Assembly (NCBI GenBank): GCA_016934315.1
Contig: JAFGSY010000007.1
Location: forward strand, 45,866 to 109,865
Direction of reading: 5' to 3'
DNA length: 64,000 nucleotides
Source of the DNA: Candidatus Anaeroferrophillus wilburensis
GTDB lineage: Bacteria > Desulfobacterota > Anaeroferrophillalia > Anaeroferrophillales > Anaeroferrophillaceae
Below the pieces are notes generated by a model that saw nothing but the letters and a program-made list of their open reading frames with translations, had not been told where the DNA came from and searched no databases. Shown piece by piece: positions 1 through 64,000 of the stretch. Both the position numbers and the translations under genes were made by a program. Position 1 is the first letter of the stretch; the number at the start of each line of letters is the position of its first letter.

Positions 1-1524
1 GCCGCCACCAAGGAACGCTATCTTCAGCATATTGCTCGAGCGCTGAAGATACATCCTCGGCAGATTACTTACAATAAAATTATTCGTAGATCGGTGGATG
101 CGCGGCGCCAGTCGGTGAAAGTGAATATCAGGGTTCTGGTGTGGCATGATGAATTACCACCAGATGAACCGGGGAACGTTTTTACCTACCCGGATGTCCA
201 CGGCAAAACCGAAGTGCATATCATCGGTGCAGGTCCGGGCGGCTTATTTGCCGGCCTGCGTTTGATAGAGCTGGGATACAAGCCGGTTATTCTGGAAAGA
301 GGAAAGGATGTCAAAGCCCGCAGACATGATATTGCGGCCATTTATCAACAACAGCAGATAAACCCGGATTCAAACTTCTGCTTTGGCGAAGGGGGGGCCG
401 GAACCTTTTCCGACGGCAAGCTCTATACCCGTTCAAAAAAACGGGGCAGCGTGCAAAAGATTCTTGAGGTCTTGCATTTTCATGGTGCATCTGAAGATAT
501 CTTGATTGAAGCGCACCCCCATATAGGCACCAACAAACTGCCGGCCATTGTTCAGGCGCTCCGGGGGAGCATTCTGGCGGCCGGCGGTGAGATCCATTAT
601 AACAGCCGCGTCGAAGAGTTCCTGCTTACCAACAATCGGCTCAGCGGCATCAAAACCCAAAACGATACAATTCCGGTTCAGCAGGTCATCCTGGCGGCAG
701 GCCATTCTGCCCGGACTCTATTCACCATGATGAGTGCAAGGGGAATCACTCTCGAGGCAAAACCTTTCGCCATGGGAGTCCGCGTAGAGCATCCACAAGA
801 ACTTATCGACCGGCTTCAATACCATGGCAGCGGTCGCGGCGATTATCTGCCAGCGGCCGCCTATGCGCTGGCAACCCAAGTTGCCGGACGGGGCGTCTAT
901 TCCTTTTGCATGTGCCCCGGTGGTTATATTGTCCCCGCCGCAACGTCGGACATGGAAATCGTCGTCAACGGCATGTCCTCTGCTGCGCGTCATTCAAAAT
1001 ACGCCAATGCCGGCATGGTAGTCGAAATTCAATTATGCGATATTCCGCAGTTGGATCAAGATAGTGCGTTGGCCGGCCTGCAATTCCAGCAGGAACTGGA
1101 GCAGCATGCCAAACTGCATGGCGGGGGAGGGCAGATTGCCCCGGCACAGCGAATAACCGACTTTGTGTCCGGCAGGCTTTCGCAATCACTGCCTGACACC
1201 TCCTATCATCCCGGCACGTCAAGCTCCCCATTGCACGAATGGCTGCCGGAACACATTGCAAGACGACTTGCAGAAAGCTTCAAGGCGTTCGACAGGCGCA
1301 TGAAAGGTTTTTTGACCAGCGAGGCGGTTATCCTGGGGGTTGAATCACGCACTTCATCACCCGTTCGCATCCCGCGCAATCATGAAACCTTGCAGCATAT
1401 CCACATTGCCAACCTCTACCCGTGCGGCGAAGGCGCCGGCTATGCAGGAGGGATTGTTTCATCGGCGATAGACGGTGAACGGTGCGCTGAAGCCGTCTGC
1501 AAAAACATCCTCCAGGCAATGTAG
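1..1524 (+). CDS. NAD(P)/FAD-dependent dehydrogenase (COG2509-like), 5' end outside window
   Basis: The frame is open from base 1, so the gene starts upstream of the window; a GTG at 94 is only an internal Val codon. The visible 507 residues begin with a basic segment, then a Rossmann dinucleotide-binding motif GAGPGGLFAG followed by an acidic strand end (VILERG) typical of FAD binding. A glycine-rich FGEGGAGTFSDGKL block and a C-terminal CGEGAGYAGGI motif match the uncharacterised FAD-dependent dehydrogenases of COG2509, which are usually a little over 500 residues, so little of the N-terminus is missing. The substrate of this family is unknown. It is probably cytoplasmic. No linked partner is visible; a 467-base gap separates it from purF. 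The family call is solid, the function is not. Confidence 0.85.
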   Translation, partial: AATKERYLQHIARALKIHPRQITYNKIIRRSVDARRQSVKVNIRVLVWHDELPPDEPGNVFTYPDVHGKTEVHIIGAGPGGLFAGLRLIELGYKPVILERGKDVKARRHDIAAIYQQQQINPDSNFCFGEGGAGTFSDGKLYTRSKKRGSVQKILEVLHFHGASEDILIEAHPHIGTNKLPAIVQALRGSILAAGGEIHYNSRVEEFLLTNNRLSGIKTQNDTIPVQQVILAAGHSARTLFTMMSARGITLEAKPFAMGVRVEHPQELIDRLQYHGSGRGDYLPAAAYALATQVAGRGVYSFCMCPGGYIVPAATSDMEIVVNGMSSAARHSKYANAGMVVEIQLCDIPQLDQDSALAGLQFQQELEQHAKLHGGGGQIAPAQRITDFVSGRLSQSLPDTSYHPGTSSSPLHEWLPEHIARRLAESFKAFDRRMKGFLTSEAVILGVESRTSSPVRIPRNHETLQHIHIANLYPCGEGAGYAGGIVSSAIDGERCAEAVCKNILQAM

Positions 1525-1991
1525 GGCAAGCGGCCCACGGTCCTCAGATGTTGGCCATACCGGCACGCTTCATCTTGGCTGGCTGCCTTTTCAAGATCTT
1601 CCGGAACACGGTTCATATCTCTTGAACAACGACTGAAGGATGTCTTGCGACATTCTTTTTTGCCAATTACTGCTTTAGCATCCTCATAACACCCCAGATA
1701 TTCCTGCGGTTAAAACCTTCCTCTGTCTTGTTCTTGAACAACAATTTTTTAGAAAACATGGGGACCGCCGTGATCAGGACTGTACGGGAACCGTTTTCCA
1801 GAGGCTCTGACCCTACGAAGGATGGCCAATACTTCCCGTCTCCTCAGCCCATGAGCGGAACATCACAGGAGTGCTGAACACTGCAGACAGCGCCATCAGG
1901 GAACCGGTTTAAAGGTTGAATTAGCTGAACTTTGCTGTTATAACTCCTGCCAGACGAATATTGTCACCTGGATGGTAACGGGCAAAAATAC
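1525..1991. other. 467-base intergenic region
   Basis: I see no convincing gene on either strand. The minus strand has a 30-codon open stretch starting near 1760 that I do not recognise, and there is no clear terminator for the upstream dehydrogenase gene. The last 80 bases hold the likely purF promoter. Confidence 0.5.
1916..1944 (+). promoter_or_regulatory. Probable sigma-70 promoter of purF
   Basis: TTGAAT at 1916-1921 and TATAAC at 1939-1944 are separated by 17 bases, close to the consensus. They lie about 50 bases upstream of the purF ATG. No purine riboswitch-like or PurR-like element was recognised. Confidence 0.5.
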
Positions 1992-3362
1992 ATGTGTGGA
2001 ATTATCGGAATTTTCAACCACCCCGAGGCCAGCAATCTGGCCTATCTGGGGCTGTATGCCATGCAGCACCGGGGCCAGGAGAGTGCCGGCATTATCTCAA
2101 CCGACGGCAGTCAGTTTGCCATTCACAAAGGCATGGGTCTGGTTGCTGATATTTTCTCCGAGGAAACCATTGCCAATCTCCCCGGCAACCGGGCCATCGG
2201 CCATGTGCGCTATTCCACCGCCGGGGCCAGCAGCCTGGAAAATGCCCAGCCATTTATGATCAATTTTTCCCTGGGCACCCTGGCGATCGCCCACAATGGC
2301 AACCTGGTAAATGCCGAAGAGCTTAAAAGATCGCTGGTCAACACCGGTTCCATTTTCCAGTCCTCAATGGATTCCGAAGTGGTTATGCATCTTATCGCCT
2401 GTTCCCGGGAACCAAAACTGATCGGCCGGCTGGCCGATTCCTTGAAGCAGGTAAAAGGGGCTTATTCCCTGCTTTTTCTCAATGAACACCAGATGATTGC
2501 CGCCCGGGACCCGCGGGCAATCCGGCCCCTGGTGCTGGGAAAGCTCAAGGGTGCCTATATCGTTGCCTCGGAAACCTGCGCCTTTGATCTGCTGGAAGCT
2601 GAATTTGTCCGGGAGATAGCTCCCGGTGAAATCCTGACCATTTCCGATCGGGGGATCAAGTCCTATTTTCCCTTCCCCCTTGCCAAAACGGCCCACTGCA
2701 TTTTTGAATACATCTATTTTGCCCGACCCGACAGTATCATGTTCGGGGAAACCGTCTATGATGTCCGCATCCGCCTGGGTCGCCAACTGGCCCGGGAACA
2801 CCCGGTTGAAGCGGACATGATTATTCCCATCCCTGATTCCGGTACTCCGGCGGCCCTCGGCTATGCCAAGGAAACCGGCATCCCCTTTGAGCTGGGGCTG
2901 ATCAGAAACCACTATGTGGGACGCACCTTCATTGAGCCGCAAAGCTCCATTCGCCATTTCGGCGTAAAAATAAAGCTGAACGCCATTAAAAGCATTATTA
3001 AGGATAAGCGGGTGATCGTCATTGATGACTCCATTGTCCGGGGAACCACCTCAAGAAAGATCATCAAGATGATCAAGGCGGCCGGCGCCCGTGAGGTCCA
3101 TGTACGGATCAGCTCGCCCCCCACCGACTATCCCTGCTTTTACGGCATTGACACCCCCAGCAGAGGAGAACTCATTGCTTCCAGCCACACGGTTGAAGAT
3201 ATAAGAAAATACATCACTGCTGACAGCTTGGGTTATATCAGCACAGAGGGATTACGACAGGTTGTGCGCTGTCAGGAGTGCTTCTGCGATGCCTGTTTCT
3301 CCGGCCATTACCCGGTTAGTTTCCCGGCAATCGAAGAGCCGGAGCAACCGGCTCTTTTCTGA
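1992..3362 (+). CDS. purF: Amidophosphoribosyltransferase
   Basis: This enzyme makes 5-phosphoribosylamine from PRPP and glutamine, the first committed step of purine synthesis, in the cytoplasm. The 456-residue protein opens MCGIIGIF, so Cys2 becomes the N-terminal nucleophile of the class II glutamine amidotransferase domain after Met removal. There is no propeptide of the kind processed off Bacillus PurF. The C-terminal half carries the PRPP-binding motif [14 protein letters not shown] (about 341-354). Cysteines 236, 382, 432 and 435 sit where the Bacillus-type enzyme ligates its [4Fe-4S] cluster, so this is probably the oxygen-labile, cluster-containing class, as expected in an anaerobe. 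nadE follows 41 bases later, likely in the same transcript. The Shine-Dalgarno sequence is weak. Confidence 0.97.
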
Positions 3363-3403
3363 ATATCCAGCAATCCGTTTTATCAGGCCATCTATTTTGC
3401 GTT

Positions 3404-5059
3404 ATGAAAATTGCCCTTGCCCAGCTCAATCCAACGGTGGGAGATATAGACGGCAACCTTGGGCGCCTGCAACAGGTTCTTGAGGATCTACGTCCTGAAC
3501 AGCCGGACCTGGTAGTCTGCCCTGAGCTCTACCTTACCGGCTACCCCCCCCGTGATCTTTTGGAACGAACCTCTTTCATTGATGAAGTGGAGCAGGGAAT
3601 CCGCCAGCTTTGCCTCATGACGGAAGCTTTTCCTGGCTTGGGGCTGTTGCTTGGCACCATTACCCGCGCCCCCCTCAACGCCAATCGAAAACTGCATAAT
3701 TCAGCGGTGCTGATTGCTGCCGGAGAAGTTATCTTTACCCAGCATAAAAGCCTGTTGCCCGTCTATGATGTTTTTGATGAACAACGCTACTTTGAGCCGG
3801 CGGCCACGGTTGCCGTCTGCCCCTTCAAAGGGGAAACACTGGGAATTTCCATTTGTGAGGATGCCTGGAACAACCCTGAGTTGGATCACATGCCTGCCTA
3901 TGCCGTTGATCCCATAGCCCTGTTGGCCAAACAGCGGGCAACCGTCCTGATCAACCTCTCCGCCTCCCCCTTTCAGCTTGGCAAGGAGCAGCTTCGCCAA
4001 CGGATAATCAGCAGTCACGCCAAACGCCATCAGCTGCCTTTCATCCTCGTCAACCAAGTGGGCGGCAATGATGAACTGATCTTTGACGGCCAGAGTTTGG
4101 TGGTTAATCGCCAGGGGTCAGTGGCACTGGCAGCAGCACCTTTTACATCGGAAATTCGCTGCCTGACACTGGCCGAAATCGAAACACTCCCTCCCCAGAC
4201 AGATCTGCTTGCCGGTGATGATCTGGACCAGATCCGCCAGGCGCTGATCCTCGGCATTCGCGACTACTTTCGCAAATGCGGTTTTCATCAGGGCCTCATC
4301 GGTCTTTCAGGAGGCATCGATTCAGCCTTGGTATGCTGCCTGGCAGTGGAAGCTCTGGGAAAGGATAATGTCTGGGGAGTCAGCATGCCTTCACCCTTCT
4401 CCTCCCGGGGAAGTATTGACGACGCCAGGAAGCTGGCCGAAAATCTCGGTATCCAGTTTGCTATCATTCCCATCAACACCCTTTATGAAGCCTATCTTAC
4501 CACCATGAAGCCACTGTTTGCCGGGCGGCCGCCTGATGTTACCGAGGAGAATATTCAGGCCCGCATCAGGGGCTCCCTGCTTATGGCCCTGTCCAACAAA
4601 TTTGGCCACTTGGTGCTGGCTACCGGCAATAAAAGTGAGCTGGCAGTGGGTTACTGCACGCTCTACGGTGACATGTGCGGCGGCCTGAGCGTCATCTCCG
4701 ACCTGCCGAAAACAACTGTTTACCGGCTGGCTGAACGGCTCAACCGTGCGAAGGAGATTATCCCCCGGGAAACAATCAGCAAGCCCCCCTCCGCCGAACT
4801 GCGCCCGGACCAGAAAGACCAGGACACCCTTCCGCCGTATGACATCCTGGATCAGATATTGGCTCTTTTTGTTGATCAGGGGAAATCAGCAGCTGAAATC
4901 ATCGGCCAGGGCTTTGCGCCAGAAACCGTCACCTGGGTTGCCCGGGCGGTATATAAAAATGAATATAAGCGGCGGCAGGCGGCACCGGGACTGAAAGTCA
5001 CCAGCAAGGCTTTCGGTATGGGACGCCGGATACCGATTGCGGCCCACTACACTATCTAA
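3404..5059 (+). CDS. nadE: Glutamine-dependent NAD+ synthase
   Basis: The enzyme amidates deamido-NAD to NAD+ using ATP and ammonia taken from glutamine. The 551 residues show the two expected domains. An N-terminal nitrilase-type glutaminase (about 1-260) has the catalytic Glu (CPELYLTGYPPRD), Lys (HKSLLPVYDVFDE) and Cys (ISICEDAWN). A C-terminal synthetase follows, with the ATP pyrophosphatase loop GLSGGIDSAL and the family stretch AVGYCTLYGDMCGGL. Length and order are standard for the fused bacterial enzyme. It follows purF by 41 bases, and a small gene with a strong ribosome site begins 14 bases after its stop, suggesting a nucleotide and cofactor operon. Confidence 0.97.
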   Translation: MKIALAQLNPTVGDIDGNLGRLQQVLEDLRPEQPDLVVCPELYLTGYPPRDLLERTSFIDEVEQGIRQLCLMTEAFPGLGLLLGTITRAPLNANRKLHNSAVLIAAGEVIFTQHKSLLPVYDVFDEQRYFEPAATVAVCPFKGETLGISICEDAWNNPELDHMPAYAVDPIALLAKQRATVLINLSASPFQLGKEQLRQRIISSHAKRHQLPFILVNQVGGNDELIFDGQSLVVNRQGSVALAAAPFTSEIRCLTLAEIETLPPQTDLLAGDDLDQIRQALILGIRDYFRKCGFHQGLIGLSGGIDSALVCCLAVEALGKDNVWGVSMPSPFSSRGSIDDARKLAENLGIQFAIIPINTLYEAYLTTMKPLFAGRPPDVTEENIQARIRGSLLMALSNKFGHLVLATGNKSELAVGYCTLYGDMCGGLSVISDLPKTTVYRLAERLNRAKEIIPRETISKPPSAELRPDQKDQDTLPPYDILDQILALFVDQGKSAAEIIGQGFAPETVTWVARAVYKNEYKRRQAAPGLKVTSKAFGMGRRIPIAAHYTI

Positions 5060-5073
5060 CAAGGAGACATCAT

Positions 5074-5286
5074 ATGACAACACAACAGGCTAAACGATAT
5101 ACTCTGGAAGAGGGGTTGGTGCTCACCTATAATGAACGAGGCTGGGTGCTGCTGCGTAACGGTGAAGAACCGGTCGGCTCTGATCTTCACCAGGAGAATC
5201 TGAAAATTCCCTACAAGGGCCACAAAACGCTGCTTGGCTATGTTAACGAGATCATTACCAACGGCCTGGAAGATCCGGTCCATTAA
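5074..5286 (+). CDS. Small conserved-looking hypothetical protein (70 aa)
   Basis: A strong AAGGAG at 5061-5066 precedes the ATG by 7 bases, and the gene starts 14 bases after nadE, so it is very probably translated. The 70-residue product is soluble, mildly acidic, without cysteine, signal peptide or membrane segment, and begins MTTQQAKRYTLEEGLVLTYN. I do not recognise the family. It lies directly between nadE and the SelW-like selenoprotein gene (49-base gap), so it may be cotranscribed with both. Confidence 0.75.
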   Translation: MTTQQAKRYTLEEGLVLTYNERGWVLLRNGEEPVGSDLHQENLKIPYKGHKTLLGYVNEIITNGLEDPVH

Positions 5287-5335
5287 TATTCAGCATGACG
5301 CTGAGCACAATCCCTCACCGACCATGGAGAGCGGG

Positions 5336-5563
5336 ATGAAAATTACCATTGAATACTGCGGCGAGTGAAACTATCGGCCAAAAGCCGTCAGTCTGGCGGA
5401 AAACATCAAAAAGGCATTGCCGGCCGAGGTGGAACTGATCAAATCACGAGGTGGAGTTTTTGAAATTACCGCCGGGCAGCAGCTTGTTTATTCAAAAAAG
5501 GCAACCGGGGTTTTCCCTGACCAGAAACAGATTATCCGAAAACTGGAACAGCTGGCGACCTAG
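5336..5563 (+). CDS. SelW-like (Rdx family) selenoprotein, in-frame TGA read as selenocysteine
   Basis: Reading TGA 5366-5368 as selenocysteine gives a single 75-residue protein that starts MKITIEYCGEU and ends at TAG 5563. The CxxU pair at residues 8-11 after a short beta strand, followed by NYRPKA, is the redox motif of SelW/Rdx thioredoxin-fold proteins, whose Cys forms are CxxC. The downstream GGVFEI, VYSKK and GVFPD blocks are also family-like, so homology continues across the TGA. GGAGA at 5326-5330 is a good ribosome site. A short hairpin (CGGC 5375-5378 with GCCG 5384-5387) sits just after the TGA, but it is weak and its loop does not start with G. The role is probably a small thiol/selenol redox protein; the partner is unknown. 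Homology is strong, Sec insertion is inferred. Confidence 0.85.
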
Positions 5564-5657
5564 GCCTGTTTGCCAAGACTGCCAGTTCGTGACTTTCCCC
5601 CTAATAACAGTTTTGCAACCATTTATTCCTGGCAACCACCATAAACCGGCCTGAATC

Positions 5658-5783
5658 ATGAACAACTGTCGGCACGGTTCATGCAAAACATCGGTCAGGA
5701 AACTCCTGCTGAACACCATTCCGTCTGATGAAGTGCGTTTATCTCTGGCGGGCACAGCGCAAAGGTTCCCTGTCTATGACTGA
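5658..5783 (+). CDS. Possible 41-residue ORF overlapping the diguanylate cyclase start
   Basis: ATG at 5658 opens a 41-codon frame beginning MNNCRHGSC. It ends with TGA 5781-5783, overlapping the cyclase ATG at 5776. Overlap could mean translational coupling, but there is no clear ribosome site and I recognise no family. It is recorded as a possible leader peptide only. Confidence 0.2.
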   Translation: MNNCRHGSCKTSVRKLLLNTIPSDEVRLSLAGTAQRFPVYD

Positions 5784-6918
5784 TGATATCCTGCAGGAAA
5801 ACCGGCAGCTGCGATATCAGCTCCAGCATTTGCTGCAGAATGCCCAGCAAAACGAGATAAAAAAACTGCGCTTTGATGAACTGGAGCTTGAACTCATCAG
5901 CGCCGGCTCCATCACTGAGCTGGTCCAGCTGATCACCGGCTGGTATCGTACCCGGTTCAAGATTGATTTCGTCACCCTCGCTTTGGTCGACCAGGAGTAT
6001 GAACTACGGCGGATTGCCGAGGAAACAGAGCCTCCCTGGGATCAGCTGGCGGAGATTCTTTTCATAAGTGAGCCAGCAACCTTGCAAAACCTCTACGCAG
6101 CACCGGCCAAACCACTTTTGCAGACCTATGACTCTCGTTGCCACACCTTCCTGTTTCCCCAAGACCCTCTCCCTCCGGCTTCTGTTGCCCTGTTACCCCT
6201 CACCCGCCAGGGAAGGCTGCTAGGCAGCCTGAACCTTGGAAGCCGGCAAAAAGAACGTTATATGACCAACGGCAGCACGGATTTTCTCGAACATCTGGCC
6301 GCCGTAGTGGCCATCTGCCTGGAAAATACGATCAACATTGAACGGTTGCAACGGGTGGCACTCACCGATTCATTGACCGGTGTTTTCAATCGCGGTTTTT
6401 TCGACCGCCGGCTGGGGGATGAGGTTTCCCGTGCCTATCGCTACGGGCAACCCCTCTCATGCCTGTTTCTCGACCTGGACCACTTCAAAACCATTAATGA
6501 CCGGCTGGGACACCAGAGCGGCGACCAGGTGCTCCGTGGTCTGACCCGGCTGATCAATATCCACCTACGCCGAAGTGATATCATCGCCCGCTACGGCGGC
6601 GAGGAGTTTGTCATCCTCCTGCCCCACACCACTGGCGCAAACGCTTTTGATATCGCTGAACGGATACGCCAAACCATTGAAAATCATCACTTTACCCTGC
6701 AGCAGCATGCGCTGGGCACCAAAGTGACCATCTCCATCGGCATTGCCACCCTAGTTCCTTCAAGGGGGACACAGCCACCCACGGCCAAGGCTAATATTCT
6801 GGTAGAAGCAGCCGACCAGGCACTGTTGGAAGCAAAAAAAAGGGGAAGAAATCTGGTTGTCTGCGCCCAGGGGGTATTGCCAAGGCAAGGCACATCAGAA
6901 GATAGTTGCTTCTCATGA
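5776..6918 (+). CDS. Diguanylate cyclase with GAF-like sensor domain
   Basis: The protein makes the second messenger c-di-GMP from two GTP. I take the ATG at 5776 (380 residues) rather than the upstream in-frame ATG at 5728, because the protein proper starts MTDDILQENRQL, a short coiled coil, and AAAGG lies 10 bases upstream. Residues about 40-190 look like a GAF/DUF484-type sensory fold without membrane segments, so the enzyme is probably cytosolic. The C-terminal GGDEF domain has the active-site signature RYGGEEF. The RRSD tetrapeptide five residues before it is a product-inhibition I-site. No EAL domain follows. The ligand of the sensor domain cannot be told. Confidence 0.92.
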   Translation: MTDDILQENRQLRYQLQHLLQNAQQNEIKKLRFDELELELISAGSITELVQLITGWYRTRFKIDFVTLALVDQEYELRRIAEETEPPWDQLAEILFISEPATLQNLYAAPAKPLLQTYDSRCHTFLFPQDPLPPASVALLPLTRQGRLLGSLNLGSRQKERYMTNGSTDFLEHLAAVVAICLENTINIERLQRVALTDSLTGVFNRGFFDRRLGDEVSRAYRYGQPLSCLFLDLDHFKTINDRLGHQSGDQVLRGLTRLINIHLRRSDIIARYGGEEFVILLPHTTGANAFDIAERIRQTIENHHFTLQQHALGTKVTISIGIATLVPSRGTQPPTAKANILVEAADQALLEAKKRGRNLVVCAQGVLPRQGTSEDSCFS

Positions 6919-7012
6919 ACACATTCCAATGGTCAGGGTGCAGAAAATTACTGTCTAGGCAGGGTAGCGGCAAACACTTACGTTAGGAAGAGGCAGGTGA
7001 ACAATAACACCG

Positions 7013-8011
7013 TCAGGTTGCCGCAGGAACATTCAGGGCACAATAAGCAGCCCCCAGGAGAGCAGCCTGTTCATTGAGAATAACCGATACCGGGAAACGG
7101 GGCATGATCTCGCTGAGCCTTCCCTTATGGTTGAAAGCCGCCAGGAAACAAGGCTGCTGGAGTTTGGTCAGAATTTTAGGCGGAATGCCACCGCCAAGGA
7201 ACAGACCGCCGATGGTCATGCCGATCAGTGCCAGGTCGCCGGCAGCCGACCCCAGCAGGGCAACAAACTTTTCCAGTGCTGCAAGACATAGAGGATCACC
7301 CTCGGCCATGGCACGCTCGGCAATCAGCCGGGGGGCATTGTCCCTGGTCAGCTGTTCCACCAACCAGGCCGGCTCCTGATAACACCCGCTATCCCGCAGC
7401 CAACAATAGATCGTGTAAAGTCCGGGACCTGAAAGGACTCGCTCAAGGCTGACGTGCCCAAAACGTCCCGCCAAATAGTGCCAAAGTGCCAGATCATCTT
7501 CGGCTAAAGGAGCAAAGCCCACATGCCCCCCCTCGGAGGGCACCGGCATATACTGACCGTTGCAAGCAACCAGCAGCGCCGTTCCCAAACCGGTTCCCGG
7601 TGCCATGAGCCCAACATTCGCACCAGCAGCCCCTCTACCCCGCTGCAGCTGAAATACTTCGTTTTTCCGCAGGAGCGGCACTGCATAGGCGGTGGCCACC
7701 AGATCATTGATAAGCTGCACCCGCGGCCAGCCAAAACGCCGGGCAAGGGCAGCTTCCGACACTTTCCATGGCAGGTTGGCAGCTTTCACCTGCCTCCGGT
7801 CAACCGCCCCGGCAACCCCCAGGCAAACAGCGGCAATGGGAACGTGATAGCCAGTAATGAAACGCTCGAGAAGCTCTTCCAAGGTCGCCGCAGCACCACT
7901 GTGGTACGTCACCCCATAACGCAGCAGTGGGCGCTTCGTTTTTCCCCGAACAAAAAGTCCGAGACTGGTTTTGGTCCCGCCGATATCCCCGGCCAGGACA
8001 TAGTCCACCAT
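7013..8011 (-). CDS. glk: Glucokinase (Glk family)
   Basis: ATP-dependent phosphorylation of glucose to glucose-6-phosphate is the expected reaction. The 332-residue protein starts with a phosphate-binding loop, AGDIGGTKTSLGLF. It has the sugar-site block LINDLVATAYAV and the second glycine-rich motif GTGLGTALL, and is of Glk-family length. The start is the ATG at 8011, which shares one base with the stop of the upstream pgi gene (TGATG), implying coupled translation; a TTG three bases earlier is less likely. The partner gene supplies the next step, glucose-6-phosphate isomerisation, so the pair links free glucose to glycolysis or storage glucan turnover. Confidence 0.92.
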   Translation of the reverse strand: MVDYVLAGDIGGTKTSLGLFVRGKTKRPLLRYGVTYHSGAAATLEELLERFITGYHVPIAAVCLGVAGAVDRRQVKAANLPWKVSEAALARRFGWPRVQLINDLVATAYAVPLLRKNEVFQLQRGRGAAGANVGLMAPGTGLGTALLVACNGQYMPVPSEGGHVGFAPLAEDDLALWHYLAGRFGHVSLERVLSGPGLYTIYCWLRDSGCYQEPAWLVEQLTRDNAPRLIAERAMAEGDPLCLAALEKFVALLGSAAGDLALIGMTIGGLFLGGGIPPKILTKLQQPCFLAAFNHKGRLSEIMPRFPVSVILNEQAALLGAAYCALNVPAAT

Positions 8012-9732
8012 CAACCGGCAGCCAGCAGCGCAAGCAGCTGCTTTAAACCGGCAATCGGTGAGCCTGAAAGGTGAATGCGCAGCAGCCGGCGGCCATTTTC
8101 CTCCAAAGCCTGATAATCTCCCTGAGCCTGGGCAGCAATCAGGACACCAAACGTATACAGTTGTCCAGGGATCATTATGTCACAATCACCATCAGCGGTA
8201 AGCTGGAGAAAGACCCCTCGGTTGCCATCCCCTTTATGCAGCTGGCCGGTGGAGTGAAGAAACCGGGGACCATATCCCAGGGTAGTCTCCACCTGGCACC
8301 GTCGCCGGAGCAGCAGGCGCAATTGCTGTAAGAGAGCGTCGTTCTTAGGAAACATGGGCAGGTAGGCCATCAGAGCCAGGTAATCTCCCGGCTGCACCCG
8401 ACTTAAAAAGGTAGCAAGAACAGCTCCTACTGATCCGGGCTGAACTGCTGCATCCAGGCCGTAGACAGTCAGATATTCATCCTGGACTAACGGCGGGCGG
8501 ATCGGCAGGCTGCCGGTTGTTTTGCAGGCCGCCATCACTTCCCGGGCCTTACTTTTAGCGGCTTCAACATTGGGCTGATCAAAGGGGTTGACCTCCAGGA
8601 CAGCCCCGGCCGCCGCCGTTGCCATCTCCCATCGATAAAATTCCTGCGCCAAGCTGATGCTCTCCTGGACTTCAATACTGATCAGCGGAAGTCCTGCCTG
8701 CCGGAGAGCATCAAGGTCTGCCGCCAACGATTCCTGATGATCGCCAACCAGCTGCAGGGCAACAAAACAACAATCAGGGCCATAGGATTCAGCATCTGCC
8801 AGCGGCTCGCCAACCACCGGCAGGATGCCCCGGCCCCGTTTGCCGGTACTTTCAGCCACCAGCTGTTCAACCCAGACACCGAAAGAGGCAAGTTTTGGCG
8901 TTGTCAGAAAAACAACCTTGTCCCGGCCGGCCAGCGCCAGCTCACCCAATGCCGCGCCCAGAACCAGCGCCGGATTGTCTGCTGCCGGCACCCCAGGACC
9001 GCAAGCTGCCGCCATTATTCCGGTCTGGTTGAGCAGTGCACCAACGTTGATGCCAATTAACGCCGCCGGCAGCAGACCAAAAAAGGTCAGCGCTGAATAG
9101 CGCCCCCCCACCTCCTGAGGCGAGGAAAAAATCCGGCGGAACTGCTTTGCCAATGCCAGGGTTTCCAGTTTTGACCCCGGATCGGTAATCGCCACAAAAT
9201 GGTTGCCCGGATTTTCCAGCACCGACTCTGCCAGCGAAAAAAAATAATTGAACAATGAGAGGGTTTCGATCGTTCCGCCGGATTTGCTGGAGACCAGGAA
9301 CAGGGTCCGGGGAATGTCCAAGCCTGCAGCCAGTGCGCCAACGGCATCAGGATGGGTGCTATCCAGCACCTGCAAGACGGGATATCCGGCAGCATTGCCG
9401 AAAATAGTCATCAGGACTTCTGGCGCCAGGCTGCTGCCACCCATGCCCAGGAGAACGACATGGGTAAACCCCGCCGCTTTGATCTCTGCGGCAAAAGCAG
9501 CCAGGTTCTCTGTTTCGGCAATCATGCTGCTGGGCAGGGTCAACCAACCAAGCCGGTCAGCAAGCTCCGGCGTCGCAGCTGCCTGACGTGGATCGGCAAC
9601 CCAGAGAGTACCATCCCTCTGCCACAAACGCCTGGGCAGGGAGACCTTCTCCCACAAGGCCAAGCGGGAATCCAAGACATCGGCGTAAAAACCCAGATGG
9701 AGAGCTTGAGTATTAAGTGCCTGACAGTTCAC
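8011..9732 (-). CDS. pgi: Glucose-6-phosphate isomerase (TAL-PGI type)
   Basis: It interconverts glucose-6-phosphate and fructose-6-phosphate. SIS-domain motifs are clear: GMGGSSLAPEV, the phosphate-binding VSSKSGGTIET and GGRYSALTFFG. Length (573 residues) and the C-terminal GDGNRGVFLQL region resemble the isomerase half of transaldolase-PGI fusions rather than E. coli Pgi, but no transaldolase part is attached. I place the start at the GTG at 9732, directly after a purine-rich AGGAGGAGGTG site. The frame stays open to 9810, but the extra residues look non-conserved. glk follows with a one-base overlap, and a small membrane-protein gene lies 120 bases upstream. Confidence 0.92.
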   Translation of the reverse strand: MNCQALNTQALHLGFYADVLDSRLALWEKVSLPRRLWQRDGTLWVADPRQAAATPELADRLGWLTLPSSMIAETENLAAFAAEIKAAGFTHVVLLGMGGSSLAPEVLMTIFGNAAGYPVLQVLDSTHPDAVGALAAGLDIPRTLFLVSSKSGGTIETLSLFNYFFSLAESVLENPGNHFVAITDPGSKLETLALAKQFRRIFSSPQEVGGRYSALTFFGLLPAALIGINVGALLNQTGIMAAACGPGVPAADNPALVLGAALGELALAGRDKVVFLTTPKLASFGVWVEQLVAESTGKRGRGILPVVGEPLADAESYGPDCCFVALQLVGDHQESLAADLDALRQAGLPLISIEVQESISLAQEFYRWEMATAAAGAVLEVNPFDQPNVEAAKSKAREVMAACKTTGSLPIRPPLVQDEYLTVYGLDAAVQPGSVGAVLATFLSRVQPGDYLALMAYLPMFPKNDALLQQLRLLLRRRCQVETTLGYGPRFLHSTGQLHKGDGNRGVFLQLTADGDCDIMIPGQLYTFGVLIAAQAQGDYQALEENGRRLLRIHLSGSPIAGLKQLLALLAAG

Positions 9733-9852
9733 CACCTCCTCCTTCCTGCAGATAATGTTGTGCATCAAAGATAAGGAACCCATGCCGGAAATAAGCCAAC
9801 CAGCAACCATGCTGCCGGGAAAACATCAGCTGGCGGGGTAACACATGATGAA

Positions 9853-10296
9853 TCAGGGGCTTTTTCGGTGCAGGTCAGGATAGAGCTTTGTGACACATTC
9901 CGGACAAATACCATGGGTAAATCTGGCATTGGTCTTTTTATTGAGATAAAACTCTATCGTCTGCCAGGACTCCATCTGTTCTGCCGGCAAACCAGGCTCC
10001 CGAATTTTTTTGCAGTTTGAACAGATGGGCAGAAAGGCTTCAAGGGTTTTTCCCAGGGCTCTGCGGAGGCGGGCTTCATACACCATAAGCAGGCCAAAAA
10101 GAATCGACATAACCAGGGCAGTTACCCCGCCGACAATCAGATGTTCCTCGTCAAAATAGGGAATATCCGGATGCAGGACGGCATCAACCAGCGCGTTGAG
10201 CTGAGATAACAGCATCACGACAACACCATAGAGGATAATGCGAAGGGCAATCTTTCTGTTGCTTTGAAGCATGAAAGGCCTGTCGTGCTGCCTCAT
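9853..10296 (-). CDS. Membrane-anchored protein with CxxC...CxxC signalling-type C-terminal domain
   Basis: The 147-residue product has two predicted membrane segments (about 18-38 and 50-75). Its C-terminal ~70-residue domain has ICSNCKKIR and GICPECVTKLYP. Those paired CxxC motifs are familiar as a short tail domain on many PAS histidine kinases and response regulators of Deltaproteobacteria; here the domain stands alone on a membrane anchor. The four cysteines could bind zinc, but that is inference. A strong site (GGAGGAGGTGAGAAG) precedes the ATG. It lies between tkt and pgi on the same strand. No enzymatic motif is visible. Confidence 0.75.
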   Translation of the reverse strand: MRQHDRPFMLQSNRKIALRIILYGVVVMLLSQLNALVDAVLHPDIPYFDEEHLIVGGVTALVMSILFGLLMVYEARLRRALGKTLEAFLPICSNCKKIREPGLPAEQMESWQTIEFYLNKKTNARFTHGICPECVTKLYPDLHRKSP

Positions 10297-10417
10297 CTTC
10301 TCACCTCCTCCAGTCCCCGTTTTCCGGAAAAGTTCAGACGGTTGGCACCCTTGTATGGCTTGGCATGACTTGTCGGCACTTGAAGCATGGACAGGACATT
10401 AGCTCCAGCACCATTAA

Positions 10418-12430
10418 CTATGCTTGTAACATTGCCAGAGCCTGCTCCACAAGCCGGCTTGCAGTTAGACCAAATTTTTCATATAGGACCTCATAAGGTG
10501 CCGAGGCACCAAAATGATCAATCCCCACCGCCAGCCCGAGATCGCCCACATAGCGGTGCCACCCCTGGGTAGCACCGGCTTCAATACTGATTCTAGCCTT
10601 CACTGCTGCAGGCAGAATACGTTCCCGGTATTCGTTTGACTGTCGGTCGAAGAGTTCCCAGGAAGGCATGCTGACAATCCGGGCTGCAATACCATGGCCG
10701 GCCAGCATCTTGCCGGCCTCCGTGGCAATGGCAACTTCAGAACCGGTTGCCATGAGGATAATCTCCGGAAACTGGTCGGTGGCATCACTAACAATATACG
10801 CACCGCATGCCACCCCTTCCCAGGTTTCCGTCTGGTTGCCGGAAATGGTCGGCACGTTCTGTCGGGTGAGAATCAAGGCCGTGGGACCATTCCGATGTTG
10901 CAGCGCCACATGCCAGGCAGCTGCCGTTTCATTGGCATCCGCCGGACGAATGACGGTCAGCCCGGGGATGGAGCGCAGGGCGGCAAGATGCTCAACAGGC
11001 TGATGGGTCGGGCCATCCTCCCCCAAGCCAATGCTGTCATGGGTAAAAACATAGACCACCTGACGCCCCATCATTGCCGCCAGACGGATGGCTGGTTTCA
11101 TATAATCGGAGAAAACCAGAAACGTGCCGCCGTAGGGAATCGTACCACCATGCAGGGCCATACCGTTCATAATCGACCCCATCCCGTGTTCCCGGACACC
11201 AAAATGGAGATTCCGACCTCCGTACTGATCAGCGCCAAAATCGAGCGTATTGCTGATCTGGGTTTTATTGGAAGGCGCCAGATCGGCGGAACCGCCAATT
11301 AATGTGGGCAGCAGAGGTGCCAAGGCATTGATCACTTTGCCTGAGGCAGCTCTAGTGGCCATCCCCTTGGGATCAGCCGGAAAATGGGGCAGAATTTCCT
11401 CCCAGCCGACCGGCAGTTCACCACTCATCGCTGCTACCCACTGGCGGTCCAGATCGGCATGCTGCTTGGCATACTCTTTTGCCAGTTGCCGCCACTGGTT
11501 TTCCTGTTCCTCACCCCGCCGGCGTCCCTCAAGAAAATGGCTCCTAACCTCTTCGGGAACCAGGAACTCCTGATCCACGGGCCAGTCAAGTTTCTCTTTG
11601 GTCAAAAGGACCTCATCGGCCCCCAGCGGCTCACCGTGGGCACTGGCGGTGTCCTGCTTATGGGGGCTGCCATAGCCGATATGGGAACGTACCGCAATCA
11701 GGGACGGCCGTTCACTGTCACCTTTGGCCGCCTGGATAGCGGCTGCAATCTTCTCAACGTCGTTGCCATCATCAACCATCAGGACCTGCCAGCCGTAGGC
11801 ACTGAACCTGGCTGCCCGGTCCTCGGTAAAAGCAAGATCCGTGCTGCCTTCAATGGAAATATGGTTGTCATCATAGAGATAAATCAATTTACCCAGTTTC
11901 AACGTTCCAGCCAGGGATCCCGCCTCATGGGAAACACCCTCCATCAGATCACCATCACTGACCAAAGCGTAGGTATAGTGGTCAATCAGGGAGAAACCAG
12001 GGCGATTGAAACGGGCCGCCAGATGACGCTCTGCAATCGCCATCCCAACCCCGGTGGCAAAACCCTGCCCCAGGGGGCCGGTGGTCATCTCGACACCCGG
12101 CGTATGGCCAAATTCCGGGTGGCCGGGAGTTTTACTGCCCCACTGGCGAAAATTTTGCAGATCAGCCAGGGAAAGGTCGTAACCGGTGAGATGCAGCAGA
12201 CTGTAGAGCAGCATCGACCCATGGCCGGCTGAAAGAATAAAACGGTCCCGGTCCGGCCAGACGGGATTTGCCGGGTTATGACGCAAAAATCGCTGCCAGA
12301 GAACATAGGCCATCCCTGCGGCACCCATGGGCATCCCCGGGTGGCCTGAATTTGCCTTTTGGACCGCATCGACAGCCAGCATGCGGATGGTGTTGATACT
12401 TCGTTGTGCCAATGTTGTTGGTTCACTCAT
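10418..12430 (-). CDS. tkt: Transketolase
   Basis: The thiamine-diphosphate enzyme moves two-carbon ketol units between sugar phosphates in the non-oxidative pentose phosphate pathway. From the ATG at 12430 the protein has 670 residues beginning [25 protein letters not shown] lies about 10 bases upstream, so I prefer it to the frame opening at 12448. The ThDP domain shows [16 protein letters not shown] and [13 protein letters not shown]. The pyrimidine domain shows [17 protein letters not shown] and the [16 protein letters not shown] stretch. A C-terminal transketolase domain follows. Length is standard. It leads the same-strand block that includes pgi and glk, consistent with shared sugar-phosphate metabolism. 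Confidence 0.96.
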
Positions 12431-12639
12431 GATACTCACATCCTCCATGGGAAATTCACCCTGCGCATCCCGTGCTTCCGGGTTGCCACATCATCAGGAC
12501 CTGGGTTGGTGCCCATAGGCGCTCAAAAACCAGGCCGGAAAACTTCATAGAGCTACTACCATCACCTACGACGTTTTTATATAACATAGCTGTTTGTTTG
12601 CGCAACGACTATCTCACTATTTTTAACCCGGCAAAAAAA

Positions 12640-12674
12640 CACTGGCCGTTCTCCTGTCAGCAGAACGGCCAGTG
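12640..12674 (-). terminator. Strong intrinsic terminator of the cytochrome operon
   Basis: A perfect 13-bp stem (12640-12652 with 12662-12674) around a 9-base loop is followed on the minus strand by seven T (complement of 12633-12639). It lies 33 bases after the cytochrome b gene and before tkt. Confidence 0.9.
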
Positions 12675-12707
12675 GTGCAGCGGCATTATGACCCACCTCC
12701 CCCCTGG

Positions 12708-13313
12708 TTAATGATCAACCTCTTCCCACCCGGTAATCATCGCCTTGATGTATGATAGGAGGGTGCCTCCGGTGGTGCTCATATAGATATGCACGACCAG
12801 GAAAGCTACCAAAACAAAGGCCGTCAGGGTATGGATCAGGGCCACCGGCCGGAGGCTGCCATTGAAGAGGCCACCAGCCGGTAATTCATTGTAAAAATAG
12901 TACCATAAGCCGCTGAGAAACTGGACCGGCAGAATTATAACTTTCAGTTTCAGATAGACCAGCCGCTGCAGGGGATTCAATTTCTGCTTCCGGGTCTTCC
13001 GGTGGGGATGTGTTTCCCCTTTGAAAATTCCCACGAGGTAGTAGCGGATCACCTGGACAAGGTTGTCCATGGTGGGCATGTACTGGCGCCATTCACCAGT
13101 GGTCAGATGCCAGAAGATGGCAAACACGGTCAGCCCAAGGACAAGCCAGGCAGCATACAGGTGGACCATGTGGGCTCTGGCAAACCCCATCAAGGTAAAC
13201 AGGCCATGAATTTCAAAACCGGTTGCCAGCAGAAGAAAAATCAGGATCGATTGCAACCAGTGCCAGAAACGCTCAAAACGGGCATAGAGATGTATTTTTT
13301 TCTTCATGCTCAT
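12708..13313 (-). CDS. Membrane cytochrome b (b561/thiosulfate-reductase type)
   Basis: The 201-residue protein has four hydrophobic helices (about 18-40, 48-70, 120-142, 158-182). Histidines lie in RFWHWLQS, RAHMVHLYAAW and VVHIYMSTTG, as in di-heme cytochrome b subunits that pass quinol electrons to periplasmic reductases. Its ATG overlaps the stop of the octaheme cytochrome gene (ATGA at 13310-13313), so both are probably made together and interact. The expected role is quinol oxidation feeding the octaheme subunit, which has its own C-terminal membrane helix. The exact b-type subfamily is not certain. The operon ends here at a strong terminator. Confidence 0.85.
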   Translation of the reverse strand: MSMKKKIHLYARFERFWHWLQSILIFLLLATGFEIHGLFTLMGFARAHMVHLYAAWLVLGLTVFAIFWHLTTGEWRQYMPTMDNLVQVIRYYLVGIFKGETHPHRKTRKQKLNPLQRLVYLKLKVIILPVQFLSGLWYYFYNELPAGGLFNGSLRPVALIHTLTAFVLVAFLVVHIYMSTTGGTLLSYIKAMITGWEEVDH

Positions 13314-14929
13314 TGCTCCTCTCGCCGGCGGCGCAGAATTCTCATGGTCCCGTGGGCGATCACGCCAGCGAGGCTGAGGAGTACCAGCACCACGCCCAGG
13401 AGATCCAGGACGGTAGATTTATCCCGACCGGGAAGATAGAAGCCGCCCAAGCTGGCCAGGCGGCCTTCGCGACGGTGGCAGTCGGCACACGGGAGGGATT
13501 CCTCCTTGGGGGCAACCATATGGGTAATGGGCCAGAACATTTCCGTTTCAACGAAACCGATCTGACCGCTGAAAGCGGCCTGGGCTTCCGCCATCCCTGC
13601 TTTGACCGATTGTTCCCAGTCATAGTCAGCCCAGTAGGCGCCGCTGCCTTTCTTACCGAAGAGCTTGGGAATTGCCAGGGTCTTGTTCACCGGATCATAC
13701 ACCTGTTTCCCCCGGTAAAATTTAAACGGGAAAATTCGCGCCCCAGGATCATCATAGCTTCCCTGGGGCTGATTCAACCGCACTGGTTGTTGATCATCTA
13801 TGACATCAAGCAAATCAACATACTTCATGTTGCCGTTATACCAGACATAGGTTGGCACCACATCTTTCGCCCAGCGCATATCTCCCTTTTTGCTGTGATA
13901 GGTGACATTCCCGGCCCCATCTTTCTCCACCACCACGTTGCCTTCGGCATCAAAGCGGCCGGCCGTCGACCAGTCCCACCACATTTTGGTATATACACCG
14001 CCACGGGCATAGCGGGGAATATGGCAGGTCTGGCAGGCCACTTTGTCCGTATGATCGTTGAGTTTTTTATTTTTTTTATGGGGAGTGGCACTGTGACAGG
14101 ATTCACAGGCCATGCGATTGCCATAATCATCGGGCAGTGCCAACTGACGTCTTACCGGCGCCGGCGTCGCATAGTAGCGGCCGGCAATATCATGGTTAAT
14201 CGTGGTATGGCAGGCGGTGCAGTTAAACTTTCCCCCTTTGGCCGCCATATGAACATCGAGCCGTTTATCGGCTTTCAGCAACGATGAATCAAGATCTCCG
14301 TGTTTGACACCGTCACCGCCACCACCGTAAAAATGACAAGCGCCGCAGTTCTCTCCCCTTGGCCGCCCCACCAGCTGGGCAACCTCAGAAAGATTCACCG
14401 GCTTGAAGACCCTGGCGCCGAACTTCTTCTCTTCATAGGCCGGGTGACCGCAATCGGTGGGATATTTTTCATAGGTGCCGGTGGTATCGTGGCAGACCAG
14501 ACAATCAACATTTTCTTCAATGGTAAAATCAAAATGCCTGTCTTTCCACCCATATCCTGCATGGCAGCTGGTGCACCTGCACCAGTTGGATATCGGGGTA
14601 ATTCAGAAGCTGTTGAGGGTGTACGCCTTGCCAAAAGCCTGCTGTTCCTGACCTTTTTTCTTGCCCCAGGTCCAGTGGATGGTGTGCTGCACCTGCTTGG
14701 CTGCTTCCGTATGGCAGCCTAGACAGGCTCTGGTGACCTCCGGGCCCCGCTTGAATTCTTCTTTCAACTGCTTGAATTTCCGGTGATCTGCCGTTGGCAG
14801 AGGAACTTTTTTCAACAGCTCATTACCGCCAGGCGGGGGATCGGAAAGCTCCTGCGCCACCACCATCATTGGCAAACTGAACAGCGGTAAAGCCATAACA
14901 ATAAAAAGAAGAAACGTTCTTTTTTTCAT
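13310..14929 (-). CDS. Octaheme cytochrome c, tetrathionate-reductase (Otr) family, with in-frame TGA as selenocysteine
   Basis: Conventional reading gives a 108-residue fragment ending at TGA 14605-14603 and a separate downstream ORF. The frame does not change: translation through the TGA runs without another stop to 13310, giving 539 residues. It has a signal peptide (about 1-26), eight CxxCH hemes (Cys at 69, 119, 143, 195, 237, 275, 299, 481) and a C-terminal membrane helix (about 507-528). Across the TGA the text reads TLNSFUITPISNWCRCTSCH, matching the Otr family's conserved NNFC segment, so Sec109 replaces that Cys. From memory, Shewanella Otr has an active-site Cys here plus an Asp/Lys pair; Asp206 and Lys209 (GGDGVKHGD) fit that pair. 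Otr-family enzymes reduce tetrathionate and, in vitro, nitrite or hydroxylamine; the substrate here is unknown. It overlaps arsR upstream and cytochrome b downstream by ATGA. Confidence 0.88.
14568..14585 (-). promoter_or_regulatory. Bacterial SECIS-like hairpin in the octaheme cytochrome gene
   Basis: On the coding strand CTGGTGCAGGTGCACCAG forms a 7-bp stem with loop AGGT (or 8 bp with loop GG), starting 17 bases after the TGA. Stem length, a G in the first two loop positions and spacing fit the bacterial SECIS pattern. The apex closely resembles, as I remember it, the E. coli fdhF element bound by SelB. Confidence 0.8.
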
Positions 14930-15267
14930 CTCAATGACCCCCGTTTTTTGAGTTCTTCAAGCAAGCCTTCCCGCACCGCCTGAATCCCCAGCAGAAACTT
15001 CTGGTTGGCAATCCGATAATAGATGGTTCTCCCATCCCGCCGGGTAGCGACCGCCCCCTGGTCGCGCATCAGACGGAGATGCTGGGAAACATTAGCGAGC
15101 GAAATATCCAATCCCGCGGCCAGCTGCGTTACCGTCTTTTCCCCGTCACCCAGCAAATCCATAATCTGCAGGCGAATTGGCGAGGAAAAGATGGTGCAGA
15201 ATGATGCGTGCAGTTGAAAAACATCGATGCCGATCACTGTCTCTGCTTTGATGCCTGCCTGATTCAT
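14926..15267 (-). CDS. ArsR/SmtB-family transcriptional regulator
   Basis: The 113-residue winged-helix protein reads FSSPIRLQIMDLL, TVTQLAAGLDISLANVSQHL (recognition helix) and RRDGRTIYYRI (wing), a standard ArsR fold. It has a single Cys (Cys24) and lacks the ELCVCDL metal-binding box, so it is unlikely to be a classic arsenic or cadmium sensor. A one-Cys or cofactor-based redox, sulfur or NO response is possible but unproven. It is the first gene of the octaheme cytochrome operon, its stop overlapping the next ATG. AAAGGAAATCA provides the ribosome site. AT-rich repeats upstream are candidate operators, so it probably autoregulates the operon. Confidence 0.9.
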   Translation of the reverse strand: MNQAGIKAETVIGIDVFQLHASFCTIFSSPIRLQIMDLLGDGEKTVTQLAAGLDISLANVSQHLRLMRDQGAVATRRDGRTIYYRIANQKFLLGIQAVREGLLEELKKRGSLR

Positions 15268-15304
15268 TGATTTCCTTTCTCCCTGACAATACGGCAGCAG
15301 CCGA

Positions 15305-15334
15305 AGTATAAACCATAACTAGGCAGCCACACAA
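15305..15334 (-). promoter_or_regulatory. Probable promoter of the arsR-octaheme cytochrome operon
   Basis: TTGTGT (15334-15329) and TATACT (15310-15305) are 18 bases apart on the minus strand, about 38 bases before the arsR ATG. The -10 matches five of six consensus bases, the -35 less well. Confidence 0.45.
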
Positions 15335-15337
15335 TAA

Positions 15338-15390
15338 ACATTCAAATACTTACGAACTTATATAGTTTCATTTATACGCAACTATATAAC
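15338..15390 (-). repeat. AT-rich direct repeats, candidate ArsR operator
   Basis: Two related units lie in tandem just upstream of the promoter: TATATAGTTGCGTATAAATG and TATATAAGTTCGTAAGTATT. Each contains an imperfect palindrome of the AACTNTATANNGTT kind. Their position suggests binding sites for the adjacent ArsR protein; this is inference. Confidence 0.4.
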
Positions 15391-15395
15391 CAACA

Positions 15396-15430
15396 AAAAC
15401 CCGCTGGTCAAGCTTTTTCCAGCGGGTTTT
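15396..15430 (-). terminator. Intrinsic terminator after oadB (possibly bidirectional)
   Basis: A perfect 12-bp stem (15396-15407 with 15419-15430) has an 11-base loop and A/T-rich base, giving a T tract on the minus strand. It lies 8 bases beyond the oadB stop codon. Confidence 0.85.
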
Positions 15431-15437
15431 CGACTTT

Positions 15438-16553
15438 TTAACGGGCCATGGTCAGGAAAAGGCCGGCCGCAACCACGGTGCCGATGACCCCGGCCACATT
15501 GGGGCCCATGGCATGCATGAGGAGAAAATTGCGCGGATCTTCCTGGGCACCAACCGTCTGAACCACCCTGGCCGACATGGGCACTGCCGAAACCCCGGCT
15601 GCGCCGATCAGCGGATTGATCTTTTCTTTTGACACCAGATTCATCAGTTTGGCAAGCATAATCCCGCCAATCGTACTGAAAGAAAAGGCCACCAGCCCCA
15701 TGACAAAAACCATCAACGCCTTCGGATTAAGAAAATTCTCGGCACTCATGGTCCCGCCGACAGCCAGCCCCATGAAGATGGTGATGATATTCATCAATTC
15801 ATTTTGCGCCGTAGAAGACAGCCGCTCCACCACACCCGATTCCCGGAAAAGGTTGCCCAGCATAAACATGGCAATCAGGGAAGCAGAAGCGGGAACAAAC
15901 AGGCAGATCAGCAGGCAGGTAAGCACCGGAAAAATAATTTTTTCCTTCTTATTCACCGGTTTTAGCTGACGCATGCGAATCAGGCGCTCTTTTTTGGTGG
16001 TGAACAGGCGCATGATAGGCGGTTGAATGATGGGCACCATGGCCATATAGGAATATGCGGCAACCGCAGTTGCCCCCAACAGGTGAGGGGCCAGGGAAAC
16101 GGTGGTGAAAATAGTGGTCGGCCCATCGGCACCACCGATGATGCCGATGGAACACGCCTCAGGAACGGTAAACCCCATGGCCAAGGCGCTGAAAAAAGCA
16201 ATGTAGACGCCAAACTGGGCAGCAGCTCCCAAAAGCAGGGTTTTGGGGTTGGCGATCAATGGACCAAAGTCGGTCATCGCCCCCAAACCGAGAAAAATCA
16301 GCGGGGGAATAATTTCCCACTCAAGGCCGTAATGATACAATACCCCAAGAATATGCTGCGCCTTCATCAGCTCGGTCAGGGGCAAATTGACCACAAAGAT
16401 GCCGAACCCAATTGGCAACAAAAGCAGCGGCTCATATTTTTTCTGCACTGCCAGGTACATCAGGAGAAAAGCAACTACCCACATGATCACATGGCCAAAG
16501 GTCAAATGATAGATGCCGGTGGACGAAGCAAGCTTATAAAATAAAGAATCCAT
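15438..16553 (-). CDS. oadB: Na+-translocating decarboxylase beta subunit (OadB/GcdB/MmdB family)
   Basis: The 371-residue polytopic membrane protein is the Na+ channel subunit that couples decarboxylation of a biotin-bound carboxyl group to sodium export. The family signatures GGADGPTTIFTT (near 144) and PLIGAAGVSAVPMSARV (near 315) are intact, and about ten membrane segments are apparent. The start ATG has a GAGGTGAAG site. A tiny gamma-like gene lies 44 bases upstream. No alpha (carboxyltransferase) or biotin-carrier gene occurs in the window, so the substrate (oxaloacetate, methylmalonyl-CoA or glutaconyl-CoA) cannot be assigned. The subunit name is therefore generic. Confidence 0.93.
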   Translation of the reverse strand: MDSLFYKLASSTGIYHLTFGHVIMWVVAFLLMYLAVQKKYEPLLLLPIGFGIFVVNLPLTELMKAQHILGVLYHYGLEWEIIPPLIFLGLGAMTDFGPLIANPKTLLLGAAAQFGVYIAFFSALAMGFTVPEACSIGIIGGADGPTTIFTTVSLAPHLLGATAVAAYSYMAMVPIIQPPIMRLFTTKKERLIRMRQLKPVNKKEKIIFPVLTCLLICLFVPASASLIAMFMLGNLFRESGVVERLSSTAQNELMNIITIFMGLAVGGTMSAENFLNPKALMVFVMGLVAFSFSTIGGIMLAKLMNLVSKEKINPLIGAAGVSAVPMSARVVQTVGAQEDPRNFLLMHAMGPNVAGVIGTVVAAGLFLTMAR

Positions 16554-16597
16554 TCTTCACCTCAAGTGGTTCGGCGGACGAGCCGGTTCATACGCCC

Positions 16598-16738
16598 TTA
16601 CTGTTTTGCTTTGGCTGAAGGCAGCCGGCGAATCATACCGTTCACCATGCTAAGCGACACCACCAGCAAACCGAGAATAACAAAGACACAGGTGAATCCA
16701 ACCGTAAAAATGCGCACCGCCTCATGCCAGTTAGTCAT
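16598..16738 (-). CDS. Small OadG-like gamma subunit (46 aa)
   Basis: A 46-residue ORF begins MTNWHEAVRIFTVGFTCVFV. It has one membrane helix (about 9-31) and a short basic tail ending PSAKAKQ, the layout of decarboxylase gamma subunits, which are short and poorly conserved. AAGGAG lies 9 bases before the ATG. It sits 44 bases upstream of oadB on the same strand, the usual place for the gamma gene. I assign it mainly on topology and neighbourhood; sequence alone would not be enough. Confidence 0.7.
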   Translation of the reverse strand: MTNWHEAVRIFTVGFTCVFVILGLLVVSLSMVNGMIRRLPSAKAKQ

Positions 16739-16980
16739 ACTGAAAACTCCTTTCGCCGTCCTTATACAGCAGATACATTACCAAACATCACCACCTAATG
16801 AGAGAGCAACAAACATGCCATTGATAAAAACTTTCGGATTTTACCTGATTGACAAAAATATCCGCCTCTTTGCATATAAAAATAATCTTTGCCGGCAAAA
16901 AGCTAAAACTCTCCCGCCCATTTTTCAGACGTTCCCGATAAAAAATTACCGGATTCCTCCATGGAGCGGATAATTCCCCC

Positions 16981-17010
16981 TTGACAAACAAGGAAAAAGC
17001 ATGCTTTATT
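16981..17010 (+). promoter_or_regulatory. Probable promoter of the TonB/ABC uptake operon
   Basis: A perfect TTGACA (16981-16986) lies 18 bases from TTTATT (17005-17010). It would give a ~200-base untranslated leader before the TonB receptor gene. The 240 bases between this and the oadG-like gene show no gene. Confidence 0.5.
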
Positions 17011-17016
17011 GGCCCC

Positions 17017-17160
17017 AGCTTCAGACACGCCATGAAGGCGTGCAGAAACATGGTCACCTGCCGGGTGAGAACACTCGTACCGGCTGCTTCTCACGAAAAT
17101 AATAAACCACGAAGGTTCTAACAAGCGTCACTGTTGGTTAGGTCCTGGCGTGGTTTTTTT
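17017..17160 (+). promoter_or_regulatory. Structured 5' leader ending in a terminator-like hairpin (attenuator or riboswitch candidate)
   Basis: Three hairpins follow the predicted start: CACGCC/GGCGTG (17026-17042), GCCGG/CCGGC with an inner GAG/CTC (17060-17084), and a compound stem ACCACG/CGTGGT (17106-17154) with inner CTAAC/GTTAG, followed at once by seven T (to 17160). The last looks like an intrinsic terminator 58 bases before the receptor ATG, so expression may be controlled by read-through. I could not match it to cobalamin, TPP, Moco or other riboswitch consensus known to me. Confidence 0.5.
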
Positions 17161-17218
17161 ATGCCCGCCTCCTGATGACCCCGGATATTTCTCCCATCCC
17201 CTTTCCAAGGAGGTCCCG

Positions 17219-19477
17219 ATGAACAGAACATGGCTCCTTACGGCTAGCGTTTTATTCCTGCTGTGCTCCACCACCCCTGGCACAACCAGGGCTGCTGATG
17301 CCGACCAACCCCGGCTGTTGACCATGGACACCATTACCGTCGAGGAAAAAATCATCTCCCCCACCAAACAGGAAGGCGACCTGCTGCACACCGGCAGCAT
17401 GGTCACCACTGCCGGCATGGAACTTTCCGGAGCCGCGGGCTTGAACAGCGTTTTTAAAGCCCTGGATTTGCTGCCGGGAATCAATACCGAGCTCCAGGAC
17501 CCCTTTGGCATTGCCAGTAAAAGCGTCCGCATCCGGGGTGTTCAGAGCCTCTTTGCCGGCATGACCGTTGAAGGATTGCCCAATTACGGGATTATGCCCA
17601 TCGGCCCCCGGGATGACATCTATGACATGGAAAACATGGAATCGATCGGCCTCTATAAAGGATCGACGCCCCTCAACCTGGGGACCGGTTCCGGCAACCG
17701 TGGGGGCACCATCGCCTTAACTTACCGGCGGCCGGCAGATGAATTTCAAGCGGATCTCCGGCAACAGTTCGGCAGCTTTGACGCCCACCGGACCTTTTTC
17801 CGCCTGGACTCCGGGATACTGCCAACTGGCACCAGCCTCTTCGGCTCCTATTCCTATGCGGAAGTCAACAAATGGAAAGGGGCCGGTGACCTTGGCCCCC
17901 GGGAGCATGTTAACATCGGACTCAGCCAGGAGCTGGGCAGCAGGGTAACCATGGAGTTGTTTTTCAATTATAACGACGTGGAGCGTCATGATTTCAAACC
18001 CCTGACCTATGGGGAAGCCGATCAGATCAAGGATTTCTACCGTTCTGATTACCTTGAGAATCTAACTGGATATCCGGCCGCCGATGTCAACTACTATGAC
18101 TACCATCGCGGCGACTACCAGAATACCGAGATGCAGGCAAATCTGGCCTTTTCCCTGCACCCCGGCCACAGCCTGACCTGCAAACCCTACTACAGCAGTG
18201 AAGAGGGCTTCATCCTTGATGGCAAGGCTGACAAGGTCCGGGATCTGGAGCGCTACGGGATAACCACCGAATACCTCGGACAGTTCGGCCAGTTCAAGCT
18301 CACCGCCGGCTACTGGTATGAATCCCATGATCTGGAAAAATATGTCCGTGCCAATACCATCACCGCCACGGACCGCATTTACAGCAGCTGGAAATACCTG
18401 GGGGAAAACCACGGCAACGGTGAAATTCACAGCCCCTATCTGCAGGTAGCTCGACGTTTCGGCAAGCTCACCTGTCAGGCAGGCCTTAAGTATTTTTCCT
18501 ATACCGAACCGGCCAGTACCGCCTACCGGGGCAGTGCTGTCGGCGGCACACCCTCGTCCTACGAACAGGCATTAAATAATAATCTGGGTGAAGATCCTGA
18601 ACTGAGCCTTGATGAATTCACTTTCGAAGAATGGCTGCCCAGTTTTGCGATAGGCTGCCAGCTGACCCCTGAGCTGGAGGTTTATGCAAACTACGGCCGC
18701 AACTACATGCGGCCCTATGCCTACATGCCGGTCATTACTCTTTATACCTATATGGAAAAAGACAGTACCGGAGCGATTACCGTAAACAACCGGGAAAAAT
18801 TCCGGGCCGCCGGCCTGACCCTGCAGGATATTTTTGATGACTGGAAGATGGAAACCTCCGACAACATTGACGTTGGCTTGCGCTATTTCAGCAATAGCTT
18901 TGAAATCCATCCGGCGCTCTTTTTTGCCAAGCACCACGATTTGCTGACCGTTGCCTATGACCCGCTGGTTGGCCTCAATTACCACCAGAACGTCGGCGAT
19001 GTAACGACGATCGGCGCCGAGGTGGAACTCAACCTCTACCCTACTGACAACCTGATCGTCTATATCAACCCCAGCTACACCAGGATGCGTTTTGATGACG
19101 ATCTGAGCCAAGGGGGAGGCATCCTGGCCATCGGAGGCAAACAGCTGCCCGACACACCCGAGCTGCTGTTCAAAACCGGCCTGCTCTACACCTACAACAA
19201 CCTGGAAATCGCCCCAACCTTCAAATATGTGGGCCGGCGCTACGGCGACCCGCAGAACGAGCAGCCCATCTCTCCCCATGGAATCGTCGATCTTGCCATC
19301 AGCTACACAAGGAAAGATGTTTTTTCCCTGCGGGAAGCCCGGGCAAGCCTGGCGATCAGCAATCTCTTTGATGAAAAATATGTCGGCACCATCACCGCCT
19401 GGGATGATGGCAGCGGCACTGCCTACTACGCTGGCGCCCCTTTTACTGCCGTCTTCAGCCTTGGAGGAACTTTCTGA
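17219..19477 (+). CDS. TonB-dependent outer-membrane receptor
   Basis: The 752-residue receptor brings a bulky or scarce nutrient across the outer membrane using TonB energy. From the ATG at 17219, with AAGGAGGT 5 bases upstream, it has a signal peptide ending near TTRAADA and a TonB-box-like DTITVEEK. A plug domain follows (SVRIRGVQSLFAGMTVEGLP and LYKGSTPLNLGTGSGNRGG), then a 22-strand-type barrel rich in aromatic strands, ending in the terminal Phe expected for outer-membrane proteins (FSLGGTF). The open frame extends upstream to 17150, inside the leader hairpin, and is not the true start. The linked FecB/BtuF-type genes point to a siderophore, corrinoid or metal-complex substrate; the sequence does not decide. 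Confidence 0.95.
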   Translation: MNRTWLLTASVLFLLCSTTPGTTRAADADQPRLLTMDTITVEEKIISPTKQEGDLLHTGSMVTTAGMELSGAAGLNSVFKALDLLPGINTELQDPFGIASKSVRIRGVQSLFAGMTVEGLPNYGIMPIGPRDDIYDMENMESIGLYKGSTPLNLGTGSGNRGGTIALTYRRPADEFQADLRQQFGSFDAHRTFFRLDSGILPTGTSLFGSYSYAEVNKWKGAGDLGPREHVNIGLSQELGSRVTMELFFNYNDVERHDFKPLTYGEADQIKDFYRSDYLENLTGYPAADVNYYDYHRGDYQNTEMQANLAFSLHPGHSLTCKPYYSSEEGFILDGKADKVRDLERYGITTEYLGQFGQFKLTAGYWYESHDLEKYVRANTITATDRIYSSWKYLGENHGNGEIHSPYLQVARRFGKLTCQAGLKYFSYTEPASTAYRGSAVGGTPSSYEQALNNNLGEDPELSLDEFTFEEWLPSFAIGCQLTPELEVYANYGRNYMRPYAYMPVITLYTYMEKDSTGAITVNNREKFRAAGLTLQDIFDDWKMETSDNIDVGLRYFSNSFEIHPALFFAKHHDLLTVAYDPLVGLNYHQNVGDVTTIGAEVELNLYPTDNLIVYINPSYTRMRFDDDLSQGGGILAIGGKQLPDTPELLFKTGLLYTYNNLEIAPTFKYVGRRYGDPQNEQPISPHGIVDLAISYTRKDVFSLREARASLAISNLFDEKYVGTITAWDDGSGTAYYAGAPFTAVFSLGGTF

Positions 19478-19532
19478 TTGCCGGCAACGCCCGCCTGCTG
19501 ATAGTTAACGCAAGGATAACCGCAGGTTTCCG

Positions 19533-20693
19533 ATGCCATCACCAGGACAAACAACCATTTCTTACCAGCGGATGCACCTGATGCGAATCACTAGAAAAAC
19601 CTGCTGCCATGTTATAGCCGTCCTGGTGCTGCTGACGCTTTTCTGCGGACCAACCGCAGCGTCAGCAAACCTGGAAGGACGGCTGGTTACCGACCTGGGC
19701 GGCCGCACCGTTGTCATCCCGGAACAGATTGATCGACTGGTGGCCCTTGGTCCCGGGGCCCTGCGGCTGATTACCTATCTCCAGGCCCTGGACAAAGTGG
19801 TTGGCATCGAGCAGATTGAGCGGCAGGAGCTCCCTTTCTATTTTCGTCCTTATTCAGTGGTGGCGGCAAAGCAGCTTGCCCACCGGCACATTGTTGCCCC
19901 CGGCGGCCCGGGAAAACTGCCAGACATGGAACAGCTCATAGCCTGTCGACCACAGGTCATCATCTGCATAGGCCTTGATCCCATGCAGGTGGAAAACCTG
20001 CAGCAAAAGACCAGGATTCCCACCATCATGGTCACCTATGGTGAACTTGGCGTCCTGCGCCAGGAAGTCATACAATCCCTGCGCCTGCTCGGTACCATTT
20101 TAGGCAAGGAAGACCGGGCTGATGAGCTCATCACCTTCATTGAAATGGTGCAAAAGGAGTTGCACGATCGGGTAAAATCCGTTACACAACAGGAAAAGCC
20201 GACGGTTTATTTTGGCGGCATTGCCTATAAAGGGGCCCGGGGGCTTACCAGTACTGAAGCCAACTATCTCCCCGGCAGCATGGTTAAGGCACGTAATGTT
20301 GTCGATGCCGCGAAGCATGACAGCCATCTGTTTATCGATCCGGAACAGCTTATCTGCTGGAACCCGGAAGTAATTTTTTTTGACATTACCAGCGCCCCGG
20401 TCATCATGCCGGATTTCAACCGGAACAGCAGCTTCTACCACCTGCTGAAAGCCGTGAAAAACGGCAGGGTATTTACCCTGCTGCCCTACAACCAATACAA
20501 CACCAATATTGAAATTGCCCTTATTAATGCATTTTTCATTGGCAAAACGCTCTATCCATTCCAGTTTGCCGACATTACCATGGATGAAAAAAGGAGCCAG
20601 ATTTTCCAGTTTTTTCTCGGCAATCCCGGACCTGTCAACCTACCTGTCGACCCATCTTTTCAACTCACCCGTTTTGGGTTTGCCAACAACTAA
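19533..20693 (+). CDS. Periplasmic binding protein of FecCD/BtuCD-type ABC transporter
   Basis: The protein should pick up the substrate delivered by the receptor and hand it to the permease. Its class III binding-protein fold is seen in the DLGGRTVVIPEQIDRLVALG start, the PDMEQLIACRPQVIIC strand-helix and the long linker, ending in FRNS-like binding regions. The ATG at 19533 has no good ribosome site. ATG 19581 (MRITRKTCCHVIAVLVLL) would give a normal signal peptide and may be the real start. The YKGARGLTSTEANYLPG block is reminiscent of iron-complex or molybdate-type binders (MolA-like), which I cannot separate here. Confidence 0.9.
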   Translation: MPSPGQTTISYQRMHLMRITRKTCCHVIAVLVLLTLFCGPTAASANLEGRLVTDLGGRTVVIPEQIDRLVALGPGALRLITYLQALDKVVGIEQIERQELPFYFRPYSVVAAKQLAHRHIVAPGGPGKLPDMEQLIACRPQVIICIGLDPMQVENLQQKTRIPTIMVTYGELGVLRQEVIQSLRLLGTILGKEDRADELITFIEMVQKELHDRVKSVTQQEKPTVYFGGIAYKGARGLTSTEANYLPGSMVKARNVVDAAKHDSHLFIDPEQLICWNPEVIFFDITSAPVIMPDFNRNSSFYHLLKAVKNGRVFTLLPYNQYNTNIEIALINAFFIGKTLYPFQFADITMDEKRSQIFQFFLGNPGPVNLPVDPSFQLTRFGFANN

Positions 20694-20714
20694 TTGGCCA
20701 TAAACGTTGGAGGA

Positions 20715-21788
20715 ATGCTCTCCTTGCACGACCATCTTCCAGCCCGGTATGGCACCTATATCAGGAAAAAAATCTGGTTTGGCCTGGCTCTTATCCTGAT
20801 CCTGATTGTCAGCACGCTGCTCTCCCTTGGAACCGGCACCTACCCCATTACCTTCCAGGAGATACTCTCCCTACTGCACGGCGGCACGGACGGCATTGTG
20901 GGCCATGTTCTTCTGCATATCCGGCTGCCGCGCACCTGTGCCGGCTTGGTCGCCGGCGCCTGCCTGGGGATGGCGGGTAGCATCATGCAGAATGTCATTA
21001 AAAACCCTTTGGCATCTCCTTTCACCCTTGGGGTGTCTCAAGGTGCCGCTTTCGGGGCGGCCTTCGCCATTATCATCCTGGGAGCCGGCAATCTTCAGTT
21101 CAGTGGCTCGGGACCGGCAATCATTACCTCTCCTTACCTGATGATCAGCGCCGCCTTTTTTGGTTCCCTGATCACCGTTATCACGCTGGTACTCTTGTCT
21201 TCATTGCGCGGTCTGAGTCCCGAATCACTGATTTTGGCCGGTGTCGCCCTTAGTTCATTTTTCGGCGCGGCAACCATGCTGCTGCAGTATTTCGCCACCG
21301 ACATTCAGGTGGCAGCCTCGGTCTTCTGGACCTTTGGTGACCTGGGGAAAGCCCAGTGGCAACAGGTCAGCCTGATGGCCGTGCTGATGATTGGCGCTTT
21401 CGGCTACTTTTACCACAACCGCTGGCACTACAACGCTATGGTCTGGGGCGATGATGCGGCCCACAGCCTGGGGGTCAACGTCACCGCTTTGCGCCTGATC
21501 AGCCTGGTGGTTGCCTCACTTATCTCTTCGGTCACCATTGCCTTCCTGGGCATTATCGGCTTTATTGGCCTTATTGCCCCCCACCTCATGCGCATGGTCA
21601 TTGGCCAGGATAATCGTTTTCTCCTTCCCTATGCGGCTTTTGCCGGAGCCTCGCTGCTGCTTATTTCTGATATCCTAGCCCGACAGCTTTTGGCTCCAAT
21701 CACTTTACCGGTGGGAATTCTCACCTCATTTGCCGGCGTTCCCCTGTTTCTTTATCTGCTGATCCGCCACAAAGAGGCAGGCAGATGA
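20715..21788 (+). CDS. ABC transporter permease, FecCD family
   Basis: This 357-residue inner-membrane protein has about ten helices. FecCD hallmarks are LPRTCAGLVAGACLGMAGSI, NPLASPFTLGVSQGAAFGA and the coupling region GFIGLIAPHLMRMVIGQDNR. The start is uncertain: TTG 20694 abuts the previous stop, ATG 20715 has GGAGG only one base away, and TTG 20724 has better spacing. The C-terminus overlaps the ATPase ATG (ATGA at 21785-21788). It forms the importer channel together with the neighbouring binding protein and ATPase; the substrate is a metal complex or corrinoid by family. Confidence 0.94.
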   Translation: MLSLHDHLPARYGTYIRKKIWFGLALILILIVSTLLSLGTGTYPITFQEILSLLHGGTDGIVGHVLLHIRLPRTCAGLVAGACLGMAGSIMQNVIKNPLASPFTLGVSQGAAFGAAFAIIILGAGNLQFSGSGPAIITSPYLMISAAFFGSLITVITLVLLSSLRGLSPESLILAGVALSSFFGAATMLLQYFATDIQVAASVFWTFGDLGKAQWQQVSLMAVLMIGAFGYFYHNRWHYNAMVWGDDAAHSLGVNVTALRLISLVVASLISSVTIAFLGIIGFIGLIAPHLMRMVIGQDNRFLLPYAAFAGASLLLISDILARQLLAPITLPVGILTSFAGVPLFLYLLIRHKEAGR

Positions 21789-22582
21789 CCTTGAAGATCA
21801 AACATCTCTGTTTTGCCTACGGCCCTTCTCAGATGGTGCTTGAAGACATTGCCTTCACCACCCCCCCCGGCACCCTGGTTGCCATTCTCGGCACCAATGG
21901 TTCAGGCAAGTCAACCCTGCTGAAAAACATCAACCGGATTCTCAAACCCCAAGGCGGGACAGTTGCCGTTAATGGGATTGAGGTGGCCTCCATGAGCCGC
22001 AAGGAGGTTGCTCGGCAGATGGGCTACATGCCGCAGAAATCAGCCGGAGTTCAATGTACGGTTTTTGAGGCAGTCCTGTTGGGACGCAAGGCCCGGTTCC
22101 GCTGGGAAGTCAGTCGGGATGATATTCTTGCAGTGGAGAGGATTCTCAAGTTGATTAAACTGGACGGCCTGGCTATGCGCCAGACAACCGAACTCAGCGG
22201 CGGCGAGCTGCAAAAAGTGATTATAGCCCGGGCCCTGGCCCAGGAACCACGGGTTCTCCTCTTGGATGAACCGATCAACCATCTGGACCTCATCAACCAG
22301 CTCGATGTCATGCGGCTGCTGCAAACCCTCACCAGAGAGCTGCAGCTGATCTCCCTGGTGGTCACCCATGACCTCAACAGCGCCCTACGCTTTGCCGGCC
22401 GATTTCTTTTCCTCAGGGGAGGGCATCTGTTTGCTTATGGTGATCGCACTATCGTAACCCCGGCAACCATAAAAGCAGTCTTCAACCTGGACGTAGTAAT
22501 CGAAACCGTTGCCGGCATTCCCGTGATTGTCCCCATCAGCCAAGACCTGGAAACCCCTTCCCCGGGTCATGACCATACATAA
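21785..22582 (+). CDS. ABC transporter ATPase for metal-complex uptake
   Basis: The 265-residue nucleotide-binding subunit shows Walker A GTNGSGKST, Q-loop YMPQK, signature ELSGGELQ, Walker B VLLLDEP and H-loop VTHDLN, all intact. It overlaps the permease stop by four bases. The C-terminus ends in a His-containing PSPGHDHT tail, which could be incidental. It powers the importer formed with the two upstream genes. The next gene, a MATE exporter, starts 5 bases after this stop, so the operon continues. Confidence 0.95.
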   Translation: MTLKIKHLCFAYGPSQMVLEDIAFTTPPGTLVAILGTNGSGKSTLLKNINRILKPQGGTVAVNGIEVASMSRKEVARQMGYMPQKSAGVQCTVFEAVLLGRKARFRWEVSRDDILAVERILKLIKLDGLAMRQTTELSGGELQKVIIARALAQEPRVLLLDEPINHLDLINQLDVMRLLQTLTRELQLISLVVTHDLNSALRFAGRFLFLRGGHLFAYGDRTIVTPATIKAVFNLDVVIETVAGIPVIVPISQDLETPSPGHDHT

Positions 22583-22586
22583 GGCC

Positions 22587-23972
22587 ATGCCCAACAACCG
22601 CGTAGAAGAATTCAGCCAACACCCGCGAAGGGCCCTTTTCAAACTGGCCCTGCCGACCATCACAGCCATGGCGGTCCAAACCACCTATAATATGGTTGAT
22701 ACCGCTTTTGTCGGCCGGCTGGGCACCGAATCGCTGGCCGCCCTGACCTTTTCATTCCCGCTCTACTTCATCCTGGTGTCCATCAACTCAGGCATGGGGG
22801 TAGGATTGAACTCCCTCATCTCCCGCCAACTGGGGGCAAAAAAGGATCAGGAAGCAGAAAACAGTGCCTGCCATGGTCTACTCATCGCCCTGCTGACCGC
22901 CGGGCTGCTGTTTATCGCCATGTTTTACGGCGCCAGCCCCTTGTTCAAGCTGCTCGGCGCCCAGGACACCCCACTGCATCTCGGGGTAACCTACATGAAG
23001 ATCATTGTCATTGGAAATTTCTTCATGTTTCCTGCCTATGCGCTGCACAGTCTCTTTACCGCCCAGGGGGACACCATAACGCCGATGAAGGTACAGATTT
23101 TCTCCCTGCTGGTGAATATCACTCTCGATCCATTCTTTATTTTTGTCCTTAAGCTGGGGGTTCCGGGCGCGGCCATTGCCACCCTTATTGCCCAGGCATG
23201 CGCCCTGCTCCTGTTTATGATCGCCTTGCGGCGGCGGTCCGTACTGAAAATATCCTGGTCCCGGTTTTTCTATCGCTTCAGGATTATATCTGAGCTGGCA
23301 ACCGTGGGAATTCCTGCCAGCTTGACCATGCTCCTGATGGCATTCTATATCATGTTTCTTAACCGATTCATGGCTCATTTCGGCACCGAGTATGTCGCCG
23401 CTTTCGGCATGGCATCTCGACTGGAGAGCGCGGTTGTCATGCCCCTGGTGGCCTCATCCATCGCCCTGCTCACCCTGACCGGCATGTTCTACGGTGCCAG
23501 CCGCTATACCATCCTCAAAGAAACCATCCATTTTGCCATGGGGATGAATATTCTCTATGCGCTGGCAGTCGGCTCCCTCTTTTTTCTCTTCCCCACCAGC
23601 TTTCTCCGGGTCTTCACCAAGGATCAGCACCTGCTTGACATTGGTGCCGCCTATATGAGAATTGAAGTATTCACTTTCCCCCTGATGGCGGTCAATATGA
23701 CCGCCAATAGAGCCATGCAGGGAATGGGGTTGGGGCTGCCTGGCATTACCATCAATTTGGTCAGAATTTTTGTCGTTGCCATTCCCCTTGCCTATATATT
23801 CGTTTATCTGTTCAATCTCAGTTATCTCTGGGTTGCGGTTGCCATGGTCAGCGGCGGCCTGGCGGCCAACCTGACCGCGTTGACTTGGCTACGTTCAACA
23901 TTTAATGGCTTGGGGACTCATCGGAAGAAAAACGGCCGGCGGCATTCAGGAGATGGAGAACAGCAACGCTAG
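22587..23972 (+). CDS. MATE-family efflux transporter
   Basis: The 461-residue protein has twelve hydrophobic segments in two halves. The MATE opening is ALPTITAMAVQTTYNMVDTAFVGRLG, shown here as family text around residues 20-45. MATE proteins export organic cations or metabolites using Na+ or H+. I take the ATG at 22587, just after the ATPase stop; ATG 22569 is an in-frame alternative overlapping it. Lying in an uptake operon, it might export a self-made chelator or simply be cotranscribed; this is a guess from position. The last ~15 residues are basic (HRKKNGRRHSG). Confidence 0.92.
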   Translation: MPNNRVEEFSQHPRRALFKLALPTITAMAVQTTYNMVDTAFVGRLGTESLAALTFSFPLYFILVSINSGMGVGLNSLISRQLGAKKDQEAENSACHGLLIALLTAGLLFIAMFYGASPLFKLLGAQDTPLHLGVTYMKIIVIGNFFMFPAYALHSLFTAQGDTITPMKVQIFSLLVNITLDPFFIFVLKLGVPGAAIATLIAQACALLLFMIALRRRSVLKISWSRFFYRFRIISELATVGIPASLTMLLMAFYIMFLNRFMAHFGTEYVAAFGMASRLESAVVMPLVASSIALLTLTGMFYGASRYTILKETIHFAMGMNILYALAVGSLFFLFPTSFLRVFTKDQHLLDIGAAYMRIEVFTFPLMAVNMTANRAMQGMGLGLPGITINLVRIFVVAIPLAYIFVYLFNLSYLWVAVAMVSGGLAANLTALTWLRSTFNGLGTHRKKNGRRHSGDGEQQR

Positions 23973-24019
23973 CATACTGAAATAGTTCAATGACAGCAAA
24001 ACTAACAGGAGCTGATCTC

Positions 24020-24502
24020 ATGATAACCACCTTTAAAAAACTGCTGTTATTTCAGGCTGAAGCTCAGGGTGGAAACGAAAAAAAGGGCGATGAACTGCAG
24101 CTGGCCATTGCCATGCTGCTGGTGGAAATCGCTCTGGCCGACGATGTGCTGCACGCCCGGGAGGAACAGCTCATTCTCAGAGTCCTGCAGAAACTTTTTT
24201 CACTTTCACCACAAGACGCCGGGGACCTGCTCAGTCGTTCCCGGCAGAAGCATGCCGAAAGCATCGATCTCTATCCGGCAACCAGAACCATCAACGATCA
24301 CTTCAGTCCGGCGGAAAAATCCCGGCTGCTGGAAACCGTTTGGCAGCTGGTCTTTGCCGATGGCATTCTTGACCAACACGAAGATTATCTCATGCATAAA
24401 CTGGCAAAACTTCTCCGCTTATCACATCGCCAGCTGATCGAGGCCAAACTGAAGGCCAGGAAGTTGCAGGAACAAGGGCGCGCCGGTGGCATTAAATGCT
24501 AA
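24020..24502 (+). CDS. TerB-like protein
   Basis: The 160-residue all-helical protein shows repeated acidic segments of the TerB (tellurite-resistance/DjlA N-terminal) fold: LLVEIALADDVLHAREEQLI and LVFADGILDQHEDYLMHKLA, with conserved Asp/Glu that bind metal in KP-TerB. AGGAG lies 7 bases before ATG 24020; the frame opens at 23990 but that start lacks a site. The linked genes do not suggest a tellurite operon, and TerB-domain proteins have broader, unclear stress or membrane roles. Confidence 0.85.
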   Translation: MITTFKKLLLFQAEAQGGNEKKGDELQLAIAMLLVEIALADDVLHAREEQLILRVLQKLFSLSPQDAGDLLSRSRQKHAESIDLYPATRTINDHFSPAEKSRLLETVWQLVFADGILDQHEDYLMHKLAKLLRLSHRQLIEAKLKARKLQEQGRAGGIKC

Positions 24503-24548
24503 GGTTTATTCTGAGATTGCCGTTAACGAGGATAAACCCTGATGAACT

Positions 24549-24673
24549 CGCAACAACCTGTGAAACAACTCGAAAGCCGGATGGCACCGTAACGGCTCCA
24601 GGTTTGAGGCAAGCATAAAAGGATGTCACCATGGCGCTGGTTGCAGCGTAATAAAGGAGATGGAGTTGTTGCG
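24549..24673. repeat. Dispersed non-coding repeat, copy A
   Basis: The unit is bounded by CGCAACAAC and its inverse GTTGTTGCG and is about 125 bases long. Internal blocks GCCGGATGG, GGCTCCAGGTTTGAGGC and GGTTGCAGCG recur in copy B near 28841 and partly near 39311. It carries no credible ORF. Size and terminal inverted repeats suggest a MITE- or REP-like element. Confidence 0.65.
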
Positions 24674-24698
24674 AAGCCAGCAACCTCGAAGGGACGCA

Positions 24699-25409
24699 AT
24701 GAAGGTTGTTTGTCAAACGTGTCAAGCCCGTTGCCTGATTGACGGAAAGCTTCTGCCGCCAACCGGAGGACACCTGCGATGCCCCCGGTGCCGCACCGTT
24801 TTTTTTTATGATCCGACCGCACGCCAAGTCACGGCAGACCAGCCGCCGGCACCTCTAGCCAGCGAACCCGACACCTCTTCCGGTCGGCCAAAGCAACCTA
24901 CCGTTCCTGACATCCGGGAAAAACGGCAAATCTCCGCGCTGAACATGGCCGTAAAACGGCCCCGCCAGCGTAAAGAAGCTGCATTTTCCGATTTTATCAG
25001 GCGGCGGTCCCTGATGCTGGTCATGTTGATTGCCGTGGCCATGGAGTTCATGCTGGTGGGTATCTGGGCCGCCGGCCGCCTTCCTGAAATCAAAACCGAA
25101 CCCACAGCCCTGGCTCCAGCCTGTCTCAGCAAGCAGATGGAGCAATCCATCCTGGCTTCAATAAAAACCCATGAAACGGTGGGGGACGCCTCCCTGACCC
25201 AGGAAGGCCACCGTACCGTACTCGCTGTCCTAGTAGACCATAATACCCCGGCCGCCACCGCCCTGGGGCTGAAAAACCAGTGTCTCAACCTTATGAAAAA
25301 GCAATCCGGCCTGCCGTTAGATCACCAGTTCAAGGTTTATATCTACTGCCCCAATGGTATGGAAATAACCAGACAGCCGGCACTTAACACAACGGTTACC
25401 AACAGATAA
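24699..25409 (+). CDS. Zinc-ribbon membrane protein (MJ0042-type N-terminus)
   Basis: The 236-residue protein starts MKVVCQTCQARCLIDGKLLP at ATG 24699, with AAGGGA just upstream. Paired CxxC motifs (CQTC and CPRC) form the MJ0042-type zinc finger common on deltaproteobacterial single-pass proteins. A linker of about 65 residues leads to one membrane helix (about 106-125), then a ~110-residue extracytoplasmic domain with two or three cysteines. The function is unknown. The M48 protease gene begins 25 bases later, so the two may act together in envelope quality control; that is inference. Confidence 0.8.
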   Translation: MKVVCQTCQARCLIDGKLLPPTGGHLRCPRCRTVFFYDPTARQVTADQPPAPLASEPDTSSGRPKQPTVPDIREKRQISALNMAVKRPRQRKEAAFSDFIRRRSLMLVMLIAVAMEFMLVGIWAAGRLPEIKTEPTALAPACLSKQMEQSILASIKTHETVGDASLTQEGHRTVLAVLVDHNTPAATALGLKNQCLNLMKKQSGLPLDHQFKVYIYCPNGMEITRQPALNTTVTNR

Positions 25410-25434
25410 CTGGTCACATCACGGTCCTGCCCCC

Positions 25435-27267
25435 ATGTATCAATCATTCATTCTCTACATCATCATCATTCTCATTTATTCCACCCATATCCCCCCCGGA
25501 GAACAGGTTTTCACCCACCAGCAGGTGTTGGTCCTGCAGGCGGCGCTCTATCTGTTGTTTCTCCTACTCTGCCGAACCCGAATGACCATGGTTATACAGG
25601 GCATCCGCAAGCACCGGCTGTCTGAGGAACAGGTAGCCGAAGCCTATGACCGTTGTCTTTCCCAGCTAACCATACTGGCCGTAATCATTTACATCAGCGT
25701 TGTTTATCTGCTGAATATTAAAGCGGTTATCTCCTCTCTGCCACTCCTTTCCGCCAGCACCGCGCTCGGAAATTTAGCCGCATTCTGCCTCTTTCTCGGC
25801 TATCAGCTCATACTCTGGTGTCAAGCCCATACGGTATTCAGCCGGCGGCTGGACTTTGAACCGCGGCAGACAACCTACTGTGCCAGAAAACTGCTTTTCG
25901 CCCTGGGCATCATTCTCCCCTGGGTATGCATCATGGGCATGAGTGATCTGTTTCAGTTTCTGGCACCTGAAATATTTGTCACCCTGACCCATCATCCGGG
26001 CATGTATCTCGCCCTGTTTGCCCTCTTCCTGCTGGCCCTGACCGTAATTGCTCCCCCTTTGACGGTCAAACTGTGGGGTTGCCGGCCGCTGCCCGACTCC
26101 CCTCTCCGCCGCTGTCTTGAAGGCCTGTGTTCCCGGGAAGGGGTTGGCTATCGTCAGATTATGCTATGGCCCTCGGTGGAAGGGAAAATGGTTACCGCCG
26201 CCGTCATGGGCCCATACCCCTTCACCCGCTACCTGCTGCTTACTGAGGGATTGATTGAGCTGCTCAGCCTGGAGGAGATCAAAGCAGTCATGGCCCATGA
26301 GATCGGCCATGTCAAACGTCACCACCTCTTTGTTTACCTTGTTTTTTTTCTCAGTCTGTTTCTGCTCAACCTGGCTTTTTTTGAGCTGCTCATCGGCTGG
26401 CTGCTGACCACCGACTTTTTGCAGGATTTTCTCTTCCGGGCACCACACCAGCAGGCTACCATCATCTCCCTGGCAACCACTCTCCCCCTGCTGCTTATCT
26501 ACCTGCTCTATTTTCGCTTTGTTTTCGGCTATTTTCTGCGCAATTTCGAGCGTGAAGCAGATCTCTATGTCTTCCATTCGCTGGGCACCGCTGAAAGTTT
26601 GATCACCGCGTTTCAAAAACTCAGTTGGGTTACCGGCGACCATGGTCAGCGAGCAAACTGGCATCACTACAACATTCCCCAGCGGATCGCCTATCTGCTT
26701 GAGTGCGGCAAAAATCCCGCATTGATTGCCAAACATCAACGAAAGGTTAAGACAGGATTAGCAGCTTTTCTGCTCTGCGTCGCATCCCTGGGTTTTTTTG
26801 GCTACCACCTTAACAGCGCCGGCTTACGGCAATCACTGGATAATCGCTTTCTCATCAAGGTCATGGAGCGCTATACGCAGGAGCACCCAGATGAGGCCAA
26901 TGCCGCCATCCATCTGGGCACCCTGTATTATGAGGAAGGGGAGTATCTTCTGGCTAAAGAGCATTTTGAGCGAGCCAGGACGCTGGCGGGCAATCATCCC
27001 GAGCTGCTGAACAATTACGCCTGGATGCTGCTTACGGTCGAGGCTCCACAAATCCAGAATATCGACTACGGATTCACCTTGGCCAGGCAGGCATCCGCCA
27101 TCAAGAGAGCCCCACATATCCTTGACACTCTGGCGGAAGGCTATTGGCGTCGGGGAATGCCGTGCATGGCCCTCGACCTCGAACGCCAGATTCTGGCTGG
27201 CAAGCCAAAACAACCGGAGGTTTACCAGCGTCAAGCCGATAAATTTGCCCGGGACTGCCAGCGGTAA
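25435..27267 (+). CDS. M48-family membrane metalloprotease with C-terminal helical repeats
   Basis: The 610-residue protein has several N-terminal membrane helices (within 1-210), then the zinc motif HEIGH at 288-292 (VMAHEIGHVKRHH), two more helices and a downstream Glu ligand in FEREADLYVF near 375. After a further helix near 440 comes a TPR-like region: EANAAIHLGTLYYEEGEYLL and HPELLNNYAWMLLTVE. The layout resembles HtpX/Ste24-type proteases fused to a protein-binding tail. It probably degrades or processes membrane or secreted proteins. It is close behind the zinc-ribbon gene. The substrate is unknown. Confidence 0.9.
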   Translation: MYQSFILYIIIILIYSTHIPPGEQVFTHQQVLVLQAALYLLFLLLCRTRMTMVIQGIRKHRLSEEQVAEAYDRCLSQLTILAVIIYISVVYLLNIKAVISSLPLLSASTALGNLAAFCLFLGYQLILWCQAHTVFSRRLDFEPRQTTYCARKLLFALGIILPWVCIMGMSDLFQFLAPEIFVTLTHHPGMYLALFALFLLALTVIAPPLTVKLWGCRPLPDSPLRRCLEGLCSREGVGYRQIMLWPSVEGKMVTAAVMGPYPFTRYLLLTEGLIELLSLEEIKAVMAHEIGHVKRHHLFVYLVFFLSLFLLNLAFFELLIGWLLTTDFLQDFLFRAPHQQATIISLATTLPLLLIYLLYFRFVFGYFLRNFEREADLYVFHSLGTAESLITAFQKLSWVTGDHGQRANWHHYNIPQRIAYLLECGKNPALIAKHQRKVKTGLAAFLLCVASLGFFGYHLNSAGLRQSLDNRFLIKVMERYTQEHPDEANAAIHLGTLYYEEGEYLLAKEHFERARTLAGNHPELLNNYAWMLLTVEAPQIQNIDYGFTLARQASAIKRAPHILDTLAEGYWRRGMPCMALDLERQILAGKPKQPEVYQRQADKFARDCQR

Positions 27268-27383
27268 ACAGCCGGGTCCCAGCAGGGAAAACAATGATAG
27301 TAGTCAGGCGTTTTTGGCGGGGTTACTGGGAATTCAGGGGGAAACCCTCTGGGATTTGAAGCATACTAGCCATATTTTTGTTA

Positions 27384-27659
27384 TCACTTATTGTGCTGAC
27401 CGCAACCTTGTGTTTCATCAAGTCCAGCCCACAGGATCTGCTTTTTATTCACCACAAACGTCTGGCCTGCTTTTCCCTGCTGCATGGCGTTAAAAACCAC
27501 CATAAAGGGATTGTTTCCTTTAGTAAAAAGCTCACTAAGCCGACCAACTCCCCCTTCAGCCAACAGATTAACCTCGCCGACAAGTGTCGAACCATCTGAC
27601 AATCTCATCTTAACAGTGACACTCTTGACATGTACCTTTTGCTTCTGCGATACTTCCAT
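27384..27659 (-). CDS. Small conserved protein, DUF6812-like
   Basis: The 91-residue product has the pattern VKMRLSDGSTLVGEVNL...RLSELF...NPFMVVFNAM...VVNKKQILWAG, a small beta-rich domain seen in Deltaproteobacteria and listed, as I recall, under DUF6812. I chose ATG 27659 because conservation begins soon after it; the frame is open to 27743. The ribosome site is weak. It lies downstream of the OB-fold protein gene on the same strand but beyond a strong terminator, so it probably has its own promoter. Function unknown. Confidence 0.7.
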   Translation of the reverse strand: MEVSQKQKVHVKSVTVKMRLSDGSTLVGEVNLLAEGGVGRLSELFTKGNNPFMVVFNAMQQGKAGQTFVVNKKQILWAGLDETQGCGQHNK

Positions 27660-27791
27660 GAACGACCCCATGGTGCAATTGTTGGCAGGCTTAACACCCC
27701 TCCAAACTATCGTCATCGGCAGAGAACTGGTTTTTCTGACCATTAAAAATACAATCGCTCACCATGCTTATCTCAACAACCCTTACCATCC

Positions 27792-27839
27792 TCAGGGCAT
27801 AAAAAGACCGCCGAGGTTGGCGGTCTTTTTATGCCCTGA
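27792..27839 (-). terminator. Very long terminator hairpin (possibly bidirectional)
   Basis: A perfect 21-bp stem (27792-27812 with 27819-27839) around a 6-base loop includes A5/T5 tracts inside the stem, so it can terminate on either strand. It lies 28 bases past the stop of the minus-strand OB-fold gene. Confidence 0.85.
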
Positions 27840-27866
27840 CAAAGTGAACTGATTTCTCCAACGGCC

Positions 27867-28667
27867 CTATTGCACGGTTGCCTCTTCAACAATCGCCTCA
27901 AAATGGTAGCCGGCCGGAAAATCTTTATCCCCGTGGAAAACCCCACTGACGGTAACCACTTGGCCCACCTCCGGCAACGCAGAAGATGTGACCGCCAGAT
28001 CATGGCTCCCTTTAGCCGGATCACCGCTGCCATCCTGGAGATGAATCCAGTTCCGCTGCATAATATTTTCGTTGATTTTCACAACCTTCCCCCGCACCAC
28101 TACCTTCTGGCCCTCAAGGGTGCCTTTTTGGGCAAACAGTTCCCCAATGGTGTAACCATTCTCACCGGCCGCTTTCTCCACGTTAACATCAGCAGCCATA
28201 GAGGACTCTTGCTGGTCGCCGTGGGGGCCATTCATCATCGGTTTCCCGGAAGGAAGCGGACAGCTCCCATCTTTCGAGCACTTTTTCTGCTCACACGATG
28301 CCATTGTCCCTTGGGGAGCCTCGGTCAAAAGACCGCCGGAAAAAATAATTTTCGCAAACGTCCGTTTAAGGGTATTGCTGGTAAAGTCTGCCATCTCGAT
28401 ACCCTGCACCAGAGCCACTTGCTGGCCTACTTCAACAGCCATCGGCGGCGTCGCAACCCAAAGCTCTTCTGCGCCGGTATCCAGCAACACATACGTATAA
28501 CCGCCGCTGTCCATCGTTTCCAGAACTTTGCCGCAGATTGCCTGGCCTACCTGCTGGACGCTTTGCCCAGCGCCCTGCTTTTTGCCCGGGAACGACCATG
28601 CATGAATCGGCACTGCCAGTAACAGTCCAACCACCAGGAACAGCTTAATCATGTTTTTTAATTTCAT
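27867..28667 (-). CDS. Periplasmic protein with two OB-fold (NrfJ-like) domains
   Basis: A signal peptide (cleaved near AVPIHAWS) precedes two similar beta domains. The first has GKVLETMDSGGYTYVLLDTG and ELWVATPP, the second GKVVKINENIMQRNWIHLQD and VTVSGVFHGD. These are the NrfJ-like OB-fold repeats often found near cytochrome c systems in Geobacter relatives. A linker with CEQKKCSKDGSC (three Cys) could bind metal or heme. The 266-residue protein is predicted to be periplasmic. The role is unknown; it is not linked here to a cytochrome gene. Confidence 0.75.
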   Translation of the reverse strand: MKLKNMIKLFLVVGLLLAVPIHAWSFPGKKQGAGQSVQQVGQAICGKVLETMDSGGYTYVLLDTGAEELWVATPPMAVEVGQQVALVQGIEMADFTSNTLKRTFAKIIFSGGLLTEAPQGTMASCEQKKCSKDGSCPLPSGKPMMNGPHGDQQESSMAADVNVEKAAGENGYTIGELFAQKGTLEGQKVVVRGKVVKINENIMQRNWIHLQDGSGDPAKGSHDLAVTSSALPEVGQVVTVSGVFHGDKDFPAGYHFEAIVEEATVQ

Positions 28668-28840
28668 AGAACGCTCACCATTCCAGCCTGAAAAAGCTCA
28701 TTTTTCCATGTTCTCTCTGGCAGATCATCCCACCTCAGGCATCTATGGGACCCCATCACCCGTAAAGAGAATATCCTTTTTGTAAAAAATACCCTTTTCC
28801 GACTAATTTAGCAAATTATTTTACTTTAATGTTGATAACC

Positions 28841-28984
28841 TTGCAACAACCGAAAAACGCCTTGAAACCTGGATGGAAGGACTCCAGATTGAAGGCGTAC
28901 AAAAGCTAAGGAATTCGGTGTACAGCGAGGCCCACTGAAATGCCGCAGGTTGCAGCGCTGCAAGGAAGGTGAAGCTGTTACGAA
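28841..28984. repeat. Dispersed non-coding repeat, copy B
   Basis: It begins TTGCAACAACC and ends AGCTGTTACGAA, matching copy A in order and spacing. Shared blocks are CTTGAAACCTGGATGG, ACTCCAGATTGAAGGC, GGTTGCAGCG and AGGAAGGTGAAGCTG. It fills the middle of a 455-base gap (28668-29122). The other parts of that gap show only AT-rich sequence on one side and 137 unassigned bases on the other. Confidence 0.6.
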
Positions 28985-29122
28985 AACCATCCATGGCAAC
29001 AAACACACGTCGCTTAAGGACCGACCAGGAACAAATGGAAAACCACTCCCCGCAACCCCCATGCACTACCGTTCGGCATGGGCAAAAAATTGCGCTGAAA
29101 CACCTGCAAGACATGGGGGGGT

Positions 29123-30244
29123 TCAGGCAACCAAGTGAATTCCCAGGAAGGTCAGATCATCATCCAGCCTGATAGCATTGGAATAGAGCAGCAACCTTCT
29201 CTCAAGTTCTGCCATTTTGATGGCAGTGTCAGGATATCCTGTCTCTTTCAGCAGTGCCAGCAATCCGTCAACACCAAGCTCGCGGCGCTGGGCATCACGC
29301 ACTTCGATAGCCCCATCTGAAAAACAAAGCAGCGAATCACCCGGGGCCAGGCTGAGGGTTTCCTCAACATAATCCATTCCCGCCATTAATCCGAGAGGAA
29401 ATCCTGGAACACTCAGAGATTCTAAGGTGGAATTCCCGCGGACCACAACCAGGGGCGGGCCGGCAGCATTACAAAGGTGTACCAGCTGACGGCCGATATC
29501 AACCACCCCGAAAACACCGGTGGCAAAGGTATCCCCCTCACTGCCAAGCGCACACAGCTTACGGTTCACTTCAGTAAAAAACGTCGCTGGGGAAGCCAGC
29601 AGTGAGCGGGATTCTTCCCAGAGGCTGTGGAGATACATGGTGTACAGAGCGGCGGCAATGCCATGCCCCATGACATCCGCCAGCAGAAATACATAGCAAT
29701 CCTCATCCAGTCTTTCAATACTGAAATAGTCACCGCCGACAACATCATAGGGAATATAATGGCTGATAAAGGTAATCCGAGGATCGGATTCCTGCGGCAT
29801 CCGCAATGACTGTTCCTGAATACTTTTCGCCCTCTTCAGATCTTTTATCAAGGAAGACAAATCCCGAAAGGTTTCGACCCCGCCAATGACCTCCCCGGAT
29901 TTATCCCGGATGGGCGCGACACTGACCTGCAGGGGAATCCGGCGACCATCTTTGTGTTGGGCAAAAACAATGATTGGCACAGCGGATCCACGGTCAGTAA
30001 CCATGGCCCGGTGCAGGGGACAATACACCTCGCCACAAAGCTCATGGCCATCTTTATCTATATGACACAAGAGGTTATCGCCGCAGGAGCGTCCGACAAT
30101 CTCCGCCGCCCGCCAACCAACAATGCGCTCCGCTGCTTTGTTCCAGAAAACAATGCGCCGGTCGCAATCGGTGACATAGACACCGTCATTTAAAGAATCA
30201 AGGATATCCTGTGAAGAAAGATGCGCTAATTGCGTGCTGGACAC
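29123..30244 (-). CDS. PAS-domain SpoIIE/RsbU-type serine phosphatase
   Basis: The 373-residue protein has a PAS domain (about 10-125; WNKAAERIVGWRAAEIVG, with several cysteines in LLCHIDKDGHELCGEVYCPL). A short coiled linker leads to a PP2C-like SpoIIE phosphatase domain (about 150-373). Its metal-binding motifs are present: VGGDYFSIE, LLADVMGHGIAAAL, LLCFSDGAIEV and RLDDDLTFLGI. Such enzymes dephosphorylate anti-sigma-factor antagonists in stress partner-switching. No antagonist or anti-sigma gene is adjacent. The Cys-rich PAS insert might sense redox or metal, which is speculation. Confidence 0.9.
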   Translation of the reverse strand: MSSTQLAHLSSQDILDSLNDGVYVTDCDRRIVFWNKAAERIVGWRAAEIVGRSCGDNLLCHIDKDGHELCGEVYCPLHRAMVTDRGSAVPIIVFAQHKDGRRIPLQVSVAPIRDKSGEVIGGVETFRDLSSLIKDLKRAKSIQEQSLRMPQESDPRITFISHYIPYDVVGGDYFSIERLDEDCYVFLLADVMGHGIAAALYTMYLHSLWEESRSLLASPATFFTEVNRKLCALGSEGDTFATGVFGVVDIGRQLVHLCNAAGPPLVVVRGNSTLESLSVPGFPLGLMAGMDYVEETLSLAPGDSLLCFSDGAIEVRDAQRRELGVDGLLALLKETGYPDTAIKMAELERRLLLYSNAIRLDDDLTFLGIHLVA

Positions 30245-30427
30245 GATGAACTCTCCCCATAACCTGCAGTTTTCCCGACATTCTGTGCCGCTTAGTGGAC
30301 TTTCGCCGGATTACATGAAAACTTTGAGGATTTTATTCCTTTTCCACTGCCCTGCCAACCTGCTGCAGCAAAGCCCCCCCCAAAAAAACAGCAGCCAGTT
30401 AAACAGCCAAGCTAGATTTTCCCCAAC

Positions 30428-30461
30428 AGAGAAAAGGCCCCGGACAGGGGGCCTTTTCTCT
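30428..30461 (-). terminator. Intrinsic terminator after panE
   Basis: A 14-bp stem (30428-30441 with 30448-30461) with a 6-base loop and A/T-rich outer half. It lies 31 bases beyond the ketopantoate reductase stop on the minus strand and could act in both directions. Confidence 0.8.
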
Positions 30462-30492
30462 TGATGAATCGCTGCTGAGCCTCCCAGGAATA

Positions 30493-31437
30493 CTATTTCG
30501 GTTCCAACGCTTTCACCAAAGCACGAATCATCAGATTATAAGGAGTTTCCATCCCCACCTGCCTGCCGTATTCGACAATTTTCCCATTGATAAAGTCCAC
30601 CTCGGTACGCCGTTTATTTTCAATATCCATCAGCATGGACGGCTTATGATCGCCCGCATTTTTCATGTAGCCAATGGCGTAGGGATAGTAGTTCCAACCC
30701 AGAGATATTTCGTTGGCCCGGGCAACCTGCACACCCTCTTTGACCAGGTTGTCAACTATCTGAAAAACGATGGGATCCCGCATCACCTGGGCCATGGTCA
30801 AGCCGGTGGCCGCACATACGGGATTCATGCAGGCATTCATAATCGATTTGCGCCACACCATGTTAACAATCTCATCAGTCCGCTCAGTAACCAGACCACC
30901 CTTGGTCAACGCCGCCGCAATGGCGAGGGCTGCCGGCTTGCCTGCCGGATCGAGCTCCTGAATAAAGTGGGGGGGATGGTGAAAGGCCATGTGAACATGG
31001 CCCGGCTTAACGAGACCGCAGCCGTAGTTCACCACAGCCCGCAGCACCGCCGGACGTCCCAGGGATTCCGCCAGCACCAATTCAGTATCTATGCCGTTCT
31101 GCCAACTGACAACATACATCCCCTCGCGGTAAAACCCCTGGATTGTCGAAGCAATAAGGTGCAAAACCGTCGCTTTAACAGTGATGATAATGACATCAGG
31201 CGGGTCATGGGCCAAATCGTCAATATTGCTGATGCCACGCGTCACCGGCTGCCGGATTTCCTCCGTTCCATCGATAACAATACCAGGATTAACCACCGGC
31301 GCCACCAGTTCAGGAACAATATCACACAACGTGACATCAAAACCCCCTTTTGCCAGATAAGCGGCCACAATACAACCCACCGGCCCGGCGCCAATCACGG
31401 CAAACTTCTTACAATCAACCCCTGTTTTTTGAGACAT
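30493..31437 (-). CDS. panE: 2-dehydropantoate 2-reductase (ketopantoate reductase) family
   Basis: The expected reaction is NADPH-dependent reduction of ketopantoate to pantoate for coenzyme A synthesis. The 314-residue protein has the Rossmann motif VIGAGPVGCIVAAYLAKGG and the family segments ITVKATVLHLIA, SWQNGIDTE and the catalytic-Lys region VWRKSIMNACMNPVCA. GGGAGG lies 8 bases before ATG 31437; a GTG one codon earlier is less likely. An ACT-domain regulator gene lies 32 bases upstream on the same strand. PanE paralogues acting on other 2-oxo acids exist, so the pantoate role is probable, not certain. Confidence 0.88.
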   Translation of the reverse strand: MSQKTGVDCKKFAVIGAGPVGCIVAAYLAKGGFDVTLCDIVPELVAPVVNPGIVIDGTEEIRQPVTRGISNIDDLAHDPPDVIIITVKATVLHLIASTIQGFYREGMYVVSWQNGIDTELVLAESLGRPAVLRAVVNYGCGLVKPGHVHMAFHHPPHFIQELDPAGKPAALAIAAALTKGGLVTERTDEIVNMVWRKSIMNACMNPVCAATGLTMAQVMRDPIVFQIVDNLVKEGVQVARANEISLGWNYYPYAIGYMKNAGDHKPSMLMDIENKRRTEVDFINGKIVEYGRQVGMETPYNLMIRALVKALEPK

Positions 31438-31469
31438 CACTGGTCCTCCCTTCCTCGTTGTCCCGATGC

Positions 31470-31913
31470 CTACTCGGCCCCTTCCAGAATGCCGAACGCC
31501 TTGGCATCCAACAGTATTACTCCCGCTTGCTGGAGAATCACAATCGCCTTATCGGTATTACTGAAACGGAAGATCATCACGGCGGAGGCACTGGTAAAGC
31601 CGGCAAAAGCATACATATACTGCACACTGATATTGGCATCCATCAAGGGTTTCAGGGCTTTGGCCAAGCTTCCCGCTTTATCCTCGATTTCCACTGCCAC
31701 AACCTCATCCACCCGGGCGGGGAAATGCTTTTCCATCATAATCCGCCGCGCTTTGGAAACATCGGAAACCAGCAGCCTGAGAACACCATAATCGGCAGCT
31801 TCCGCCAGAGTTAACGCCCGCAGGTTGATGCCGGCATCCCCCAAAGCTTTGGTAGCCTCATAAAGCCTTCCGGGGGAGTTTTCCAGAAAAATTGAGATCT
31901 GTTTCAGCTTCAT
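31470..31913 (-). CDS. Tandem ACT-domain protein
   Basis: The 147-residue protein consists of two ACT domains (KQISIFLENSPGRLYEATKA and VVAVEIEDKAGSLAKALKPL), small ligand-binding modules for amino acids. It has no enzyme domain. I use ATG 31913, with GGAGG at good spacing, rather than the GTG at 31922. It precedes panE by 32 bases, so both are probably cotranscribed. In related genomes such proteins often sit beside phenylacetate-CoA ligases, but none is here. The ligand is unknown. Confidence 0.88.
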   Translation of the reverse strand: MKLKQISIFLENSPGRLYEATKALGDAGINLRALTLAEAADYGVLRLLVSDVSKARRIMMEKHFPARVDEVVAVEIEDKAGSLAKALKPLMDANISVQYMYAFAGFTSASAVMIFRFSNTDKAIVILQQAGVILLDAKAFGILEGAE

Positions 31914-32059
31914 TTTCCCCACCTCCAGTTAAATAGTTACCGTTTCAGGTCTTCTTCGGTCTGCGTTCTTACCGGCACTGCCAACCGACCCGGATTTCAT
32001 GCATCACTCATGCCAACCATCTACCTAACCACAATAGAGAAACCATTGACAATCATTAC

Positions 32060-32761
32060 TTAAACAGCACCGTCCATCAAACTCATCATTTTTTCCTGCA
32101 TCTTCATGGCAACCTGCTGCCGGTCATGTCCCTCTTTCAGCCGTTCTGCGAGAAGCTTTCCAGCATCAACCGCCATGTTCATGGCTTCAGGCTGCTTGAT
32201 AACATCGGGAATTTCCTCAGGAACAATTTTAAATCCCTCCCCGTAAAGAATCTGGGGGATGCCAACTTTGCAGGTTTCACCATAGCCGCAGGTATAACAG
32301 GAGGCAGCACCCCTACCGGTCACCCGGGCTACTGTTTCGATGAAATTATACATAAAAAATTTTTCAATCTCGGCTGCCGGGGGCTGACTGTGCATCCCTC
32401 CGACTCCCACCACAACCCCCAGCTTCCCCCACAAGGCATTCCCCTCCTGATGGCGAAACTGAAACCATCGTTCAAGAAAGGCATGGGTAATGGCATTCAA
32501 GGTTGAATAGTAGTTCGGCGCCCCGATAACATAGGCATCGGCCGCAACAATTTTCTCGCGCATCTCCACCATGTCGTCCTGCACCTTGCAGACATTATCT
32601 TTTGCACATCCCAGGCAGGCAATGCAGCCGGATATCTTTTTACCACGCAGGGAGAGTAGTTCATAGTCCATGCCGGTACCTTCCAACACCGTCTGCACCA
32701 GCGTATGGACTCCGGATGTTTCAGCTTTTCTGGGGCTTCCTGAAATTCCTAAAATTTTCAT
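32060..32761 (-). CDS. Iron-sulfur flavoprotein / NADPH-dependent FMN reductase family
   Basis: The 233-residue flavodoxin-like protein begins MKILGISGSPRK, the FMN phosphate loop. It then has the compact cysteine motif CIACLGCAKDNVC (about 46-58) of archaeal and clostridial iron-sulfur flavoproteins that hold a [4Fe-4S] cluster. APNYYSTLNA and GVGGMHSQ are FMN-fold features. A second Cys group (SCYTCGYGETC, about 150-160) is additional. AAAGGAG precedes the ATG. Likely a cytoplasmic electron-transfer or oxygen-detoxifying flavoprotein. The tautomerase gene lies 46 bases upstream on the same strand. Confidence 0.88.
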   Translation of the reverse strand: MKILGISGSPRKAETSGVHTLVQTVLEGTGMDYELLSLRGKKISGCIACLGCAKDNVCKVQDDMVEMREKIVAADAYVIGAPNYYSTLNAITHAFLERWFQFRHQEGNALWGKLGVVVGVGGMHSQPPAAEIEKFFMYNFIETVARVTGRGAASCYTCGYGETCKVGIPQILYGEGFKIVPEEIPDVIKQPEAMNMAVDAGKLLAERLKEGHDRQQVAMKMQEKMMSLMDGAV

Positions 32762-32807
32762 TGGCAGCTCCTTTCATGAATAACACCACATCACCACGGG
32801 CATGCTG

Positions 32808-33011
32808 TTACCCGGCATGCCTCCGGCGGGCGGTAACCGTCTCGCCACCGATACCCCAGTTATCGGTGGCAACTTCATCGACAACAACAACCGTCGTGCT
32901 GGGGTTCTTGCCTAACGTATTCTGCAGAAGATCTGTAACGCCTTTGATCAATGCCGCTTTCTTTGCCGGCGTTAGGCCGTCAGGAGTAAGTTTGATGTTG
33001 ACATAGGGCAT
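32808..33011 (-). CDS. 4-oxalocrotonate tautomerase family protein
   Basis: The 67-residue protein starts MPYVNIKLTPDGLTPAKKAA. After Met removal Pro1 is the catalytic base of the tautomerase superfamily, and the length is standard. The VVVVDEVATDNWGIGG segment is typical of the family's second half. AAAGGAGG precedes the ATG. There is no aromatic-degradation cluster around it, so the natural substrate is unknown. Confidence 0.9.
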   Translation of the reverse strand: MPYVNIKLTPDGLTPAKKAALIKGVTDLLQNTLGKNPSTTVVVVDEVATDNWGIGGETVTARRRHAG

Positions 33012-33046
33012 AAGAACCTCCTTTGATAAACGGTCAGCGACCTTCC

Positions 33047-33080
33047 TGGGTTGCCATTCCTGGATGATGGTGGCAACCCA
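33047..33080. other. Inverted repeat hairpin between two minus-strand genes
   Basis: TGGGTTGCCA at 33047-33056 pairs perfectly with TGGCAACCCA at 33071-33080 across a 14-base loop. There is no T tract, so it is not a classic intrinsic terminator, though it lies 66 bases past the DUF2156 gene stop and could stabilise or end that transcript. Confidence 0.4.
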
Positions 33081-33145
33081 TTGTTGCCTTTACCATAACA
33101 ATAGCTCCCGGGCCGCGAAAGTCAAATCACTCCCACTGCCGGACA

Positions 33146-34072
33146 TTAGCAGGAAGTTTCGCTTTTCTCAAGCGTAAGGCAATTTTTTTCAAGCAGACAG
33201 ACGGGATTATAGCTCATTTTTGCTTGGCGTAGACCGGCATCACCCAAATCCTGTTCGCGGTTTACATAGATAAAAGCACCAAGACTGTGCTGGCAGAAAT
33301 CACGGTTGATAATCTGCGCCAGACCGGTACGGCCGGGCTCGGTTTTCTCAAAGTGGACGACGAAGGTTTTTCTGTTCAGGGGTTCTCCAAGACAAAATGC
33401 CCGTACCCGCCCAGCGATAAGAATGACCCCTCCCCTAAGCCCCAGCAGACGGTAGTACTGCAGCGCTTCCTTTACGGCCTGCGTTTCCTGATAGGTGGAT
33501 GGCCGCTCCAAGGAACAACGGATGTCACACCACCCATCAGCAAGTTCAAGACACTGGGGCAGGTATTCATCGGCAAGTTCGGCATACTGATACCCCGCGG
33601 CTTCCTCCCGGAGAAACTTTTTCAGCCGGTTTCGCCGCTTTTGAAACTTCTTGCCCGGCAGGGTGGCCAGGTCTTCCCGCAGGTAGAGGTAATCTGCCTG
33701 ATTGCGATCCGCAACCGGCGTCCATAGTGGCCCGGGAAAAAGTGATTCAAGCCAGGCATCCGGCACCGGAAAAAAAACCGGCGGCAACCCTTTGCTTTGA
33801 AGATGGTCAACCAGCAAGCTGACCGCCTGGTGAACATCACCTTTACCCAGCGGCGGAAAAGCGTAGGACTGCTGATCATAGCCTTTGCCGGTAATCAACA
33901 GGAAATCCTGCCACCGGCTCAAACGATACTCATGGGCATGACGAAAAAGGAAGAGGTTGCTGAACGAAAATTCAGCAACCTCGGCATTGATTGTTCCCAA
34001 CAAAGTCCGCACTTCTTCAGCATGTTCCAGGGTTATATCCCCGAATTGGGGGTATGCCGGAATGTTTGCCAT
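33146..34072 (-). CDS. DUF2156 (LPG-synthetase C-terminal-like) protein
   Basis: The 308-residue protein matches the DUF2156 group of GNAT-like proteins related to the C-terminal domain of phosphatidylglycerol lysyltransferase. It has an N-terminal FSFSNLFLFRHAHEYRLS block, the basic KKFQKRRNRLKKFLRE segment and the ending ADQ-like INRDFCQHSLGAFIYVNREQ. No membrane helices are present, so it is the soluble form. Biochemical function is unproven; aminoacyl or acyl transfer is the family guess. It starts at the ATG at 34072. Confidence 0.85.
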   Translation of the reverse strand: MANIPAYPQFGDITLEHAEEVRTLLGTINAEVAEFSFSNLFLFRHAHEYRLSRWQDFLLITGKGYDQQSYAFPPLGKGDVHQAVSLLVDHLQSKGLPPVFFPVPDAWLESLFPGPLWTPVADRNQADYLYLREDLATLPGKKFQKRRNRLKKFLREEAAGYQYAELADEYLPQCLELADGWCDIRCSLERPSTYQETQAVKEALQYYRLLGLRGGVILIAGRVRAFCLGEPLNRKTFVVHFEKTEPGRTGLAQIINRDFCQHSLGAFIYVNREQDLGDAGLRQAKMSYNPVCLLEKNCLTLEKSETSC

Positions 34073-34161
34073 GCGCCCTAACCTCCCTCCATCCTGGTTG
34101 CCAACCTGTTTCTGCTATGGTAAGGAAATCTTCAACATTGTCTATTCCACCTTCAGTGACC

Positions 34162-34343
34162 ATGCACCCGAAAAAACCCATCGACTGCCACCAGTGCAGC
34201 CAATACTACGTCACCTGGGATCCCCACTTTCCCCATGGCTGCCGGGCAATGGGTTTCAAATTCCCTCTGCCGCTGTCTGGCGAACCGCCGGGCTTCCCTG
34301 CCAGCTTTTTACAGCGAAAACTGCCTCTCGCCAGGATACTTGA
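34162..34343 (+). pseudogene. Frameshifted small cysteine-motif protein
   Basis: ATG 34162 opens CHQCSQYYVTWDPHFPHGCR then AMGFK, the start of a small conserved bacterial family of unknown function (CxxC...VTWD...GCRAxGFK). After AAA 34258-34260 the family's second half, PSAAVWRTAGLPCQLF, continues in the -1 frame to TGA 34343. Restoring one base gives a protein of about 60 residues with four cysteines. Either a base is missing or the TTCAAATTCCC tract allows slippage; a sequencing error is also possible. It is convergent with the AEC transporter gene, whose stop is 4 bases on. Confidence 0.65.
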
Positions 34344-34347
34344 CTGT

Positions 34348-35268
34348 TCAGCCGGTCAAGGAAAGCCAAAGCGAAAAAGTCAGGGCCGAAACCATCGTAC
34401 TGGCAGAAATGGCAGCCACCGCCAGATCAGCATCTCCCTCCATTTCATTGGCCATAACATAGGCCAGGGTCGCGGTGGGCGACGCCAGCAGAATCAGCGC
34501 CGGAATATATTCTCCTGCGGTTAAACCAAAGAGTCGGTAGAGCCCTAAACCACAGAGGGGCTGCAGAAGCAGTTTGAAGGTCGTACTTACAAGCACCGGT
34601 TTGATACGCGCCTGCATGAGAGAAAAGGAGAGCGACGCACCAATGATCAACAAAGCCATGGGCAAGGCCAGACCGCTGAGAATATCAAGACTGCGTTCAA
34701 CCACCAGCGGCAATGGCAACGATAACGCGGAATAGGAAATTCCGGCAACTGCTGCCAGGATGACCGGGTTTCCCATAATCCGCCAGACCATCACCAGCCG
34801 CGATCCTTTGACGGCAGCCGTACCAGCATGCATCTGTAGCGCCACGACCGCAAGAAAGTTTTGCAGGATGATAACGAAACCAGCGATGATGCTGGCCCGG
34901 ACAAACCCTTCCTCCCCCAGAAAGTAAAAAGAAACCGCCAAACCGATATAGCCAAGATTTCCATGGAAGGAACTTTGAATAAAGGTCCCCCGCTGGCGCC
35001 GCGGCAAATTCCAGCCACGACAGACCCCCCAGGCAGCAAAGAAAATCAGCACCATGGCCAGCAGCGTCAGGACCAGCACGCTGCCATTGAACTGACCTTT
35101 AAGGGAGCCACGGGAAATGGCCCGGAAGATCATTGCCGGAATGGCCAGATAATAGACCAGGCGATTGGCTGGCTGGAGAAAGTCTGGCTGGAGAAAACCC
35201 CGCTGTCGGGCAAAGCAACCCAGCAGAATAATGGCAAAAATGGGAATGATTGTGCTAACGATAGTCAT
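34348..35268 (-). CDS. AEC (auxin efflux carrier) family transporter
   Basis: The 306-residue membrane protein has about ten helices in two halves. AEC features are PIFAIILLGCFARQRGFL at the start, SSFHGNLGYIGLAVSFYFLG and LLASPTATLAYVMANEMEGD near the end. These carriers move organic acids or similar anions out of the cell. ATG 35268 is chosen, since the longer frame to 35337 overlaps nudC and adds a hydrophilic tail. It starts 7 bases after the nudC stop, so the two are probably cotranscribed. The substrate is unknown. Confidence 0.88.
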   Translation of the reverse strand: MTIVSTIIPIFAIILLGCFARQRGFLQPDFLQPANRLVYYLAIPAMIFRAISRGSLKGQFNGSVLVLTLLAMVLIFFAAWGVCRGWNLPRRQRGTFIQSSFHGNLGYIGLAVSFYFLGEEGFVRASIIAGFVIILQNFLAVVALQMHAGTAAVKGSRLVMVWRIMGNPVILAAVAGISYSALSLPLPLVVERSLDILSGLALPMALLIIGASLSFSLMQARIKPVLVSTTFKLLLQPLCGLGLYRLFGLTAGEYIPALILLASPTATLAYVMANEMEGDADLAVAAISASTMVSALTFSLWLSLTG

Positions 35269-35275
35269 CCAGCCC

Positions 35276-36202
35276 TCATGGTGAGCGTAATGCCGCCAGG
35301 GATTTTTCTTCCCCGCCGGCAGCAAACCAGCCGGCAATCAGTCGATGAGCCAGGGCACCCGGTGTCGGAACACGGATCGTTCCCTGCTCAAGCTCCTTTT
35401 TCAGTTCCGACCGGGCCACCCAGCGAACATCTTCCAGTTCTCCATCAGCACAGGCGATCTCCCCTGACGTGGCAACGGCGGTAAAGCCCACCATCAAAGA
35501 ACGGGGGAAAGCCCAAGGCTGCGAACCAACATAGTCGATCTGCTGCACCTCTACCCCTGACTCTTCCCGCACTTCCCGGGCAACTGCCTCCTCCAGGCTT
35601 TCTCCTGGCTCCACAAATCCCGCCAGCACGGAATAGAGCCCCGCCGGCCAGCCGGCCTGGCGAGCCAGAAGGCACCTGTCCTGCCAGCTGACTTGAACAA
35701 TCACCGCTGGATCGGTACGGGGGAAATGCTGCCGCTGACAGGCAGGGTTGGTGCACACCAGCAGATGTCCCCCCTCCGCGCCGGCATTAAGAGCTCCGCA
35801 ATCACCGCAATAACGATTCCGCCGGTGCCAGTAGGCCATGGCCCGGACATAGGAAAGCATGAGAAAAACACTGTCCGGCACCACAGAAACCAGCCGTCGC
35901 AAGCGGCAAAAAACCCCAAAGGGTCTCAATCGGTCAGCCACCGACTGATCATCGGGCAGAACGAGGGCAAACCAGGGGTTTTTCTCCCGAGTGCCAAGGA
36001 ATATAACCTTAGAAGAATCGAGAAGGTCTTCAAGGTCGACGGCCGCCAGGCTGACTGGGAGAGGGGACTCCTCACCGGCAAAGAAGTTCTGTAACCGCCA
36101 GCAGGGCAGAAACCGCGATTCAGGCTGCGTCAGCTGCTCAGCAAGCCAGTCTGCATCACGACGCTTGACAGCCGACCGATCAAACAAGAAATCCTGCTTC
36201 AT
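35276..36202 (-). CDS. nudC: NAD+ diphosphatase (NADH pyrophosphatase)
   Basis: NudC hydrolyses NAD(H) to AMP and NMN(H) and removes NAD caps from RNA. The 308-residue protein has an N-terminal domain, a zinc ribbon (CGDCGA...CTNPAC), the Nudix box GFVEPGESLEEAVAREV followed by REESG, and the NudC-specific SQPWAFPRS motif. All diagnostic residues are present, so the call is firm. Confidence 0.95.
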   Translation of the reverse strand: MKQDFLFDRSAVKRRDADWLAEQLTQPESRFLPCWRLQNFFAGEESPLPVSLAAVDLEDLLDSSKVIFLGTREKNPWFALVLPDDQSVADRLRPFGVFCRLRRLVSVVPDSVFLMLSYVRAMAYWHRRNRYCGDCGALNAGAEGGHLLVCTNPACQRQHFPRTDPAVIVQVSWQDRCLLARQAGWPAGLYSVLAGFVEPGESLEEAVAREVREESGVEVQQIDYVGSQPWAFPRSLMVGFTAVATSGEIACADGELEDVRWVARSELKKELEQGTIRVPTPGALAHRLIAGWFAAGGEEKSLAALRSP

Positions 36203-36283
36203 CTCACCAGGTCACCATTCCCGTCCTGCAGCCATTTCTCCATACGATCATCATCTGCCCGCCATGGCACACATCGCCCGGCA

Positions 36284-39200
36284 TCAACCGGAAAAATGCT
36301 TCTTAACATACCGTTTCAGAGTGTTTTCAAAATCGGTCTCCCATTCTCCCTGGTAGACAATCCTGGAGGCTAGCTCACTGGCCAAAATGGCATAATGATA
36401 TTTCGGCGGCAGCTTCCTGATCCGCAGCCGGTATTTCCGGTTATCACTGATAAAGCGGGGTAAATGGGCCAGGATAACCGGGCGAAACATGGCATCGGCG
36501 GCCAAATCAGGCCGCGACTGGAAAAAGCTGAACAGCCGATTATAATGCTCATTGATTTCTGCACTGATACTGTTGGCAATCTCCGTATAAAGAATGCTCC
36601 CTCCCGCTTCCCGGTAGCGGCTGAACAACAGTTGCGCTTCATCACGAGCCCGCTTTTCCAGAATACCAAGGACATCAGCCACATACGTCTCCTTATGTCT
36701 GAGAAACTCCTTCTCACTGAGCAGCAGATTGGCAATAATCTCATACGAAGAAGAGATAACCCCGCATTTATTGGCAGCCGCATCACGGATAACAATCACC
36801 CCCCGCTGTTGAATCTCCTGGCGGGCAGCCGGGGTAATGAAAGAGTTGGCACCCTCGACAATCGCTCGGCAGGTGGCTTCCCCCCGGGCAGTGAACAACC
36901 GTTGCCAATTATGGCTATCAATGGTTTCCGGCCGACCGCCGGCAGGAATAAAAAGGTCGGCAGCAACGGAAAAAATCAGGCCGTCAAACTCCCGATGAAA
37001 CTCGTCCGGGGTTATCCAGTGTTCTTCAACTCCCTCCTCCGTGCGAACTAGCTTACGGAACAACTCAACCAGACCTTCCTGGCGCCTTATTTTGCGAAAG
37101 AGTATAAATCCACCCGGCGAAAGAAGATCGGGATTGAAATCATCGATATTGGCCGCCAGTGCCAGTCGGCCCATTTCCTGCCCATCAAGCCCCCGGGGAT
37201 CATAGGCCGCCCCCGAACCGGCCACCACCAAGGTGATCGCCACCCACGGGCAGCGGGCCAGCAGCAAGCGGATGGCGTTCCCGGCCACGTCACCGTTGGG
37301 ACCGCCGGTAATTTTGACCGTAAACGGGTCATGCCGCATATCCACCCCCAGCTCAGCCATGGTTATTTCGGCAAAGGTTATAACCCCCAACGACGTCACC
37401 CCGTACTGCTTATGGTTGATACCCACCTCTTTGCTGGATATCAGCGCCGGCCCAAGGAGATACCCTCTCTTGACCGATTGCCTGGCAATCAGTTCAATCA
37501 TCGAATCATGCATATTCTCATCGGGGCCCAGCTCGATCGGTTCATCTTCACCATAATAATCAACAACCTGCGGATGCTGAACCCGGCCGTTACGGGTAAC
37601 AAAGATATCCAAAAAAGCATTGACAAAGCCGTACTGGAGCTTGTAGAGGCGCTGGGTGATAAGATCCTGATCCTCAATGTCCGAAACATCCAGCACCACC
37701 CCCATCTTTGAACCGCCCTCATAGATATCCTTGTTTTTCAGGTTCTGGGTATGGGCCAGGACATAGACCTCGCGAAACAGGGTATCCGCGGTAGTGAGAA
37801 AGTCATCCGCTGTCCGGCAGATAACCGTCCGCCAGCCGCCACGAGCAATATCAGCAAAACCCACATGGTAGCCGGCCCCGTAGCGACCGTAAAAAAAGGT
37901 CACCCGAAAAGGCTCACCGGCCGGCAGATCACTGGTGAATTCGTCGCCCATGGCTACCAGGTAGGCAGGATCAAGGCGAAAGGCCAGCGCATGTTTTTCC
38001 GGCACAAAAAAATTGGTCTTCAACGTATAGTGAATCAGCAGCAGAGCGGTGAAAAAAATTGTTTTTCTGGTCTCATCCAGAACCCGATGGCCGGTATTAT
38101 AGCCCTCAATCTCCTCTTTCACGTGGGCATAGGCACGCCCATAGCGGACCTCACGGTCCTCTTCCGACGGATGAAAACGAAGAAAAAACAGCTTCGTCAG
38201 CTGCAGTGCCAGATCCGGATTATGGTAAAAAGCCCTTTTGATCTCCTGCAGGTCAAACTGTTCCGGCCGGTTATGGGCCAGATTGCCATGGCAAAAGGCA
38301 ATCAGGGCATTGGTCAAAGAAGCTTCCGGGCCGGTCATGACCCGATGAACCAGAAAGGAGGTATAGACCCGGCCGGTATTGGCGAGAATCTGGGTATTAT
38401 AGAGTTCAGCTTTCAACTCCTGATAGAACGCTGACTCTTTCAGCACCAGATCACCCTGCCGCGTGGAAACATAGAGGGTTGCCAGAAAATAGGGGGTTAC
38501 CCCATTGCTGACATTGAGGCAATAAGCCCGGCGGATACTGATATCAAAACGATTGAGAATTTCCAGCACCTGGGCCAGGAAGCCGCCTTCCGGCGGGTTG
38601 CCCACGGCAAACAGGAGTCGTGATTCCTGATGGTGGGTGACATCTTCGGTATTTTCAACGTCCAGATAGAGGCCATTATGCTTGCAGACCTGCTGATAGA
38701 GGGAGATGATCCGGGCAACCCGCTCAGGCGGCGAGATACGGATATAGCGTTCGTTGTTAAGCCAGAGCATCCGCAGAATCTGATCAAAGTCAGCAAAAGC
38801 AAAATCAGGGTAGGCGGCCGGCATGACGTTCTTGATCGCTTGCTTGATGGTCCGCGGGATACGAATGATGCCAGCGGCGGCAATCTCACGGTGGGGTTTG
38901 CGGTCAAATTCGAACCGCTGAATTTCGAGCGGATCTTTTGTGCCGGGAACCGGTCGATAGGAATGACTGACCTCTGCGTAAGAGATGTTTTGTTCCTGGA
39001 GCTGACTGAATGACTGATAGAGGGAACCCGGAAGGCTGAGACTGGCCTGAATCAGCTGCCCTGGCTGGTCGGCAAGCACCAGATGGCGGTTATGGACCAA
39101 CGTATGGAGGCTGCCAACCAGATTGGCAAGAGCATCATGTTCGTCGGCCATGGTAATGAAAAAGTAGGGGTTAAGATTTGCCTGGAGCCAGTCAAAATTT

Positions 39201-39286
39201 TTCTCGGCCTGGGCACAACGCTCCTGTAAAATCCCCTCAATACTTACATACATGGCTTTTTTCAGCTGCTGAAACTGTTTGTCCAT
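36284..39286 (-). CDS. NAD-specific glutamate dehydrogenase, large (~115 kDa) type
   Basis: The enzyme interconverts glutamate and 2-oxoglutarate with NAD+. The 1000-residue protein belongs to the large GDH class: a long N-terminal regulatory part (about 1-420) with ACT-like segments, a catalytic region with the substrate-Lys motif EGGSKMGVVLDVS, a nucleotide-binding TVKITGGPNGDVAGNAIRLL, and IVEGANSFITPAARQEIQQR. Its length is between the 115 kDa and 180 kDa classes and nearer the former. Start ATG 39286 follows GAGGTGGTG directly; GTG 39292 is an alternative. A second, short dehydrogenase of the Glu/Leu family lies at 52.7 kb. Confidence 0.93.
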   Translation of the reverse strand: MDKQFQQLKKAMYVSIEGILQERCAQAEKNFDWLQANLNPYFFITMADEHDALANLVGSLHTLVHNRHLVLADQPGQLIQASLSLPGSLYQSFSQLQEQNISYAEVSHSYRPVPGTKDPLEIQRFEFDRKPHREIAAAGIIRIPRTIKQAIKNVMPAAYPDFAFADFDQILRMLWLNNERYIRISPPERVARIISLYQQVCKHNGLYLDVENTEDVTHHQESRLLFAVGNPPEGGFLAQVLEILNRFDISIRRAYCLNVSNGVTPYFLATLYVSTRQGDLVLKESAFYQELKAELYNTQILANTGRVYTSFLVHRVMTGPEASLTNALIAFCHGNLAHNRPEQFDLQEIKRAFYHNPDLALQLTKLFFLRFHPSEEDREVRYGRAYAHVKEEIEGYNTGHRVLDETRKTIFFTALLLIHYTLKTNFFVPEKHALAFRLDPAYLVAMGDEFTSDLPAGEPFRVTFFYGRYGAGYHVGFADIARGGWRTVICRTADDFLTTADTLFREVYVLAHTQNLKNKDIYEGGSKMGVVLDVSDIEDQDLITQRLYKLQYGFVNAFLDIFVTRNGRVQHPQVVDYYGEDEPIELGPDENMHDSMIELIARQSVKRGYLLGPALISSKEVGINHKQYGVTSLGVITFAEITMAELGVDMRHDPFTVKITGGPNGDVAGNAIRLLLARCPWVAITLVVAGSGAAYDPRGLDGQEMGRLALAANIDDFNPDLLSPGGFILFRKIRRQEGLVELFRKLVRTEEGVEEHWITPDEFHREFDGLIFSVAADLFIPAGGRPETIDSHNWQRLFTARGEATCRAIVEGANSFITPAARQEIQQRGVIVIRDAAANKCGVISSSYEIIANLLLSEKEFLRHKETYVADVLGILEKRARDEAQLLFSRYREAGGSILYTEIANSISAEINEHYNRLFSFFQSRPDLAADAMFRPVILAHLPRFISDNRKYRLRIRKLPPKYHYAILASELASRIVYQGEWETDFENTLKRYVKKHFSG

Positions 39287-39310
39287 CACCACCTCACTGT
39301 AATTTTATCA

Positions 39311-39425
39311 GGCTGCAACCTTCGTCACTGCGGCAGACTGGCTGCTCACCTCACTCCACAGGTTTTGCTTGCCTCGAAGATGGAACGGCTGCGATACCAT
39401 CTGGAGTTAGAGGCATTTTAGCGTT
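39311..39425 (-). repeat. Possible third copy of the dispersed repeat (partial)
   Basis: On the minus strand, CCAGATGGTATCGCAGCCG followed by TCGAGGCAAGCA and later GGTTGCAGCC parallels copy A's CCGGATGG...GAGGCAAGCA...GGTTGCAGCG. The terminal inverted repeats are not preserved. It occupies part of the 265-base gap between the glutamate dehydrogenase and rRNA methyltransferase genes. Confidence 0.4.
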
Positions 39426-39551
39426 TGTTCTTTTCATACCATCTAACACCGGACAGCGCCAGCATTCTCTTATGGTCATGATGAACAAACCCAACCCACA
39501 GGCCGCCATCAGAAGCACTTTAAGTCGATTTTTTCCATGCCCAAAAAACCG

Positions 39552-40838
39552 TCAGGAAACTTTTCTTACCAGGAAGGCAACAATCTCAAGGTGGTAGGTA
39601 TGGGGAAACATATCAACCGGCTGGGCGGAAAGCAGCTGGTAACCCAGGGCAGCCAGCCGCTGCACGTCCCGGCACAGGGTGGCAAGATCGCAGGCAACAT
39701 AGACAATCCGGGCAACTTTGCTGGCGGCCAGCTGCTGCAGCAGGCGCTGGTCGCACCCCTCTCGGGGAGGATCAAGAATGACAGCATCAATGGTTGATAA
39801 TCTGGCAGCTAAGGGGGAGAACATCTTTTCAGCCCGACCGCCAATCCAGGTTACCTGTTCGGCAGCCAATGTCTTGCTGTTTATCTCGGCATCGCGCAAT
39901 GCACTACGGGATGACTCAATACCATATACCCGGTCGAAAAATCCGGCAAAGGAGAGGGCGAACAGGCCAACGCCGCAGAACAGGTCAACCAACGTCCCGT
40001 TATGCTTCCCCGAAAGCAGCAAACCGGCAACCGTATCCACCAGAATTTCAGCCTGGGAGGTGTTGGTCTGGAAAAATGATTGCCCTGAGACTTGAAACGT
40101 CAGGCCTCGACAGGGAATTGCTACCCTGTCGGCGACCATAGCCGCTGTCGTTTTCAAGCGGGCAACAATCGCTGCCGGCAGGTCGGTCGTCAGCCGGGGA
40201 ACATGCGTACCAAGCACATCCATACCACTGCGCACGGCAATGGAGGTAATCGGCCGTTTGTTCAGCCAGCTGGCAAATGCCGGCAAAGAACGGCCACAAT
40301 CAGCAAGGAACTGATTGTTTTGGCGGTGCTGCACCAAACATGAACCAGTTGGTAAACTAAAAATACTAACCACTCGGTGGGAGTTAGCGGCAAAAAATCC
40401 CAAGTGCACATTTTCATGGTCAACCAGAACACACTTGGCCGTCACCTTGTTACGAAAATGAAAAGGATCAGTCATGCCAACAACGGCATGGACTTCAACT
40501 GTTTCCGCCGGCAGGGCATGCCGGAGCCCTTCAACAACCAGTTCTCTTTTTATGGCGAGTTGTGAATCATAAGCCAGGTGCTGCCAGGGACAGCCGCCAC
40601 AGCCGTGCTGAATATAAGGACAGGGAGGGGTAATGCGAACCGGCGACGGGGTAATGATTTCCAGCAATTCAGCCCGGGCATAGCGCTTTTTTCGGGTAAC
40701 GATTTTTGCCCGGATGATATCGTGCGGCGCGGTCCACGGCACAAACACCGCCAGCTGATCCACGCGTCCCAGGCCATCGCCGCCATAGACCAGCTTCTCT
40801 ATTGTCAGGGTAACAATATCGTTGACGTCGGCGCTCAT
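39552..40838 (-). CDS. rlmD: 23S rRNA (uracil-C5)-methyltransferase, RlmD/RumA type
   Basis: It transfers a methyl group from SAM to a uracil C5, most likely U1939 of 23S rRNA. The 428-residue protein has an N-terminal TRAM domain (IEKLVYGGDGLGRVDQLAVF), the [4Fe-4S] cysteines CPYIQHGCGGCPWQH, SAM motif LVDLFCGVGLFAL, DPPREGCDQ and the catalytic Cys in VYVACDLATLCRD. The usual SCNP is ACDL here, with the nucleophilic Cys retained. ATG 40838 fits family length. The chemoreceptor gene ends 28 bases upstream on the same strand. Confidence 0.92.
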   Translation of the reverse strand: MSADVNDIVTLTIEKLVYGGDGLGRVDQLAVFVPWTAPHDIIRAKIVTRKKRYARAELLEIITPSPVRITPPCPYIQHGCGGCPWQHLAYDSQLAIKRELVVEGLRHALPAETVEVHAVVGMTDPFHFRNKVTAKCVLVDHENVHLGFFAANSHRVVSIFSLPTGSCLVQHRQNNQFLADCGRSLPAFASWLNKRPITSIAVRSGMDVLGTHVPRLTTDLPAAIVARLKTTAAMVADRVAIPCRGLTFQVSGQSFFQTNTSQAEILVDTVAGLLLSGKHNGTLVDLFCGVGLFALSFAGFFDRVYGIESSRSALRDAEINSKTLAAEQVTWIGGRAEKMFSPLAARLSTIDAVILDPPREGCDQRLLQQLAASKVARIVYVACDLATLCRDVQRLAALGYQLLSAQPVDMFPHTYHLEIVAFLVRKVS

Positions 40839-40866
40839 CAGTGGTGGGGCAGGAAAAGACAACACA

Positions 40867-42003
40867 TTATTTTTGGGTGATGGCCTTCAGGCCGGGCACG
40901 GGAGGCAGCATGGATCTCCTGGATCCCGATGACCGGTTATACGTCATTGTCTCGCGGCCACCCCGGGCAACTGGGGTTTGCTGCTCACCACCGGTGATAA
41001 GGTAGCTGACAACATCTTTGAGCTCATCGGCATAGGAGGTCATCTCCCCCGCAGCAGCGGCAAACTCTTCCGCGGTCGCCGCATTATGCTGGGTTACCTT
41101 ATCCATCTCACTGATGGCATAATTAATCTGTTCAATACCATGGGCCTGCTCCCTGGATGCCTGTGATATATCGCCGGTCAACCGGTTCACGTTATCAACC
41201 TGCTCTGACACCGTGGCAAAACCATCAACCGAACGGGAAACCAGGTCAATACCCCGCTTGGTTTTCTGAACGGTATCCTCAATCAATACCGAGGTATCTC
41301 TGGCGGCAACCGCCGAACGCAACGCCAGATTTCTTACCTCCTCGGCAACCACCGCAAAACCGGCACCCGCTTCTCCGGCCCTTGCCGCTTCAACGGCAGC
41401 ATTCAGGGCCAGCAGATTAGTCTGGAAGGCAATCTCATCGATGGTTTTAATGATTTTTGATATTTGATCACTGGCAGCAGAAATCTCGCCCATGGCATCT
41501 TTAAGTTCGGTCATTGTTTCATTGACCTGGCCAAAGCCGCCGCTGACCTGCCCCATCATCAGGTTGCCCTGATCAGCATTGGCGGCGTTCTGTTTCGTTG
41601 TGGCATTCATCTCCTCCAGAGAGGCAGCCGTCTCCTCCAGCGCCGATGCCTGATTGCCGGCACCATCCGCCACCTGTTGGCTAGAGGTTGAAATCTGGGC
41701 GGCCGCCGCTGATATCTGATTGGAGTTTTGCATCAATCTCTTAATGCCGATTTTCAACGGTGCGCTGATGGTGTGATTGATGAACAGCATAAGCAGTAAA
41801 CCACAAGCAAGCCCACCAGCAGTAATCAGTAACAACCCCATGGCATACCCTCGGGATACCGAAAAAGCCGGACCGGCAACCTGATGCTGCACACTGTTCA
41901 AACCTATCCAGCTATAGGTTCCCATGGCAAGCAGAAAAACCGCCATTACCACATATCCCACCAGCAGTTTGTTGATTATTTTCATTTTTCTGAACCAGCG
42001 CAT
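40867..42003 (-). CDS. Methyl-accepting chemotaxis protein without periplasmic sensor domain
   Basis: The 378-residue protein from ATG 42003 (MRWFRKMKIINKLLVGYVVM; AAGGG upstream) has two membrane helices separated by only about 25 residues, so there is no room for a periplasmic ligand domain. A coiled signalling domain follows, with the conserved hairpin tip IDEIAFQTNLLALNAAVEAA and flanking heptads. HAMP is absent or very degenerate. The tail (RRSMLPPVPGLKAITQK) lacks the NWETF-type methyltransferase tether. It may sense membrane state or a cytoplasmic or partner-borne signal. The longer frame to 42117 is unlikely. Confidence 0.92.
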   Translation of the reverse strand: MRWFRKMKIINKLLVGYVVMAVFLLAMGTYSWIGLNSVQHQVAGPAFSVSRGYAMGLLLITAGGLACGLLLMLFINHTISAPLKIGIKRLMQNSNQISAAAAQISTSSQQVADGAGNQASALEETAASLEEMNATTKQNAANADQGNLMMGQVSGGFGQVNETMTELKDAMGEISAASDQISKIIKTIDEIAFQTNLLALNAAVEAARAGEAGAGFAVVAEEVRNLALRSAVAARDTSVLIEDTVQKTKRGIDLVSRSVDGFATVSEQVDNVNRLTGDISQASREQAHGIEQINYAISEMDKVTQHNAATAEEFAAAAGEMTSYADELKDVVSYLITGGEQQTPVARGGRETMTYNRSSGSRRSMLPPVPGLKAITQK

Positions 42004-42171
42004 AAACATCCCTTCACGTTGAGCAAGGTTATGACTCTCTTCACTATTCAACAACAAAACTAATAACCAACCACGGTCCTTATCCTTTCGGCAACCGCCG
42101 GCCATTATTTTAGCCATTTCTGTAAAAAAGAACCACTGGGAGGAAATGGGAGCAGAAGTCGCAGAAAGTTT

Positions 42172-43527
42172 TTACAGCTGCGTTTCACCACCTTCAGGAA
42201 AGTCGTGGCGAACCAGCCGGATAGTTTCCAGGGAGGCTTGACAGGCAAACATCTTTTGCAGAAAGGAAGGCATTACATGGTCCGACAGCCGGCGCGCCCG
42301 GGGGTTTTCCATCTTTAACGGATTGATAAAACGGCCGTTTTTCTTCATCCGAAAATCCAGGTGGGGGCCGGTTGCCATTCCGGTGCTACCCACATAGCCG
42401 ATAACCTCCCCCTGGGCCACCTTGATGCCCCTTTTGGCCTTGCCGGCAAAACGGGAAAGATGCAGGTAGCTGCTTTCATAGCCGTTGGGATGACGAATTT
42501 TGACGTAGTTCCCCGCCTGGTTGTCACTGGCAACGCAGACAACCGTCCCGTTGCCCGCCGCTTTTACCGGCGTTCCGACGGGAGCGGCATAATCTATCCC
42601 GGGATGGGGCAGCCAGATTTTTCTAATGGGATGGAGACGGCGATGGCTGTAGGTGGAGGAAATTCGATGAAAGGAAAGCGGCGCTTTCAGGAACGCCTTA
42701 CGCAGGTTGCTCCCGTCAGCATTATAATAACCGGGAAGTCCGTCTTCGTCGCGATAGAGTATTCCCAGAAAGTTCTTTCCCTGATTGGTGAATTCCGCCG
42801 CCTGCACCAGACCATAGTCGATAAATTTGCCATCACGATACCGCTTTTGCACCAGCGCTCTAAACCGATCACCAGCCCTGATATCCCTGATGAAATCAAC
42901 TTCCCAGGCGAAAATATCTGCCAGCTTGTACGCCAGCTCAGCCTTTTCGCCTATGGCTGTCACGGCGGCAAATAGAGTAGAATCGATAGTGCCCTGAACC
43001 ACCACAGTATTGACATCATAGGCTATGGGAACCCGGGAAACAGTAAAGCCAGCAGCCTGACAGGAAACTGCCAGTTTTTCCTCAGCATTGATCTCGTAGT
43101 CAAAACCAACCAGCTCACCATCGGCCACCTGCAGTGAAAAAATCCGGCCGGCACGAATCCGGGAGAGGGGAAAGCTGCTGTCACACGCTTGGCTTAAGGC
43201 GACAATCTGCCGGGGGGCAAGGTAGTCACTCAGCAGCGCCGAAACCGTTTCTCCGGGGCGGATAATCCGGGAACAGGACTCCACAACCGGCAGTGAATCC
43301 TGCCCGGCAGCCGGCACCGACCCGTCCGGCATTGATCCCTGGGCAACCGGCAAAACCGGCTCATTGGCACCAGACGATGCCAGAGACCATCGGCCAAAAG
43401 ACTGTCGATCTGAAAAAGTTCCCGAGAGGACGCCGCCAGCCAGTACCAGAGCGGCCAGCAAAAAACAAACGACCCGACGTTTGCGACGCCGACCTTTTGT
43501 CTTTTGCTCGTTTAAACGGTCATGCAT
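42172..43527 (-). CDS. M23-family peptidoglycan endopeptidase (LytM/MepM type)
   Basis: The 451-residue envelope protein has a basic N-terminus and one anchor helix (VVCFLLAALVLAGGVLS), a LysM-like/OapA segment (RIIRPGETVSALLSDYLAPR), a central domain, and an M23 domain with zinc ligands HPGIDYAAP and GPHLDFRM. It should cleave peptide crosslinks in peptidoglycan. The start is uncertain. I use ATG 43527, because a promoter at 43611-43583 would make the earlier in-frame ATG 43569 leaderless. Architecture matches MepM (YebA) of E. coli. Confidence 0.88.
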   Translation of the reverse strand: MHDRLNEQKTKGRRRKRRVVCFLLAALVLAGGVLSGTFSDRQSFGRWSLASSGANEPVLPVAQGSMPDGSVPAAGQDSLPVVESCSRIIRPGETVSALLSDYLAPRQIVALSQACDSSFPLSRIRAGRIFSLQVADGELVGFDYEINAEEKLAVSCQAAGFTVSRVPIAYDVNTVVVQGTIDSTLFAAVTAIGEKAELAYKLADIFAWEVDFIRDIRAGDRFRALVQKRYRDGKFIDYGLVQAAEFTNQGKNFLGILYRDEDGLPGYYNADGSNLRKAFLKAPLSFHRISSTYSHRRLHPIRKIWLPHPGIDYAAPVGTPVKAAGNGTVVCVASDNQAGNYVKIRHPNGYESSYLHLSRFAGKAKRGIKVAQGEVIGYVGSTGMATGPHLDFRMKKNGRFINPLKMENPRARRLSDHVMPSFLQKMFACQASLETIRLVRHDFPEGGETQL

Positions 43528-43582
43528 GGCAACAAAAAACCCCAAAGCTTCCCGAGTGAATTTCCCCATTGATGTTGAACAC

Positions 43583-43611
43583 CCTATAATGACCTTTATC
43601 TCTTTTGTCAA
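43583..43611 (-). promoter_or_regulatory. Probable sigma-70 promoter of the M23 peptidase gene
   Basis: A perfect TTGACA (43611-43606) and TATAGG (43588-43583) are 17 bases apart on the minus strand. Transcription would start near 43576. Confidence 0.5.
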
Positions 43612-43759
43612 CGTTGACGGCTTTATTCTCTACCAGGGTCACGCAGTTCCTCCGGCTTACACTGGCATGATTCATGTTGTCGCCCATGTTTGCCAACCAT
43701 TTCCAAGCAGCTCGAAGGCACCCCACCGCCAAACATGGTCACACAAGCAATTCCCATGC

Positions 43760-45406
43760 CTATAACCATGCGCCCTTCAGTTTCCATGACGATGATGGCA
43801 GACTGGCCATAAGCTCATCGGCTGGCAATGGCCTGCTGATCAAAAACCCCTGGGCAACATCGCAGGTCAGCTCTTTCAACTGCTCAAGAACGGTGTCAGT
43901 TTCAACTCCCTCTGCGGTTACTTTCAGCCCCAGGTGGTGGCCAAGCTCGATAATTATTTTAACAATAACCGCATCGTCATGATTATCGGCCATATTCATG
44001 ACGAATGATTTGTCAATTTTAAGCTCGTGAACCGGCAGCTGTTTCAGATAAGCCAACGATGAGTAACCGGTGCCAAAATCATCAATGGACAGCCGGACAA
44101 CAATGTTCTGCAGCCTGGTCAAAACCTCCATAGCCCGTTCATGATCCACCATAATGGTGGTTTCAGTAATTTCCAGGACAATATGGTCAGGGTTAATCCG
44201 ATGAGCGGCCATCATCCCGATCAGCATATCGGGAAACTGGGGATCCAGCAGCACCCTGGCGGAGATATTGATCGTCACGCCGAGATCATAGCCGGCAGCC
44301 TGCCATGCCGCGACCTGCTTTAGCGACTGATCAATCACCATATTGGTCAGTGGTCTGATCAATCCGGTGCGTTCCGCCAGCGGAATAAAATCATCAGGAG
44401 GCATCAAGCCATGCTCCGGATGCTGCCAGCGCGCCAATGCTTCCACTTCTAAAATTTTGTTGGTCTTGAGGTCAACTTTTGGCTGGTAAAAGAGCAGCAG
44501 TTCCTGCTGCTCAATAGCCTGGCGCAGCTCAGCCAACAACGTCAACCGTCGGGGACTGTAGTGATCGAGTTTGCGTGAATATTGGAGAATGCCTGATTTT
44601 TCCCGCTTGGCCGCATACATGGCCACTTCCGCACGCTGCATCAAGGTATCAACATCATTTCCATGTTCAGGAAACAAAGCAATACCGATACTGGCATGGA
44701 CATCAAGGTTGAGACCACTGACCTGGAATGAAGGCTTCAGAGCCTGCTGCAGCTTTTTAACCACCAGTGGCAGATCGCGCTCGGATGCCAGCTTGGGCAA
44801 CAGAATGGCAAATTCATCCCCACCCAAACGGGCGACGCTGTCCAGGTTGCGAATGGTTCCCTGCAATCGGGTAGCCACCTGCTTCAAAATGATATCACCA
44901 TTGAAGTGGCCCAGGGTGTCATTGATCTCCTTAAAATTATCCAGGTCCATGATCAGCACTGCCAGCTGGCTTTGCTGTCGCTGGGCGGCACTTAAAGCCT
45001 GCTGCAGGCGGTCGTGGAGCAGAACCCGATTAGGAAGTTCGGTCAACGAATCATGGGTCGCCTCATGGGTCGCCTTTTCCTCCAAAACCGCCGTCTGAGC
45101 CCGCAGATCGGACGTCTCGTCGATGATTACCGCACCAGCCTGATAGGCAATCATGGAACTTACATACTGCCCCCAGAAGGCAAACATAAAAGGCATCATA
45201 TCCAACACCCAGAGGGCGAAATTCGTCTTCTGGGCATACACTAGACTGTCAAGGGTAATGGTATTTTTTTCGAGATAGGCAACCATCACGGTAGCCATGA
45301 AAATACAGGTGACCGCGATAAGAACACCATAAACCGCGTATTTGCTGGCTCGGGATTTCAGCAGACCGGTGGTGGCCGCCAGCCTCTGGACCGTGGAACT
45401 AATCAT
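43760..45406 (-). CDS. Membrane GGDEF-EAL protein (c-di-GMP turnover)
   Basis: The 548-residue protein has two N-terminal membrane helices (about 24-45 and 65-90), a coiled linker, a GGDEF domain with intact RLGGDEFAIL, and an EAL domain with EVEALARWQHP, ITETTIM and DDFGTGYSSLAYLK. Both active sites appear intact, so it could make or degrade c-di-GMP; tandem proteins of this kind most often act as phosphodiesterases. No dedicated ligand domain lies between the helices. The gene is separated from the M23 peptidase gene by 232 bases. Confidence 0.93.
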   Translation of the reverse strand: MISSTVQRLAATTGLLKSRASKYAVYGVLIAVTCIFMATVMVAYLEKNTITLDSLVYAQKTNFALWVLDMMPFMFAFWGQYVSSMIAYQAGAVIIDETSDLRAQTAVLEEKATHEATHDSLTELPNRVLLHDRLQQALSAAQRQQSQLAVLIMDLDNFKEINDTLGHFNGDIILKQVATRLQGTIRNLDSVARLGGDEFAILLPKLASERDLPLVVKKLQQALKPSFQVSGLNLDVHASIGIALFPEHGNDVDTLMQRAEVAMYAAKREKSGILQYSRKLDHYSPRRLTLLAELRQAIEQQELLLFYQPKVDLKTNKILEVEALARWQHPEHGLMPPDDFIPLAERTGLIRPLTNMVIDQSLKQVAAWQAAGYDLGVTINISARVLLDPQFPDMLIGMMAAHRINPDHIVLEITETTIMVDHERAMEVLTRLQNIVVRLSIDDFGTGYSSLAYLKQLPVHELKIDKSFVMNMADNHDDAVIVKIIIELGHHLGLKVTAEGVETDTVLEQLKELTCDVAQGFLISRPLPADELMASLPSSSWKLKGAWL

Positions 45407-45668
45407 TATGCCCTCTCAATCAAAGTGTGTCCCTTGAGGCAAACAATAACCATGTCCGGGGAAGGTTCTTTTGGCTACTATTCGCCAGCCTTTTGTTCTT
45501 CGCCGCCATCTGTCAATAACTTATCGAAAACATTCCATAAAACTTAAATAAAGGGAACTTTACTCTTTTGAAGCCATTCGCTGCTGGCATAATCTTGTCT
45601 TTTCGCTTATAGGTGCAGGAGCAACCTGTTGACCTGTTTTGTCACCATTCGCTTACGGAATACTCGCC

Positions 45669-47813
45669 ATGAGAGCATTGTTTTTCCAGCTTATCGCCGA
45701 TCAGCTGCACATCACCAGCCGGCAGGTGCAAGCCGTTGATGAACTGCTGCAGAACGGCAGCACCATCCCGTTTATTGCCCGCTACCGCAAGGAGGACACT
45801 GGATCCCTTGACGAGGTTATGCTGACTACCATCAGAAACAGTCTGGAGCAGCTGACCGCCTTGGAACATCGGCGGGAAGTCATCCGAAACTCCCTTGCCG
45901 ACCGGCAGCTACTCACCAGGGAGCTGGAAAATCGGCTGCTGGCAATAACATCGATGACGGAAATGGAAGATTTCTACCTTCCCTACCGGCCAAAACGACG
46001 AACTAGGGCTTCGGTCGCCCGGGAAAAGGGGTTGGAACCCCTGGCGACCAAACTGCTGGCCCAGCAAACCGTCGATCTCCCTGCTGCAGCTGCACCCTAT
46101 CTCGATCCGGAAAAGGAGGTCCATTCCATTGATGATGCCCTGGCCGGCGCCCGTGACATTGTCGCTGAGTGGGTCAGCGAGGATCCTGCCAGCCGCACCT
46201 TACTCCGCAAACTATTTGTGGCCGAAGGAATTATCGTTGCAAAAGTCGTCAAAGGCAAGGAAGCAGCTGGCAGCAAATTCCGTGATTACTTTGCCTGGCA
46301 GGAAAAAGCAGCAGCCATCGCCGGCCACCGGCTGCTGGCCATGCTACGCGGCGAAAAGGAAAAAATTCTCAGTATCACTATTCGCCCGCCGGAAGAAAAC
46401 GCTCTCGTACTGCTCCGGCAACGATTTGTCAGGCGTGACAACCCAGCCGGCCATCAGATCAATACTGCGGTGGAAGACAGCTATAAAAGGCTGCTGGTTC
46501 CGGCGCTGGAAAATGAATTCCGCCGGTCGCTGCGGGAGCGGGCCGAAGGGGAGGCGATAAAGGTTTTTGCCGACAACCTTCGTGAACTGCTCCTCGCCTC
46601 ACCCCTCGGGCAAAAACGGCTGCTCGCCCTTGATCCGGGCTTTCGCACCGGGGCCAAACTGGTATGCCTGGACGGCCAGGGACAGCTGCTCCACCACGAC
46701 ATCATCTATCCGACCCATTCACAAAAAAAAGTTACCGAAGCGGCGGCCGTGATAAAAACCCTTTGCCATCGGTACGCCATTGAGGCGATCGCCATCGGCA
46801 ATGGCACCGCCAGCCGGGAGACGGAAGCCTTTATCAGGTCCCTTGACCTTGACGGCACCATTGACATTGTAATGGTCAACGAGGCGGGAGCCTCCGTCTA
46901 TTCCGCTTCTGAGGTGGCCCGAACGGAGTTCCCCGACCATGATCTGACGGTCCGGGGTGCGGTTTCCATCGGCCGGCGCCTGCAGGACCCCCTGGCGGAA
47001 CTGGTAAAAATAGACCCTAAAGCGATCGGCGTGGGACAGTACCAGCATGATGTGGATCAACAGGCGTTGAAACGGCGGCTCGATGAGGTGGTCAGCAGCT
47101 GTGTCAACATAGTGGGAGTGGAGGTCAATACGGCCAGCCCTGAGCTCTTATCCTCTGTCTCCGGTTTAAGCCCGGTCCTGGCTCACAACATCGTCAGATT
47201 CCGCAATGAACAGGGTCCCTTCAGCTCACGACAGCAGTTGCTCAAGGTTCCCCGTCTGGGAGCCAAAGCCTTTGAACAGGCTGCCGGATTTCTCCGCATC
47301 CGCAACGGCAGCAATCCCCTGGATGCCAGTGCCGTCCATCCAGAACGCTATTCCCTGGTGAACCAGATGGCGCAAGAGTGCGGCTGTCCGGTCAAAGAAT
47401 TGATGGCTTCAGAAAGTCTGCGGCAGCAGATTAACCTGCAAAGGTATATTTCCAGCACGGTCGGCCTTCCTACCTTGAGCGATATCATGGCAGAACTGGC
47501 CCGACCCGGCCGAGATCCTCGCCGGAAATTTGAGCGCTTCTCTTTTCAAGAGGGGATTTGCCAGCTTGAAGACCTTAAGCCGGGGATGAAACTCCCCGGG
47601 CTGGTCACCAATGTCACCAGATTTGGTGCCTTTGTGGATATTGGTGTGCACCAGGACGGCCTGGTCCATATCAGTCAGCTGGCCGATCGCTATGTCAGGG
47701 ACCCTGGAGAGGTGGTCAAAGTCCAGCAACAGGTGATGGTCACCGTCATGGAGGTCGATCGCGAGCGCCGGCGCATTGCCCTTTCACTGCGTGAACGGCC
47801 TGAAAAACCCTGA
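45669..47813 (+). CDS. tex: Tex-family RNA-binding transcription accessory protein
   Basis: The 714-residue protein has the Tex order: helical N-terminus (VDELLQNGSTIPFIARYRKE), YqgF/RNase H-like domain (LALDPGFRTGAKLVCLDGQG), helix-hairpin-helix pair (VSGLSPVLAHNIVRFRNEQG) and a C-terminal S1 RNA-binding domain (LVTNVTRFGAFVDIGVHQDG). ATG 45669 starts MRALFFQLIADQL; the frame opens at 45639. Tex proteins bind RNA and structured nucleic acids and affect transcription and toxin or stress gene expression. The 262 bases upstream show no gene. Confidence 0.95.
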   Translation: MRALFFQLIADQLHITSRQVQAVDELLQNGSTIPFIARYRKEDTGSLDEVMLTTIRNSLEQLTALEHRREVIRNSLADRQLLTRELENRLLAITSMTEMEDFYLPYRPKRRTRASVAREKGLEPLATKLLAQQTVDLPAAAAPYLDPEKEVHSIDDALAGARDIVAEWVSEDPASRTLLRKLFVAEGIIVAKVVKGKEAAGSKFRDYFAWQEKAAAIAGHRLLAMLRGEKEKILSITIRPPEENALVLLRQRFVRRDNPAGHQINTAVEDSYKRLLVPALENEFRRSLRERAEGEAIKVFADNLRELLLASPLGQKRLLALDPGFRTGAKLVCLDGQGQLLHHDIIYPTHSQKKVTEAAAVIKTLCHRYAIEAIAIGNGTASRETEAFIRSLDLDGTIDIVMVNEAGASVYSASEVARTEFPDHDLTVRGAVSIGRRLQDPLAELVKIDPKAIGVGQYQHDVDQQALKRRLDEVVSSCVNIVGVEVNTASPELLSSVSGLSPVLAHNIVRFRNEQGPFSSRQQLLKVPRLGAKAFEQAAGFLRIRNGSNPLDASAVHPERYSLVNQMAQECGCPVKELMASESLRQQINLQRYISSTVGLPTLSDIMAELARPGRDPRRKFERFSFQEGICQLEDLKPGMKLPGLVTNVTRFGAFVDIGVHQDGLVHISQLADRYVRDPGEVVKVQQQVMVTVMEVDRERRRIALSLRERPEKP

Positions 47814-47821
47814 AAAGACCA

Positions 47822-48088
47822 AACATTGACGGTGCCGCCGGCGGCAAAAAGTGCCACCTTACGCTCATGTTTGAGGCTGTACATGGCGTCGTAATCAAGC
47901 ACCGCCAGCTTTGCCCTGAGTTCATCGATGGCGGTCATAATCTCACGATCATCGACCTTGATGAGAAGCTCGCCCTCCTTCACCTTTTGACTTTCGGCAA
48001 CAGCAATCTCGGCAATACGGCCGCTGAACCCGGCAGTTATCCGGCTCTTTAACGGGCGCTCAGCTGCGCGAGAAGCATCCTTGTCTGT
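47822..48088 (-). pseudogene. Truncated HlyD-type periplasmic adaptor (membrane fusion protein) remnant
   Basis: The minus strand encodes ERPLKSRITAGFSGRIAEIA, then EGELLIKVDD and EIMTAIDELRAKLAVLDYDA. This is the first half of the lipoyl/hairpin region of RND- or ABC-linked adaptor proteins. It begins after an in-frame TGA (48091-48089), has no signal peptide or start, and runs out of homology at 47822, where it meets the end of tex on the opposite strand. About 85 residues remain of a normally ~350-residue protein, so this is decay after deletion. No pump gene remains nearby. Confidence 0.7.
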
Positions 48089-48153
48089 TCAGGATTCGGA
48101 TCTTTTGGATGACCGTTGCAACACCGACAACGGAAGCAGAATAATTTTTTCAT
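48049..48153 (-). CDS. Possible 34-residue cysteine-rich ORF downstream of the YgbA-like gene
   Basis: ATG 48153 encodes MKKLFCFRCRCCNGHPKDPN then PEQTRMLLAQLSAR, with four cysteines in the first 12 residues. AGAGGGA lies upstream at fair spacing. It starts 51 bases after the YgbA-like gene and overlaps the adaptor remnant in another frame. It could be a genuine small metal-binding peptide or the head of the lost adaptor operon. Confidence 0.35.
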   Translation of the reverse strand: MKKLFCFRCRCCNGHPKDPNPEQTRMLLAQLSAR

Positions 48154-48204
48154 TATGATGATCCCTCTACAAGCAGATAAAGTCCGGGATAATCAACCGA
48201 ATAC

Positions 48205-48534
48205 CTACGTTTTCCTGAACCACGCCCTGAGCATATGCCGGATGGCTGCCAGGGGATGATGCCAAAGCATTTTTGGTCCGGCATAGCGCATGACCGCCCG
48301 GATCCTTTCCCGCATGGCCGGCTTATAACAATGGATTGGACATCTGCCGCAGGTGGTTTTTTTCTCCTGCAAGGGACAGTGATCAATCCTTGACCACGCG
48401 TACTCCAGCAGCTCTCTGCAGTCAGGACAAAGCGGGCGGCACTTGTGCTGCTTACGGCAATACAAGGCAATCATGCGGGCAATAGTTTCCCGCTCTTGTT
48501 GTATTCGTAATGAGGCGAGGTTATCATTTGCCAT
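48205..48534 (-). CDS. YgbA-like protein (nitrous oxide-stimulated promoter family)
   Basis: The 109-residue protein has the family's cysteine pattern: CRPLCPDCRELLEYA, CPLQEKKTTCGRCPIHCYKP and RAVMRYAGPKMLWHHP. E. coli ygbA belongs to the NsrR nitric-oxide regulon and its product is linked to recovery from nitrosative stress. The eight or so cysteines suggest metal binding. No NsrR site was recognised. A small Cys-rich ORF follows on the same strand. Confidence 0.88.
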   Translation of the reverse strand: MANDNLASLRIQQERETIARMIALYCRKQHKCRPLCPDCRELLEYAWSRIDHCPLQEKKTTCGRCPIHCYKPAMRERIRAVMRYAGPKMLWHHPLAAIRHMLRAWFRKT

Positions 48535-48976
48535 GAGTTATTGACCATCGTCGAGGATCAGTTTGCCAGTCACCGGCATAATACCAAGACGGTGCGGACG
48601 TTTTGTTCCTGGGTTGCCTTTCGGACTGAACAATAGTCTTAGCACGGATGATCGCCGTTTTTCGTTGACTTGAGTCAAGCCGCCAAGCCTTCCCGCCATC
48701 CATTGAAAAGGAAACCCCTCATCAGGGAACAGCGATTGCCTTGCTGCATGGCAATCCGGCAATACCCATGGGGAAACGACTATGGTAGCCCAGGAAACCC
48801 GATGCCCCGCCAAAATAAAAAAAGCGTCTTCCTAATGGAAGACGCTTCACGATTCTGCTTTCTACCGCCACTTTCAGGCAGCTATTATGTACTTTCGGCG
48901 ACGAATCGACCCAATGGAAGAATTTACCCGGACAATAGCTGTAAGCAGCTCTTATCGCATCTAACCTGCATCTTCC
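48535..48976. other. 442-base intergenic region
   Basis: It holds the typA terminator at 48822-48847 and a purine/pyrimidine-mixed stretch with no credible ORF. The short minus-strand frame at 48538-48813 lacks family features and a ribosome site. Confidence 0.5.
48822..48847 (-). terminator. Intrinsic terminator of typA
   Basis: An 11-bp perfect stem (AAGCGTCTTCC with its inverse, loop TAAT) is followed on the minus strand by a seven-T tract and then ATTTT. It lies about 130 bases beyond the typA stop. Confidence 0.88.
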
Positions 48977-50794
48977 CTATCGGCGTCCGGCCCGTTTGCG
49001 ATCAACTTCCTTCAGCAGCCTTTTGCGCAAACGAATATATGAGGGGGTAACCTCCACCAGCTCATCGTCGTTGATGAACTCCAACGCCTGTTCCAGAGAA
49101 AACCGCACCGGCGGAGTAAGGATAATATTTTCATCACTGCCGGCGGCCCTGATATTGGTAAGCTGCTTGGCCCGAGTGGGATTGACCGCCAGATCATTGC
49201 CCCGGTTATGGATGCCGACAATCTGCCCTTCATACACCTCCACATTGGCCTCGACGCAAAGGCGGCCCCGCTCCTGCAAATTGAAGAGGGCATAGGCCAG
49301 CACCTTGCCGGACACCATGGAAACCAGCACTCCATTCTGGCGGGCCCCCAGCTCCCCGGTCTGCACCGGACCGTAATGATCAAAGATATGGGTCATGATG
49401 CCGCTGCCGGACGTCATGGTCATAAACTGGGAGCGAAAGCCGATAAGCCCCCGGGACAAGATGGTAAAATCAAGCCTGACCCGCCCCTGGCCATCGGGCC
49501 TCACGTTGGTCAGCTCCGCCTTCCGCCGGCCGAGCTCCTCCATAACACCGCCCTGGTGCTGGTCCTCGCAATCAATCACCAATATTTCATACGGCTCCTG
49601 CAACTGGCCATCAATTTCCCGGACAATCACCTCCGGGCGGGACACCCCCATTTCATAGCCCTCCCGGCGCATCTTTTCAATCAAAACTGAAAGATGCAGT
49701 TCCCCCCGGCCGGAAACCACAAACCTGTCCGGGCTGCTGCCGGGGGCAACCCGCAGGGCGACATCATGAATCAACTCACGATCGAGCCGCTCTTTGAGGT
49801 TGCGACTGGTAACAAATTTGCCGTCAAGACCGGCAAAAGGAGAATCATTGACCTGAAAGGTCATATTAACCGTCGGTTCATCAACTGACAGGGGCGGCAA
49901 AGCCTCAGGAAAATCAGGGGCACAGATGGTATCGGAAATTTTCAGCTCATCAATGCCCGTAATACTGACAATATTGCCGGCATGGGCTTCATCCACGTCC
50001 CGACGTTCAAGGCCAAGATGGGCCATAATGCCTAAAAGTCTTGCGGGACGCTGCCGGCCATTACGATCAACCACAACAACCGGGGTATTTCTGCGGGCCC
50101 GGCCCCGACGGATGCGGCCAAGGCCGATAACCCCGACGTAGGAGCTGTAATCCAGGGCACATACCTGCATCTGGAAAGGTCCATCGAGATCAACTGACGG
50201 CGGCGGTACCTGGGCCACAATCAGATCAAGCAAGGGGGACATATCACCACTGATTTTTTCCGGTTCAAGACCGGCAATACCTTGTACCGCCGAGGCATAG
50301 ACCACCGGAAAATCAAGCTGTTCATCATTGGCGCCAAGGCGGACAAAAAGATCAAATATCTGGTCCACCACCCAATCCGGCCGCGACCCAACCCGATCAA
50401 TCTTATTGACCACGACAATGGGATTCAATCCCGCCTTGAACGCTTTCTGGGTCACAAAACGGGTCTGGGGCATGGGACCATCAACCGCATCCACCAGCAG
50501 CAGGACAGAATCAACCATTGACAGGATTCGTTCGACTTCACCACCAAAATCCGCATGACCCGGGGTGTCGACAATGTTGATCTGGTAGTCACGCCATTGG
50601 ATGGCTGTATTTTTGGCCAGAATGGTAATGCCGCGCTCCCGCTCCTGATCATTGGAATCCATGATCCGCTCTTTGCCGGCATCACGCCGGTCCAGCGTTC
50701 CCGACTGCTGCAGCAATCGGTCAACCAGAGTGGTTTTTCCATGGTCCACGTGGGCAATAATGGCAATATTTCGCAATTTTTCTACTGAATCCAT
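48977..50794 (-). CDS. typA: Ribosome-associated GTPase TypA/BipA
   Basis: This translational GTPase of the EF-G/LepA group assists ribosome assembly and stress adaptation. From ATG 50794 ([20 protein letters not shown]) it has 605 residues. The G motifs are [14 protein letters not shown], the switch [21 protein letters not shown] and VVNKIDR. EF-G-like domains III and V and the TypA-specific C-terminus ([20 protein letters not shown]) follow. The frame is open to 50875 but the added residues are not family-like. Confidence 0.96.
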
Positions 50795-51006
50795 ATGTAT
50801 CAACCTGTTGCAGACGTTATGATGGACATTTCCCCTCCCGGAGCACACGGCCCGGACAGCGGTTGCATGAACCAACTCGCAGGATACCTTTTTTGTATTG
50901 CACCAACTGGCAGTGGAGAAGGAAAAGGATGGAGGAGCATCAAAGGCAGTGTATCAAGAAAATGTTGCGCTTCCTAGCATCCTGCCGGTGAAACTGTCAA
51001 GGAAAA

Positions 51007-52710
51007 TTACATCAGGTCATGTTCCTGCATGAATTTCTCCCGCATGCGGAACTTGGCCGGCTTGCCGGTAACCGTCAGGGGAAAGGCATCAACAAAACAA
51101 ATATGGCGGGGAATCTTGAAATGGGCGATGGCGCCCCGGCAGTACTCCTTCAACTCTGTAGCAGTTATTTTCAGACCCGGGCGCAGTTGTACCCAGGCAA
51201 CGATCTCCTCGCCCATCCGTGGATCGGGAACACCGAAAACCGCCACCTGAAGAATGTCAGGATGGCTGACAAGAAAATCTTCAATTTCGCGCGGATAAAT
51301 ATTTTCCCCTCCCCGGATGATCATCTCCTTGAGGCGGCCACTGATATGGAGGTAACCATCCTCGTCAAGCCAGCCCAAATCACCGGAATGGAGCCAGCCA
51401 TGATGGTCAATGGCTTTGCCGGTGGCGTCAGGGTCATCATAATAGCCCTTCATAACCTGGTAACCGCGAAAACACACTTCACCGATTTCCCCCCGGGGCA
51501 GGATGGTGCCGTGCCGGGGTGACACCACTTTCACCTCCTGATGGGGAAGGTTGGTGCCCACCGTTGTTGTCCGGCGAACCAGATTATCATTGGCTGCCGT
51601 CAGGTGGGTAAGGGGCGAGGCTTCGGTCTGACCGTAGCCGATCAGAATCCGGGAACAATGCATCCGGGTTATGACCCGCTCCACCAAGTCAGGAGCACAG
51701 GGAGCACCAGCCATAATCCCGGTACGCAGACTCGATAAATCGAAGTCGGCAAATCCAGGATGTTCAAGCTCAGCTATAAACATGGTCGGCACCCCGTGAA
51801 CCGCGGTACAGCGCTCTTCGGCAATCCCCCGCAGCACCGCCGACGGCTCAAAATAGTCACAGGGGATGACAATACAGGCACCCACCGACAGGCAGAGTAG
51901 GTTGCCCAGCACCAGACCGAAACAGTGGTAAAAGGGCACCGGCACGCAGAGTCGGTCGACAGCCGTAAAACCCAAGGATCGGGCGGCAAAATAGGCATTA
52001 TTGAGGATATTATGATGACTCAGCTCAACCGCCTTCGGCGTCCCGGTAGTCCCGGAAGTATACTGGATATTGATGGGGTCGTCAAAATCAAGGCCAGCGG
52101 TAACCGCCTCCAGTTGTTCTTCCTTTATCTGCTCAGCTGCCGCCATTACATCCTGCCAGAGGGTAAAGCCGGAAGACGGCCGGCTGGTGGCGGCTGGGTT
52201 GGCAGGATCATAAAGGATGACATGGCGCAGTGCAGGAACTTGATCATCATCCAGTGCACCTGCCGTTGCCCATGCCAACGAAGGCAATAAACCAGCAAGC
52301 ATGGCGGCATAGTCACTGGTCCTGAATGCCGGAATGACAAACAAACCTTGGACATGGGACCGCCGCAGGGCATACGATAGTTCTTTCGGTCGATACGCCG
52401 GGTTAATGGTCACCAAGACAGCTCCAATCCGGGCGGTGGCCAGCTGCAGGACAATCCACTGCAGGTTGTTGGTCGACCAGATGCCGATCCGGTCACCGGA
52501 ACCATATCCGAGGGCCAGCAGGCCCCGAGCCAGGGAGTCGGCTTCCTGCCGCAGCTCCCGGTAGGTCAACCGTCTATTCTGGGGCAGGGAAACCACTGCC
52601 TCGTGATCAGGATAGGCTGCCATAATCCGGGCGGCATGGGCATAAATGGTTGCCCCTAGCAGCGGTTCATCGCCACCCCGGTGGAGATAACTTGACCGTT
52701 GGGCAGTCAT
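51007..52710 (-). CDS. AMP-binding acyl-CoA synthetase (fatty-acid/AMP ligase family)
   Basis: The 567-residue enzyme activates a carboxylic acid to its CoA thioester through an acyl-adenylate. Motifs are IQYTSGTTGTPKAVELSHHN (P-loop), GYGQTEASP, the hinge SGDLGWLDEDGYLHISGRLK and the catalytic-Lys end LTVTGKPAKFRMREK. It resembles medium/long-chain or AMP-dependent ligases of the FadD3/YngI kind. The ATG at 52710 overlaps the stop of the upstream dehydrogenase (TGATG), so translation is coupled. That pairing with an amino-acid dehydrogenase suggests activation of a (branched) acid derived from amino acids; this is inference. Confidence 0.93.
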   Translation of the reverse strand: MTAQRSSYLHRGGDEPLLGATIYAHAARIMAAYPDHEAVVSLPQNRRLTYRELRQEADSLARGLLALGYGSGDRIGIWSTNNLQWIVLQLATARIGAVLVTINPAYRPKELSYALRRSHVQGLFVIPAFRTSDYAAMLAGLLPSLAWATAGALDDDQVPALRHVILYDPANPAATSRPSSGFTLWQDVMAAAEQIKEEQLEAVTAGLDFDDPINIQYTSGTTGTPKAVELSHHNILNNAYFAARSLGFTAVDRLCVPVPFYHCFGLVLGNLLCLSVGACIVIPCDYFEPSAVLRGIAEERCTAVHGVPTMFIAELEHPGFADFDLSSLRTGIMAGAPCAPDLVERVITRMHCSRILIGYGQTEASPLTHLTAANDNLVRRTTTVGTNLPHQEVKVVSPRHGTILPRGEIGEVCFRGYQVMKGYYDDPDATGKAIDHHGWLHSGDLGWLDEDGYLHISGRLKEMIIRGGENIYPREIEDFLVSHPDILQVAVFGVPDPRMGEEIVAWVQLRPGLKITATELKEYCRGAIAHFKIPRHICFVDAFPLTVTGKPAKFRMREKFMQEHDLM

Positions 52711-53828
52711 CAGGATTCCTGCCGGTGCCAGCGCCGGTAGCTCATCGCTTTTTTTACCCGCCTGAGTGCCATTGCCGCTGCCGCCTCCCTGGGTTGGCAG
52801 CCTTTCCGGCATGCCTCCTCCAGCACCTGGTGGGTGTTGGCGCTGACCTTCTCACGAATCGCCTCCAAGGCAGCATGTTCTCCAGCGCCCCGATATTCCA
52901 TTGCCGCGCAGATAACCCCGCCGGCATTAGCGATAAAATCAGGGACGCACATGATTCCCCGCTGGTGGAGAATGGCTTCGGCACCGGAAGAGAAAGGAAT
53001 ATTTGCCCCTTGAACTACCAGCCTGGCTTGCAATTGGGCAACATTCAGCTCATGCACCACATCCGGCCGGGCAGCCGGGATCCAGATATCACTGGCAAAA
53101 CCAACGACGGCATCCCGCTCGCGTTTTTCCCCGGCAGGGTAGTCGATGACGCTGGCACCACTCTCCTTCAAGCACAACAAGGCAGCCACATCGAGACCCT
53201 TAGAGGAATAAAGGGCGCCCCGGGAATCGGCAACCCCAACCAGCACCGCCCCCTTCTCCGCCAGGAAGCGGGCGACATGTTTCCCCACCGCCCCGAATCC
53301 CTGGACCACCAGCCGGGCACCAGCCAGGGGCAGCTGGCAAAAACCGGCCGCTATTTCCGCTGCGTGGCTGAGGCCCCATCCGGTTGCCCCGATCTCATCC
53401 AGAGGGATGCCGCCCAGCTCCTTGGGCAAAGCCACCACCCGGTCCATCTCACCCTTCACCCAGGCCATACACTGCTCCTCGGTACCCATATCCGGAGCAA
53501 AAATATAATCCTTCTCCTCCTTGAGCGAGCAGGCCAGGGCCCGCATCAGCTGCTCCTTGGCAGCCGGTTCCATTTTTGGATCGGCGAAAACTACCATCTT
53601 GCCACCGCCGTGGGGCAGCCCGGCGGCTGCATTTTTAAAGGTCATCGCCCTGGCCAACCGGAAACACTCAACGGTTGAAACGTCAGGAGCCATCCGGATT
53701 CCTCCAAGCGCCGGGCCGGCCGCCGTGTTATCCACCACCAGCACCGCTTTCAGGCCAAGGGCAGGCTGGTAAACATGAATAATTTTCTCCGGCCCCAGTT
53801 CATCGGCAAATCTGAACATTTCGCTCAT
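52710..53828 (-). CDS. Glu/Leu/Phe/Val dehydrogenase
   Basis: The 372-residue enzyme oxidatively deaminates an amino acid with NAD(P)+. It shows the substrate-binding GPALGGIRM, catalytic Lys region GLPHGGGKMVVF, the APDMGTEEQCMAW segment, the Rossmann motif VVQGFGAVGKHVARFL and the IANAGGVICAAMEYRG end. The short length and GGIRM pattern favour leucine/valine-type enzymes over hexameric GDH, but the substrate is not settled. GGAGGAGAGCG precedes ATG 53828. It is translationally coupled to the acyl-CoA synthetase, fitting amino-acid fermentation. Confidence 0.9.
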   Translation of the reverse strand: MSEMFRFADELGPEKIIHVYQPALGLKAVLVVDNTAAGPALGGIRMAPDVSTVECFRLARAMTFKNAAAGLPHGGGKMVVFADPKMEPAAKEQLMRALACSLKEEKDYIFAPDMGTEEQCMAWVKGEMDRVVALPKELGGIPLDEIGATGWGLSHAAEIAAGFCQLPLAGARLVVQGFGAVGKHVARFLAEKGAVLVGVADSRGALYSSKGLDVAALLCLKESGASVIDYPAGEKRERDAVVGFASDIWIPAARPDVVHELNVAQLQARLVVQGANIPFSSGAEAILHQRGIMCVPDFIANAGGVICAAMEYRGAGEHAALEAIREKVSANTHQVLEEACRKGCQPREAAAAMALRRVKKAMSYRRWHRQES

Positions 53829-54137
53829 CGCTCTCCTCCTGGCCCCCATTCAACAGCCATGACCATGGCCCTGCCTCCTACCCCGCAGGCTTTGCGGGTT
53901 GCCTCCCTACCTTAAAATTTAACCGTTTATCTCCCCTTGTCAACAACCACGTTCCACATACGGTTTTTCGCACAAAGATCATGCGCCATGCACGACCTGC
54001 CGGCAAATATTCTTCATTTTTCACCGGTGCTGCCGAACATACAAGAAGTCGTTCCTGCTTTCGGCAGACAGATGACCCAAATCAAACAGGCTTTCGCAAC
54101 GCTGCAGTTTCGCCAGGCAAACAAGGAATAAACTGTC
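53829..54137. other. 309-base divergent intergenic region
   Basis: It separates the minus-strand dehydrogenase from the plus-strand GH13 gene and must hold both promoters. A hairpin CCCGCA/TGCGGG at 53882-53898 lies in the dehydrogenase leader. A 64-codon plus-strand frame (53937-54131) has no ribosome site or family match, so I do not call it. Confidence 0.45.
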
Positions 54138-56039
54138 ATGCAGGATAGTCACCGCCCCCATGCACACCTGACCCATCTTCAGGAGCCGGACTATTCCCGG
54201 CCCCCATACCAGCTTTCCGCCGGCGCAAGGAAGCATCTGCACAGGCGGCTTTGCTTCATCTACAACCATGAAACTGCCGACCGCTACCTGCCCGAAGTGG
54301 AAAGAATCATGCAGATATACCACGCACACATCCCTCCTGAGCATTCCCCGCAGCAAAAAGGCTATAACCCTGCCAACCGGTTTACCGAACACGACGTCAT
54401 CCTGATTACGTACGGTGATCTTATCCGGGGCACGGAAAGATCCCCGCTGACCACCCTGGAAAAATTCTGTGGCACCTACCTGGAAGGGACGATAAACACC
54501 ATTCACATTCTGCCGTTTTTCCCCTATTCATCCGACCGCGGGTTTTCAATTATCGATTTTGCCACTGTCGATCCCAAGCTTGGCACCTGGGATGATATTG
54601 CCGATCTTGGACAGCACTATAAACTGATGTTTGACGGGGTCATCAACCATGTGTCTGCCAAGAGCCACTGGTTTCAGGAATTTTTGAACGGCAATCCCTA
54701 CTATAAGAACTTTTTCATCACCTTCAATTCACCGGCTGAGTTGACCAAAGAGCAGCGGCGCAAAATCTTTCGCCCCCGGACTTCAGACATTCTGGTTCCC
54801 TTTCAGACGATCAATGGACCGGCCCATGTCTGGGCAACGTTCTCCGCCGATCAGGTTGACCTGAACTACAAAAATCCTGATGTCCTGATGCGGGTTCTTG
54901 AGGTACTGCTCCTTTATATCCGTCGTGGAGCTGCCATCATTCGTCTTGATGCGGTAACCTTCTTGTGGGCCGAACCGGGAACCCGCTGCGTCCACCTGGA
55001 CCAGACCCATGAAATCGTCAAGCTGTTCCGGGACGTTCTCGATGCGGTCGCTCCCCATGTCGCCCTGATCACCGAAACCAACGTCCCCCATGAAGAAAAC
55101 ATCGCCTATTTCGGCAACGGCCATAATGAAGCCCAGATGGTCTATAATTTTGCTCTGCCGCCACTGGTGCTGCATACCTTTTATGCGGAAGATGCCCGGG
55201 TTCTCTCCCGATGGGCGGCCCACTTGACCACCCCGTCACCAACCACCACTTTTTTTAATTTTCTTGATTCCCATGATGGCATTGGCCTGATGGCGGTAAA
55301 AAATATCCTCAGCCAGGAACAGATCAGCTACCTCGCCAAAAAGACGCTGGAACACGGCGGGTTTATTTCCTACAAAACCGGAAGTGACGGCCAGGATGAA
55401 CCGTATGAAGCAAATATTACCTGGTTCAGCGCCCTGAACCGGGAAGATGAACGCAGCGAAGATCTTGCTTTTCAGGTAAAGCGTTTTGTCGCTTCCCGCT
55501 GCATCGCCCTAGTCCTGGCCGGCGTGCCGGGGATCTATCTGCACAGCCTGATCGGCAGTCGTAATGACGTGGAAGCGGTGCTCAAGACCGATTCCAAACG
55601 GGACATCAACCGGACGGTTATTGACGGCCAGGCCATTACCAGAGCCCTTGAGGATCCGATGTCAAAAATTTCGAGGATCAGCCGGGAACTGGGACGGCTC
55701 ATTGCCATCCGCTCGCACAAACGGGCTTTTCATCCCAACGGGCCGCAGCATATTATCAATCTCAAAGCCGAGGTTTTTGCGGTACTGCGATTATCGCCGG
55801 AACGGGACCAGCATATCCTGGCCCTGATCAATGTCGCCAATCGGGTCATTCATCTGGAAGTGGATTTTGCCCAACTATGTCTGGAAGATATTTGTGTGCT
55901 GGAAAACCACTGGTATGACATCGTCAGCGGCATGGAGTGGCTGGCTGAAAAGCGGAAGCTGTCGTTAACCATGATGCCCTATGACATCATGTGGCTTGAA
56001 TCATACCGGCAGAAACTGCCCGACCGGCCGTCTGATTGA
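54138..56039 (+). CDS. GH13_18 glycoside phosphorylase (sucrose- or glucosylglycerate-phosphorylase type)
   Basis: The 633-residue (beta/alpha)8 enzyme should cleave an alpha-glucoside with phosphate to glucose-1-phosphate. GH13 catalytic positions are clear: nucleophile Asp271 in IIRLDAVTFLW, acid/base Glu313 in ALITETNVPHEEN, and transition-state Asp380 in NFLDSHDGIG. The GVPGIYLHSLIGSRNDVEAV stretch is typical of the GH13_18 group that includes glucosylglycerate phosphorylases. There is no signal peptide, so it acts in the cytoplasm. There is no adjacent glucosyl-3-phosphoglycerate synthase or transporter, leaving substrate choice (sucrose, glucosylglycerate or other) open. Confidence 0.88.
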   Translation: MQDSHRPHAHLTHLQEPDYSRPPYQLSAGARKHLHRRLCFIYNHETADRYLPEVERIMQIYHAHIPPEHSPQQKGYNPANRFTEHDVILITYGDLIRGTERSPLTTLEKFCGTYLEGTINTIHILPFFPYSSDRGFSIIDFATVDPKLGTWDDIADLGQHYKLMFDGVINHVSAKSHWFQEFLNGNPYYKNFFITFNSPAELTKEQRRKIFRPRTSDILVPFQTINGPAHVWATFSADQVDLNYKNPDVLMRVLEVLLLYIRRGAAIIRLDAVTFLWAEPGTRCVHLDQTHEIVKLFRDVLDAVAPHVALITETNVPHEENIAYFGNGHNEAQMVYNFALPPLVLHTFYAEDARVLSRWAAHLTTPSPTTTFFNFLDSHDGIGLMAVKNILSQEQISYLAKKTLEHGGFISYKTGSDGQDEPYEANITWFSALNREDERSEDLAFQVKRFVASRCIALVLAGVPGIYLHSLIGSRNDVEAVLKTDSKRDINRTVIDGQAITRALEDPMSKISRISRELGRLIAIRSHKRAFHPNGPQHIINLKAEVFAVLRLSPERDQHILALINVANRVIHLEVDFAQLCLEDICVLENHWYDIVSGMEWLAEKRKLSLTMMPYDIMWLESYRQKLPDRPSD

Positions 56040-56070
56040 CCGGTTTCGACATTAATGAGAGAACCTTGCT

Positions 56071-56943
56071 CTAAGCCAAGGCGGCAAAAAACGCTTCAAG
56101 CTCCTCCTGTTTATTGAAAAGGAACGATCTCACCTGCCCAACGGCACCTTCGTCGGCAGAAACCGCCTCAAGATCACCGGGACGAATCTGACCGGCAATC
56201 GAATTCCCCTCTTTGCCAATCCCCAGTTCCTGCGCCAGAACATTGGCAATTCTCAACAGGGTCACATCAACAACACTGGCTCCCGATGCCAGCTGCGGTT
56301 GATGGTGCCCGGCAACCGGCTGAACAATCTTGGCGGGGAATTTCCACCTGGTCAACAACATGGCGCTGACCTCACAGTGATCAATGCCGATAATCTCCCG
56401 TTCCACCAGATGCAGTTTGCTTTGTTGGCCCACATTGGCCCGTTCCAATACCTCCTGAAACAGCTCGGGAAAAAACTGGTCGAGAACGACTTTGCCAAGA
56501 TCATGGAGAAGACCGACAATGAATAGATATTCACGGTCATCGGCACCGGCAAAACGACGGCCAAGCTCCTGCATCGCGGTTGCCACCGCCAGGCTGTGCA
56601 GCCACAGACCGGCGGCAGAAAAATAAGGGGAAGGCCGCCGGCCCCTGGGAAGACTCTTGATAATACCAATGGAAATCGCCAGAGATTTAACCATATTAAA
56701 CCCCAGCAGGGCAACGGCATGCTTGACATCGGCAATTTTCTGGGGAAAACCATAATAAGCGGAATTGGCAACCTTGAGAACTTTAGCGGCCAGGGCCGGA
56801 TCTCGAGAGATGACCGCCGTCAGATCAGCCGCATTAGTATTGGGATTCTGCATCAGCTCCAGCAGTTTCGGCACCACCGCCGGCAGCGTCGGCAACTCTT
56901 CAATCCTGGCATAGATTTTCTGGTACAGTTCTCCAGCTTCCAT
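56071..56943 (-). CDS. HDOD-domain signalling protein
   Basis: The 290-residue protein contains an HDOD domain: LPTLPAVVPKLLELMQNPNT, DPALAAKVLKVANSAYYGFP and GLLHDLGKVVLDQFF. The HD pair of the metal phosphohydrolases survives in LLHDLGK, which is less usual in HDOD proteins. Such proteins serve as scaffolds or regulators in motility, c-di-GMP and stress signalling. GGAGG lies 7 bases before ATG 56943; the longer frame to 57021 is rejected. It follows serA on the same strand after 111 bases with no functional tie. Confidence 0.9.
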   Translation of the reverse strand: MEAGELYQKIYARIEELPTLPAVVPKLLELMQNPNTNAADLTAVISRDPALAAKVLKVANSAYYGFPQKIADVKHAVALLGFNMVKSLAISIGIIKSLPRGRRPSPYFSAAGLWLHSLAVATAMQELGRRFAGADDREYLFIVGLLHDLGKVVLDQFFPELFQEVLERANVGQQSKLHLVEREIIGIDHCEVSAMLLTRWKFPAKIVQPVAGHHQPQLASGASVVDVTLLRIANVLAQELGIGKEGNSIAGQIRPGDLEAVSADEGAVGQVRSFLFNKQEELEAFFAALA

Positions 56944-57054
56944 AGGGTTGCCTCCGACAGCAACGCTGTCACCATTCAGCATTATCAGCCTAAAGCGCGG
57001 TAGAGTGCCAACCAACGTCAAACGCCAAGCCCCTTGCGACCGGCAGCCAACCGG

Positions 57055-58677
57055 CTACAATGTCACCACCTTTGCTTCCAGCAGGCCGTCCTGCTCCAGC
57101 AGCTCATCAATAACCTCTTTGGGCACCTCATTATCCAGGGAGACAAAGGATACCGCCTTGCCGCCCTTGACCCGCGACAGGTTGAAGCCGGCAATGTTGA
57201 TCTGGTGCTTGCCGAGCACCGTGCCCACTTTGCCGACAATCCCCGGTTTATCAATATTTTTGAAATAGAGGTAGTTACCCTGGGCAACCATTTCCAGGTG
57301 AAACTGGTCAAGGAAGAGGATTCGGCAGACATTATCGGCAAAGACCGTCCCGCCCATGAGATGTTCGCCCTCATCCGTCTTAATCCTAAGAAGGAGCAGA
57401 TCATTGTAATTTTCATAGGAGGAAGTTTTCGATTCCTGGATATCCATATCCCGCTCCTTGGCCAGGTAGGGAGCGTTGATGAAGGAAACCGCTTCTTTGA
57501 CATGTTTTTCCAGAAACCCCTTCAAGCCGGCAACCGTAAAGGGTTGAAAGCTGAAGGGGATATCAAACACCCGTTCGCCAAAATCCTCTTTGAACTTATT
57601 GCCGACCATGGTGATCTGAAACGCTTCCGGCCGCCCTTTGGCAACCTGGGCCGCCAGACGGCCCATGGCTTCAGCCAGATCAAAGTACAGCTGCATAGGA
57701 GCCGGCAGCTGGGATCGCATGTAAGGGATATTGACCGCATTTTCGTAGGCCCGGCCCCGGAGGGCGTTGATAACCTGCTCGGCAATGATCACTGCCACCC
57801 CTTCCTGGCCTTCAACGGTATTGGCCCCAATGTGGGGGGTAACGAAAACATTTTCCAACTCCAGCAGTTTATGATGTCCCAGTGGTTCCTGCCCAAAGAC
57901 ATCGACGCCGGCGGCAAAAACTTTGCCCGACTTCACCGCCTCATACAGATCATCCTCATTAATGATGCCACCGCGGGCACAGTTGACCACCACCACCCCG
58001 TCTTTCATCAGGGAAAATTCCTGGGCGGTGATCATATTCTGGGTTTCTTCGGTTTTCGGGGTGTGGATGGTTATGACATCACTTAAGGCCAGTAAATCTT
58101 CCAGACGATCATAGAGGGTTACTCCCAGGCCTTCCGACTTCACCTTTTTGATATAGGGATCAAACGCAATAACTTTCATCCCGAACGCCTTGGCCCGCGC
58201 CGCCACGCTGCCGCCTATCCGCCCCAGACCAACAACCCCGAGGGTTTTGCCGTAGAGCTGGCGACCCATGAACTTCTTCCGCGTCCATTCCTCTTTTTTC
58301 AGCGAGGTGTTGGCCGCCGGGATTTTACGGGCTGCGGCCAGCATCATCCCCATGGTCAACTCGGTGGCGGCAATGGTATTGCCAGTGGGTGCGTTCATGA
58401 CAATCACCCCTTTAATACTGGCCGCTTCCAGATCGATATTATCCAGCCCGACACCGGCCCGACCGATAATTTTCAGCCGACCGGGGTTTTCCAGCAGGTC
58501 AGCCGTTACCGTCGTACCACTGCGGGTAATAATGGCATCATACTGACCAATAATCGTTTTCAACGCTTCATGAGGAATGCCAACCTGGATATCCAGCTCG
58601 ACGTCTTTTTCCCGTTCCAAGACAGCGATCCCCTCAGGGGCCAAATTGTCAGTGATCAGAACCTTGAATGCGGCCAT
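57055..58677 (-). CDS. serA: D-3-phosphoglycerate dehydrogenase
   Basis: It performs the first step of serine synthesis, oxidising 3-phosphoglycerate with NAD+. The 540-residue long-form enzyme has the substrate and Rossmann domains (VVGLGRIGGSVAARAKAFG), the catalytic Arg (NCARGGIINEDDL), Glu (VFGQEP) and His (TPHIGANTVEGQ). An allosteric substrate-binding domain and a C-terminal ACT domain (NIDKPGIVGKVGTVLGKHQI) suggest serine feedback. GGGAGG precedes the ATG. It diverges from the liv operon. Confidence 0.96.
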   Translation of the reverse strand: MAAFKVLITDNLAPEGIAVLEREKDVELDIQVGIPHEALKTIIGQYDAIITRSGTTVTADLLENPGRLKIIGRAGVGLDNIDLEAASIKGVIVMNAPTGNTIAATELTMGMMLAAARKIPAANTSLKKEEWTRKKFMGRQLYGKTLGVVGLGRIGGSVAARAKAFGMKVIAFDPYIKKVKSEGLGVTLYDRLEDLLALSDVITIHTPKTEETQNMITAQEFSLMKDGVVVVNCARGGIINEDDLYEAVKSGKVFAAGVDVFGQEPLGHHKLLELENVFVTPHIGANTVEGQEGVAVIIAEQVINALRGRAYENAVNIPYMRSQLPAPMQLYFDLAEAMGRLAAQVAKGRPEAFQITMVGNKFKEDFGERVFDIPFSFQPFTVAGLKGFLEKHVKEAVSFINAPYLAKERDMDIQESKTSSYENYNDLLLLRIKTDEGEHLMGGTVFADNVCRILFLDQFHLEMVAQGNYLYFKNIDKPGIVGKVGTVLGKHQINIAGFNLSRVKGGKAVSFVSLDNEVPKEVIDELLEQDGLLEAKVVTL

Positions 58678-58921
58678 GCTTACCTCCCAGTTTTTTCTGC
58701 TTTTTTCCCGCCGTCAGGCGATTGCCACCGGCTCATGCCTCAACTGTACTAGCAAAAACCGTCCACCAGCACAAGAGAGAAGGAGCTCCCGGGAAAACTT
58801 TTCCCGCCGCTCTTTTGCCATATCCCGGCCAGTTGCCGCCCGAAACCCCTTGACGTGTACTGAAAAAATCTGATAGGCAAAACCGATTGTCTTTCAACCT
58901 GCCATATAATGAGGATCAGCC

Positions 58922-60091
58922 ATGAAGAAGATTTTTTCTATCATCCTGATGCTGGCGCTGTTTCTGGCTCTGGCCATTCCCGGATTTGCCTCAACAAAAA
59001 CCATCACCATCGGTTTTAATATCCCGCTAACCGGTGAGATCCCCAAGGTGGGAGAATCCTCTAAGTTTGCAGCTGAGATGCTGAAGGAGGACATTAACAG
59101 TGCCGGCGGCCTACAGGTGGGGAAAGAGAAATACCTGCTGGAATTCATCTATGAAGACAACGAGTCTAAAGCCGAATCAGCAGTTGCCGTAGCCCAGAAA
59201 CTCATCGATCGCAACAAGGTACTGGCTATCATCGGCCCCAACTCGAGCAAACAGGCGGTACCCGCCGGTGAGATTGCCGATATGAACGAAACCCCAATGA
59301 TCTCCCCCTGGTCGACCAATCCTGACACCACCAAGGACCGGCCGTGGGTTTTCCGGGCTGCGTTCCTGGATCCCTTCCAGGGACCGGTGGCAGTCGACTT
59401 TGCCATGGCCCAGTTCAAGGCAAAAACCGCTGCGGTACTCTATGCGCTGGCCAATGATTACAGCAAGGGCCTGGCGGAAATTTTCAGGGATGATTTTGAA
59501 AAAAAGAATGGTGCCGGCTCCGTGGTCGCCTTCGAAAGCTATGGTGATCGCGACCAGGACTTCAGTGCCCAGTTGACAACTATCATCGCCGCCAAACCTG
59601 ACTTCATTTTCCTGCCCAACAACTATAATGAAGTCGCCCTGACCGTCAAGCAGGCCCATGATCTCGGTTGGCAAGGGCCTTTCATGGGGTCGGATGCCTG
59701 GGGTTCCGCCGAACTGATGACCCTCTGCGGCAATGACTGCATCGGCCATTATTTTTCCACCCACTATGCCGCTGCCGGTGCCCAAGGCGACACCAAGGCT
59801 TTTATCGATACGTTTAACGCCACCTATGGATACGTTCCCGATGATGTTGCCGCCCTGACCTGGGATGCCACCCGCCTGGTGCTTCAGGCAATTCAAAATC
59901 ACGGCACACTGACCGGCAAGGTTCGCAAAGACCGCAAGGCAATTCGTCAGGCGCTGAGCGACATCAAGAGTTTTGCCGGGGTCACCGGCCAGATGAAGTT
60001 TGATGACCAGGGTGATCCCATCAAGTGCGCCGTGGTGGTCCGCATCAACGATAAAGGGGAATTTGTCTTCACCAAATCTGTCTGTCCCTGA
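58922..60091 (+). CDS. livK: Branched-chain amino acid ABC transporter, periplasmic binding protein
   Basis: A signal peptide (MKKIFSIILMLALFLALAIP, cleaved near GFAS) precedes a type I periplasmic binding fold: ITIGFNIPLTGEIPKVGESS, IIGPNSSKQAVPAGEIADMN and FIFLPNNYNEVALTVKQAHD. The 389 residues are standard. GAGG lies 9 bases before the ATG. It heads a complete livKHMGF set in the usual order. The liganded amino acid (Leu/Ile/Val or another) cannot be read from sequence alone. Confidence 0.94.
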   Translation: MKKIFSIILMLALFLALAIPGFASTKTITIGFNIPLTGEIPKVGESSKFAAEMLKEDINSAGGLQVGKEKYLLEFIYEDNESKAESAVAVAQKLIDRNKVLAIIGPNSSKQAVPAGEIADMNETPMISPWSTNPDTTKDRPWVFRAAFLDPFQGPVAVDFAMAQFKAKTAAVLYALANDYSKGLAEIFRDDFEKKNGAGSVVAFESYGDRDQDFSAQLTTIIAAKPDFIFLPNNYNEVALTVKQAHDLGWQGPFMGSDAWGSAELMTLCGNDCIGHYFSTHYAAAGAQGDTKAFIDTFNATYGYVPDDVAALTWDATRLVLQAIQNHGTLTGKVRKDRKAIRQALSDIKSFAGVTGQMKFDDQGDPIKCAVVVRINDKGEFVFTKSVCP

Positions 60092-60154
60092 TCGGCAGCC
60101 CCTCTTTCAGCGTTCCAGCACCGCCCTGGAAAAGAGTTGGAACTGGATGGCACC

Positions 60155-61081
60155 ATGCTGCAATCTATCGCCCAGAACCTCTTGAACGCCCTGCAATGGG
60201 GGAGTTTCTACTCTCTCATTGCTTTGGGCTACACTCTGGTGTATGGCGTCTTGCTGCTGATCAACTTTGCCCATGGCGATATTGTCATGGTCGGGGCTTA
60301 TATCGCATTTTTCGTCTCTTCCCTGCTCCTGGGGCACTACCAGATGCTGCCCTTCAACCTGCCAGGTGGGGTAGCCCTGGCGCTGGCCATCCCTTTGACC
60401 ATGATACTCACGGCAGCCGTGGGGGTCACCCTGGAACGCATCGCCTACCGGCCCCTGCGGCGAAAAGGCGCCCACCGCCTCTACGTTGTCATCACCGCCC
60501 TCATGTGCGGCCTTATCCTGGAAAACGGCAATCTGGCCCTGCTGGGAGCCAGCCGGAAAAAATTTCCAGAGATGGTTGACAAGGTTGTCTATACCTTCGG
60601 TGCCGTAAGCGTCACCAACCTGAAGATAGCGGTTATCTTTACTGCGTTTCTGGTTTTTTTCCTGCTCCAGTTCATCGTCACCAAAACAAAAATCGGCATG
60701 GCCATGCGGGCCATTTCCTATGACAAGTTTGCCGTTCCTTTGATGGGCATCCCCATTGATAACGTTATTGTGTTCACGTTTATCCTTGGCTCTTCACTGG
60801 CAGGCCTGGCAGGTCTGCTCTCTGCCCTCTCCTACCCCATCCTCGATCCGTATATGGGCCTTTCCATTGGCTGGAAAGCATTTATTGCGGCGGTGGTGGG
60901 AGGCATCGGCGATATCCGCGGCGCCTTTGCCGGCGGCTTTATTCTCGGTTTTCTGGAAATCATGGTAGTCGCTTTTTTCCCCTCCACCTACCGGGATCTT
61001 TTCGCCTTCAGTATTCTGTTGTTTATCCTGACCCTGAGGCCCACTGGGCTTTTCGGGGTTGCCAAAACAACCAAGATTTAA
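60155..61081 (+). CDS. livH: Branched-chain amino acid ABC transporter permease
   Basis: The 308-residue membrane protein has the LivH signature GSFYSLIALGYTLVYGVLLL and NFAHGD near the start, then the inner-membrane loop LRRKGAHRLYVVITALMCGL and GGIGDIRGAFAGGFILGFLE. About eight helices are visible. ATG 60155 is preferred to the in-frame TTG at 60137. It pairs with LivM, whose gene starts 6 bases after its stop. Confidence 0.95.
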   Translation: MLQSIAQNLLNALQWGSFYSLIALGYTLVYGVLLLINFAHGDIVMVGAYIAFFVSSLLLGHYQMLPFNLPGGVALALAIPLTMILTAAVGVTLERIAYRPLRRKGAHRLYVVITALMCGLILENGNLALLGASRKKFPEMVDKVVYTFGAVSVTNLKIAVIFTAFLVFFLLQFIVTKTKIGMAMRAISYDKFAVPLMGIPIDNVIVFTFILGSSLAGLAGLLSALSYPILDPYMGLSIGWKAFIAAVVGGIGDIRGAFAGGFILGFLEIMVVAFFPSTYRDLFAFSILLFILTLRPTGLFGVAKTTKI

Positions 61082-61087
61082 AGCCAT

Positions 61088-62107
61088 ATGATACAAGAAA
61101 AAATGACCGTCCCGGCTGCCCTGCTCACCCTGTTGATGATGATCATGGGGCTAGCCCATTTCGAAATCATTGATCTCTATACCCAAACCATCATCCTGTT
61201 TATCGGCATCAACATCATCATCTCATCGAGCCTGAACCTGGTTAACGGTCACATGGGTGAATTTTCCTGCGGCCATGCTGGTTTTATCGCGGTCGGCGCC
61301 TATGTCTCCTCCATTCTCTCCGTCGCTCTGTTCACCCAGGATCGGGTTTTCGGCGCCCCCCTGCTGCCGCCGGCATATGCCGCCCTCGCTTTCCCACTGA
61401 TCATCTTTGCCGGCGGACTGGCGGCGGCTTTTGCCGGCCTGCTGGTCGCCCTGCCATCCTTTAAAACCAGAGGAGACTATCTGGCCATTATCACCATTGC
61501 CGCCAACTATATTATTATCACTCTGATTATCAATATTGACAAAATCGGCGGTGCCAGGGGTTTTATGGGCATGAAGCGGGTGGTCATGGCGATGGAGGAG
61601 GTGGCCGAAATTCCCTGGATGATCTTGTGGGTTTTTCTTTTCACGGTGCTGGTGGTCATGGCCATTCGCCGCTTTGTTTCCTCCACCTACGGCAAAGGCA
61701 TCATCGCCATCCAGCAGGATGAGGTGGCGGCTGAAATTATGAGCGTCAACACCAATAAAATGAAACTGATTGCTTTTATGCTCTCTTCCGGCCTGGCCGG
61801 CGTGGCCGGCGGTTTGTACGCCCATGTGGTGGGCTATGTCAACCCCAAGTCATTTGATATCCTCAAATCCACTGAAGCGCTGGTCATGGTCTATCTGGGA
61901 GGCATGGGATCAATTACCGGCTCAGTACTTTCCGCCGTTTTCTTCACCCTCCTACTGGAGGCCCTGCGACCTCTGCAGATCATCAAGTGGATTGTTATCC
62001 CGCTGCTGCTCATTATTCTAATGCAATTTCGCCCCGAAGGAATCATGGGGCACCGGGAGCTGGGAGATATTTTCCCCAGGCTGAAAAAATTTTACCGTTT
62101 CAAGTAA
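61088..62107 (+). CDS. livM: Branched-chain amino acid ABC transporter permease
   Basis: This 339-residue protein is the second permease half. LivM motifs include SSLNLVNGHMGEFSCGHAGF, the TRGDYLAIITIAANYIIITL coupling helix and the GGMGSITGSVLSAVFFTLLL segment. It starts 6 bases after livH and is followed by livG after 15 bases, all on one transcript. Confidence 0.95.
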   Translation: MIQEKMTVPAALLTLLMMIMGLAHFEIIDLYTQTIILFIGINIIISSSLNLVNGHMGEFSCGHAGFIAVGAYVSSILSVALFTQDRVFGAPLLPPAYAALAFPLIIFAGGLAAAFAGLLVALPSFKTRGDYLAIITIAANYIIITLIINIDKIGGARGFMGMKRVVMAMEEVAEIPWMILWVFLFTVLVVMAIRRFVSSTYGKGIIAIQQDEVAAEIMSVNTNKMKLIAFMLSSGLAGVAGGLYAHVVGYVNPKSFDILKSTEALVMVYLGGMGSITGSVLSAVFFTLLLEALRPLQIIKWIVIPLLLIILMQFRPEGIMGHRELGDIFPRLKKFYRFK

Positions 62108-62122
62108 GCGATTGACATCACG

Positions 62123-62890
62123 ATGACTGTCCTGAAAATAGAAGGGTTGACCCAGCATTTCAGTGGCCTGTGCGCTCTCTCGGACTTCAATGTCCAAGTG
62201 GGAAAACAGGAACTGGTGGGCCTGATCGGCCCTAATGGTGCCGGTAAAACCACCGTGTTCAATGTGGTCAGCGGCTTCTATCAGCCGACCCGCGGCACCA
62301 TCACCTTTTTTGACCAGCCCATTGCCGGCCTGAAGCCTCATCAGGTTACCACCTACGGTATCGCCAGAACCTTTCAGAATATCAGACTCTGGAATGAACT
62401 GACCGTACTGGAAAATATTTCCCTGGCTCAGCACGGGACCCTTAACTACGGCATGATGGATCTCTTTTTCCGCACCCGTCGCTATCAACAACGTGAACGG
62501 GAGATTCGCGATCTGGCCCTTGAACTGCTGGAGATCTTCAAGCTGTCCCCCTTTGCCGGGGAAAAACCAAAAAATCTTCCCTATGGCCTGCAGCGCAAGG
62601 TGGAAATCGCCCGGGCGCTTTCATCCCGACCGCAGTTGCTGCTGCTCGATGAACCGGCAGCCGGCCTCAACTCCAAGGACATTTTTGAACTTATTGATCT
62701 CATCCAGTGGATTTTCGAGGAATTTGACCTGAGCATCTGGATGATTGAACACCAGATGAAGGTTGTCATGAGTCTCTGCTCCAGAATCACCGTCATCGAT
62801 TTCGGCGAAACCATCGCGGAAGGAACCCCGGAGGAAATTCAGAACAACCCGGAAGTTATCAAGGCGTACCTGGGAGATGACCTCATATAG
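62123..62890 (+). CDS. livG: Branched-chain amino acid ABC transporter ATPase
   Basis: The 255-residue ATPase has Walker A GPNGAGKTT, the LivG-type GIARTFQNIRLWNELTVLEN, a slightly unusual signature (NLPYGLQRKVEIARAL, where LSGGQ would be; LivG proteins normally show LPYGxQR), Walker B LLLLDEPAAGLN and H-loop IEHQMKVV. It acts with LivF on the LivHM permease. Confidence 0.95.
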   Translation: MTVLKIEGLTQHFSGLCALSDFNVQVGKQELVGLIGPNGAGKTTVFNVVSGFYQPTRGTITFFDQPIAGLKPHQVTTYGIARTFQNIRLWNELTVLENISLAQHGTLNYGMMDLFFRTRRYQQREREIRDLALELLEIFKLSPFAGEKPKNLPYGLQRKVEIARALSSRPQLLLLDEPAAGLNSKDIFELIDLIQWIFEEFDLSIWMIEHQMKVVMSLCSRITVIDFGETIAEGTPEEIQNNPEVIKAYLGDDLI

Positions 62891-62920
62891 GAACCATTCA
62901 GCTTTTTAAAAGGATGATCA

Positions 62921-63643
62921 ATGCTGCTTGAAGTAGAAAATCTGCAGGTCAAATATGGCAATATTGCCGCCCTCCATGGCATCAGTTTCCATGTCCACGA
63001 GGGTGAAATTGTTACCCTGATCGGGGCCAACGGGGCCGGCAAAACAACCACCCTCCATACCATCTGCCGGCTCCCGCCACCCGAGGCGCCAAAACTGACC
63101 GAGGGAGATATCCGCTACCGGGGGAAAAGCATTGTCAACGTCGAGCCCCATGATATGGTCAGGAAACTCCATCTTGCTTTGGTACCCGAAGGACGCCATA
63201 TCTTCGGCAACCTGACCGTAATGGAAAACCTCAAGCTGGCCACCTATTCCCGGAAACATGTCGTTCATGATGGTGCTTACCAGCAGGTCTTCGACCTGTT
63301 CCCCCGTCTGGCTGAGCGGCGCAAACAGCGCAGTGAATCATTAAGCGGCGGCGAGCAGCAGATGCTGGCCGTTGGCCGGGCGCTGATGACCGGCTGCACC
63401 TTCATCATGCTTGATGAACCCTCCATGGGACTGGCCCCGCTGCTGATGTACGATATGTTCCGGGCTTTGAAGAAACTCAACGAAGAGGGCATGACCATCC
63501 TGCTCATTGAACAGAATGCCCATATCGCCCTGCAGTGCGCCCACCGTGGCTATCTGCTGGATACCGGCAACATTATCATTTCCGGCACATCACAGGAACT
63601 GATGGATACCCCTGAAGTGCAAAAAGCCTATTTGGGCGGCTAA
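62921..63643 (+). CDS. livF: Branched-chain amino acid ABC transporter ATPase
   Basis: The 240-residue ATPase shows Walker A GANGAGKTT, Q-loop LALVPEGRHIFGNLTV, signature SLSGGEQQMLAVGRAL, Walker B FIMLDEPSMGLAP and H-loop IEQNAHIA. AAAAGGATGATCA supplies the ribosome site. It is the last gene of the liv operon. No intrinsic terminator is visible; a decayed gene on the other strand begins 11 bases past its stop. Confidence 0.95.
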   Translation: MLLEVENLQVKYGNIAALHGISFHVHEGEIVTLIGANGAGKTTTLHTICRLPPPEAPKLTEGDIRYRGKSIVNVEPHDMVRKLHLALVPEGRHIFGNLTVMENLKLATYSRKHVVHDGAYQQVFDLFPRLAERRKQRSESLSGGEQQMLAVGRALMTGCTFIMLDEPSMGLAPLLMYDMFRALKKLNEEGMTILLIEQNAHIALQCAHRGYLLDTGNIIISGTSQELMDTPEVQKAYLGG

Positions 63644-63653
63644 AAAAACCTCT

Positions 63654-63996
63654 TTACCCGATACTTTCAGCCAGTTTCAGGACCAACGTTTCACTCTCCT
63701 CCCAACCAAGACAGGGATCGGTAATCGAGCGGCCAAACTCCGTGCCCGATGCTCCCTGTGCCCCTGGCAACAGGTAGCTCTCAATCATCAATCCACGGGA
63801 TCATTCCTGCCAGATGCTTTGCCTGACGGCGACTGTGCATCACTTCAGCGGCGATTCGCGGCTGTTCCTTATATTTTTTACCTGAATTAGAGTGGTTCAG
63901 ATCAACAATAATGGGATAACGTATAATAAATTTCGCTTTTATAAAAATGGCAGTGCCCTTACAATTGGGATCAATTGAAGACCGCAAAGAAATCAA
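63654..63996 (-). pseudogene. DAHP synthase (class I) 3' remnant, frameshifted
   Basis: Two minus-strand frames together encode the end of a 3-deoxy-7-phosphoheptulonate synthase. PIIVDLNHSNSGKKYKEQPR with IAAEVMHSRRQAKHLAGMI ends at TGA 63783-63781; MIESYLLPGAQGA with FGRSITDPCLGWEESETLV runs in another frame to TAA 63654. Removing 13 bases (63787-63799, placement ambiguous) would rejoin them as GMMIES. Upstream of about 63915 the expected LRGG region is not recognisable and the sequence turns AT-rich. The canonical SHxN is NHSN. This looks like decay, though the rest lies outside the window. Confidence 0.7.
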
Positions 63997-64000
63997 TTGA

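Follow-up and report, generated by a model that had tools for sequence, protein, structure and literature searches.

A predicted selenocysteine at the conserved cysteine position of an octaheme c-type cytochrome of the Otr family

Octaheme c-type cytochromes of the Otr family have been described as reducing tetrathionate, nitrite, and hydroxylamine (PMC11024163, PMC6449678), and purified BOGUAY_2386 reduces tetrathionate faster than nitrite (PMC6449678). The second heme of Otr is catalytic and is ligated by a lysine (PMC11024163). A selenocysteine (Sec) form of the family is already in print as one line of a 2026 review table, which limits the novelty of what we report: TIGR04315, the same protein family as ours, is entered there with one Sec, annotated in GenBank under WP_331457571.1, and its motif is given as not available (PMC13188914). 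In the accessible part of that review, the entry also comes without a position, SECIS, distribution, cysteine pair, or mechanism. The same table names ExtKL (NF040886), a further multiheme c-type cytochrome, as a selenoprotein (PMC13188914). With both entries in the catalogue, the statement in our preliminary description that no Sec-containing multiheme reductase of this type had been described proved too strong. Like our protein, ExtKL is a c-type cytochrome with multiple hemes, and it is catalogued as a selenoprotein, but it belongs to a different family, NF040886 being absent among our protein's matches at E 0.001. There is also a Geobacter candidate, which we take to be probably ExtKL. According to the accessible part of the paper that describes this candidate, no SECIS was found after its TGA (PMC1914089). 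We further propose a likeness to TsdA, a diheme thiosulfate dehydrogenase/tetrathionate reductase in which a nucleophile at a c-type heme is proposed to attack tetrathionate; unlike our protein, TsdA has two hemes, and its cysteine ligates heme iron (PMC5146829). In the open-access PMC literature, as distinct from subscription papers and preprints, and as far as the accessible texts go (PMC2628731 and PMC1914089 included), we found no other paper treating Sec in the TIGR04315 family and no description of the Sec position, the SECIS, the scatter on the tree, or the cysteine pair presented here.

The locus lies in a window of 64,000 nucleotides (the whole stretch of DNA that was analyzed) from Candidatus Anaeroferrophillus wilburensis, and its features are collected in Table 1. 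With TGA read as Sec (U), the octaheme gene yields 539 residues followed by a TGA stop. This translation confirmed the preliminary description of a single frame with eight CxxCH motifs whose sole interruption is one internal TGA, at residue 109. The product matched TIGR04315 with 622.1 bits against a cut-off of 375 and aligned over residues 55 to 491 with Otr of Shewanella oneidensis (PDB 1SP3; E 9.5e-117), no other chain being among the matches listed by VIA-align. The eight CxxCH motifs and the 1SP3 fold both place the protein in the Otr family, as had been proposed. In positions counted along the aligned chain, U109 lies opposite Cys64 of 1SP3, which presumably lines the Otr active site, and D206 and K209 lie opposite D150 and K153, in keeping with the Asp/Lys pair recognized in the preliminary description; column 206 of the family alignment holds Asp in 127 rows. 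In the accessible literature text, we found no confirmation that the Otr cysteine is itself catalytic. Counted in the same way, the 1SP3 chain has Pro72 and Ala115 where our protein has C117 and C160, and, unlike our protein, it lacks a C-terminal membrane helix over the aligned region. The surroundings of heme 2 were poorly modeled in the predicted structure of the octaheme protein. Searches of the window returned no Rfam match at gathering scores and no tRNA with ARAGORN.

Table 1. Positions of the octaheme cytochrome gene, its predicted RNA and protein features, and the adjoining genes in the window
Feature	Position	Strand	Basis
Cytochrome b561-type gene (PF01292), ATGA overlap with the Otr stop, likely quinol-oxidizing partner	12708..13313	-	Pfam 83.8 bits
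Octaheme c-type cytochrome gene, Otr family (TIGR04315), predicted membrane-anchored selenoprotein	13310..14929	-	Translation, NCBIfam, 1SP3 alignment, model
C-terminal helix, residues 506-539, likely membrane anchor	13313..13414	-	Model secondary structure and confidence; hydrophobic by eye
K209, opposite the Lys ligating the second heme in Otr	14303..14305	-	Lys in 156/156 aligned rows
C160, likely disulfide partner of C117, TGC codon	14450..14452	-	Cys in the same 29 loci as C117, 0/125 others
CTSCH motif of the second heme (residues 119-123), with codons that form the 3' arm of the hairpin	14561..14575	-	Sequence
Predicted SECIS hairpin CTGGTGC-AGGT-GCACCAG, loop 14575-14578	14568..14585	-	7 bp, -11.1 kcal/mol
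C117, extra cysteine, TGC codon within the hairpin 5' arm	14579..14581	-	Cys in 29/32 TGA loci, 0/120 Cys loci
In-frame TGA, predicted Sec codon 109	14603..14605	-	Column with 120 Cys and 32 TGA among 154 loci
ArsR/SmtB-type regulator gene, ATGA overlap with the Otr start	14926..15267	-	NF033788 76.7 bits

To place the internal TGA in the family, we searched TIGR04315 in 99 relatives and in 395 genomes of the phylum, two overlapping sets, and added 80 loci from titled records, the best 80 of 115 relatives. Seven loci scoring below 250 (L044 to L049 and L187, of which L044 and L187 are one place) were dropped before counting, and L050, which gave no match, was left out of the column count. The alignment had 156 rows, 34 of them with TGA; because L197 and L203 are L033 and L034 cut twice, these rows represent 154 distinct loci, 32 with TGA. 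Column 109, ten residues ahead of the CTSCH motif of heme 2, is Cys at nearly all loci without TGA, as the preliminary description had predicted (counts in Table 1); it holds Trp at one locus (L142) and Thr at another (L186), and K209 is kept in both. Across the aligned core of the 154 loci (window residues 47 to 498), TGA was the only in-frame stop and always fell in column 109, where no TAA or TAG occurred. The TGA loci come from 31 genomes, and the search of relatives suggested in the preliminary description thus located the same TGA at 31 other loci. Four of the best 80 titled loci (L068 to L071) carry it, among them L070, titled Thermodesulfobacteriota, whose core is identical to that of a relative from the window's order. 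Both upstream and downstream of the TGA, 11 pairs of TGA genes had dN values much lower than dS in all cases where dS was computable. A Cys-type subgroup (L043, L166, L167, L177, L179, and L180) differs in that its second heme region is shifted (e.g., CLSCHPGWN) and additional residues precede the motif. Annotation easily overlooks the Sec form, since seven of the top 120 database hits start downstream of the UGA position. One of these, P0003, is the window's own protein, a 362-residue piece from a later start, and the other six (P0014, P0023, P0030, P0047, P0060, and P0095) look, from their sequences, like the pieces expected of cut Sec forms.

A bacterial SECIS is modeled with a loop of 3 to 9 nucleotides, a stem of 4 to 16 bp, a spacing of 16 to 37 nucleotides, a G in the first two loop positions, and -7.5 kcal/mol or lower (PMC13188914, Fig. 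2 legend). The hairpin predicted after our UGA agrees with this model, with 24 bases from the UGA to the loop, a loop of 4 (AGGT), and a stem of 7. Used with an unbulged stem, the model found a hairpin in 32 of 32 TGA genes and in none of 120 Cys genes. In 29 of the TGA genes, the hairpin is of one main type, a 7-bp stem in which TGGTGC/GCACCA stands on a C-G or T-A pair, with 24 bases from UGA to loop; its loop is AGGT in 26 genes and AGTT in 3, one G-U pair occurs in two genes, and covariation in the stem is slight because few stem pairs vary. The remaining three genes (L056, L057, and L148; group C) have a different hairpin, GCAACGA-GGC-TCGTTGC, which lies 20 bases from the UGA and barely reaches the -7.5 kcal/mol limit. 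In a looser count of the Cys genes at one of the two hairpin positions, all seven positions of the stem were paired in 1 of 120 and at least six in five. Among 435 seven-codon stretches of the TGA genes, the lowest synonymous divergence was that of the stretch starting at codon 115 (0.159; mean, 0.545), and in the Cys genes codons 114 to 120 were ordinary (0.504; mean, 0.526). Arg118, in the loop, is encoded by AGG in 26 of the 29 TGA genes with Arg there versus 2 of 78 Cys genes, and AGG accounts for 63 of the 609 other Arg codons in the TGA genes; Fisher P values for these codon counts overstate significance because the rows are related.

The genome that holds the window, which is 98% complete, has a tRNA-Sec (70.5 bits, anticodon tca) as well as selA, selB, and selD, all above cut-offs, and the check for selA, selB, selC, and selD proposed in the preliminary description found all four. 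Its selD (L018) contains an in-frame UGA of its own, in SGUAAKIGP. Of the other 30 TGA genomes, 27 have selB (28 of 31 with our own counted); selB was not found in G002, G005, and G019, in all of which tRNA-Sec is present, with selA in G002 and G019. Since selB is as common in the Cys-only genomes of the sample (38 of 39) as in the TGA genomes, the machinery has no discriminating power, and we abandoned selB as a test for TGA genes. From the gene set, the column, and the hairpin, we consider it very likely that UGA 109 is decoded as selenocysteine, via the predicted SECIS, by SelA, SelB, SelD, and tRNA-Sec; the Sec reading first proposed for this cytochrome is supported.

We next describe where Sec falls on a rapidly built maximum-likelihood tree with 102 rows, from which residues 100 to 124 and Cys rows more than 72% identical to a kept row were left out (68 of 120 Cys rows kept). 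The Sec rows stand in three places: group A, 25 rows with the window's own among them; group B, L156 to L159; and group C, among Cys rows. A single Sec clade was rejected (AU P, 8.7e-9). The tree needs five changes between Sec and Cys, four of which are forced by the starred branches. Sec and Cys rows exchange on the tree, in change counts that do not separate gain from loss.

Because the hairpin makes use of codons that spell the motif of the second heme, C117, eight residues downstream of Sec109, belongs to the hairpin code: its TGC lies in the 5' arm, and this arm is paired with TGC ACC AG from the heme 2 motif. Residue 117 is Cys throughout groups A and B, in the context NW-C-RCTSCH; in group C, where the hairpin is the other one, residues 117 and 160 are both Ala. 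All 29 loci with C117 have C160 as well. On the tree, each of the two cysteines requires two changes, joining groups A and B as one was rejected (P, 0.0065), and both residues were acquired jointly at two places. The window protein has no non-heme cysteines besides these two, which is also true of 17 of the 32 TGA proteins, and Cys109 is the sole non-heme cysteine in 78 of the 120 Cys proteins with eight motifs. A disulfide between C117 and C160 is likely. In the simplest reading, C117 was imposed by the hairpin, and C160 then joined it as disulfide partner. However, P0006, P0007, and P0018 (three of the 112 full-length sequences in the top 120 database hits) keep C117 and C160 together with Cys109, which argues against a purely RNA-driven pair. 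These three may be reversions from Sec, or the pair may be useful in itself, and we gave up the idea that C117 exists solely because of the RNA. An independent-pairs test of Sec against C117 had only four pairs, two agreeing and two not differing (P, 0.5), and so had no power. We hold tentatively, at a little short of an even chance, to the fuller proposal that a SECIS on the heme 2 codons TGC ACC AG forced C117 and that two separate lineages acquired C160 along with it, which would place a Sec-Cys-Cys trio at the Lys-ligated heme, with neither cysteine in the third lineage and its other hairpin. Six TGA proteins, some with and some lacking C117/C160, share a second pair of non-heme cysteines, in columns 90 and 252, and one more has C252 alone.

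For the neighboring genes, we ran tblastn (E 1e-4) with proteins of the window as queries, a search in which distant cytochrome b genes may be missed. A cytochrome b relative lies directly 3' of the Otr gene in 28 of 32 TGA loci and in 84 of the 116 Cys loci with room for it. An ArsR relative lies directly 5' in 16 of 30 TGA loci with room and in none of 113 such Cys loci. In the four group B loci, tblastn found neither relative adjoining Otr. The window's own genome has a single TIGR04315 match, and dsrA and NrfA were both without a match there, which leaves Otr as perhaps the principal enzyme of this type in that genome. Elsewhere in the window, a TonB-receptor-like gene, a BtuC/Fec-type ABC permease, and a MATE transporter are grouped at 17150-23972 on the plus strand.

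We think it probable that these observations have one explanation, in which Sec109, inserted via the SECIS, is a nucleophile at heme 2 acting on an S-S bond, with a b561 quinol route for electrons and a C117-C160 disulfide. The protein, with its eight c-type hemes, would be exported and anchored by its C-terminal helix. Quinol would be oxidized by the adjoining cytochrome b561, and electrons would then pass along the hemes to heme 2. Beside this second, Lys-ligated heme, Sec109 would open the S-S bond of tetrathionate or a similar compound, and the selenium-bound half would be released with heme electrons, by analogy with the TsdA cysteine. The C117-C160 disulfide would keep C117 off Sec109 and off heme attachment. 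We infer both the substrate and the closeness of Sec109 to heme 2 from analogy with the related enzymes.

Other readings of the TGA itself have little in their favor. If it were a real stop or an error, the locus would be a pseudogene, a product of missequencing, or two genes, and the database gene finder did keep only the 362-residue piece P0003. This is very improbable given a TGA at one column in 32 loci of 31 genomes, never replaced by TAA or TAG, a conserved hairpin, and purifying selection both upstream and downstream of the TGA; the shared column, the hairpin, and dN/dS ruled out the sequencing error, pseudogene, and two-gene readings alike. The TGA might instead be read as another amino acid, through tryptophan insertion or near-cognate read-through, and Trp does stand in the column at L142. 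Against this, TGA is the stop of both arsR and the Otr gene here, the Sec gene set is complete, and 120 of the 122 non-TGA loci have Cys. We rejected tryptophan, TGA being a normal stop in the same operon, and give decoding as any other amino acid practically no credence.

Two further explanations accept the same selenoprotein and differ in its work. In one, the main reaction at heme 2 would be reduction of nitrite, hydroxylamine, or some other small acceptor, and Sec would serve to tune or protect the site instead of attacking an S-S bond. The nitrite role is vacant in this genome, where NrfA had no match, but we know of no need for such a Cys or Sec residue in the pentaheme nitrite reductase family. 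Both substrates have been described for Otr-family enzymes (PMC11024163, PMC6449678), yet BOGUAY_2386 is faster on tetrathionate than on nitrite (PMC6449678), and we regard this role as rather doubtful. In the other, C117 and C160 would be a working dithiol that resolves the Sec109 adduct, a Sec-Cys-Cys relay by the heme, and the protein's need for C117 would have come first. That the pair supplies the sole non-heme cysteines of so many TGA proteins would fit a relay, and the three full-length database relatives with Cys109 indicate that the pair is possible without a Sec to demand the hairpin. However, group C has Sec without the pair and with another hairpin, the pair is absent from all 120 Cys loci, and the three Cys109 cases may be recent reversions from Sec; we consider a working dithiol unlikely. 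Our preference stays with Sec109 as the nucleophile and C117-C160 as a disulfide.

If a selenol does lie beside a catalytic c-type heme, the role of the lone Otr cysteine becomes testable by natural comparison of Sec and Cys forms. The family may also show an RNA structure in a coding region dictating a protein residue and drawing a second change 43 residues away, with the third lineage, group C, as a natural control.
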